NCBI GenBank assembly: GCA_902796885.1
Contig: CADBQY010000057.1
Span: 1-39,358 of the forward strand
Reading direction: 5' to 3'
DNA: 39,358 bases
Source of the DNA: an uncultured Planctomycetota bacterium
GTDB lineage: Bacteria; Planctomycetota; Planctomycetia; Pirellulales; Thermoguttaceae
The notes under the pieces are model-generated. The model saw only the letters and a program-made list of their open reading frames with translations, made no database searches and was not told the DNA's origin. Position numbers and translations under genes: made by a program. Positions 1 to 39,358 of this stretch are shown piece by piece; position 1 is the stretch's first letter; every line of letters begins with the position of its first letter.

Positions 1-1
1 G

Positions 2-1609
<1,608 letters not shown>

Positions 1610-1619
1610 AGTTCTGAAA

Positions 1620-2840
1620 ATGCCTGAACTCGATTATTACCAAATACTCGAAGTCGAACGCACCGCGACTCAGGAAGAGATCGCGGTGAGTTACCGTAAA
1701 GCCGCGATGAAGTACCATCCCGACCGCAACGCCGGGGATGAGGAGGCCGTGGCGAAGTTTAAACTCGCCGCCGAAGCCTACGAGGTTCTGAAAGACCCCG
1801 AAAAGCGCGCCATCTACGACCGCTACGGGAAAGAAGGCCTCAATCACAACGGCGCCGGTCCCGGCGGGTTTCAGGATGTCGGCGACATCTTCGGGGCGTT
1901 TGGCGATATGTTCGGGGACACCATTTTTGGTTCCTTCTTCGGCGGCGGACGGGGCGGCCGCGCGCATCGCGGGGCCGATATCCGCTGCAGTGTCACGCTC
2001 GACCTGCACGAGGTCGCCAAGGGCGCCACTCGCGAGATCCGTTACCGACGGAACGAGCCGTGCGACAGCTGTCACGGCAGCGGCGCCAAGGCCGGCACTC
2101 AGCCCGAGACCTGCCGCTACTGCGGCGGCCGCGGCCGGATCCAGAAGTCGAACGGCATCTTTTCGATGCAGACCACCTGTCCGAAATGCGGCGGCCGCGG
2201 GAAGATTATCCAGACTCCCTGTCCGACGTGTCGCGGGGCCGGAATGGTCGAGAAGGACGTGGTGCGTGAAGTCCGCGTGCCCGCCGGGATCGACAGCGGC
2301 GTCCGCCTCCGAATGCAGGGGGAAGGGCATCGGAGTCCCGACGGCGGTCCGGCGGGGGACTGTTACGTCTTTATTCAGGTGAAACAGCACCCCTTCTTTC
2401 ACCGCGACGGGCAAGACCTGGTGATCCAGGTTCCGATCAAGTATACCCAGGCGGTTTTGGGCGCCGAGGTTGACGTGCCCACTCTGGACGGGGTCGATAA
2501 GGTCAAGATTCCCGCCGGAACGCAGAACGGCGACGTGATCCGCATGAAGGGGCGCGGAATGCCGCTCCCGCGGCGGAACCTGAAAGGCGACCTCTTGGTG
2601 CAGGTCTTTATCGAGGTGCCGCGGAACGTCTCGCCTAAGCATCAGGCCGACTTGAAAAAGCTTGCCGAGACCGAAGGGGAGACGGGGTATAGCCAGAGGA
2701 AGACCTACTTCAATACCCTCAAACAGTTTATGAAAGATTATTTCGGGAAGGACGACGCTTCGTTCCCCGAAGAGAAGACCGAAGACGTCAAACCGTCGGA
2801 TCGAAAAAAAAAAAGAAAGTCTCCTAAAAAGCGGTCTTGA
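1620..2840 (+). CDS. dnaJ: Chaperone DnaJ (type I Hsp40)
   Basis: This is the co-chaperone that delivers substrates to DnaK and stimulates its ATPase. The 406-residue protein has the full type I layout. The J domain covers residues 5-70 with HPD at 33-35. A Gly/Phe-rich linker follows. Next come four zinc-binding repeats: CDSCHGSG, CRYCGGRG, CPKCGGRG and CPTCRGAG. The two beta-sandwich substrate-binding domains come last. The C-terminus is unusually basic and lysine-rich (DRKKKRKSPKKRS). It is encoded over a run of 11 consecutive A residues (2804-2814) where polymerase or ribosome slippage is possible. The start ATG lies 10 bases after the groEL stop, and grpE follows about 60 bases later. 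No dnaK is in the window. Confidence 0.97.
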   Translation: MPELDYYQILEVERTATQEEIAVSYRKAAMKYHPDRNAGDEEAVAKFKLAAEAYEVLKDPEKRAIYDRYGKEGLNHNGAGPGGFQDVGDIFGAFGDMFGDTIFGSFFGGGRGGRAHRGADIRCSVTLDLHEVAKGATREIRYRRNEPCDSCHGSGAKAGTQPETCRYCGGRGRIQKSNGIFSMQTTCPKCGGRGKIIQTPCPTCRGAGMVEKDVVREVRVPAGIDSGVRLRMQGEGHRSPDGGPAGDCYVFIQVKQHPFFHRDGQDLVIQVPIKYTQAVLGAEVDVPTLDGVDKVKIPAGTQNGDVIRMKGRGMPLPRRNLKGDLLVQVFIEVPRNVSPKHQADLKKLAETEGETGYSQRKTYFNTLKQFMKDYFGKDDASFPEEKTEDVKPSDRKKKRKSPKKRS

Positions 2841-2901
2841 TTTTTTGATCCGTTGTTTTGAGACCGTCAGACGGTTGTTGAGCAGATAAAGGTTTTAAGT
2901 G

Positions 2902-3585
2902 ATGGCAAGTAGCGAAAAAGAGACCCCGCGCGACGATTTCGCGCCCGAAAACGAGTCGGAGGAGACTTCAAACGAGAGTTCCGCGGACGATTTCGACGAG
3001 CTTCTGAAAAAGGCCGGCGACGAGGTTCTCGGGAGTTCCCGGAAAGAACGCGATCGGCGTACCGCGGCGGTCAAAGAGGTCGACGCGCTCAAAGAAAAGC
3101 TTGCCGAGGCCGAAGACGGACGTCTGCGCGCCATGGCCGAACTGGAGAATTTCCGCCAGCGGAAAAACAAAGAGCTGGCCGATCAGGAGAAATACGCGCC
3201 GATGAAACTGGCGCGCGACATTCTCCCGGTCTGGGACAATCTGGGCCGCGCCCTCGAGGCGGCGCCCGCCGACGAGTCGGTTCAGGGGTTCGTCGAAGGG
3301 GTGCGGATGGTCTACGATCAGCTTCTGGACGTTCTGGCGAAGAATCACGTGGTGCGGATCCCGACCGAAGGGGAAAGGTTCGACCCGAACGTTCACGAGT
3401 CGATCGCGATGTTCCCGAGCGACGCCGAGCCGAACACCGTGATCAACGAGGCGCGTCCCGGTTTCATGTTGCACGACCGCGTCGTGCGGCACGCTCAGGT
3501 GGTGATCGCCGCGCCGAAACCGGTCGAGCCGGAGAAGAACGTCAAGGATAACGCGTCCGCCGAATCGGAGGCTTCGCCGGAATAA
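2902..3585 (+). CDS. grpE: Nucleotide exchange factor GrpE
   Basis: GrpE releases ADP from DnaK and completes the DnaK-DnaJ cycle. The protein is about 227 residues. It has a long acidic, disordered N-terminus (residues 1-50), then a helical coiled-coil region (AMAELENFRQRKNKE). The C-terminal beta domain carries the signature FDPNVHESIAMFP and ends with VVRHAQVVIAAPK. I chose ATG at 2902, with AAAGG at 2888-2892 as the ribosome binding site; a GTG directly upstream at 2899 is an alternative. The 61-base gap after dnaJ holds a small ACCGT-cag-ACGGT hairpin (2863-2875) and no clear promoter. The gene ends at a strong terminator shared with dxs. Confidence 0.95.
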   Translation: MASSEKETPRDDFAPENESEETSNESSADDFDELLKKAGDEVLGSSRKERDRRTAAVKEVDALKEKLAEAEDGRLRAMAELENFRQRKNKELADQEKYAPMKLARDILPVWDNLGRALEAAPADESVQGFVEGVRMVYDQLLDVLAKNHVVRIPTEGERFDPNVHESIAMFPSDAEPNTVINEARPGFMLHDRVVRHAQVVIAAPKPVEPEKNVKDNASAESEASPE

Positions 3586-3608
3586 ACCTCTCCTCATACG
3601 GCGCTTAC

Positions 3609-3639
3609 AAAAAGAGACCGCTAAAAGCGGTCTCTTTTT
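3609..3639. terminator. Bidirectional rho-independent terminator (grpE / dxs)
   Basis: A perfect 14-bp stem (3609-3622 with 3626-3639) closes a 3-base loop. The stem begins with five A and ends with five T, so the transcript carries a U-run in either direction. It lies between the convergent grpE and dxs genes and should terminate both. Confidence 0.93.
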
Positions 3640-3671
3640 GTATACATGGGGGGAGGGGATTGTTTAGAAAC

Positions 3672-5717
3672 TTATTTCGCGGAAATCTCTTTTCGCACGG
3701 AGTTGCGGAGACTTTCTTTATCCAACCCAAGGAGTCTGAGCAGTTCGTCGCGGCTTCCGTGGGGCGTGTAAGCGTCGCCGATTCCGAGCCGGCGAACCTT
3801 CTGTGTGTTCACTCCGGCGTCGGAGGCGGCTTCGAGCAGAGCGCTGCCGAACCCGCCCGCGAGCACCCCCTCCTCGACCGTCAGGAGGAATTTCCCTTCC
3901 CGCAAGGGGGCGAGGAGCGTTTCGGTATCGAGCGGTTTGGCGAACCGCGCGTTGATCACTTCCAGATCAAGGCGTTCTCCTTCGGGCAGGGCGGCCAGCT
4001 CGTCGGCAACCTCGAGCACGGTCTTCGCGCGTTCTCCCAGCACCGCAACCGCGCCGTCCGTTCCGCGACGGAGGATTTCGGCCTTTCCGGTTTCGATCGG
4101 CGCGGGAATACGTTCAAGCCGAGACGCGGTGGTGCGCGGATATCGGATCGCCGCGGGAAAATTCCCCGCCGCGGCATAGCGGAGCATCGGTTCGACCTCG
4201 CGCGCGTCGGCGGGCGCCATCACATGAAAGTGCGGAAACGGTCTGAGATACGCCAGGTCAAAGACTCCGTGGTGCGTCGGTCCGTCGGCACCGACGACCC
4301 CGGCGCGGTCGATCATAAAGATAACCGGCAGATTCTGGAGCGAGACTTCCTGAAACAGATGGTCGTACGCGCGCTGCAAAAAGGTGCTGTAGATGTCGAC
4401 GATCGGTCTCATTCCCGCCTTGGCCAGTCCCGAGGCGGTCACCACGGCGTTCGCCTCGCAGATCCCGACGTCGAAAAACCTGTCGGGGAAAAGGCGGCGG
4501 ATCGGTTCGAGCATCGTTCCCTGCGCCATCGCCGCGGTTAGAACGCAAAACCGCCGGTCCTCTTTCATCAGACGGTAGATGGCGTTTCGCGCCCAGTGGG
4601 TGAACGAATGGTCTCCCGGCATGTCGGGATCGGAATCGTTCGGGAGCATCTCCGCCGCCGGGGGAATCGGCGCGGTACGATCCTGTTTGGATCGGGCCGA
4701 CCGCGTTTCGGGGATCGCCACCGACGCGGCCTTGCCGCGCCGTGTCTCCGCGCCGTCGGCGGGAGGGTCGGAGTGATGACCGACGAGACTCGGACTCGGC
4801 GCGTGATATCGCGTCGGGTCGAGTTCGGCGTCCCGGTATCCGTGTCCCTTTTCGGTGAGGATGTGCAGCAGCGCCGGTTCTCGGAATCGGCGGACCATCG
4901 TCAGATATCGACGCAGGAGCGGGATGTTATGACCGTCGATCGGCCCAATATACCGGATCCCGAACTCCTCGAAGAGCATCCCGCCGGTGATTCCCGCCTT
5001 AACGCTGTCTTTAAACCTCGAGATGATGTCGCCGGTACTCGTGCCGACCGACGGGACGGCGTCGATCGCGCGACGTATCGCGTTTTTGATCTTTTTATAC
5101 GTCGGGTTCAGACGGAGCCGGTCCAGTTGGAGACCCAGCCCCCCGACCCGTCCGCAGATCGACATCTTGTTGTCGTTCAGAATGACGGTGATCGGGTGTT
5201 TCAGGCCGCCGGCAAGGTTCAGCGCTTCGAAGATGACCCCGCTGGCCAGCGCGCCGTCTCCGACGACGGCGAACGCGTGGCGTTCTTCTTCCGGCCGGAG
5301 GATGGCGTCGCCGAGCGAAAGACCGAGCGCCGAGCCGATACTGCACCCGGCGTGACCGGTCATAAAGAGGTCGAACGGACTCTCTTCGGGATTCGGATAT
5401 CCCATCAGGCCGCCGAGCGTGCGGATCGACTCGATCTCCGGGAATCGCCCGGTCAGAATTTTATGCGGGTAACACTGATGTCCCGTATCCCAGACGAGAC
5501 GGTCTTTGGTGAAGTCGAGGGACGAATGGAGCGCCACCGCCAGTTCGACCACACCCAGGTTCGACGCGAAATGAACGCTCCGCTTTTCGGAAAGATGACA
5601 GAGAAGTTCGCGGATTTCCCGAGCGACCTGTTCCAATTGCGGCTCGGCGAGCTCTTTTAAACGCGCCGGACACGCGGTAATCTCGGGAAGGAGCGGGTGG
5701 TCGGATTCCTGGTTCAT
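3672..5717 (-). CDS. dxs: 1-deoxy-D-xylulose-5-phosphate synthase
   Basis: This thiamine-diphosphate enzyme condenses pyruvate and glyceraldehyde-3-phosphate in the first step of the MEP isoprenoid pathway. The protein is 681 residues against about 620-640 usually. Visible motifs are DTGHQCYPHK (77-86), MTGHAGCS (119-126), the ThDP/Mg motif GDGA (153-156) with NDNKMS (181-186), YIGPIDGHN, EKGHGY, the catalytic-Glu segment GICEANAV (E421), YSTFLQRAYD and DRAGVVGADGPTHHG. Two features are odd. A low-complexity linker at about 305-370 joins the first two domains. The usual EQHA around the catalytic Glu reads EANA. The MTGHAGCS style is one I associate with planctomycete DXS. It is the last gene of ppiB-xseB-ispA-dxs. 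The 69-base gap before it holds a short GCGTCC-cgc-GGACGC hairpin. Confidence 0.95.
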   Translation of the reverse strand: MNQESDHPLLPEITACPARLKELAEPQLEQVAREIRELLCHLSEKRSVHFASNLGVVELAVALHSSLDFTKDRLVWDTGHQCYPHKILTGRFPEIESIRTLGGLMGYPNPEESPFDLFMTGHAGCSIGSALGLSLGDAILRPEEERHAFAVVGDGALASGVIFEALNLAGGLKHPITVILNDNKMSICGRVGGLGLQLDRLRLNPTYKKIKNAIRRAIDAVPSVGTSTGDIISRFKDSVKAGITGGMLFEEFGIRYIGPIDGHNIPLLRRYLTMVRRFREPALLHILTEKGHGYRDAELDPTRYHAPSPSLVGHHSDPPADGAETRRGKAASVAIPETRSARSKQDRTAPIPPAAEMLPNDSDPDMPGDHSFTHWARNAIYRLMKEDRRFCVLTAAMAQGTMLEPIRRLFPDRFFDVGICEANAVVTASGLAKAGMRPIVDIYSTFLQRAYDHLFQEVSLQNLPVIFMIDRAGVVGADGPTHHGVFDLAYLRPFPHFHVMAPADAREVEPMLRYAAAGNFPAAIRYPRTTASRLERIPAPIETGKAEILRRGTDGAVAVLGERAKTVLEVADELAALPEGERLDLEVINARFAKPLDTETLLAPLREGKFLLTVEEGVLAGGFGSALLEAASDAGVNTQKVRRLGIGDAYTPHGSRDELLRLLGLDKESLRNSVRKEISAK

Positions 5718-5786
5718 TTCGCAAAAAATTTCTTAAATTCTAACGGCGCGTCCGCGGGACGCTTCGTATGACCGATCGAGCGTTTT

Positions 5787-6689
5787 TCAGTTCTTACGCG
5801 TGAGGGTGGATTCGAGAACGTCGACGATCGCCGACTTGGCGGCGGAATCGGCGAAGAGATCGAGCGCGCGGCGTCCCGCTTCGACCTGTCGGGCCGCCTC
5901 GGCACGGCTTTCGTCGATCCCAAGGAGACTCGGAAAAGTCAATTTTCCGAGTCCGGCGTCTTTCCCGACCCGTTTGCCCAAGAGCCGTTCGTTTCCCGTG
6001 ACGTCGAGCAAATCGTCGGTGATCTGAAACGCCAGACCGAAAGCTTCGCCGCAGGCCGCGAGAGCTTGGAGCTGTTCCTCGGCGGCCGAAGCGGCAAGCC
6101 CGCCGAGCCGGAACGCGGCGGCGATCAGCGCGCCGGTTTTCCGCCGATGGATTGACCGAAGAAGGCTCGGCCGGTCGTCGAACCGACTCCCTCCCGAAAG
6201 GCGCTTCTCGCCGATCACGTCGTCTGTCTGTCCGCCGATCATTCCGAAGACTCCCGCCGCTTCGGCCAGGGTTGCGGTCATCGGCGCGCGAAGCGATTCG
6301 TCGGACGTACGCGCGATCGCGGCGAACGCTTCGGTGAGGAGGGCGTCTCCGGCGAGGATCGCCGTCGCCTCACCGAACTTGATATGACTGGTCGGTTTTC
6401 CCCGGCGCAGGTCGTCGTTATCCATCGCGGGCAGGTCGTCGTGGATCAGCGAGTACGTGTGGATCATCTCGAGCGCGCACGCCGCGGGGATCGCCGGGGC
6501 GGGATCCCCCCCGACCATTTCGGCCGAGGCAAGGGTTAAGATCGGGCGAAGCCGCTTTCCTCCTTGCAAAAGGGAATAACGAATTGCCTCTTTCAAACGC
6601 GGCGGAACCGCGGCCGGGTAGTCGGTCAGCCGGTCGAGCTGCGTGTTAATGACCGCGCGGAGCGTTTCGAGATAACTTGAACTTGTCAT
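5787..6689 (-). CDS. ispA: Polyprenyl (farnesyl/geranylgeranyl) diphosphate synthase, IspA type
   Basis: This is a trans-prenyltransferase that extends C5 units to FPP or GGPP from the precursors made downstream of DXS. The protein is 300 residues. The first aspartate-rich motif, DDLPAMDND, is at 84-92, preceded by LEMIHTYSLIH. The second, TDDLLD, is near 225. GGKRLRP, a diphosphate-binding segment, is near residue 44. The start was set at ATG 6689, 11 bases after the xseB stop. The frame is open to 6725, but that would overlap xseB and adds residues unlike the family. Product chain length cannot be read with certainty from sequence. Co-location with xseB and dxs is the classical xseB-ispA-dxs order. 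Confidence 0.93.
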   Translation of the reverse strand: MTSSSYLETLRAVINTQLDRLTDYPAAVPPRLKEAIRYSLLQGGKRLRPILTLASAEMVGGDPAPAIPAACALEMIHTYSLIHDDLPAMDNDDLRRGKPTSHIKFGEATAILAGDALLTEAFAAIARTSDESLRAPMTATLAEAAGVFGMIGGQTDDVIGEKRLSGGSRFDDRPSLLRSIHRRKTGALIAAAFRLGGLAASAAEEQLQALAACGEAFGLAFQITDDLLDVTGNERLLGKRVGKDAGLGKLTFPSLLGIDESRAEAARQVEAGRRALDLFADSAAKSAIVDVLESTLTRKN

Positions 6690-6700
6690 GAAAGAACGTC

Positions 6701-7006
6701 TTAGCCCGGATTCTTGGAGCGACACGGAGCGTTTCCCCGTACCGCGGTCGTTTCGTCGGCCGTCAGCGCGTCGAGATCGGCCGACTCGGTCCGAATCTCT
6801 CCGGTTTCGGCGTCGGCGCCGCGCAGAATCTCGATCTTCTGTTCAGCTCGGGCCAGGATGTTCCGGCACTGCCGCAGAAGGCGCACCCCCTCCTCGTACT
6901 TGACAAGCGAGGTGTCGAGATCGGCCTTGCCGCTTTCGAGATACGAGACGATCTCTTCGAGCTTCTTCAACGTCTCTTCAAAGGTGGGAGAGGAATCGCT
7001 GGACAT
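6701..7006 (-). CDS. xseB: Exodeoxyribonuclease VII small subunit
   Basis: XseB is the small helical subunit that binds XseA to form exonuclease VII, a single-strand DNA nuclease. The product is 101 residues. The core PTFEETLKKLEEIVSYLESG...LDTSLVKYEEGVRLLRQC is the family signature and covers residues 7-50. A non-conserved tail of about 40 residues makes it longer than the usual 75-80. It starts one base after the ppiB stop, and ispA follows 11 bases after its own stop. xseA is not in the window. Most of this frame also reads as an unrelated plus-strand ORF, which is a shadow. Confidence 0.92.
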   Translation of the reverse strand: MSSDSSPTFEETLKKLEEIVSYLESGKADLDTSLVKYEEGVRLLRQCRNILARAEQKIEILRGADAETGEIRTESADLDALTADETTAVRGNAPCRSKNPG

Positions 7007-7007
7007 T

Positions 7008-7445
7008 TTACTCCTCGACGTCGGTCACGGTGACCTTGAGCATTTTATCTCCCTGACGGACGGCGTCGACGACGTCCTGGCCTTCGAGGACTTTCCCGAA
7101 GACGGTGTGCTTACCGTCGAGCCAGGGGCACGCGACGTGGGTGATAAAGAACTGCGAGCCGTTGGTGTTCGGCCCGGCGTTCGCCATCGAGAGGGTTCCC
7201 GGCCCGTCGTGTCGGAGCTCCGGCACGAATTCGTCTTCGAATGTATATCCCGGCCCGCCGGTTCCGTTTCCGATGGGGCACCCTCCCTGGATCATGAAGT
7301 CGGCGATCACGCGGTGGAATGTCAGTCCGTCATAGAAGCCCTTCTTGGCGAGCTTTTCAAAGTTGGCGACCGTTTTCGGAGTCTTGTCGGCAAAGAGTTC
7401 GAGTTTGATCGTACCGCGTGGCGTTTCAATCGTGGCGATTTTCAT
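7008..7445 (-). CDS. ppiB: Peptidyl-prolyl cis-trans isomerase, cyclophilin type
   Basis: A cytosolic cyclophilin that catalyses X-Pro isomerisation; no signal peptide is present. The 145-residue protein shows the whole cyclophilin signature: [13 protein letters not shown] with the catalytic Arg, [22 protein letters not shown], and the Trp-containing loop [10 protein letters not shown]. The start ATG at 7445 is supported by GAAAGGA about 11 bases upstream; a longer frame to 7490 adds residues without family similarity. It is the first gene of the ppiB-xseB-ispA-dxs transcript and has an extended -10 promoter about 50 bases upstream. Confidence 0.94.
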
Positions 7446-7504
7446 CTGTTTGGTTTTCCTTTCGTGGATAGAGCGGCTTGTTCGAAACAAAGAATAACCC
7501 TTAT

Positions 7505-7513
7505 ATTATATCA
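7505..7513 (-). promoter_or_regulatory. Extended -10 promoter of the ppiB-xseB-ispA-dxs operon
   Basis: Read on the minus strand this is TGATATAAT, a perfect TGnTATAAT extended -10. No good -35 is seen, as is common for extended -10 promoters. The predicted start near 7498 gives a leader of about 50 bases to the ppiB ATG. Confidence 0.6.
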
Positions 7514-7661
7514 CATTCCTATCAAAACACACCCCCGTTGCTTTCGATGTGCGCCGGAATGGGGGCGGCTAGGATTCCCAACGAGGAAGGAGCGTCTTTC
7601 GCGGAGCGAGCTCTTACAGACCAAATCTTATAAAAAAGACGATCGTTATCACTCTCCGTTT

Positions 7662-7690
7662 TTGATTTTTTATCGGAGACGATGTATACT
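7662..7690 (+). promoter_or_regulatory. Sigma-70-type promoter of the exported protein gene at 7737
   Basis: TTGATT (7662-7667) and TATACT (7685-7690) are separated by exactly 17 bases. They lie about 47 bases before the start codon of the downstream gene. The divergent ppiB promoter lies about 150 bases away; I see nothing else in the roughly 290-base gap. Confidence 0.65.
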
Positions 7691-7736
7691 GGGAAAGTCG
7701 TTCCCCTCGCCGTTTGCCAAAAAGGATTCTCTAAAG

Positions 7737-8750
7737 ATGCGCAAAATCACGTTTGTCCTCGCGTTTTTCGCTCTTCTCGCGTCGGTACCGCTTTTCGCGG
7801 ACGGTCTTGACCAAAATCTCCTCGAACGTCTCAAAAACGAGGGGTGTCCCGCCATGCGCGCGCGGGGGAAACTTCCGGATAAATTCCACCTAAAGTGGAA
7901 TCATCTGCGAAAAAATGCCTCGTTTGAAGAGGATTTTTATGCCGACGGAAAATATTGCATTCTGAAAATCAAGGAGCTCCCGCGCGAGGGCGACACGTCT
8001 ATCTATTCGCAATATTACGTCAAAAACAAATCCTACTACTTTAACGTCTGGAGGAACGACGACCATCCATGGGAAATGGGCGGGTGCAGCCGGCTCGATC
8101 GTTCCGATTATCCGTATGCGCTCGAGGCCGTCCAAGAAAACTCCCCCTATCTGCTGGGGTCGCGCTCTCTTGCGGAGTATATCGAAAACCCCGATTTCGA
8201 GATTACCAAGATCGAGTCAACCTTCAGCGAGGGAATCGAAACGGTTCTGTTTCAGTTCGAAAACCACGCGAAAAATCCTTCCGGCGACGGATCGGCACTC
8301 GTCAAGAACGGAACGATCTCCCTTCTCCCTTCAAAAGATTGGGGAATCTCCGAAATGACGATAGACTTCGTACTGGACGGTAGCCCCATGAGGCAAGAGA
8401 CGCATTTTCGATACGGCGACGAGCCGAACACGTTCTGTCCGATCAAAGAGCTGCGGGGTCGGGAGATTCGTCTTCTGGACGACCAGTCGGAAGGGTACGC
8501 CATTTCCTACAATCATGTCATTCTGGAATGCGACGAGGCGGAATGTCCCCGAGCTGAATTCTTCCCGAAATTCTACGGTCTTCGCAAACCTTGTTTGCTC
8601 CTCCCGCCGGGATACTATCTGAGATACGCTCTGGGAGCGATCGGTCTTGCGCTGATTTTTACCGCGCTCCGGTCCAAATGGCGGAAACGCCGTGCCGGAA
8701 AGATCGGCGCCGAACGATCCGATCGGCGCGTTCCGGACGAGGAAAGCTGA
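7737..8750 (+). CDS. Exported, C-terminally membrane-anchored protein of unknown function
   Basis: I do not recognise the family. The 337-residue product begins MRKITFVLAFFALLASVPLFADG, a clear signal peptide with likely cleavage after the FAD region (about residue 22). It ends with a hydrophobic helix (YYLRYALGAIGLALIFTAL, about 295-315) followed by a basic, arginine-rich tail, which suggests a periplasmic domain anchored with its C-terminus in the cytoplasm. The periplasmic part is rich in aromatic and acidic residues and beta-prone segments and has several Cys (for example CPIKEL, CDEAECP). An outer-membrane lipoprotein-sorting-like fold is possible but unproven. The start is supported by AAAGGA at 7721-7726. 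It is a single gene with its own promoter. Confidence 0.85.
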   Translation: MRKITFVLAFFALLASVPLFADGLDQNLLERLKNEGCPAMRARGKLPDKFHLKWNHLRKNASFEEDFYADGKYCILKIKELPREGDTSIYSQYYVKNKSYYFNVWRNDDHPWEMGGCSRLDRSDYPYALEAVQENSPYLLGSRSLAEYIENPDFEITKIESTFSEGIETVLFQFENHAKNPSGDGSALVKNGTISLLPSKDWGISEMTIDFVLDGSPMRQETHFRYGDEPNTFCPIKELRGREIRLLDDQSEGYAISYNHVILECDEAECPRAEFFPKFYGLRKPCLLLPPGYYLRYALGAIGLALIFTALRSKWRKRRAGKIGAERSDRRVPDEES

Positions 8751-8842
8751 GAAAGAAACGGATCGTCCCGATCCGGCCTTTTTCGTTCGAACGGGTCGGT
8801 CCGACGCGAGTGCCGCCGTCGTTCGCCGTCCCTTACCCGAAG

Positions 8843-8870
8843 AAAAACCCCCGGTCTTTCGGACAGGGGG
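8843..8870 (-). terminator. Rho-independent terminator after the nitroreductase gene
   Basis: On the minus strand CCCCC-t-GTC, a 5-base loop, then GAC-c-GGGGG is followed by TTTTT. It lies 30 bases after the nitroreductase stop. The rest of the 149-base gap (8751-8899) holds nothing I recognise. Confidence 0.75.
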
Positions 8871-8899
8871 AGTGGGGAAGGGGCTGACGAAAACGCGGT

Positions 8900-9415
8900 T
8901 CAGATGAATTTCACGAACTCTTCAATCTTTTTACTCGCCGCATGATTCGGGCCGGGGGCGGCGTCGGAGGCGGGATAACCGATCGGCATCAGGAGAACCG
9001 ACCGTTCGTTTTTCGGCAACCCGAACGCCTTTTCAAGCTCGGTGTTCGGGAAATAGTTGACCCAGCATGTTCCCAGTCCCAGGTCTTCGGCTTCGAGCAT
9101 CGCGTGCGTGGCGACGATACTCACGTCTTCGACGCCGGCGCGAACGCTTGCCTCGAGCGGATTGTTCCATTCCTCGTCGGTGTTGTTGGTGAAAAGAAGA
9201 ACCGTCGGCGCGCCGAATCGGCAGGGGGTGAGCGCGTCGACTTTGGCGAGACCTTCCGCGCTTTGAATCACGTAGATCCTCTGCGGCTGAAGATTCTTCG
9301 CGGTCGGCGCCACGCGCGCGGCTTCCAGGACCAAGTCGAGCTTTTCGCGTTCGATCGGCTTATTTACGTACTTTCGGACGGAGAATCTTTTTTTTGCCAG
9401 TTCGATGAATTCCAT
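8900..9415 (-). CDS. Nitroreductase-family FMN oxidoreductase
   Basis: A small FMN-dependent NAD(P)H oxidoreductase of the nitroreductase fold; the physiological substrate cannot be read from sequence. The protein is 171 residues. FMN-binding landmarks are RFSVRKY near the N-terminus, AARVAPTAKNLQPQ (about 32-45) and the C-terminal LGLGTCWVNYF and LMPIGYPA. The start ATG at 9415 has AAAGGA about 6 bases upstream; the frame continues open to 9766, but that extension is arginine-rich out-of-frame sequence. A run of eight A bases encodes two adjacent Lys codons near residue 8. It may be transcribed with the macrodomain and HAD genes upstream, although a 110-base gap separates it from them. Confidence 0.88.
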   Translation of the reverse strand: MEFIELAKKRFSVRKYVNKPIEREKLDLVLEAARVAPTAKNLQPQRIYVIQSAEGLAKVDALTPCRFGAPTVLLFTNNTDEEWNNPLEASVRAGVEDVSIVATHAMLEAEDLGLGTCWVNYFPNTELEKAFGLPKNERSVLLMPIGYPASDAAPGPNHAASKKIEEFVKFI

Positions 9416-9525
9416 GCTTTTCCTTTCGTTTCTTGATTCCGATCGCTCCGCCGATTTATCGGTTCGGCGGGCGGTATCTATTATCGCTGAAACAAACCCT
9501 CGATTCAACCTCCCGAATCGTCCGC

Positions 9526-10083
9526 TCAATACTCCGGCGGTCCGTTCAGCTCCAGATCCAGCTTCTCCAGTACTGTGTCGTAGGCCTGTTTCGTCGCCCG
9601 GTCGAACAGAACCCAAACCACCAAATCGAGCGCCTTGGGATTCGCCTGAATAAACTCCTTTACCGCGCCCGCGGCGACTTCCGCCGCCCGTTCCGCCGGA
9701 TAGGAGTAAACGCCGGTCGAAATTGAAGGGAACGCGATTCGGTGCGCCCCGTTTTCCGCGGCGCACCGAAGAGAATTCTTATAGCAGTCCGCCAGCTTTT
9801 CCGGCTCCCCCCTGTTTCCTCCGCGCCAGACCGGGCCGGGCGTGTGAATCACGTATCGGCACGGCAGTTTATAGGCGCCGGTAATCTTCGCTTCCCCCGT
9901 CTCGCACCCGCCAAGGGTCCGGCATTCTTCGAGCAACTCCCTGCCGGCCGCGCGGTGGATCGCGCCGTCGACCCCGCCACCTCCCAGGAGCGTCTTATTC
10001 GCGGCGTTGACGATGGCGTCGACGCCGTCGATCTTCGTAATATCTCCCAGCCGCGTTTCGACGATCGTCGTGATGATGTTCAT
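9526..10083 (-). CDS. Macrodomain protein (O-acetyl-ADP-ribose / ADP-ribose hydrolase type)
   Basis: A stand-alone macrodomain of 185 residues resembling YmdB/MacroD enzymes, which deacetylate O-acetyl-ADP-ribose or remove mono-ADP-ribose from acidic residues. The diagnostic motifs are all present: [18 protein letters not shown] (adenine/ribose binding, catalytic Asn), [14 protein letters not shown] (diphosphate loop with the catalytic Asp), and the C-terminal [15 protein letters not shown] 10083 is preceded by GGGAGAG at good distance. It starts 23 bases after the stop of the HAD phosphatase gene, so the two are probably co-transcribed. Its position next to a defence operon makes a role in ADP-ribose signalling conceivable, but housekeeping metabolism is equally likely. 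Confidence 0.93.
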
Positions 10084-10106
10084 TTTACTCTCCCGATTAT
10101 TCGTAT

Positions 10107-11006
10107 TCAGATCAGATGGTGCGGCGCCGGCGTCGCCGACGAGATCACCTTTTCTTTTTCCCGGTTTCGAATCCTGTCGGCAAGTTCCAGAATCTTATTG
10201 GTGATCCACATGCACGCGGTCGTTCCTTCCCGATAGTCGGCTTCGGCGTACATGTCGACCCGGCCGTCCGAACGCATCTGCTCGACCTGTTTCATCGCCG
10301 CCATGTTCCCTTTCGGATAGATGGCGAAGGTCGAGCCGCCGTTCTGCCCGATCAGCGAGAACGCCGGGACGTCGCTCGGCCCGTCGGCGATATAGATCAT
10401 ATTTTCAAACTGAACCCGACGCAGCTCTTTCGGCACCTTCGAATTCACGTCGATTTCTCGGAGTTTGCCGATCCCCTTATTGATTTCGAAGATGGCGCGC
10501 GTCTTCGTGGTGTTGTCGATGGTGTAGACGATGTCGCCGATCACTCCGGTTTCGTCGTCGAGGAGTTCGCACCCCCAGATCCCGTCGACCAGCGGGACGA
10601 GGTCGGTGCCGCGGATCGTTTCGGCGAATCCGGTGCTGACGATGTAATGCTCGACCTGAATTCCGTATTCGGCGTACGAATCGTCCGCGGTCAACAGCTC
10701 TTTGGTTCGTCGCAGGATTTCGGGGACCCCGGGATAGAACTTCTGTTCTTTTCCGATCTGGCGGAGCTTTTCGTTGTTCAGACCGGGGAACGTGCCGCTG
10801 TGAGCGCACCGAATGAAATGGTTCAGGTAGTAGGTGTCGGCGTTGACGCGGATCCCCCGGGCGCGGGCGATTTCGCCCGGTGCGGCGTTGACTTCGTTCC
10901 AGAACGCCGCCGCGTCGATTCCGTAATCTTTAAAAATCGGATCCTGCATGTGGCCGTCGATCAGCGTCCGATCGAAATCCCAGATAACAGCGATAATGTT
11001 GGCCAT
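10107..11006 (-). CDS. HAD-superfamily phosphatase
   Basis: A 299-residue haloacid-dehalogenase-type hydrolase, probably a cytosolic phosphomonoesterase of unknown substrate. Motif I is DFDRTLID (nucleophile Asp and acid/base Asp, residues 10-17), motif II is IVSTGF near residue 123, a Lys lies in the following helix region, and motif III is [11 protein letters not shown] with the Mg-binding aspartates near residue 209. A large cap of about 90 residues is inserted between motifs I and II. The start ATG at 11006 has CAGGTGA upstream. It is the first gene of a minus-strand HAD-macrodomain pair; a TATAAT-like -10 lies about 65 bases upstream. Confidence 0.88.
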
Positions 11007-11072
11007 AGACGATCACCTGATTCTTTAATGGTTGTTCCGTTCCCGCGGCGCGGGCGTTTCTTCAACGGAGTT

Positions 11073-11078
11073 ATTATA
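11073..11078 (-). promoter_or_regulatory. Possible -10 element for the HAD-macrodomain genes
   Basis: Read on the minus strand this is a perfect TATAAT preceded by an AT-rich stretch. No convincing -35 lies at 16-18 bases, so this is only a candidate. It lies between the end of the helicase gene and the HAD start codon. Confidence 0.4.
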
Positions 11079-11090
11079 CGCGATTTTAAC

Positions 11091-11151
11091 AAAAAGGGAG
11101 AGCGGCGCCGATATTTTCGCCCGTTTCTTCGGACGTTTTGAAAAGGCGCCG
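11091..11151 (-). terminator. Possible terminator of the Shango-like operon
   Basis: Directly after the helicase stop the minus strand can form an outer CGGCGCC/GGCGCCG stem. It encloses an inner CGTCC/GGGCG hairpin and is followed, after a few pyrimidines, by TTTTT. The spacing between stem and U-run is longer than ideal, so this is a moderate call. Confidence 0.4.
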
Positions 11152-13392
11152 TCAGAGTCCCCGCTCCTTCGCCCAGCCGAAAATCCGTTCTTTCATTCCT
11201 TCGATATCGAGGACTCCGTGAGCGAAGCCTTTCCGAACGAGCTGCTCGGGAACGTATTCGTCGTACTTCTCGAAAACCGGAATCTCTTTCGGATAGACCA
11301 GTTCGAGCGGATCGAACTCTTTCGCCGCCTCGTCGGCCAGAACGCGGTAGAACTCCTCCTCGCCGGCCTGCATGGTGAACTGGATGTAGTACGGCCGGGA
11401 AGAGTTCAGTCCCCGCAGTTCGAGCCGTTTGCCGCAGCGGAGTTTCAAAAAACGTTCCATCGCCAAGAACGCGTAACTACCGAGCCACGGGAAGAGCGCC
11501 CACATTTTCCCTCCCAAGTGAACCAGCGGCGTGCGGGCCATCGCCGATTTTGCGAATTCGGCCCGGGCGTCCGCCAGACGGCAGACCGCGTGGCGCATCA
11601 GATAGGGATATTCGTTCTCTTCGGAAAGGACCTGACGCATCCGTTCCAATATCCGTGTGTGAATGTCGCCGGGACAGTCGCCGAAATAGGCGGGAATGTT
11701 CCCCTTGACCAATGCGCAGTAGACGCTGTGGCGTTGGTGGTCGACCTCTTCGACCACCCAGACCCGTCCGGCGATGGCGATCTTGTCGCCGACCGGCGGC
11801 GGCTTGACGATCGTGCCAAGCTCCTCGGAACCGCTGCGCACCGAGTACTCGACGTTCTCTTGAAAGACGGCGTAAAACTTGTAACTGCCGGTGATCCGCT
11901 CGCCCGTCAGACCGACGATCAACCCTCCGTTTTCGGTGCGGGCGATATGGTCGGTTTCCAAAAGGTGATGCAAGAGAACGCGGTAGTCGTCGGGGGTGAT
12001 TCGCCGAAACGCCGAAAGGGGAAGGACGCGCGAGGCAAGTTCGGCGGGTGTCATCTCGCCGCACGAGGCCAGCATGCTCATCGTCTGATGATAGAGGAGG
12101 CTGAACGGCAGGCGGTCGGTGCGCGGCGGTTCGACGAACCGCTCCTCCACGTAGAGCTGTACCAGCGCGATCCCCTGAATCAGATGCCACGGTATCATGT
12201 CCGGAAGCATGGCGCGGGCTTCGGGGTGCTCTTCGCGCATGACGAACCACATCTCCGACGGATCGCCCCGACGGCCGGTCCGCCCCATTCGCTGTAAGAA
12301 TCCCGATACGGTAAAAGGCGCCTCAAGTTGAAACGCCCGTTCGAGCCGGCCGATATCGATCCCCAGTTCGAGCGTGGCGGTGGCGCAGACCGACATACAC
12401 GAATCGTCGTCTTTCATTTCCTCTTCGGCGCTTTCGCGGTACGAGGCGGAAAGGTTCCCGTGATGGATCAGAAAGCGGTCCGGCTCGCGGTTGGCTTCGC
12501 AATACTGCCGCAGGGACTGACAGACCGCCTCGCACTCTTCGCGCGAGTTGGTAAAGACGAGGCATTTTCTGCCGCGCGTATGTTCGAAGATATAGCCGAT
12601 TCCCGGGTCGGCGGCGGCGGGCGCGGCGTCGGAGGGAGCCTCGACGGTGAGTGCGTCGATCGGTCCGGTCTTCCCCTCGTCGGCCTGGGGCGACGTGTTA
12701 AAAAAGTGTTCCATGGAAAGACGCCAGACTTCGCGTCCGGCCTCGCAGCGGGGGATCGCCGTCTCGCGCCCGCTTCCGGCGGCGAGGAACGTTCCCGCGG
12801 CCTGGGGATTGCCGATCGTCGCCGAAAGACCGACACGGCGGGGATTGCAGCCGGCCGCCTTGCAGAGCCGTTCGATCAGGCAGAAAGTCTGCATTCCGCG
12901 GTCGCCGCGCAGAAGAGAATGTATTTCGTCGATGACGATGAACCGAAGGTCGCCGAAAAGCGATGGAATTTCCATCCGCTTGTTGATCATGAGCGATTCG
13001 AGCGACTCGGGGGTGATTTGGAGGATTCCCGAAGGCTTTTTCAGAAGTTTCCGTTTTCGCGTCTGCGGCACGTCGCCGTGCCAGCGCCAGACCGGAATGT
13101 GCGCCTCTTCGCACAGCTCTTCGAGTCGGCCGAACTGATCGTTGATCAGCGCTTTGAGCGGAGCGATATACAAGACGCCGACGCTTGACGACGGGGATTC
13201 GTCGAGAAGGGTCAGGATCGGAAAGAACGCCGCTTCGGTTTTTCCCGAAGCGGTCGACGCGGTCAGAAGGACGTTCTTGTCGGTGCCGAATATCGCCTCG
13301 CCCGCGCCGTTCTGCACGCCGCGTAGCGACTGCCACCCGCTGCGGTAGATGTAGTCCTGTATGAACGGCGCGTATCGTTCGTAGACGTTCAT
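11152..13392 (-). CDS. sngC: Lhr-like superfamily 2 helicase, Shango SngC-like
   Basis: A 746-residue ATP-dependent DEAD/DEAH-box helicase of the Lhr type. The first RecA domain has TASTASGKTE (Walker A, 44-53), TPESLE (127-132), DEIH (155-158) and SAT (190-192). The second has LVFTNSREECE (about 278-288), ATATLELGIDIG (337-348) and the arginine-finger motif QRMGRTGRRG (367-376). A large C-terminal region without motifs I recognise probably includes the winged-helix and Lhr-core parts. Its ATG overlaps the stop of the ATPase gene by 4 bases (ATGA), so translation is coupled. From memory, Shango combines a TerB-like protein, an ATPase and such a helicase. A BREX BrxHI-like helicase is the main alternative, but no other BREX gene is present. 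Confidence 0.88.
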   Translation of the reverse strand: MNVYERYAPFIQDYIYRSGWQSLRGVQNGAGEAIFGTDKNVLLTASTASGKTEAAFFPILTLLDESPSSSVGVLYIAPLKALINDQFGRLEELCEEAHIPVWRWHGDVPQTRKRKLLKKPSGILQITPESLESLMINKRMEIPSLFGDLRFIVIDEIHSLLRGDRGMQTFCLIERLCKAAGCNPRRVGLSATIGNPQAAGTFLAAGSGRETAIPRCEAGREVWRLSMEHFFNTSPQADEGKTGPIDALTVEAPSDAAPAAADPGIGYIFEHTRGRKCLVFTNSREECEAVCQSLRQYCEANREPDRFLIHHGNLSASYRESAEEEMKDDDSCMSVCATATLELGIDIGRLERAFQLEAPFTVSGFLQRMGRTGRRGDPSEMWFVMREEHPEARAMLPDMIPWHLIQGIALVQLYVEERFVEPPRTDRLPFSLLYHQTMSMLASCGEMTPAELASRVLPLSAFRRITPDDYRVLLHHLLETDHIARTENGGLIVGLTGERITGSYKFYAVFQENVEYSVRSGSEELGTIVKPPPVGDKIAIAGRVWVVEEVDHQRHSVYCALVKGNIPAYFGDCPGDIHTRILERMRQVLSEENEYPYLMRHAVCRLADARAEFAKSAMARTPLVHLGGKMWALFPWLGSYAFLAMERFLKLRCGKRLELRGLNSSRPYYIQFTMQAGEEEFYRVLADEAAKEFDPLELVYPKEIPVFEKYDEYVPEQLVRKGFAHGVLDIEGMKERIFGWAKERGL

Positions 13393-14720
13393 AGGGTGAA
13401 TTCCGTATAGTTCCCCTCGCCCTTGTCCGAGACGGCTTCCGATTCGGCGTAGGCGAATTCGTCGCTTCGGAGGATATCTTCCAGTCCGAGTTTCGGGTTC
13501 TGATAGAGAAGGTCGAGCAGTTCGATGAAGTCGCGGATCACTTCCCGAGGCGTGATGTTTTGGTCGGCGCCGATCCGGCCGTATTCAATTTTGATGAACC
13601 GGGCGAGTTCGTCGGCGGACGGCTTGCGGCCGTGCCCGTAGAGGTCTTTGTGCATTTGCGCGAGTTTTTCGCAAAGGACGAGCATCTCTTCGGCGGTCAG
13701 CGCTTCAAGCCGTATGACCGGCGCCAAAAGGTCGCGCGCTCCGGGACGCGAGAACTTCCCTTCGGCCAGACGCGAACGGAGCGCCTCGTAGCTGTAGACG
13801 CCGCGCCTTTTGTCCTCGATCGCCTGGGGGGTCGCCCCCATGATGATTCCCAGGTATTTCGCCTTTCCCTGAAGGGTGTCGTTGTACATCGTCAGCATCT
13901 TTTCATAGTTGTACTGACGGGTCACCGTATGCGGGATTTTGAAGATATTGACCAGCTCGTCGATCATGATCATCATTCCGGTATATCCGGCGTGGCGGAA
14001 GAAGACGGCGAAAAGTTTGAGGTAGTCGTACCAGTCGCTGTCCGTCACGATGATGTTGACCCCGAGATCGTTTTTCGCCTCCCGTTTTTGAACGTATTCG
14101 CCGCGGAACCACCGGGTGACTTTGGCCTTCGTTTTGTCGTCGCCGTCGATATACGCATGGTAATAGAGCGAAAGGAGCCGGGCGAACTCGAATCCATGGA
14201 CCAGTTCGCTCACCGCCCGGGTCACGGCGATAATTTTTTGGTCGACCGCCCGTGTGAGCGCCGGGTCGCCGGGCGCCAGACCTGTTTCTTGCGCCGCTTC
14301 GGTCTGCACCGAGCTGATCCAGCGGTCGAGGACAAGCGAAAGGGCGCCCCCTTCCGGCTTTGTCTTGGTCGACAGATTTCCGATCAGCTCGCGGTAGGTG
14401 GCCAGCCCCTGCCCCTGCGTGCCGTGCAGGCGCCGTTCGGGGGAGAGGTCGGCGTCGGCGACGATGAACCCCCGGTCCATCACATAGTTGCGGATCGTCT
14501 GAATCAGAAAACTCTTTCCCGATCCGTAGCGTCCCACGACGAACCGGAACGAGGCGCCCCCTTCGCCGATGACGTCGACGTCGTGCAGAAGCGCCTCGAT
14601 TTCGTTCTTCCGCCCGACGGCGATGTAGGGAAGTCCGATGCGCGGCACCACGCCTCCCTTGAGCGAGTTCAGAACCGTCTGCGCGATACGCCGCGGCACC
14701 CGTCTGGTTTCTTCGGTCAT
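13389..14720 (-). CDS. sngB: DUF2791-type P-loop ATPase, Shango SngB-like (BrxD-related)
   Basis: A 443-residue ATP-binding protein of the DUF2791 family, also found as BrxD in some BREX systems. Walker A is GRYGSGKS (63-70). Walker B is MMIMIDE (249-255), and a sensor-like GIIMGATP lies at 291-298. The N-terminus (RIAQTVLNSLKGGVVPRIG, then YIAVGRKNE) is typical of the family as I know it. The C-terminal third is helical and ends in a short acidic tail. The start ATG overlaps the TerB-protein stop as ATGA, and its own stop overlaps the helicase start in the same way, so the three proteins are made from one coupled message. The likely role is an AAA+-like motor or switch working with the helicase in phage defence. 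Confidence 0.88.
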   Translation of the reverse strand: MTEETRRVPRRIAQTVLNSLKGGVVPRIGLPYIAVGRKNEIEALLHDVDVIGEGGASFRFVVGRYGSGKSFLIQTIRNYVMDRGFIVADADLSPERRLHGTQGQGLATYRELIGNLSTKTKPEGGALSLVLDRWISSVQTEAAQETGLAPGDPALTRAVDQKIIAVTRAVSELVHGFEFARLLSLYYHAYIDGDDKTKAKVTRWFRGEYVQKREAKNDLGVNIIVTDSDWYDYLKLFAVFFRHAGYTGMMIMIDELVNIFKIPHTVTRQYNYEKMLTMYNDTLQGKAKYLGIIMGATPQAIEDKRRGVYSYEALRSRLAEGKFSRPGARDLLAPVIRLEALTAEEMLVLCEKLAQMHKDLYGHGRKPSADELARFIKIEYGRIGADQNITPREVIRDFIELLDLLYQNPKLGLEDILRSDEFAYAESEAVSDKGEGNYTEFTL

Positions 14721-16588
14721 CCGGTTTCTCCTCTGACAATTTTCGCGATATCGTCACGGTAATCCTCGACGAGGGCGATCGTGTTTCCGTCGCATTCCAG
14801 CGCGTTGTCGCCCAGCAGCTCGAAAAGAGCCTCGTTGATCCGGTCGGTCACTACCGAGGGAATCAAGCGTTCGGCACGGATCCGTCCGGCGGGATCGTTC
14901 CCCTCGATCAGCGCGGTCAGGACGGCGGTGTGTGTCTCGTCGAGACCGGCGGCAGGCACCGTTCCGGTCGGTTCGGCGGACGGAGCTGAGGGGAGGGGCG
15001 GCTCGTTCGGCGGAACGGCCGGTTCGGGTTGGATCGCCTCGGCGCCGTCCTGTTCCTCTTCGGTCAGAAGTCGTTCGCGGGTGATCGCCGCGTCGCGGCG
15101 GATATGTTCGATTTCGGACAGACTCAATGTAACCGTCGGACGGGCGGCTTCGGCCCTCGCGCGGTCTTCGGCGGCAAAGAATTCTTCGATGAATGACGTG
15201 ATCCAGGCGTCGCTCGGCTTCTCTTTGAGATAATGTCCGGCCTTCATCCTTCTACGAAAGATTCTATCCGTTTCCCGGATTACGGCAAGTAAGCGGTTTC
15301 GGTCGAAGTGGAGGTTTCCGTATCGCTTTTCGTACCATCGGCCGTCGCGGCATCGATAGGACCGGCAGACCGAAAGCTCGTAATCCGCGTCGCGCGCGCG
15401 GTTTTCCTCCCAGTAGATCGCGTTCGACAGGGGGTACCATCGATAGGGTCGCCGCTTCCCGAAACAGGCGGCGAAGAGGTTCTCGCCCCCGATCCGGCAC
15501 GTTTCGGAAAGAAACCGCCAAATCGCGGCGAAGAGGCGCTTCGCCTCCTTTTCGTCCCGCTTAAAGATGAACGTCCGCGACATCGCGCGGTCGCCGAAAT
15601 GAAGGAGCGCCGCGAAGATTTCTTCGTCGGTGTGCGCTTTCGGCAATTTCAAAACCGAAAGCTTCGCGTCTTTCGCCAGATCGTCCGGATTGGCGTAGGC
15701 CAGCGCCGTTTCGACGGGGAGATTGTGGATTACCGCGTACTCGAACATCCAGCGGCGCAGGTTCCTCCGAATTCCCGGCTCGCCGATTCCCGAGTCGAGG
15801 TAGCCGGTCTCGAACGCCCTGATCTTTTCAAACGTCTCTTCCGGTGAGCCGGCGCCGATTCCGCAGAGGAGTTCGTAGAGATAGAGATACGCCAACGACG
15901 TGGCGATCGGTTCGTAGACCCCCTTCCGAACCCGCGTCCGCCATCCGAAATAACCGCGCAGCTGCCGCAGACTCAGGTCGTTGTACGTAGGGAAGTAGTG
16001 GAGAAAACCTTCCGTCCAGACGGCGTCGTCCTCGTAGTCTTCCATGAACTTTGCCTGGCGGAAGAAGCTTTCGGCGTCGCGGCCATAGCCGAACGGACGG
16101 CCGCCGAAACGTTTTTTCATCTCCAGAATTTTTCGGGGGACCTCTTCGCGGACCGGGGGAGGAGCGGACGGAACCGCCGAGAGCGGCGTCTCACGGTAGA
16201 TCTCGGTCTTTTCGAACGGGGAAGTGTCGAGCGTGATCGTATATCCGCGACGGCGTTCGTCTTGTATCGCGCGGTCGAAAAGGGAAAAGACGGTTTCCGG
16301 AACGGTCTCGTCTCCGAAAACGACCCCCACCCACCGATACCCGGTCATCCGGAACGGAAGAGTCACGAAAGGCGCGCGAAGATCCGAAAGGGTCCGCTGT
16401 CCGCATTTGATGTCGCACTGTTCGGTCTCTTCGCCGGTTTTTTTGTCGCGCAGACGCATCAAAAGCGCCGCCCAATGACCCGTCTTCGGGTCGGCGAGAA
16501 CTGAAAAACCGGGGAAAGAGTCCCATTTGAACTCTTCCCTGATCCCGTATTTTTCCGCGGCGTAGTCGATCAGTTCCGAAAGTCTCAA
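14717..16588 (-). CDS. sngA: TerB-N/TerB-C protein with YjbR-like N-terminus, Shango SngA-like
   Basis: A 623-residue protein. Residues 1-118 look like an MmcQ/YjbR-type domain: LIDYAAEKYGI, FPGFSVLADPKTGHW, then RMTGYRWVGVVFGD and FSLFDRA. Residues 175-390 fit TerB-N: YFPTYNDLSLRQLRGYFGWR, then YLYLYELL. Residues 480-620 fit TerB-C: VTLSLSEIEHIRRDA, then INEALFELLGDN and LVEDYRDDI. A Pro/Glu-rich linker (515-550) lies inside the last part. I see no separate central TerB core. The start is TTG at 16588: an in-frame stop lies directly before it, GAGGT lies 5 bases upstream, and it matches the expected N-terminus of relatives as I remember them. The gene overlaps a small ORF upstream (TTGA) and the ATPase downstream (ATGA). 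Confidence 0.87.
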   Translation of the reverse strand: MRLSELIDYAAEKYGIREEFKWDSFPGFSVLADPKTGHWAALLMRLRDKKTGEETEQCDIKCGQRTLSDLRAPFVTLPFRMTGYRWVGVVFGDETVPETVFSLFDRAIQDERRRGYTITLDTSPFEKTEIYRETPLSAVPSAPPPVREEVPRKILEMKKRFGGRPFGYGRDAESFFRQAKFMEDYEDDAVWTEGFLHYFPTYNDLSLRQLRGYFGWRTRVRKGVYEPIATSLAYLYLYELLCGIGAGSPEETFEKIRAFETGYLDSGIGEPGIRRNLRRWMFEYAVIHNLPVETALAYANPDDLAKDAKLSVLKLPKAHTDEEIFAALLHFGDRAMSRTFIFKRDEKEAKRLFAAIWRFLSETCRIGGENLFAACFGKRRPYRWYPLSNAIYWEENRARDADYELSVCRSYRCRDGRWYEKRYGNLHFDRNRLLAVIRETDRIFRRRMKAGHYLKEKPSDAWITSFIEEFFAAEDRARAEAARPTVTLSLSEIEHIRRDAAITRERLLTEEEQDGAEAIQPEPAVPPNEPPLPSAPSAEPTGTVPAAGLDETHTAVLTALIEGNDPAGRIRAERLIPSVVTDRINEALFELLGDNALECDGNTIALVEDYRDDIAKIVRGETG

Positions 16589-16746
16589 TCAATACCTCGC
16601 CGGGTGCGGGAATTGTCGGAAGAAAAGGGACGACGCAACGGGGCGTCCCCCGCGGGGGCGAACGCAAAGTGTTTCGCAAAGAATCCGACCGACATTGTCT
16701 CCGGAGAGTTCTTCTCTTTTCCTTCGAGCGTGAAATTTTCAAGCAT
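16585..16746 (-). CDS. Small ORF leading the Shango-like operon (53 codons), function unknown
   Basis: I do not recognise this product. It is 53 residues, starts MLENFTLEGKEK and ends basic (SRTRRGID). Three things favour a real gene or leader peptide. There is a strong AAAAGGA site 5 bases before its ATG. It is the first ATG with a usable leader after the predicted promoter. Its stop overlaps the TTG start of the TerB gene as TTGA, the same coupling seen at the next two junctions. Against it are the lack of any recognisable domain and weak GC bias at third positions. The frame is open to ATG 16818, but that start would leave almost no leader. The coding stretch contains GC-rich inverted repeats (16629-16680), so it could also act as an attenuator. 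Confidence 0.4.
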   Translation of the reverse strand: MLENFTLEGKEKNSPETMSVGFFAKHFAFAPAGDAPLRRPFSSDNSRTRRGID

Positions 16747-16832
16747 CGTCTTCCTTTTCCCATTTCCGACGGATGAAACGTCGGCGGTCGAGCGGTTTCT
16801 TATTCCGCTCGCCTCCATATCGCAATACTATG

Positions 16833-16861
16833 ATCGTACATTCCGACGGAATCATTGTCAA
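16833..16861 (-). promoter_or_regulatory. Sigma-70-type promoter of the Shango-like operon
   Basis: On the minus strand TTGACA (16861-16856) and TACGAT (16838-16833) are separated by exactly 17 bases. The predicted start is near 16826, giving an 80-base leader to the small ORF. The -35 matches consensus exactly. The divergent cytochrome promoter begins about 30 bases away. Confidence 0.7.
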
Positions 16862-16892
16862 TCTTTCAGTTCCTTCCTCCGCGCGTCGAAAC

Positions 16893-16921
16893 TTGATTAT
16901 CGGTGCCTCTTCCGCTAGAAT
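16893..16921 (+). promoter_or_regulatory. Sigma-70-type promoter of the DUF4405 gene
   Basis: TTGATT (16893-16898) and TAGAAT (16916-16921) are separated by 17 bases. The predicted start is about 70 bases before the GTG start of the cytochrome gene. Together with the oppositely directed Shango promoter it fills the 250-base gap between the small ORF and position 16997. Confidence 0.6.
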
Positions 16922-16996
16922 AGACCTGTTCCCGGAAGGAAGAAGTTCGCGCGGAACGGACGTTACGGTCAAAAAACGGCGGGGGAAAAACGCACG

Positions 16997-17680
16997 GTGA
17001 AACGAATCGCGATCGAAACCGCCATGGCGGTCCTCCTTCTCCTTCTGATGGCGTACTCCCTTGTCGGCGAGACGTTTCATGAAATAGCCGGTACCGCGGC
17101 GTTTTGTCTTTTTCTCCTCCATCACCGTCGCCGCCGCGCGTGGTACCGCGCTTTTTTTCGCGGTTCCTATCCGCCCGGTCGTCTTTTCAACTCGGCTTTG
17201 GACGTTCTCCTTTTGGTCTGGATGGCACTCCAACCGCTCAGCGGCTTGTTGATTTCAAAACATCTCTACACCTTCGTTCAGATTTCCGGATTGACCTCTC
17301 CGGCTCGCGAAGCGCACCTTCTGCTGGCGTACTGGGGGTTTCTCCTCCTCGCCGTCCATACCGGCGCGCACCTTCCCCCGCCGATCAGGCGCTTGGCCGC
17401 CAAGGGAAAAACCGGGAAACGCGCCGCGTTTTTCATTTCGGTCCTTTGGTTCTTCGCCGCCTTTTACGGATGCCGCGCTTTTGCCCAACGCCGAATGGTC
17501 GATTACCTTTTCCATCGTGCGGGGTTCGTCTTTCTCGATTTCAACGAGCCGCGAATTTTCTTTTTTCTTGACTATATCGCGATCGCTCTTCTTTTCGCCG
17601 GCGCCGGGGCGCTGACCGCCGAGGCGCTCTCCCGGTTCGGGAAGAAGAGATTGGCCCCGCCAAACGCGGAGCGCGTATAG
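16997..17680 (+). CDS. DUF4405-like membrane b-type cytochrome
   Basis: A 227-residue integral membrane protein with about five hydrophobic helices. Histidines sit in helices as expected for haem b ligands: FHEIAG...LFLLHH in the second helix region and REAHLLLAYWGF...AVHTGAHL in a later pair. This HExxG and HxxxxH-rich layout resembles DUF4405, the flavinylation-associated cytochrome family. Such proteins are thought to pass electrons across the membrane to flavinylated extracytoplasmic partners. No FMN-binding domain protein or ApbE is visible nearby. The start is GTG at 16997 with GGGGGA about 9 bases upstream. The lpxK promoter overlaps its stop codon. Confidence 0.7.
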   Translation: MKRIAIETAMAVLLLLLMAYSLVGETFHEIAGTAAFCLFLLHHRRRRAWYRAFFRGSYPPGRLFNSALDVLLLVWMALQPLSGLLISKHLYTFVQISGLTSPAREAHLLLAYWGFLLLAVHTGAHLPPPIRRLAAKGKTGKRAAFFISVLWFFAAFYGCRAFAQRRMVDYLFHRAGFVFLDFNEPRIFFFLDYIAIALLFAGAGALTAEALSRFGKKRLAPPNAERV

Positions 17681-17706
17681 ACCTTTTTCTTCCCTTTCGG
17701 TATAAT
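17678..17706 (+). promoter_or_regulatory. Sigma-70-type promoter of lpxK
   Basis: TAGACC (17678-17683) lies 17 bases before a perfect TATAAT (17701-17706). The -35 overlaps the stop codon of the preceding gene. The predicted leader to the GTG start is about 45 bases. Confidence 0.6.
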
Positions 17707-17758
17707 GCCCGCGGACAGAAAAGTAAGCCGCAAGCCGGCATAGGGGGCGATTCGAAAC

Positions 17759-18832
17759 GTGGATTTTCGGGAACTGGTTAAAAAGCGGCATGGCCTTTAC
17801 GGAGTTCTGCATCTTTTTCTTTCGGGTTGCTCGCTTCTTTACGCTCCGCTCGTCCGGATTCGGAATCTCCTCTACGACGCCGGACTGAAAAGAACGTACC
17901 GGCTCCCCGTGCCGGTCGTCAGTCTCGGGAACCTGACGATGGGGGGAACGGGAAAGACTCCGGCGGCGGCGGCGCTCTTACGCGCGGCGTTGGCGCGCGG
18001 GATCCGTCCCGCTCTTTTGAGCCGCGGCTACCGCGCGTCGAATTGCGCGGCAACCGCAAAGGACGCGCCGAGTCGGTACGGGCGGCGAAACGACGAGGCG
18101 GCGGAACTGGCGCTCGAGTTTCCCGACGTCCCCCACTACCAGGCGGCTGACCGTGTCGAAGCGGGGCGCGCTCTTCTGGCGGATTTTCCCGAAACGGAAC
18201 TCGTCGTATTAGACGACGGATTTCAGCACCGCCGACTGGCGCGGGACGTGAACCTGGTTCTGATCGACGCGCTCGATCCGTTCGGGGGCGGACTTTTCCC
18301 TGCCGGAATGGCGCGCGAACCGATCGCCGCTCTGCGCCGCGCCGACGGGGTGATCCTCAACCGCGCCGATCTGATCGACGAACCGTCGCGCCGTCGGATA
18401 GAGGCCAAGGTTCGCCGATACGCCCCCGATATCCTATGGGGAGAAGCGTCGGTTCGTCCTGTTTCTCTCCTGCGCCGAACTCCTGACGGATGGGATACCG
18501 CGCCGTTTTCCCTGTTAAAAGAGGAAAACGGGAAAATTTGGGTCCCTTTCTGCGGGATCGGAAATCCGGACGGCTTCTTTAAGATGCTTCGGGGCGAAGG
18601 GATTAAAACGGCTTCGGGAATATCGTTTCCCGACCACACTGCGCCGGATGCCGCGGGGATTCGCCGTCTGACCGCCGCCGTTTCCGATGCCGCGGGTTTT
18701 CTGACCACCGTTAAGGATATTGTTAAGCTTCCGGAGGGAGAAATTGCCGGTCGGCCGGTCTGGGGAGTGAAGACAGAATTGAACTTCTTGAACGGAAACT
18801 CGTTTTTTGATAAAGCCTTGGGCTGGGAATAA
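17759..18832 (+). CDS. lpxK: Tetraacyldisaccharide 4'-kinase
   Basis: LpxK phosphorylates the 4' position of the lipid A disaccharide precursor at the inner membrane, so the organism is expected to make lipid A. The protein is 357 residues. The N-terminal hydrophobic helix (LFLSGCSLLYAPLVRIRNLLYDAGL) is the membrane-associated part. VVSLGNLTMGGTGKTP (about 57-72) carries the Walker A motif, and LDDGFQHRRLARDVNLVLID (about 152-171) is the family signature following Walker B. The start is GTG at 17759 with GGGGG about 11 bases upstream. No other lpx genes are in the window. It is followed by a 128-base structured gap before htrA. Confidence 0.93.
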   Translation: MDFRELVKKRHGLYGVLHLFLSGCSLLYAPLVRIRNLLYDAGLKRTYRLPVPVVSLGNLTMGGTGKTPAAAALLRAALARGIRPALLSRGYRASNCAATAKDAPSRYGRRNDEAAELALEFPDVPHYQAADRVEAGRALLADFPETELVVLDDGFQHRRLARDVNLVLIDALDPFGGGLFPAGMAREPIAALRRADGVILNRADLIDEPSRRRIEAKVRRYAPDILWGEASVRPVSLLRRTPDGWDTAPFSLLKEENGKIWVPFCGIGNPDGFFKMLRGEGIKTASGISFPDHTAPDAAGIRRLTAAVSDAAGFLTTVKDIVKLPEGEIAGRPVWGVKTELNFLNGNSFFDKALGWE

Positions 18833-18847
18833 CCGAAAAAGGGTAAA

Positions 18848-18931
18848 GGTTATTTCCGTTATAACCGGAACAACCCACAAAGAGATTATTTCTTTGTTGT
18901 CGACCTAACCCGGAGAGGAACAACACCTCTC
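18848..18931 (+). other. Three tandem hairpins in the leader of the HtrA protease gene
   Basis: Three inverted repeats follow each other: GGTTAT/ATAACC (18848-18866), ACAAAGA/TCTTTGT (18877-18897) and GAGAGG/CCTCTC (18913-18931), with loops of 7 bases each. The octamer GGAACAAC occurs twice, 50 bases apart (18867 and 18917), once between hairpins and once at the third. No U-run follows, so these are not simple terminators. They could structure the 5' leader of the protease message or end the lpxK message. Confidence 0.5.
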
Positions 18932-18960
18932 TATTTACCGGTTTCTATCCAAATTCACCT

Positions 18961-20628
18961 ATGAAGCGATTCCTTCCGATTCCGTTTACGCGGAGGCGCC
19001 GTTTCGAATGCGAGAAAATCCGCCCGGTTTGGCGGTTTGTCCTTCTCGTTCTGTGCGCTTTTCTTATGGCGATCCCCGCTCCGGGAAAAGAATCGCTCGC
19101 CGGCAAGAAGAACGCGTTTGCCCTCGCTTACGATAAAGCCGCTCCTTCGGTCGTGAGCATTCGGGGGGAAAAGAAGTTCGACGTGGCCGAGGTTCGCAAC
19201 GACGCCTATAAACGTCAACTTGTCGAAAAGTCAAGACAAGAGAGCGTGACCGGTATGGGGTCGGGGATCATCATGGATCAGCGGGGCTACGTGATCACGA
19301 ACTACCATGTGGTCAAAGGACTTCAGAATATCCAGGTCACCACGTTCGACGGTGAAGTCTATCGAAATATCGAATTTGTCGGGCATGACCCGAAGACCGA
19401 CCTGGCTCTTCTTCGGATCGTCGCCAACCGTGAGTTCACCCCGATCACATTCGGCAAGAACGAGCGGGTCTACGTCTGCGAGGACGTTCTGGCGATCGGC
19501 AACCCGTTCGGTTACGCCAACGCCGCCGCCCGCGGGATTGTCAGCGGGCTGAACCGTCCCCTCACTTCGAGCGAGACCGTCTCCTATGAGAGAACGATTC
19601 AGACCGACACGCCGATCAACCCCGGAAATTCCGGTGGTCCTCTGGTGAACCTCGATGGCGAGATGATCGGGATGAACGCCGCGGTTCGCGATGACGCGCA
19701 GAATATCGCGTTTGCCATTCCGGTCGACATTGTGACCTCGGTCACCGACCGGCTGATCCGCGCCTCGGTCGCCAAGGTGAATCACCACGGACTCCATCTG
19801 GAAGAGATGGTCGTTCCGACCGACGAAAACCCGCTTGGCGAGAGCGAGACCGACTGTGTCAGCGTCGCGTCGGTCGATCCGGGGAGTCCCGCAGCCGCCG
19901 CCGGACTTGAAGCGGGGGATATCCTTCTCGAATCGAACGGAATCAAAATCCACTCGTCCCTCGACTTTACCCGCTCGCTGATCGGCGTCTCGCTCAGCGA
20001 CAATCTCGATATCAAGGTGAAGAGGCAAGGAAAACAGTTTGATAAGAAGGTCGCGATGAGCGGCGCGTCGGCCTCTACGGGAGAAGTTCTTTACGCCGCG
20101 CAGCGTCCCGCGACGGCGCGGGGACTTGACGAGCCGGATTCGGAGAGCGGATTCAGCGAAGCGAAAGCGGCGCCGTCCTATTCGCGGAACGTCGGCGCCG
20201 GCACCGGCGAACATCTTTCGCTGGTCGGCAGTACCAAAGAGGAGGTCGTTTATAAGATTCTCGGAATCGAAGCCGAGCCGATCGACAAGTCGGAATTTCT
20301 TCGCCGTTACCCGTTCCTGGCGCAGGTCTCGATGGACAACTACAAAATTATGCCTTCCGGCGGCGCGGTCGTTACTCGGGTGAGCGACACGACCCTCTTT
20401 AAGACGACAAAGAGCGGAATTCAAGTCGGCGACGTGATTTTCGGGTTTGTGATCGACAACTCCTCGAGCAACCGCTGGGCGACCACCTCGATCGATATTC
20501 TCTATGTCATCGCCCGGAAATGGAACGATTTTGCCGCCGAATCGGTCAACGCCAAGGTTTACCTGGTTCGCGGCGGCACCCCCTATTTCCTCGATATTCC
20601 GATGACTCCCGTTTCTGGACTCCGCTGA
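18961..20628 (+). CDS. HtrA/DegP-type periplasmic serine protease with PDZ domain
   Basis: A 555-residue exported trypsin-like protease for envelope protein quality control. A basic n-region of about 25 residues precedes the hydrophobic signal helix (FVLLVLCAFLMAIP, 26-39). The catalytic triad is complete: His116 in VITNYHVVKG, Asp147 in HDPKTDLALL and Ser224 in NPGNSGGPLV. A PDZ domain follows (about 275-365; DPGSPAAAAGLEAGDILLE). A second, divergent PDZ-like region lies at about 420-550 (SGIQVGDVIFGF). Some planctomycete HtrA relatives have such a C-terminal extension. No Shine-Dalgarno sequence is visible before ATG 18961; the gap upstream forms three hairpins. The gene ends at a strong terminator. 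Confidence 0.93.
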   Translation: MKRFLPIPFTRRRRFECEKIRPVWRFVLLVLCAFLMAIPAPGKESLAGKKNAFALAYDKAAPSVVSIRGEKKFDVAEVRNDAYKRQLVEKSRQESVTGMGSGIIMDQRGYVITNYHVVKGLQNIQVTTFDGEVYRNIEFVGHDPKTDLALLRIVANREFTPITFGKNERVYVCEDVLAIGNPFGYANAAARGIVSGLNRPLTSSETVSYERTIQTDTPINPGNSGGPLVNLDGEMIGMNAAVRDDAQNIAFAIPVDIVTSVTDRLIRASVAKVNHHGLHLEEMVVPTDENPLGESETDCVSVASVDPGSPAAAAGLEAGDILLESNGIKIHSSLDFTRSLIGVSLSDNLDIKVKRQGKQFDKKVAMSGASASTGEVLYAAQRPATARGLDEPDSESGFSEAKAAPSYSRNVGAGTGEHLSLVGSTKEEVVYKILGIEAEPIDKSEFLRRYPFLAQVSMDNYKIMPSGGAVVTRVSDTTLFKTTKSGIQVGDVIFGFVIDNSSSNRWATTSIDILYVIARKWNDFAAESVNAKVYLVRGGTPYFLDIPMTPVSGLR

Positions 20629-20650
20629 ATCTGAAGCGATTTTGAACACC

Positions 20651-20681
20651 AGACTGCGGTAAAGTACCGCAGTCTTTTTTT
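20651..20681 (+). terminator. Rho-independent terminator after the HtrA gene
   Basis: A perfect 10-bp stem AGACTGCGGT/ACCGCAGTCT with a 5-base loop is followed by an uninterrupted T-run. It lies 22 bases after the htrA stop. Confidence 0.93.
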
Positions 20682-20710
20682 ATCGGCGCTATGGAATAAC
20701 GGCAGATTGC

Positions 20711-20749
20711 GTCGTTTTCGACAAGCAGTCGCGTCGAAAGCGCGTCGAA
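20711..20749 (+). promoter_or_regulatory. Candidate upstream activator sites for the sigma-54 promoter
   Basis: The inverted repeat GTCG-tttt-CGAC (20711-20722) is followed by two direct copies of GCGTCGAA (20731-20738 and 20742-20749) spaced 11 bases apart, one helical turn. They lie about 110-150 bases before the -24/-12 promoter, the usual distance for enhancer-binding-protein sites. The rest of the 364-base gap 20682-21045 holds this promoter, a leader and no gene. Confidence 0.35.
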
Positions 20750-20861
20750 TGACTCCTTTTGATCTCTCGTACGGGGCTTTCTTCCCGCCTTTTCGCCGTG
20801 GGAAGGGTGAAAACCGGGTAAAACCGAAAAAAACAGAAAAAATCTTAAAGCTTTCCGACTT

Positions 20862-20876
20862 TGGCACGTTCTTTGC
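20862..20876 (+). promoter_or_regulatory. Sigma-54 (-24/-12) promoter of the HTH gene
   Basis: TGGCACG (20862-20868), four bases, then TTGC (20873-20876) match the sigma-54 consensus TGGCACG-N4-TTGC exactly, with the invariant GG and GC 12 bases apart. The expected start lies near 20888, giving a leader of about 158 bases to the HTH gene. Confidence 0.65.
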
Positions 20877-21045
20877 CTTCATAAATATTTGCCGCAGTTG
20901 AGATGATCGCACGCCGCGATCAGAAAAACCACTTGGCACGAAAGAAAGAACGCCCTTCGGCAACCGTTCTATGGCGATAAGGAAAACGAGAGCCGGAGCG
21001 TTCGAAACATATCCGTTAGCGGTTTTATACCGGTAAGGAGGTACG

Positions 21046-21624
21046 ATGATGAGCAGTCCCGCAATTCCCAGCATCCCCATTACCACCGGTAGCATTGCCG
21101 GTTTTGTCTGTCCCGCTCCGGTCGTTTCGGCCGGAGAGGCGAAAAAAGCCCTTCCCAGAGAAGGGAAAGCGGCATATCATCGGATTGCGAAGGTTCGCGA
21201 AAATCAGGGTATGTCGATCCAAAGCTGCGCGCGGAAACTCGGAATCTCCGTGTCGGAAGCGCGCGAACAGGAAAAACCGACCTCCGATTTGACGATCTCG
21301 CAGCTGACGGCCTGGAAAAGGGTCCTCGAGGTTCCGTTTTCGGAAATCGTGGTTCAGACTGAAGATGAACCCGCCGATCCGATCCGTAACCGCGCCATGC
21401 TCCTGAAAGTGATGAAGTCGGTGAAATCGGTTCGCCAACACTCGCGTGAAGAGCGTATTCGGATTCTGGCCGACAACGCGATCTCGCAACTCGTGGCCTT
21501 GATGCCGGAACTTGAGCAGGTCAGCGCGTGGCCCGACGTCGGTCAGTCGCACGAATCGCGCGCGCCCGGCGTGGTGGCAACCCGCCGATTCGACCCCGAA
21601 GTCGAACAGCGTCTTCGGTTCTGA
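21046..21624 (+). CDS. Planctomycete-type helix-turn-helix regulator
   Basis: A cytosolic 192-residue protein with an XRE-like HTH region at about 44-105 (IAKVRENQGMSIQSCARKLG, then LTISQLTAWKRVLEVP). A helical C-terminal part follows (MLLKVMKSVKSV, LVALMPELEQV). I know close relatives mainly from Planctomycetota, where they are annotated only as HTH or hypothetical proteins; a target is not known to me. A perfect AAGGAGGT (21035-21042) lies 3 bases before ATG 21046 and 6 before a second ATG at 21049, so 21049 may be the main start. It is transcribed from a sigma-54-type promoter, which is unusual for an XRE-like regulator, and ends at its own terminator. Confidence 0.85.
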   Translation: MMSSPAIPSIPITTGSIAGFVCPAPVVSAGEAKKALPREGKAAYHRIAKVRENQGMSIQSCARKLGISVSEAREQEKPTSDLTISQLTAWKRVLEVPFSEIVVQTEDEPADPIRNRAMLLKVMKSVKSVRQHSREERIRILADNAISQLVALMPELEQVSAWPDVGQSHESRAPGVVATRRFDPEVEQRLRF

Positions 21625-21657
21625 CATCGGAGCTTAAGCTCTTGGCAAAGCATTCCC

Positions 21658-21687
21658 GCGCCGGACTTTCGTCCGGCGCTTTTTTTT
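21658..21687 (+). terminator. Rho-independent terminator after the HTH gene
   Basis: A perfect 9-bp stem GCGCCGGAC/GTCCGGCGC with a TTTC loop is followed by eight T. It lies 33 bases after the HTH stop. Confidence 0.94.
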
Positions 21688-21763
21688 GCGTTCGGTTTCG
21701 GGTAAAATGGTTTCGTGTGACGGGCGGCTTTCGTCCCGCGCCCGAAAGGTTCTTCCGACCGGA

Positions 21764-22591
21764 ATGAAAAGTATGCTTCTGGAAAAAGACGAATATGTCG
21801 AACAGCGTTTCTTTTTCAAGACGTTTTTAGAACGTCTGGACGACGGCTATTCGTCTCAGGAAATCCTCCGCGCCATGAAAAGCGAGGTTCTTTCGACCGT
21901 CAAACTTCCGATGGCGATCGACTATCTCCTGGCTGAAATCAAACTGCGAGGGACGATGTCGGGCGCGATGGCGGTGATGAAACATTACTTTTCCCCGTTT
22001 CAGACTTTTGTCGTCAAAGAGAGCGAGACCGAAAAGGGACGGTTTGACTTTAAAACCGCCCTTCGGATTCTGGAACGCCTTGCCGGTTACATGGCGGGGG
22101 AACCGACGCCCCAGGGAGTCTTCTTCTATCAGTTCGAGACGGTCAGTCGGAATCGGCTCGGGTACGACGAGTCGCTCGGCGCGATTGCCGCCGATCCGAT
22201 GTACGACGACGAGTGGGCCCGCTGGATCAACGTCATTCTGCGCCGCCAGCTCGGGGCGATCGACCTGGCGGCGCTCATTTACGTACGGAGCGCGTATTAC
22301 CGTCAGCGGACGGGGGACAATCCGGACGAAGAGGTTCTTTTCGGCGAGCGGGAAGGGCGGATCGGCTGGGCGTCACGCGGACGGGATCCGGCGTTTCTCT
22401 TTTCGGCGCTCAACCGGCATCTGGGGTACCCGAAAGTTCCGCGCCCCCTGCACGTTCACGAAGAGGAAAATCAGGTTCCGATCCTCAAAAGGCGGATCGC
22501 CCTTCTCGAAAGCCGCGTCATGCTCCTCGAAGAACAACTTAAGGGGGGGATCAATCTGGAACGTTTTTACGTCAAAGAAGAAGACAAATGA
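21764..22591 (+). CDS. Conserved planctomycete protein with C-terminal coiled coil, function unknown
   Basis: A soluble protein of about 275 residues without signal peptide. It is mostly helical: EYVEQRFFFKTFLERL, then a core with YQFETVSRNRLGYDESL, WINVILRRQLGAIDLAALIYVRS and LFGEREGRIGWASRGRDP. A predicted coiled coil closes it (LKRRIALLESRVMLLEEQLKG). I associate this architecture with an uncharacterised family found widely in Planctomycetota, and I can give no function. Starts at ATG 21764 or 21773 are both possible; AAAGG at 21745-21749 is rather far from either. A TAAAAT -10-like box lies at 21703-21708 just after the HTH terminator, without a good -35. It converges on thiL with a 30-base gap. 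Confidence 0.82.
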   Translation: MKSMLLEKDEYVEQRFFFKTFLERLDDGYSSQEILRAMKSEVLSTVKLPMAIDYLLAEIKLRGTMSGAMAVMKHYFSPFQTFVVKESETEKGRFDFKTALRILERLAGYMAGEPTPQGVFFYQFETVSRNRLGYDESLGAIAADPMYDDEWARWINVILRRQLGAIDLAALIYVRSAYYRQRTGDNPDEEVLFGEREGRIGWASRGRDPAFLFSALNRHLGYPKVPRPLHVHEEENQVPILKRRIALLESRVMLLEEQLKGGINLERFYVKEEDK

Positions 22592-22621
22592 CAGGCCGCG
22601 AACGGCGGAACCTTGCGCCTT

Positions 22622-23671
22622 TTAGAATTCGTATTCCCAGCCGGCGGCGCTTGGCGTTTCGGGGGGGAGTCCCTCTTTGAACTCGCCGATCTCGGTCAGA
22701 CGCGCCTCGGCCAGCTCCAGGAAATCCTCCTTGCTGAACTGAAAGTGATATTCGGCGCAGAGTTCTTCCAAGTCGCGGCAAATCTTTTGATCCCCCCTCG
22801 CGGCGGCCAAAAACGGCTGGGTTTCCACAAGACGTTTCGCCTCGTCGGGAGGAACCGCCAGGACGAGTTCAAAGTCTTCGCCGTCCGAAAGCGCGTGGTC
22901 CAGGGGCGTCTTTTCGGTTTCCCATCCGGGATAGCGTTCGGCGTCGGAAGGAGGCGTCAGCGCGTCGCGATGAACCGGAACCGCCTCGCGGTTCAGTTCG
23001 AAGACGACGCGGCTCTCTCGAGCCAGACGCGCCAGGTCTAGCTGCAGTCCGTCGCTAATGTCGATCGCCGCGTGAATCTTAGAATATCGAGCCAGGTAGA
23101 GCGCTTCGAGGAGACGCGGCGTGAACCGGAACTGTCGGCCGAAAATCGATCCGCCGACCGCCCCGGTGAGGAGGATGCGGTCTCCCGGTCGGGCACCGTC
23201 GCGCAGAAACGCGCGGCTCGGCTCGACTTTCCCCAATGCGGTGATCGAAATGGCGAAATTCCCGTGCCAGGCGTTCGTGTCCCCCCCGGCGATCGCCGCG
23301 GCGAACTTTCGGGCGGTCGGCAGGAGCCCTTGAAAAAGACGTTCGGCAAACTCGGCGGTCGGGCCGATTCGCTTTTCGGCGTCGAGAGGGAGGAGAACCG
23401 AAATGACGACCGCCAGCGGGGCGGCCCCCATCGCCGCCAGATCGCTCAGATTAACGGCGAGCGATTTGCGGCCGATCTCTTCCGGCGCGTCTTTCCCGCA
23501 AACGAAGTCGATCCCGTCGCAGAGCATATCGGTCGTAACCACCAGATTCCCGCCGAACTTTTCGAGGATCGCCGCGTCGTCGCCGATCCCGCGCCATAGG
23601 ACGCGGGTCAGTTCGGGATTCGACGCGACGGTTCGGCGAAAATGCCGGATCAGTTTTTCTTCGGATTTCAT
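22622..23671 (-). CDS. thiL: Thiamine-monophosphate kinase
   Basis: ThiL phosphorylates thiamine monophosphate to thiamine diphosphate, the cofactor used by DXS in this window. The protein is 349 residues with the PurM-like fold. Motifs are GIGDDAAIL (Mg/ATP-binding aspartates), TTDMLCDGIDF, NLSDLAAMGAAP, GGDTNAW, the central RPGDRILLTGAVGGS, and DISDGLQLDLARLA in the C-terminal domain. I chose ATG 23671, which has AGAGGAG 6 bases upstream; the frame extends to 23713 without an equivalent site. The gene stands alone with a candidate promoter about 70 bases upstream. Confidence 0.93.
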   Translation of the reverse strand: MKSEEKLIRHFRRTVASNPELTRVLWRGIGDDAAILEKFGGNLVVTTDMLCDGIDFVCGKDAPEEIGRKSLAVNLSDLAAMGAAPLAVVISVLLPLDAEKRIGPTAEFAERLFQGLLPTARKFAAAIAGGDTNAWHGNFAISITALGKVEPSRAFLRDGARPGDRILLTGAVGGSIFGRQFRFTPRLLEALYLARYSKIHAAIDISDGLQLDLARLARESRVVFELNREAVPVHRDALTPPSDAERYPGWETEKTPLDHALSDGEDFELVLAVPPDEAKRLVETQPFLAAARGDQKICRDLEELCAEYHFQFSKEDFLELAEARLTEIGEFKEGLPPETPSAAGWEYEF

Positions 23672-23721
23672 CGGGAACTCCTCTCGCGGCGCCACGCGTT
23701 TTGGTGACTTCATTCAGAGAC

Positions 23722-23750
23722 TATTTAATCGAAAGTTCGGAAAAAGACAA
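23722..23750 (-). promoter_or_regulatory. Candidate promoter of thiL
   Basis: On the minus strand TTGTCT and TAAATA are separated by 17 bases and lie about 50 bases before the thiL start. Match quality is moderate. Confidence 0.4.
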
Positions 23751-23935
23751 GAACCCCGCGTTTACGCGCCGCGGCGAAGGAGATGCGGAACGGGCGGATC
23801 GGTTATTTTTCCTATCTTCTCTTGTTTTTTTCATCAGATATGGATAATATCCCCTTATATTATGCTCGGCGTTTTCGGCGTTAGGGACGGCGCCGGAACA
23901 TTTCTGAAAAGATTCACTGAATAAAAGGTTCAGCG

Positions 23936-26620
23936 ATGGCGATCCTTCGATTCCCTCGTTTGGGGAATAGCTCCGTATTCGAACGATATCGATTCATGAC
24001 GCTTGTTGCGGCGGTCCTCTTTCTTTTCGGCGGCGCGGCGCTCCTTTCCGCCGCCGACCCGTTTGCCGGAGAAGATGCCGAAACCGATACGATCGCCTCG
24101 CGTTCAAAGGAGTCCCCGAAAGCCGACGAGCCGACCGATCCCTTTTCCGCGGTACAGCCGGGAATGCCGTCCCGTTTCTTTCGCGACCGAAAAGGAGTGG
24201 ATGTCCCGATCATTGACGACAAGGGAGAGGTGATTTTCAAGCACCCTTCCGAAAAGTCTCCTTCCGAGATGAACGAGGAGGATTTTTACAAGTCGATGAC
24301 CCCCGCCGAAAAAGTGATTCTGACCGCTCCTCCGGTTACCGCTCCCGATTTCTTTGAGGCGGCCGTTCGGATTTCGCGCGTCGGGCGTCCCGAATTCGCC
24401 AAGATTCTCGCCGAAAAAGGGCTCGAAGCCGAAGGGACACCCGCCGATTACGCCGCGCTGGTCGATTCGGTGGGGGAAGATAAACTGATCGCGTTCGGAC
24501 ACAACGCGGTCCTCGGCGAGACGGCCTCGAAGGCGGTGAGTAAAATCTTCGAGGAAGCGAAAAAAGAATGGCGCGATCCCGTCCATATGGAAGACGCGTT
24601 CGAGCGGGCGGGCGCGCGTTCTCCCGAAATACGCGCCGCCGCGCTGGCCGATCTCAAACGCGGGTATCCCGACGCGTTCGATTTCCTTCTCGAAAAACTC
24701 GGTTCGAGCGACGCCGAGCAGAGCGGCCGGGCGGCGGCGGTTCTGGCGCAGGGAGGGGTTTTTGCCGCCGAAGGACTCTTGGCGCGGACGCGCCGATGCG
24801 ACGTGGAAGAACTCCGCCGTTTGGCGCCGATTCTTGAGACCAGCCGCGAACTCCCCGAAATCACGCCGCTGGTTTTACGGTATTACGCCGACGAGGGGGC
24901 TCCCGAGTCGCGCGAAATTCTGGAACGGGTGATCGCCGCGCAGGCCGGCGCCGTTCCGACCGCCGCCGACGAGGCCCTTCGGGCATACCGCCGGGGAATG
25001 GCGTATTTCGAGAGGCAAATTGTGTTGCCGAATACCGTCGGCGGTCAGTATCCGATTTGGAACGTTCAGGACGACGGGTCGGTCCGGCGCGAGATGGTTC
25101 CGACCGAGACGGCGTTGCGCACGCTGGCCGCCCAGTCGCTTTACGACGCGTATCGGCTCGATCCGTCCGATCCGTCGATTCGCGCCGCGGCGCAGGTCGC
25201 CGCCGCCGAAATGATCCTCTATCGCGACGGGCTCGATTCCCCTCCGAATATCGAAGCGTATCGATCTCTTCTTCCCGGCCTGACGACCGAAGATCACGCC
25301 GCCGCTTTGCGTCTGGCGCTCGAAACCGGGCACGAAAAAGGAGCAATTATACCGGTCGCCCTCTTGGAAGAGTCTCGAGACGCGTCCCTTTGCGTCGGAG
25401 AGAACGGTCCGTCGGACCTCGTCCGCGCAGCGGTCTCGCGCGACCGGCGGCTCCGGTTCGCCGCGCTTCGGGCGATCGTCAATCTGGCGCCCGGCGTTTC
25501 ATATACCGGCTCGAGCAGCGTCACCGCGTCGCTGATCTGGTTTACCACCTCGGCGGGGAAGCGGCGCGCCGTCGTCGCGGCGCCCGACATGGAGACGATC
25601 GGCGAAGTCGGGAACTTCATCGGCGACGGAGACGTGTTGACCGTTCCGGCGGGAACCGGACGCGATATCCTGACCAAAGCGCAAAACGACGCCGACGTGG
25701 AATTTGTGGTCGCCCTTTCCGACGTGAAAACGCCCGATCCGCGCGCGGTGGCGCAGGCGCTCGCCGCCGATTTCCGCACACACGACATACCGATCCTCAT
25801 CGTCTTTGAAGACGACACGCGCCGCGATCAGGCGCGCCGTTACGGGGAAGGGGAACCGAACGCGATGGTTTCGGTCATCCCGTTCGACAAGGAGTCGGGA
25901 AAGCGCCTTGTCGGCGAACTCTACGCGAAGACCGATCCGCGCCAGGTTCCCGCCAAGGTCCGTTTCGAGCAGGCGAAAGAGGCGATCGGTCTTTTGACTC
26001 GTCTGCGCGAGGCGGGCGAGAACGTCTACTACATTGAAGACGTCGAAAATCTGGCGCTCCGTTTTCTGGCGACCCCCGCTCTTTCGCGGGAAGGGATCGA
26101 ATTTGCGATGACCGTTCCCGCCAAGTCGGTGCAGGCGACGCTCAGTCGCCTGACATTCGACGGCCGATTCGACGCCGACACGCGCCACCGCGACCTCGAC
26201 GCGCTGGCCCGCCACATCGACAAGTACGGACTCCTTTTGCGCGGTCCCGACATTCTCGACATCTTCAGCGGCCCGTGGCCCGGCGATTCCGGAGAGGTAC
26301 GAAAGACCTTCTTTCGTCTGATCGCCGACAACACTCCCGAAAAGGGGGAAATCGCGCTGTCGATCCCGTCGGCTCATATTCAGAATCTTCTCGGCGACCT
26401 GGTGGCCGATTCCGGGCTTGAGACCGAAGCGCGCGAAGAAGCGCTCGATCTGTTCCGCCGTCATCTGGCGAAGTATGGGCTTCTCCTCGACCGCCCCGAC
26501 GTGAACCGCCTTTACGAGCAATACAATGCCACGGAACATTCTCCCGCGCTCGACCAGCGCCTGACCGGCGAGGTTTTGGAAGCCGTCGAAGCGTGGCAGT
26601 CGGGGCATTTGGGGATTTAA
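23936..26620 (+). CDS. Large exported HEAT-like repeat protein with a pseudo-receiver-like region
   Basis: An 894-residue protein of a type common among planctomycete hypothetical proteins. A signal peptide ends near residue 40 (LLSAADPF). An acidic, Pro-rich region with no recognised domain follows (41-110). Helical repeat-like segments occupy about 195-330 (PEIRAAALADLKRGYPDAFDFLLEKL), with more at 380-530. At about 540-650 an alternating strand-helix stretch (RRAVVAAPDMETIG, VEFVVALSDVKTP, IPILIVFEDD) resembles a response-regulator receiver fold, but the usual phospho-acceptor position is not an evident Asp. A helical C-terminus follows. ATG 23936 has AAAAGG 7 bases upstream. The gap upstream contains a perfect GGATA-a-TATCC palindrome (23842-23852) and an AT-rich box; no clear promoter. 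It ends in a strong terminator. No function can be assigned. Confidence 0.85.
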   Translation: MAILRFPRLGNSSVFERYRFMTLVAAVLFLFGGAALLSAADPFAGEDAETDTIASRSKESPKADEPTDPFSAVQPGMPSRFFRDRKGVDVPIIDDKGEVIFKHPSEKSPSEMNEEDFYKSMTPAEKVILTAPPVTAPDFFEAAVRISRVGRPEFAKILAEKGLEAEGTPADYAALVDSVGEDKLIAFGHNAVLGETASKAVSKIFEEAKKEWRDPVHMEDAFERAGARSPEIRAAALADLKRGYPDAFDFLLEKLGSSDAEQSGRAAAVLAQGGVFAAEGLLARTRRCDVEELRRLAPILETSRELPEITPLVLRYYADEGAPESREILERVIAAQAGAVPTAADEALRAYRRGMAYFERQIVLPNTVGGQYPIWNVQDDGSVRREMVPTETALRTLAAQSLYDAYRLDPSDPSIRAAAQVAAAEMILYRDGLDSPPNIEAYRSLLPGLTTEDHAAALRLALETGHEKGAIIPVALLEESRDASLCVGENGPSDLVRAAVSRDRRLRFAALRAIVNLAPGVSYTGSSSVTASLIWFTTSAGKRRAVVAAPDMETIGEVGNFIGDGDVLTVPAGTGRDILTKAQNDADVEFVVALSDVKTPDPRAVAQALAADFRTHDIPILIVFEDDTRRDQARRYGEGEPNAMVSVIPFDKESGKRLVGELYAKTDPRQVPAKVRFEQAKEAIGLLTRLREAGENVYYIEDVENLALRFLATPALSREGIEFAMTVPAKSVQATLSRLTFDGRFDADTRHRDLDALARHIDKYGLLLRGPDILDIFSGPWPGDSGEVRKTFFRLIADNTPEKGEIALSIPSAHIQNLLGDLVADSGLETEAREEALDLFRRHLAKYGLLLDRPDVNRLYEQYNATEHSPALDQRLTGEVLEAVEAWQSGHLGI

Positions 26621-26644
26621 GACACGGTTCCGGCCCGTATTTCG

Positions 26645-26698
26645 ACGGCGACAAAACGGGGAGAATCTTTCGGGATTCTCCTTTTTTTGTGTCGCCGT
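26645..26698. terminator. Nested rho-independent terminator between the HEAT-like gene and yqeG
   Basis: The inner stem GGAGAATC/GATTCTCC (26660-26667 with 26674-26681) is followed by seven T, giving plus-strand termination. An outer 9-bp stem ACGGCGACA/TGTCGCCGT (26645-26653 with 26690-26698) encloses it. On the minus strand, where yqeG ends at 26700, the U-run is weak. Confidence 0.88.
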
Positions 26699-26699
26699 T

Positions 26700-27218
26700 T
26701 CATTCAGAATCGACCGCTGTAATTTTCGGCGCTTTGCGGAACAGGAGAAAGAGCTTTTCGAACGGGCGTTTAATTCTTGTGTAGAGATGTTCCTCTTCGG
26801 GATGGATCGGAGTGACGAGGACGGTCGTCAGTCCGGCCAGGTTTCCGGCGACGATGTCGGCCAGGAGCTGGTCGCCGACCATCGCGGTCTGTCCGGATTT
26901 AAGATTGTGTTCGGCCAACGCGCGGCGGCATCCGCGCGGCAGCGGTTTGAGCGCCAGCGCGATATAGGGAAGATCGAGCTTCTTCGCGGTCTCGGCGATC
27001 CGCGGTCCTTTTCCGTTCGAGAGAAGGCAGAGAAAAATCCCTTCCCGGCGCATCGAGTCGAGCCAGTCGAGCACTTCCCGTTCGGGAAGAGGGCGTGTGT
27101 AGCGCTTGAGCGTGCAGTCGACGTCGAGCAGGAGCGCACGGATTCCGAGTCGGGCGAGCCGCTCGGCGGTCAGATCGGTAACGGAATCGGCGCGGTATCG
27201 CGGGTAAAGAAACGCCAT
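26700..27218 (-). CDS. YqeG-family HAD IIIA-type phosphatase
   Basis: A 172-residue cytosolic HAD phosphatase of the YqeG type; the substrate in bacteria is not established, while a eukaryotic relative acts on phosphatidylglycerophosphate. Motif I is DVDCT (DxDxT class). LLSNGKG is motif II, KPLPRGC carries the catalytic Lys, and MVGDQLLADIVAGN is motif III. The start was taken at ATG 27218 (MAFLYPRYRAD), where the family begins; the frame is open to 27314. No clear ribosome binding site is visible. The preceding ppdK gene has its own terminator in the 125-base gap, so yqeG may depend on read-through or an unseen promoter. Confidence 0.88.
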   Translation of the reverse strand: MAFLYPRYRADSVTDLTAERLARLGIRALLLDVDCTLKRYTRPLPEREVLDWLDSMRREGIFLCLLSNGKGPRIAETAKKLDLPYIALALKPLPRGCRRALAEHNLKSGQTAMVGDQLLADIVAGNLAGLTTVLVTPIHPEEEHLYTRIKRPFEKLFLLFRKAPKITAVDSE

Positions 27219-27239
27219 ACTGAAACAAACGGTTCGATG

Positions 27240-27281
27240 AAAAAACCGGAAGGAAAACAGACGAGCTGTCGTCCCTTCCGG
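27240..27281 (-). terminator. Rho-independent terminator after ppdK
   Basis: On the minus strand CCGGAAGG pairs with CCTTCCGG across 20 bases that form a second small GACGA/TCGTC-type hairpin. The structure is followed by six T. It lies about 60 bases after the ppdK stop. Confidence 0.85.
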
Positions 27282-27343
27282 CTTCTTGCGTTTAACCGTC
27301 GGGCGCCCGGTCATGGACGCCCGGCGGCGGAGATCGGAAACGC

Positions 27344-30043
<2,700 letters not shown>

Positions 30044-30289
30044 AATAAAGAAACCCTTATTTTGGTGTGGTGGACGGCCGCCCGAGACGCCCTCCAAGGA
30101 TCACTTCGGGCCGGCCTGAGATCAAATGATTTTCGGGAAACGGTAAGGGGAAAGCCCCCTAATATGACCCTATACGTTCAAAACATATAAAATCACCCTA
30201 ACATTTTATAGGAGGCATAAAAAGCGTCAAGAGGGAAGCGGCGCCTGACAACCGGGAGAAAGCCGGGAAAAAAGGCCGGTTGTGAGGAA

Positions 30290-30337
30290 TAAAACGCCCC
30301 CGTTCCGGCACCCGGCTGCGGGCCGGAACGGGGGCGT
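30290..30337 (-). terminator. Strong hairpin terminator after the lactate dehydrogenase gene
   Basis: A perfect 16-bp stem (30294-30309 with 30322-30337) and a 12-base loop are followed on the minus strand by TTTTATT. It lies about 25 bases after the Dld-type gene. The rest of the 317-base gap to ppdK holds a second hairpin ACAACCGG/CCGGTTGT (30248-30283) and an AT-rich stretch at 30160-30225 that probably includes the ppdK promoter; I could not assign exact boxes. Confidence 0.8.
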
Positions 30338-30360
30338 CCCATCCGCGGAAAAGACGCGTT

Positions 30361-33195
30361 TCAGGAGTTCCTGGGGGTTGTGACCTTATCGACCAGGTAA
30401 ACGATCGACATGTAGGGGATCCCGCCGTTGGTCGTCAGGCCGATCTCGCAGGTCCGGCTGTTCGAAAACCCGATCTTGATATGGCGCTCTTCGAGCTGCG
30501 GGCGGAGCTTCCGCAGCGCGTAGCGGTTCACCTCGGGATAGGTGAATCCCTTGTCGCCGGCGAAACCGCAGCAGCCGACCTCTTCGGGGAAGAACGGTTT
30601 GGTGGTGCATCGCGCGGCAAGGCGTTCGAGCGCGCCGCGCAGATTCATCTTCGTTACCGAGCAGGTGACATGGAACGCCGCCGGCTCGTCGATCGGGTGG
30701 AAGTCAAGCCGGTCGACCAGGAACTCCTCGATGAACTCGATCGGCTCGTAGAGCTTCATCGATTTGATCTCATGCCGCATCCGATAGAGACAGGGGGACT
30801 GGTCGCAGAGAACGGGGTATTTCCCGTTCTCGCTCGCTTCGAGGAGCGCGGCTTCCAGCTCTTTGGTTTTCCGGTCGGCGATATCGGGCATTCCCTTGCT
30901 TTCCCAGATGGTGCCGCAGCAGAGATTTTCCATTCCCTTCGGGTAGATGACATCGTACCCCGCCTTTTCGAGAAGGGCGGTCATTTTGTCCGTTAGCGGC
31001 GTCGCGTCGGGCGCCCCTTTGGCGGTCCCGAAGGTCTGGTTGATGCAGCTCGGGAAGTAAACCGCTTTCGGCCGCTCCGGTTTCGGCGCCGTTTTGATTT
31101 TCTTCACTCTGTGCGGCTTGGGCATCGCGGGAACCCAGAGGGGAACCCCGCACTTGTTGAGCGTGCTGCAGACTGCCGACATCGCCTTGGTCCCCAGAAC
31201 GGTGTGTCCCAGATCGGCGACCGCCAGGACCGGACGCAGAGCGGTTTCGATCAGTCCCAGGTGGTTGGCGGCCATGTCGCCGAGTTTCCAGACCAGGCTC
31301 CCCGCGGGCGCGTCCGCCTCGCGGATGTCGTGCGTCAGTTCGCCGGTATTGATCCCCATCGGGCAGGAGGTGGCGCAGAGGCCGTCGCCGGCGCAGGTCA
31401 TGTTCCCCCAGTAGCGGTACTGTTTCTTGAGCCGGCGCAGCCGGGCCGGGTCTTCGCCGGTCTGCGCAAGGCGCGCCATCTCGCGCGAAAGGACGATCCG
31501 CTGGCGGGACGAGAGGGTGAACCCGGCGGTCACGCAGTTGACCTCGCAGAAACCGCACTCGATACACTTGTCGACTTTCGGGTTGACGGTCGGCAGCGGC
31601 TTGAACCCGCGGATGAAGCAGTCGGGGTCGTCGTTGAAGATAACGCCGGGATTGAGCAGCCCTTCGGGGTCGAAGAGGCGTTTGACCCGCAGCATGATCC
31701 CGTAGGCGTCGTCTCCCCATTCGCGGCGGACGAACGGCGCCATGTTCCGTCCGGTGCCGTGTTCGGCTTTGAGAGACCCGCCGTAGTCGTCGGCAACCAG
31801 TTTGACCACGTCCCGCATCAGGCCGGCGTAGCGGTCGACCTCTTTCTGCGAGTCGAACCGCTGGTTCAGGATGAAGTGGAAGTTGCCGTCCCGCGCGTGG
31901 CCGTAGATGACCCCGTCTGTATAGCCGTATTGCGCAATCAGCTCCTGAAGGCGTTTGGTCGCTTCGGGGAGAACATCCATCGGAAACGCCACATCTTCGA
32001 TGAGCGAGGTTGTTCCCGGTTCGCGCATCCCGCCGACCGAGGGGAAGATTCCCGAACGGATTCCCCACCAGACCGCGCAGGTTGCCGCGTCTTCGGTGAA
32101 CTCGACCGGCATGAGGGTTTCGAAATTTTCGAGCGCCTTGGTGATCTGCGCGATCTGAGAGCTGAGCTGCTCGCCGGTTACGGCGCGTGTTTCCAGGAGA
32201 AGGGCGGTGGCGCTGTCGGGCAGCTCCGGCAGATAGTCGGGCATTCCGGGACGCCCTTCAATGCTCCGCAGCGCCAGACGGTCGAGCAGCTCGACGCTGG
32301 CGACCGGCTCGGACTGAAGCGCCTGCACCGCCTTGCAGGCGTAATCGATTCCCGGCAGATAGACCATCGCGCTGGCCGACCGGGGCACGATCTTTTCGGT
32401 CCGCAGAACCGCGCGCGCCAGAAACGCGAGCGTCCCCTCGGATCCGACCATCAGATGCGTGATGATATCGAACGGATCGTCGAATCGGACGAAGGGGAGA
32501 ATGTTCAGCCCGGTCACATTTTTGATGGAGTATTTCCGCTTGATCTTTGCGACGAGTTCGGGATTGGCGCGGACGTCGTCCCGGATTTTCTTGATTTCGG
32601 CGATGAATTCCGGATGGTTCTTCTCAAAGATTTCCCGGCTGTACAGTTTGCCGGTGTCGAGCGTCGTCCCGTCTGCGAAAATGATTCGCGCCGATTTGAG
32701 GATCCGGTCGCTGTTTCCGTGAACGCCGCAGTTCATTCCCGAGGCGTTGTTGACGATGATCCCGCCGATCATCGCCGAGCCGATCGAGGCGGGGTCGGGG
32801 GATATCTTCCGCCCGTGTTTCGCCAGAATGTCGTTTACCCGCTGCCCGACGATTCCCGGCTGGAGATCGATGGCGCTCAGGTCGTCGGACAGTGTATATT
32901 CCTCCCAGTTCTTCCCGGCGACGATCAGGATCGAGTCGCTGATCGACTGGCCCGACAGCGAGGTTCCCGCCGCGCGGAACGTGACTGCGCATTTTTCTTC
33001 GGACGCCGCGCGGAGAATCGCCGACATCTCTTTCTCGGTCTTCGGGAAGAGGACGATTTCGGGGACCATCCGGTAGAATCCGGCATCGGTTCCCCACGCC
33101 AGGCGGCGCAGATCATCGGTCAGCGCGCGCTCTTTCGGCAGGACGCTGCGGATTTTTTGATAGAAGCGGTCGAGTGACGGTTTGGAAAACGGCAT
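30361..33195 (-). CDS. D-lactate dehydrogenase of the Dld-II type (FAD plus Fe-S)
   Basis: A 944-residue membrane-associated flavoprotein predicted to oxidise D-lactate to pyruvate and pass electrons to the quinone pool. The order is as follows. The PCMH-type FAD-binding domain spans about 30-260 (FRAAGTSLSGQS, VNNASGMNCG). The FAD-oxidase C-terminal domain runs to about 520 (GHARDGNFHF, LKAEHGTGRN, NPGVIF). Iron-sulfur segments CIECGFCEVNC and CAGDGLCATSCPMGI follow, the second in the form usual for this family. Two CCG-type segments close the protein (LCCGTIW, GCCGFAGDKGF). A glycolate oxidase subunit fusion is the alternative. ATG 33195 has AGGAAGG 6 bases upstream; the frame extends to 33231. 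It lies upstream of ppdK but behind its own terminator. Confidence 0.85.
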   Translation of the reverse strand: MPFSKPSLDRFYQKIRSVLPKERALTDDLRRLAWGTDAGFYRMVPEIVLFPKTEKEMSAILRAASEEKCAVTFRAAGTSLSGQSISDSILIVAGKNWEEYTLSDDLSAIDLQPGIVGQRVNDILAKHGRKISPDPASIGSAMIGGIIVNNASGMNCGVHGNSDRILKSARIIFADGTTLDTGKLYSREIFEKNHPEFIAEIKKIRDDVRANPELVAKIKRKYSIKNVTGLNILPFVRFDDPFDIITHLMVGSEGTLAFLARAVLRTEKIVPRSASAMVYLPGIDYACKAVQALQSEPVASVELLDRLALRSIEGRPGMPDYLPELPDSATALLLETRAVTGEQLSSQIAQITKALENFETLMPVEFTEDAATCAVWWGIRSGIFPSVGGMREPGTTSLIEDVAFPMDVLPEATKRLQELIAQYGYTDGVIYGHARDGNFHFILNQRFDSQKEVDRYAGLMRDVVKLVADDYGGSLKAEHGTGRNMAPFVRREWGDDAYGIMLRVKRLFDPEGLLNPGVIFNDDPDCFIRGFKPLPTVNPKVDKCIECGFCEVNCVTAGFTLSSRQRIVLSREMARLAQTGEDPARLRRLKKQYRYWGNMTCAGDGLCATSCPMGINTGELTHDIREADAPAGSLVWKLGDMAANHLGLIETALRPVLAVADLGHTVLGTKAMSAVCSTLNKCGVPLWVPAMPKPHRVKKIKTAPKPERPKAVYFPSCINQTFGTAKGAPDATPLTDKMTALLEKAGYDVIYPKGMENLCCGTIWESKGMPDIADRKTKELEAALLEASENGKYPVLCDQSPCLYRMRHEIKSMKLYEPIEFIEEFLVDRLDFHPIDEPAAFHVTCSVTKMNLRGALERLAARCTTKPFFPEEVGCCGFAGDKGFTYPEVNRYALRKLRPQLEERHIKIGFSNSRTCEIGLTTNGGIPYMSIVYLVDKVTTPRNS

Positions 33196-33311
33196 AGCGG
33201 ACCTTCCTGTTTCCAACATGGAGAAAAACATTGTCTGACCGCGGCCGGCAGCCGCAGCAGCCCTCCCCGCTTCTAAGTTTAACCTCTGGACGGGGAAAAA
33301 GAAAGAAGCGT

Positions 33312-33334
33312 TCTTCGGTTTTCGCGTCCGAAGA
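33312..33334 (-). terminator. Possible weak terminator after the membrane glycosyltransferase gene
   Basis: On the minus strand TCTTCGG and CCGAAGA form a 7-bp stem with a 9-base loop directly after the stop codon. A pyrimidine-rich stretch with interrupted T-runs follows. This is only moderately convincing. Confidence 0.35.
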
Positions 33335-33336
33335 GC

Positions 33337-34992
33337 CTATTTGCGGTAAACTTCATACGTGTCGTTCTCGAAGACTTTCCGATACCCCTCCGACGCGATC
33401 CAGCCGGTGACCTCGTCCGGGATCGGGAATGTTTTGCGCGCCTCCTGGGAATCGGCCCGGGCGGTATTTTTCTTGCCGAGCCGCGAGGGATATCCCCCCT
33501 TCGTTTGGAGAATGAAGACTTCCGGCGCCTTTTCCCGCAGTTCGGCGAGGATATCCGGGAGATATCCGTATTCCAGGTGCGTATCGCGGACGTAGAAGTA
33601 TTTCGTGACGCAGCTGCGGTTCGCGTACCAATAGAAAATCCGGCCGCCGATTCCGAAGCTGGCGATTCGCGTTTCCGGTTCCGTGTTTTCTTCGAGCCAG
33701 TCGGCCATCGCGCGCGCGTCGAACTCCTCGTAGAAGTAGGGGTAGCCGTAGACACGGGTGAATTTCGAGTAGTCGGTTTTCGGGTGGAGCCGGTGGAGAA
33801 CCGCCATTTTGGTCATGTCGCGTACCGGACGGAACATCGGAATGTCGTAGACAACGGCCGGAACCAGCAGGAGAAGCAAGAGACCCCGGCGGAGAAATTT
33901 TCTCCCGCCCGATGCCGCCCGTCCAAAACACCAGGTAAACGCCGCGGCGAGGAAGGGGAGAAACGGCGCGACCAGCGGTGCCGAGTAATGCCGCGCCGAC
34001 CGGCCTGACATTGACATGAGAACCAGGCTCAGGATCAGAAAAATCTCCATCGAAAGGAAGAGCCTTCGTTTTGCTTTCGTTTCGGCACGCCGCGAGAGGA
34101 TGATGTAGCCGACCGCCGCGAAGGGCGCGTAATACGCCTCGAGCGGAATGCAGGCGAAACAGCGGAAGAAGGCGGTTATCTTCTGTGCCGCCGGAACCTG
34201 GCAGTAGATCCGGTTGAAGACCCAGTACTGCGCGATGAAATCACTCCACGCGCCGTTCTTCCAGAGCCAGCCGAGTACCGGAAGCAAAAGAACCGCCGCG
34301 CCCAGAAGGAAGACCGCTACCCGCGAGGCGAGAATACCGTACTCGCGGCGGAGAATCGCCGCGGCCGCGACGGTCAGCGTGAAGAGCATCCAGAGCGCGG
34401 TCAGGTTCGGCTTGAGCAGGAGAACCGCCGCGAAACAGAAACCGACCGCAAACGCCGCGCCGAGACGGATCCGGAACCCGTCCTGCAGATAGCGGATCCA
34501 GCAGTAGAGCGAGACCAGCAGAAACGGTACTGACCACGTCTCGCAGAAGTTGCTGTCGCACCGCGCCGTGTACCAGAGGACGGCGACCACCGTCGTAAAG
34601 AGCGCCGCACCCGGCGGCGCGAGAAGGCGCGCGGTTTTATACGCGAAAACGGTCGAAACTGTCAAAAAGAGGAGTTCCAGAAGCCAGACCCCGAAAACCC
34701 CGTGTATCGCAAGGCCCGCCGCGTCAAGCAGGTAGACAAGCGGTCCCTTGTGGTCGAACGCGTCGCGGTACGGGATCCCCCCGTGCAGGATGAGCCGGCC
34801 GATGTAGAGAAAGACCGTCGAATCGGTTCCGGTCGGATTGCCGTCGCAGTTCAGGAGCGGCTGATGCTGCACGATATTCCGCAGCGGCGAGGAGCTGTAA
34901 TGCGTCAGGCCGGCGAACAGGACAGTCAGGGCAAGGATGATAATCGTCCGCCGCCGGGTGCGGCGGAGGACCGAATCTTTGATCTGCGTCAT
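33337..34992 (-). CDS. Multi-pass membrane protein, GT-C (PMT/ArnT-like) glycosyltransferase type
   Basis: A 551-residue integral membrane protein with about 10-12 hydrophobic helices and a soluble C-terminal domain of roughly 150 residues. The first extracytoplasmic loop has the acidic pattern of GT-C enzymes that use polyprenyl-phosphate sugars: TGTDSTVFLYIGRLILHGG followed by PYRDAFDHKGPLVYLLD. The likely role is transfer of a sugar to an envelope glycan or protein on the periplasmic side; substrate unknown. It starts 8 bases after the stop of the Asp-box protein gene and is probably co-transcribed with it. No ribosome binding site stands out. Confidence 0.8.
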   Translation of the reverse strand: MTQIKDSVLRRTRRRTIIILALTVLFAGLTHYSSSPLRNIVQHQPLLNCDGNPTGTDSTVFLYIGRLILHGGIPYRDAFDHKGPLVYLLDAAGLAIHGVFGVWLLELLFLTVSTVFAYKTARLLAPPGAALFTTVVAVLWYTARCDSNFCETWSVPFLLVSLYCWIRYLQDGFRIRLGAAFAVGFCFAAVLLLKPNLTALWMLFTLTVAAAAILRREYGILASRVAVFLLGAAVLLLPVLGWLWKNGAWSDFIAQYWVFNRIYCQVPAAQKITAFFRCFACIPLEAYYAPFAAVGYIILSRRAETKAKRRLFLSMEIFLILSLVLMSMSGRSARHYSAPLVAPFLPFLAAAFTWCFGRAASGGRKFLRRGLLLLLLVPAVVYDIPMFRPVRDMTKMAVLHRLHPKTDYSKFTRVYGYPYFYEEFDARAMADWLEENTEPETRIASFGIGGRIFYWYANRSCVTKYFYVRDTHLEYGYLPDILAELREKAPEVFILQTKGGYPSRLGKKNTARADSQEARKTFPIPDEVTGWIASEGYRKVFENDTYEVYRK

Positions 34993-35000
34993 CGGAAGAC

Positions 35001-36221
35001 CTATGGTTCTTTGGAGATCGTCTTGAAAATTTCCGGCGGCAGCCGGACTTCAACCACCGAATGCCTGTTCTCCCCCTCGTCATATTTGATATACGTGATG
35101 GCGAGAACCGTGCCGTCGGGAAGAAGGTGAACCGCAGGGTAGCCGCAGTCGCGTCCGGCGTGGGAGTGAATCAGTTTCAGACGGAAATCGCCCGGCGCGC
35201 CGGTTTTGATGTCGCCGTAATCACCGACCCACGCCACAAAATGCCCGGACGTTTCGCTTCCCGGCGCCATGTCGCGCATCGCCACAAAGAGGCGTCCGTC
35301 CGGCAGATAGAGTGCGGCGTGGCGGTCCCCGGTAAGTCCCCAGGGCGTTTCGCGCGGCGCGGTCCATGTCGTGCCGCCGTCCCGGCTGAAAATGGCCAGG
35401 CTTCGCCCCGTATGGGTGTTTTCGCGCATCAGAACGCAGATCTCGTCTTCTGCGGGGGACCAGAACGCGCACGGTTCGCATGGGTCTTTTTTCGGCAGGA
35501 TCATCTCGCTCCCGTCGGAAGCGGCCTCTTTTGTTTCCGGAATGTCGGCGATGACACGCGGTTCGGACCAGGTCCAGCCCGCGTCGGCCGTTTCGGCGAC
35601 GAGCGACTGGAGCCGTCCGCTTCCGGGAGGTTCGGAGTCATAGACCTCACCGTCATCCGAGACGCGGCGGTGATAGAATCCCAGGTAACAGCCGTCGGCC
35701 GCTCCGGGATGTTTCGGAATGACGCTGCTGAACGCCATCACGTTTTTCAGGCCGAGCGGTTCCTCTTCGGCCCACGTCTTCCCGTTGTCGCGGCTGACGA
35801 TTCGGGGCATCCGCGGCTGAGCCGAAAAGACCCAAAGGAAAGATTCTCCCTCTTTGCCGGTCATCCGGTAGATGCTCGGGCAGTTCTTATGCCGCCGGAA
35901 TCCCGCCGGAGCCCGTTCATCGATCCGCGTCCAGGTCAGGCCGGCGTCTGCACTTTCGGCCATCGGTCCGGCGAACCCGCCGTGCCCGTTCGACCAGACG
36001 GCGATCAGCGTCCTGCCGTCGGGCAGCAGGACCGAAGTCGGATGCCCCTGGTAGATTTCCGGTGTCCCCTGTGCCACGACCGTTTGAAGCTCTTTCCTTT
36101 GCGACAGGTCGACGGTCGGCAGATCGGGAGTTTCACCGGCGGCAGACTGTATTCCGCCCGCGAAAGCGGAGAAGAGAAACGCCGCACAGAAAAAAAACGG
36201 AACAAGATGTCTTGGTTTCAT
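35001..36221 (-). CDS. Exported Asp-box (BNR) protein, sialidase-like
   Basis: A 406-residue secreted beta-propeller protein. The signal peptide spans about residues 1-30 (HLVPFFFCAAFLFSAFAGG). Four Asp-box repeats are visible: SADAGLTW, SRDNGKTW, TADAGWTW and SRDGGTTW, spaced as blades of a six-bladed propeller. C-terminal GYPAVHLLPDGTVLAITY is also sialidase-like. The FRIP/YRIP arginine motif of true GH33 sialidases is not seen in the N-terminal region, so activity on sialic acid is plausible but unproven; another glycan substrate is possible. ATG 36221 begins the signal peptide; the frame is open to 36314. A good promoter lies about 60 bases upstream. The membrane glycosyltransferase follows in the same transcript. 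Confidence 0.8.
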   Translation of the reverse strand: MKPRHLVPFFFCAAFLFSAFAGGIQSAAGETPDLPTVDLSQRKELQTVVAQGTPEIYQGHPTSVLLPDGRTLIAVWSNGHGGFAGPMAESADAGLTWTRIDERAPAGFRRHKNCPSIYRMTGKEGESFLWVFSAQPRMPRIVSRDNGKTWAEEEPLGLKNVMAFSSVIPKHPGAADGCYLGFYHRRVSDDGEVYDSEPPGSGRLQSLVAETADAGWTWSEPRVIADIPETKEAASDGSEMILPKKDPCEPCAFWSPAEDEICVLMRENTHTGRSLAIFSRDGGTTWTAPRETPWGLTGDRHAALYLPDGRLFVAMRDMAPGSETSGHFVAWVGDYGDIKTGAPGDFRLKLIHSHAGRDCGYPAVHLLPDGTVLAITYIKYDEGENRHSVVEVRLPPEIFKTISKEP

Positions 36222-36277
36222 CGGAACCGCCTGCTCGTTGAACGAGAGAGAATATCTGGTATATTTACGTTGAGGCC

Positions 36278-36306
36278 ATTTTAGTTTCTTTCTTTCCGCT
36301 TGCCAA
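36278..36306 (-). promoter_or_regulatory. Sigma-70-type promoter of the sialidase-like gene
   Basis: On the minus strand TTGGCA (36306-36301) and TAAAAT (36283-36278) are separated by 17 bases. They lie about 57 bases before ATG 36221, which supports that start over the longer frame. Confidence 0.65.
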
Positions 36307-36350
36307 TATGACATTCAAAACGCGGAAAGAACCCTTGATCGGAGTATCCA

Positions 36351-37181
36351 ATGATGAAAGCCGCATCCGTTTGTCTTCTTCTTTTCGCGTGTCTTGCCCT
36401 TTCGGTCTCCGCCGCCGAACGGAACTATCCCGGTACCAAGGGCCAGTGGCAGGGATACGACTGCTACAATTTCACGTTCGAGGGGCGTGCCGCCATCGTC
36501 GTCGTGCCGAAAGAGGCCGCCGAGGGCGCCCCCTGGATCTGGCGCGCCCGCTTTTTCGGGCATGAACCGCAGACCGACACGGCTCTCTTGGACCGCGGGT
36601 TCCACGTCCTCTGGCTCGACTCGGCGCCCCTGCTGGGGTCTCCCAAGTCGGTTGAGCTCTGGCAGCGCTTCTACCTCTATGCGACCGGGACGTTCGGTCT
36701 CTGCTCCCGCGCACACCTGGAAGGGTTCAGCCGGGGCGGGCTTTATACGGTGAACTGGGCGGTCAGGTATCCCGAAGAGACCGCGTCGATCTATATCGAT
36801 AATCCGGTTCTCGATTTCAAATCCTGGCCCGGCGCGTTCGGGAAATCGATCAGGAGCGAGGGGGACTGGCAGGACGTTCTCGACTCGTACGGGCTGACCG
36901 AAGAGGAAGCCGCCGTCTGGCCCGGAAATCCGACCGAGAACCCGGAACTCGAAAAGCTCGCCGCCGCCAAGGTTCCGATTCTGATCGTCTGCGGCGACAG
37001 CGACACGGTCGTTCCGTTCGACGAGAATGAAAAGCCGTTTATCGCGCGCTACCGTGAGTTCGGCGGACCGATCGAGGTGATCATCAAGCCGGGAAACGAC
37101 CATCATCCCCATTCCCTCCCCGATCCGAAACCGATCGTCGATTTCATTCTGCGGGCCCAGGCGAAGGTCGGCGCCCGCTGA
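36351..37181 (+). CDS. Exported alpha/beta hydrolase
   Basis: A 276-residue secreted hydrolase. The signal peptide is about residues 1-22 (LLLFACLALSVSAAE). The catalytic triad of the alpha/beta fold can be read: nucleophile Ser in EGFSRGG (about 123-129), acid in VCGDSDTVVP (about 214-223) and His in KPGNDHHPHS near 246. The substrate is unknown; an esterase acting on acylated glycans would fit its divergent neighbour, the sialidase-like protein, but this is inference. Two tandem ATG codons (36351, 36354) follow GGAG at 36341-36344. The RluA-like gene starts 40 bases after its stop and may share the transcript. Confidence 0.85.
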   Translation: MMKAASVCLLLFACLALSVSAAERNYPGTKGQWQGYDCYNFTFEGRAAIVVVPKEAAEGAPWIWRARFFGHEPQTDTALLDRGFHVLWLDSAPLLGSPKSVELWQRFYLYATGTFGLCSRAHLEGFSRGGLYTVNWAVRYPEETASIYIDNPVLDFKSWPGAFGKSIRSEGDWQDVLDSYGLTEEEAAVWPGNPTENPELEKLAAAKVPILIVCGDSDTVVPFDENEKPFIARYREFGGPIEVIIKPGNDHHPHSLPDPKPIVDFILRAQAKVGAR

Positions 37182-37221
37182 CCGGGCGGCCGAAACGGCT
37201 TAGAAACGGAACGAACTTCTG

Positions 37222-37962
37222 ATGGACGAGTACAAACAGTGGATGGAGGCCGGCTCTTTTCAGATTCTCTATGAGGAGGGGCCGGTCCTTGCGGTGAACA
37301 AGGAATCGGGGATCCTGACCCAGGCGCCTGCGGGGATTGACTCGCTCGAAGCGCGGGTCAAGGCATTCCTGATCCGGCGTGAGAATAAACCGGGCGGATG
37401 CTATCTGGGGATTCCGCACCGGCTCGACCGCCCCGCGTCGGGAGCGATCCTCTTCGCGAAACATGTACGCGCCGCACACCGCCTTTCGGAACAGTTCCGA
37501 ATCCGAACCGTTGAAAAGAAGTATTGGGCGCTCGTCGCCGGACATGTGCCGGAAGACGAAGGGGAATGGATCGACTACATGCGGAAGATCCCCGGCCGCG
37601 CCGAGGCGGAACTGATCCCGCCGATTCATCCCGATGCGAGGGAAGCGGTTCTCCGGTTCCGCGTGATCGGCCGGCTGACGTTCCCCGATTTCGGCGAGGT
37701 CACCCACCTGGAGGTTGAGCTTGGCACCGGCCGGACGCACCAGATCCGGCTTCAGTCCTCGTCTCGCGGATTCCCGATCCTGGGAGACGCACAGTACGGT
37801 TCGACCGTCCCGTTCGGCGAACAGTTCGAGGACGAACGCCTCAACGCAATCGCGCTCCATTCCCGGAAAATGTCGTTCGACCACCCCATGACGCGCCAGC
37901 GGGTCTCGCTCACCGCCCCTCTGCCGGCACCGTGGCGCGCCTTCTGCGCCGTTGACGGCTGA
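37222..37962 (+). CDS. RluA-family pseudouridine synthase
   Basis: A 246-residue RNA pseudouridine synthase of the RluA/RluD family. The catalytic Asp is in HRLDRPASG (about 66-74). The other family motifs are LYEEGPVLAVNKESGILT at the N-terminus, KKYWALVAG in the middle, and ELGTGRTHQIRLQ with LGDAQYG near the C-terminus. It lacks an S4 RNA-binding domain, so it resembles the short RluA/RluC-core forms; whether it modifies rRNA or tRNA cannot be told. The fabF promoter overlaps its stop codon. Confidence 0.9.
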   Translation: MDEYKQWMEAGSFQILYEEGPVLAVNKESGILTQAPAGIDSLEARVKAFLIRRENKPGGCYLGIPHRLDRPASGAILFAKHVRAAHRLSEQFRIRTVEKKYWALVAGHVPEDEGEWIDYMRKIPGRAEAELIPPIHPDAREAVLRFRVIGRLTFPDFGEVTHLEVELGTGRTHQIRLQSSSRGFPILGDAQYGSTVPFGEQFEDERLNAIALHSRKMSFDHPMTRQRVSLTAPLPAPWRAFCAVDG

Positions 37963-37979
37963 GCGCGGTCGGGTAAAAT
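37952..37979 (+). promoter_or_regulatory. Sigma-70-type promoter of fabF
   Basis: TTGACG (37952-37957) and TAAAAT (37974-37979) are separated by 16 bases. The -35 overlaps the end of the preceding gene. The predicted leader to ATG 38113 is about 127 bases and holds no recognised element. Confidence 0.62.
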
Positions 37980-38112
37980 AGGGCTGTCGCCGGGATTGGC
38001 TGACAGCGGAAATTCACGTTCCTTTTTTCGTCGCCGTCAGATTGTCGTATCTGCTCCGGCGTTCTTTCGGGGAGACGCGGCGTTCCCATATCCACGCAGC
38101 AGAAAGAACACA

Positions 38113-39357
38113 ATGGAAACCAAAAGAGTCGTTGTTACCGGCATGGGGGTGATCTCCCCGATAGGTCTCGATCTGGAATCGTTTTGGACAGGACTTCGCA
38201 CCGAAAAGTGCGGGATCGGTCCGGTCACCCTCTTCGACGCGTCGCGTCTGGCGTGCCGCGTTGCCGCCGAGGCCGCCGACTTCAATCCCCGCGACCATTT
38301 CGAGGTTCGGATGGTTCAGCGAATGGCCCGCTTTTCGCAGATGGCGGTCGTCGCCGCGCGTGAGGCGGTGAAGAACGCCGGGCTCCCCGAACGGCTCGAC
38401 GATATCAACGCCGCGATCATGCTCGGCAACTGCATCGGCGGCATCGAGTCCCAGTGTGATGCGGAAAACAAACTCTTTGAGAAGGGACCCGCCAGAATCC
38501 CGGCAATGACTGCGCCGAAGATGATCATCAACGAGGGGGCGGGGAATATCTCGATTGACCTGGGGGTGCACGGCCCGGTTCACACGATCATGACCGCCTG
38601 TGCCACCGGTACCGACGCGCTTGGTCATGCGCTCGACGCAATCCGGCTCGGCCGGGCCGATCTGGTGATCACCGGCGGGGTGGAAGCTCCCCTCACCGAG
38701 TTCACGCTCGGCTGCTTTTGCTCAATCAAGGCTCTGTCGACAGCGTATAACGACACGCCAGAAGTGGCCAGCCGCCCGTTCGACAAGGATCGGGACGGTT
38801 TCGTCATGGGGGAAGGCGCGGGGATTCTCATCTTCGAATCCCTCGAGCACGCGCAGAAGCGGGGTGCGCCGATCCTGGCCGAAGTCGCCGGTTGGGGCGG
38901 AACGGGGGACGGCTATCACCTGACCGCGCCGAATCCGGACGCGGTGAATGTCAAACGCGCCATCCTCATGGCGCTCGAAGACGGCGGTCTGACTCCCGCC
39001 GACATCGATTACATCAACGCGCACGGCACCTCGACCCCGACGAACGACCCGGTCGAAACGAAGGGGATCAAAGATGCGTTCGGTCCGATCGAGTCGAAAC
39101 GGATCAAAGTTTCGTCGATCAAGGGGGCAATCGGGCACACGCTGGGAGCCGCCGGCGCGCTCGAGGGGATCGCGTGCGTCAAGGCGATTCAGGACGGCTT
39201 CTATCCGCCGACTCTCCATCTGGAAAACCCCGATCCGGCGTGTGATCTCGACTACGTTCCGAACCACGGCGTCGAGGGGGATATCCGTGCGGCGATCTCC
39301 CTTTCGCTCGGGTTCGGCGGGCACAACAGTGTGATCGCGTTTAAGAAGTTCCAATGA
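38113..39357 (+). CDS. fabF: Beta-ketoacyl-ACP synthase II (FabF)
   Basis: FabF condenses malonyl-ACP with acyl-ACP during fatty acid elongation. The protein is 414 residues. It starts with the family N-terminus RVVVTGMGVISPIGLDLESFW. The Cys-His-His triad is present: Cys in MTACATGTDALGHAL (about 160), His in NAHGTSTPTNDP (about 302) and His in GAIGHTLGAAGALEG (about 338). The C-terminus SLGFGGHNSVIAFKKF is complete, and the stop is one base before the window end. ATG 38113 fits the family start; the longer frame from 37996 adds residues without similarity. No acpP is found directly upstream, where it often lies. Confidence 0.95.
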   Translation: METKRVVVTGMGVISPIGLDLESFWTGLRTEKCGIGPVTLFDASRLACRVAAEAADFNPRDHFEVRMVQRMARFSQMAVVAAREAVKNAGLPERLDDINAAIMLGNCIGGIESQCDAENKLFEKGPARIPAMTAPKMIINEGAGNISIDLGVHGPVHTIMTACATGTDALGHALDAIRLGRADLVITGGVEAPLTEFTLGCFCSIKALSTAYNDTPEVASRPFDKDRDGFVMGEGAGILIFESLEHAQKRGAPILAEVAGWGGTGDGYHLTAPNPDAVNVKRAILMALEDGGLTPADIDYINAHGTSTPTNDPVETKGIKDAFGPIESKRIKVSSIKGAIGHTLGAAGALEGIACVKAIQDGFYPPTLHLENPDPACDLDYVPNHGVEGDIRAAISLSLGFGGHNSVIAFKKFQ

Positions 39358-39358
39358 A

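Follow-up and report, generated by a model that had tools for sequence, protein, structure and literature searches.

A conserved -24/-12 box points to sigma-54 control of an XRE-like regulator gene in a planctomycete genus

Introduction

Genes for GroEL, GroES, GrpE, DnaJ and DnaK and protease genes are predicted to be enriched for sigma-54 promoters in the Planctomycetia (Carrera-Reyna et al. 2025, PMC12316311), in a study that also cites Studholme and Dixon 2004 on the enhancer-binding proteins (EBPs) of Pirellula. In Rhodopirellula baltica, chaperones are heat-induced and rpoN is present; the study in question saw no change in the transcripts of rpoN and of the annotated rpoH and offered no explanation of how the chaperones are controlled (PMC2754498). 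An XRE-family regulator gene of Cereibacter sphaeroides is reported to be transcribed by RpoN3 with its own activator (PMC11999139).

In the locus described here, a -24/-12 box lies before an XRE-like gene in a planctomycete genome in which several chaperone genes are preceded by boxes of the same kind. We analysed a 39,358-nt stretch of DNA (the window) from an uncultured Planctomycetota bacterium whose genome assembly comprises 3.14 Mb in 215 contigs and is 81% complete.

Results

An exact -24/-12 box precedes an XRE-like gene

The original prediction was that the consensus TGGCACG-N4-TTGC occurs exactly at 20862-20876, on the right strand and 170 nt upstream of an HTH gene. This proved correct: both the box and ORF 21046-21624 lie on the (+) strand at that distance, and TGGCACGTTCTTTGC is the sole exact match in the 39 kb window, with no exact match in 100 dinucleotide shuffles of it. 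The site combines exact TGGCAC and TTGC elements with a GG-to-GC spacing of 10 bp and ranks top of the window in a weighted -24/-12 score, at 0.98, the runner-up reaching 0.85. The features of the locus are:

18961..20628, + strand: HtrA/DegP-like protease, upstream neighbour (Trypsin_2 and PDZ domains; order kept in 7/7 species)
20651..20682, + strand: predicted intrinsic terminator between the protease gene and the HTH unit (stem kept in close species)
20790..20813, strand not assigned: weak candidate enhancer dyad TTTTCGCCGTGGGAAGGGTGAAAA, an imperfect inverted repeat
20862..20876, + strand: predicted sigma-54 -24/-12 promoter, TGGCACG-TTCT-TTGC
20886..20890, + strand: predicted transcription start, ~20888, placed by the start-site distance to the -12 GC
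20888..21045, + strand: predicted 5' leader of ~158 nt with a conserved GAAAGAAAGAACGCC block and two hairpins (four-species alignment, consensus fold)
~21036..21043, + strand: Shine-Dalgarno sequence AAGGAGGT, kept in close relatives
21046..21624, + strand: XRE-like HTH protein of 192 aa (P0001)
21658..21689, + strand: predicted intrinsic terminator of the HTH gene
21776..22591, + strand: conserved protein of unknown function, downstream neighbour (adjoins the HTH gene in 7/7 species and in G026 and G053)

The HTH gene family is widespread, with homologues in 84/99 related genomes. The HTH domain, at about residues 41-101 of 192, is compact in the structural model (block pLDDT 79-95), and the rest of the protein is modelled with low confidence. 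A Foldseek search with the model returned the XRE-type folds C.Esp1396I, XRE, SinR and HipB (probability 1.0, best E=3.5e-3, a modest value). At the sequence level, the Pfam HTH_3 match was weak (E=0.006, below cut-off) and no significant PDB relatives were found. Because the G003 orthologue retains the second ATG alone, translation may begin at ATG 21049 rather than at 21046. The gene is flanked by two intrinsic terminators and is therefore probably a separate single-gene unit; the protein encoded at 21776-22591 matches nothing in Pfam or NCBIfam. The HTH gene also has a true paralogue (C130; G003 C315), with a conserved sigma-54-like box ~575-750 nt upstream and conserved non-coding sequence between box and gene (L132 4200-4900, L133 7590-8420).

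The box is conserved throughout the genus

A further expectation was that an alignment of the regions upstream of homologous HTH genes would reveal the box in relatives, and this was borne out within the genus. In 7/7 congeneric species, a box scoring 0.90-1.0 lies 100-190 nt before the orthologous HTH gene, a range above the null: when 400-nt stretches of the window were reversed, none of 1500 scored >0.86. Across the same seven species TGGCA[CT] and TTGC are invariant, and the intergenic surroundings diverge. Outside the genus a strong box was found at 1/40 HTH homologues, the lone case being G044 (TGGCACGCGGTTTGC, 72 nt before the start), which argues that sigma-54 control of the HTH gene would be a lineage-specific addition.

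RpoN and four enhancer-binding proteins are encoded in the genome

The genome was also checked for the machinery that such a promoter would call for, and it encodes RpoN together with four true EBPs with full AAA+ domains: one GAF/NifA-like, two of response-regulator type and one with an FHA domain. The GAF/NifA-like EBP is encoded near GSIII, amtB and a glutamate-synthase-like gene (L126 640-10856, L014), the GAF and glutamate-synthase names being our own reading of the sequences. EBPs of the genus sort into four classes by best match, of which the FHA class is the sole one detected in 7/7 congeneric genomes; where the remaining classes have gaps, incomplete bins may be the cause.

Sibling boxes mark chaperone, nitrogen and ECF sigma genes

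Genome-wide, TGGCAC-N5-TTGC occurs 8 times, as does a reversed-pattern control, so that there is no enrichment by count. All eight matches lie 89-187 nt before a correctly oriented start (ORFs as picked by the analyst), and the genes downstream are groES-groEL, a second groEL, dnaK, clpB, amtB, an ECF sigma gene and, twice, an HTH gene. The second HTH copy, on contig C31, looked like a boxed paralogue but was rejected: over 14.6 kb this locus (L130, G000 C31) shares 99.7% identity with a contig of the G003 species (L131, G003 C227), which identifies C31 as bin contamination, and the copy was therefore not counted as independent evidence from this genome. Orthologues of the sibling-box genes, and GSIII, are recurrently boxed across the genus.

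The ECF sigma gene and its orthologues (L016 1501-2296) have a conserved sigma-54 box in 7/7 species and TTTTTACAATCGTTAAA-like repeats upstream in 5/7; sigma-54 and the ECF sigma factor may form a cascade that has an activator of its own. At GSIII, a TTTACAAAAATGTAAA-like palindrome accompanies the sigma-54 box, with the GAF EBP nearby.

A palindrome accompanies chaperone promoters across the order

The groES, groEL2 and dnaK promoters have in common a palindrome, TGYCANNNTGRCA, which precedes the box by ~100-185 nt; clpB has imperfect copies alone, at +34. Four genomic sites match the stricter form TGYCAWWWTGRCA, where the reversed control has one; groES, groEL2 and dnaK account for three of the four. 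The fourth (window 36301-36313, between BNR-repeat and peptidase-like genes) was set aside as chance, since no box scoring >=0.82 lies within 1.5 kb of it. Across the order, 28/30 groES loci (L134-L163) carry the palindrome and 23/30 a box above the null maximum; at the dnaK loci (L190-L219), the palindrome is found in 26/30 and a box score of at least 0.88 in 18, with many CGGCAC variants.

We also searched for the regulators and sites of other heat-shock systems. HrcA was detected in 0/60 relatives, with controls working, and no CIRCE was seen before groES at 30 loci across the order. For RpoH, 0/30 relatives reached the cut-off, and other sigma-70-family proteins were present. Sigma-54 may not be the sole promoter of groES and groEL2, as conserved TATAAT-like hexamers lie nearby.

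The activator of the HTH promoter probably differs from that of the chaperones

Since the HTH box falls in the same genome-wide set as those of groES, groEL2, dnaK and clpB, the HTH promoter could be sigma-54 dependent and yet driven by the chaperone EBP, which would make the HTH gene a heat-shock gene, narrowly defined. We consider this unlikely, because the TGYCANNNTGRCA palindrome of groES, groEL2 and dnaK is absent from every HTH promoter of the genus. A chaperone UAS at the HTH gene was accordingly rejected, and the activator is probably a different one. The nitrogen-type EBP is argued against by G002 and G006, in which the HTH box is kept and neither a GAF EBP nor exact GSIII and amtB boxes were found. 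On these sequence comparisons, the cognate EBP of the HTH promoter is more likely to be of the FHA type or of either response-regulator type than of the GAF nitrogen type.

No clear conserved EBP enhancer site was found upstream of the HTH promoters of the genus. The pattern TTTC-N1..8-GAAA occurs in 6/7 species against 1.5 expected, a comparison that involves a pattern picked post hoc and having no exact match in this genome. Upstream 10-mers common to close species were tried as a source of an HTH-specific UAS and rejected, as they only trace the upstream protease gene and the terminator that follows it.

Downstream of the box, one leader hairpin is promoter-proximal and the other lies directly before the Shine-Dalgarno sequence. 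Both arms of the promoter-proximal stem vary from species to species, with modest support from four sequences, and a search of the leader against Rfam returned no family, every match falling below the gathering score.

Sigma-70 and chance readings of the same bases

The same bases can be read as the -35 element of a sigma-70 promoter, TTGGCA-17-AATATT, with 9/12 consensus matches in this genome, in which case the sigma-54 likeness would be incidental. In the six other species, however, the match to TATAAT is 1-3/6 at the same spacing and 2-4 at the best of spacings from 15 to 19 nt, and it is instead the TTGC of the -12 element that is invariant in 7/7. As the hexamer is not conserved across the genus, the sigma-70 reading was rejected as very improbable. 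That the box is a chance sigma-54-like string without function, as the equal genome-wide counts (8 and 8) might suggest, is scarcely credible when 8/8 matches stand in promoter position on the analyst's ORF picks and this one is kept in 7/7 species amid diverging surroundings.

Discussion

We conclude that 20862-20876 is very probably a functional sigma-54 promoter and that the HTH regulator would act in the genus's network as a second-tier factor induced by a signal. The original prediction that the regulator is under enhancer-dependent control thus gains support from rpoN, the four EBPs and the conservation of the box in 7/7 species; these, like the box itself and its sibling promoters, were established by computation, and from them we infer transcription from the box and its enhancer dependence. 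Under this mechanism, sigma-54 RNA polymerase would bind the -24/-12 elements and be held as a closed complex until an AAA+ ATPase EBP, switched on by its own signal, opened it. Promoter geometry predicts a transcription start near 20888; the transcript would run through the structured ~158 nt leader and the XRE-like gene to end at 21658-21689. The HTH regulator would in this way take its place beside chaperone, nitrogen and ECF sigma genes in the sigma-54 network of the genus.

In one gut lineage, these computed results put a widespread and uncharacterised planctomycete regulator under enhancer-dependent control. Of wider interest is the predicted sigma-54 network of chaperone genes that would contain the HTH promoter, as sigma-54 together with a palindrome-recognising activator is a candidate answer to how chaperones are controlled in planctomycetes in which neither HrcA nor RpoH is detectable. 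A broader model, on which we are evenly divided, is that sigma-54 and a dedicated EBP at TGYCANNNTGRCA govern the heat-shock/chaperone regulon of the Pirellulales, substituting for HrcA/CIRCE or sigma-32, and that an XRE regulator and an ECF sigma factor have in one genus been recruited to the same sigma-54 network as downstream tiers.

Sigma-54 control of planctomycete chaperones has already been predicted statistically, and that of an XRE gene has been reported. Worked out here, and not found in the literature searched (most subscription journals lay outside the search), are how the HTH gene is controlled, the palindrome, and the lack of HrcA and RpoH. The Planctomycetia sigma-54 regulon (PMC12316311) agrees with our results in assigning predicted sigma-54 promoters to chaperone genes, likewise by computation; it differs in being a class-wide COG enrichment, the available passages of which name no XRE regulator, UAS palindrome or member of this genus. 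The Cereibacter RpoN3 case (PMC11999139), as far as its available passages describe it, is alike in that an XRE gene is under a sigma-54, whereas its setting is an Alphaproteobacterium and a flagellar context, and the two regulators are likened by family name and not by protein homology. The original prediction took XRE-like regulators to be rarely sigma-54 dependent, and the Cereibacter gene gives at least one reported precedent. Rhodopirellula baltica (PMC2754498) is, like the bacterium studied here, a planctomycete with rpoN, and its chaperones are heat-induced; an EBP-dependent route would need no change in the rpoN transcript under heat.
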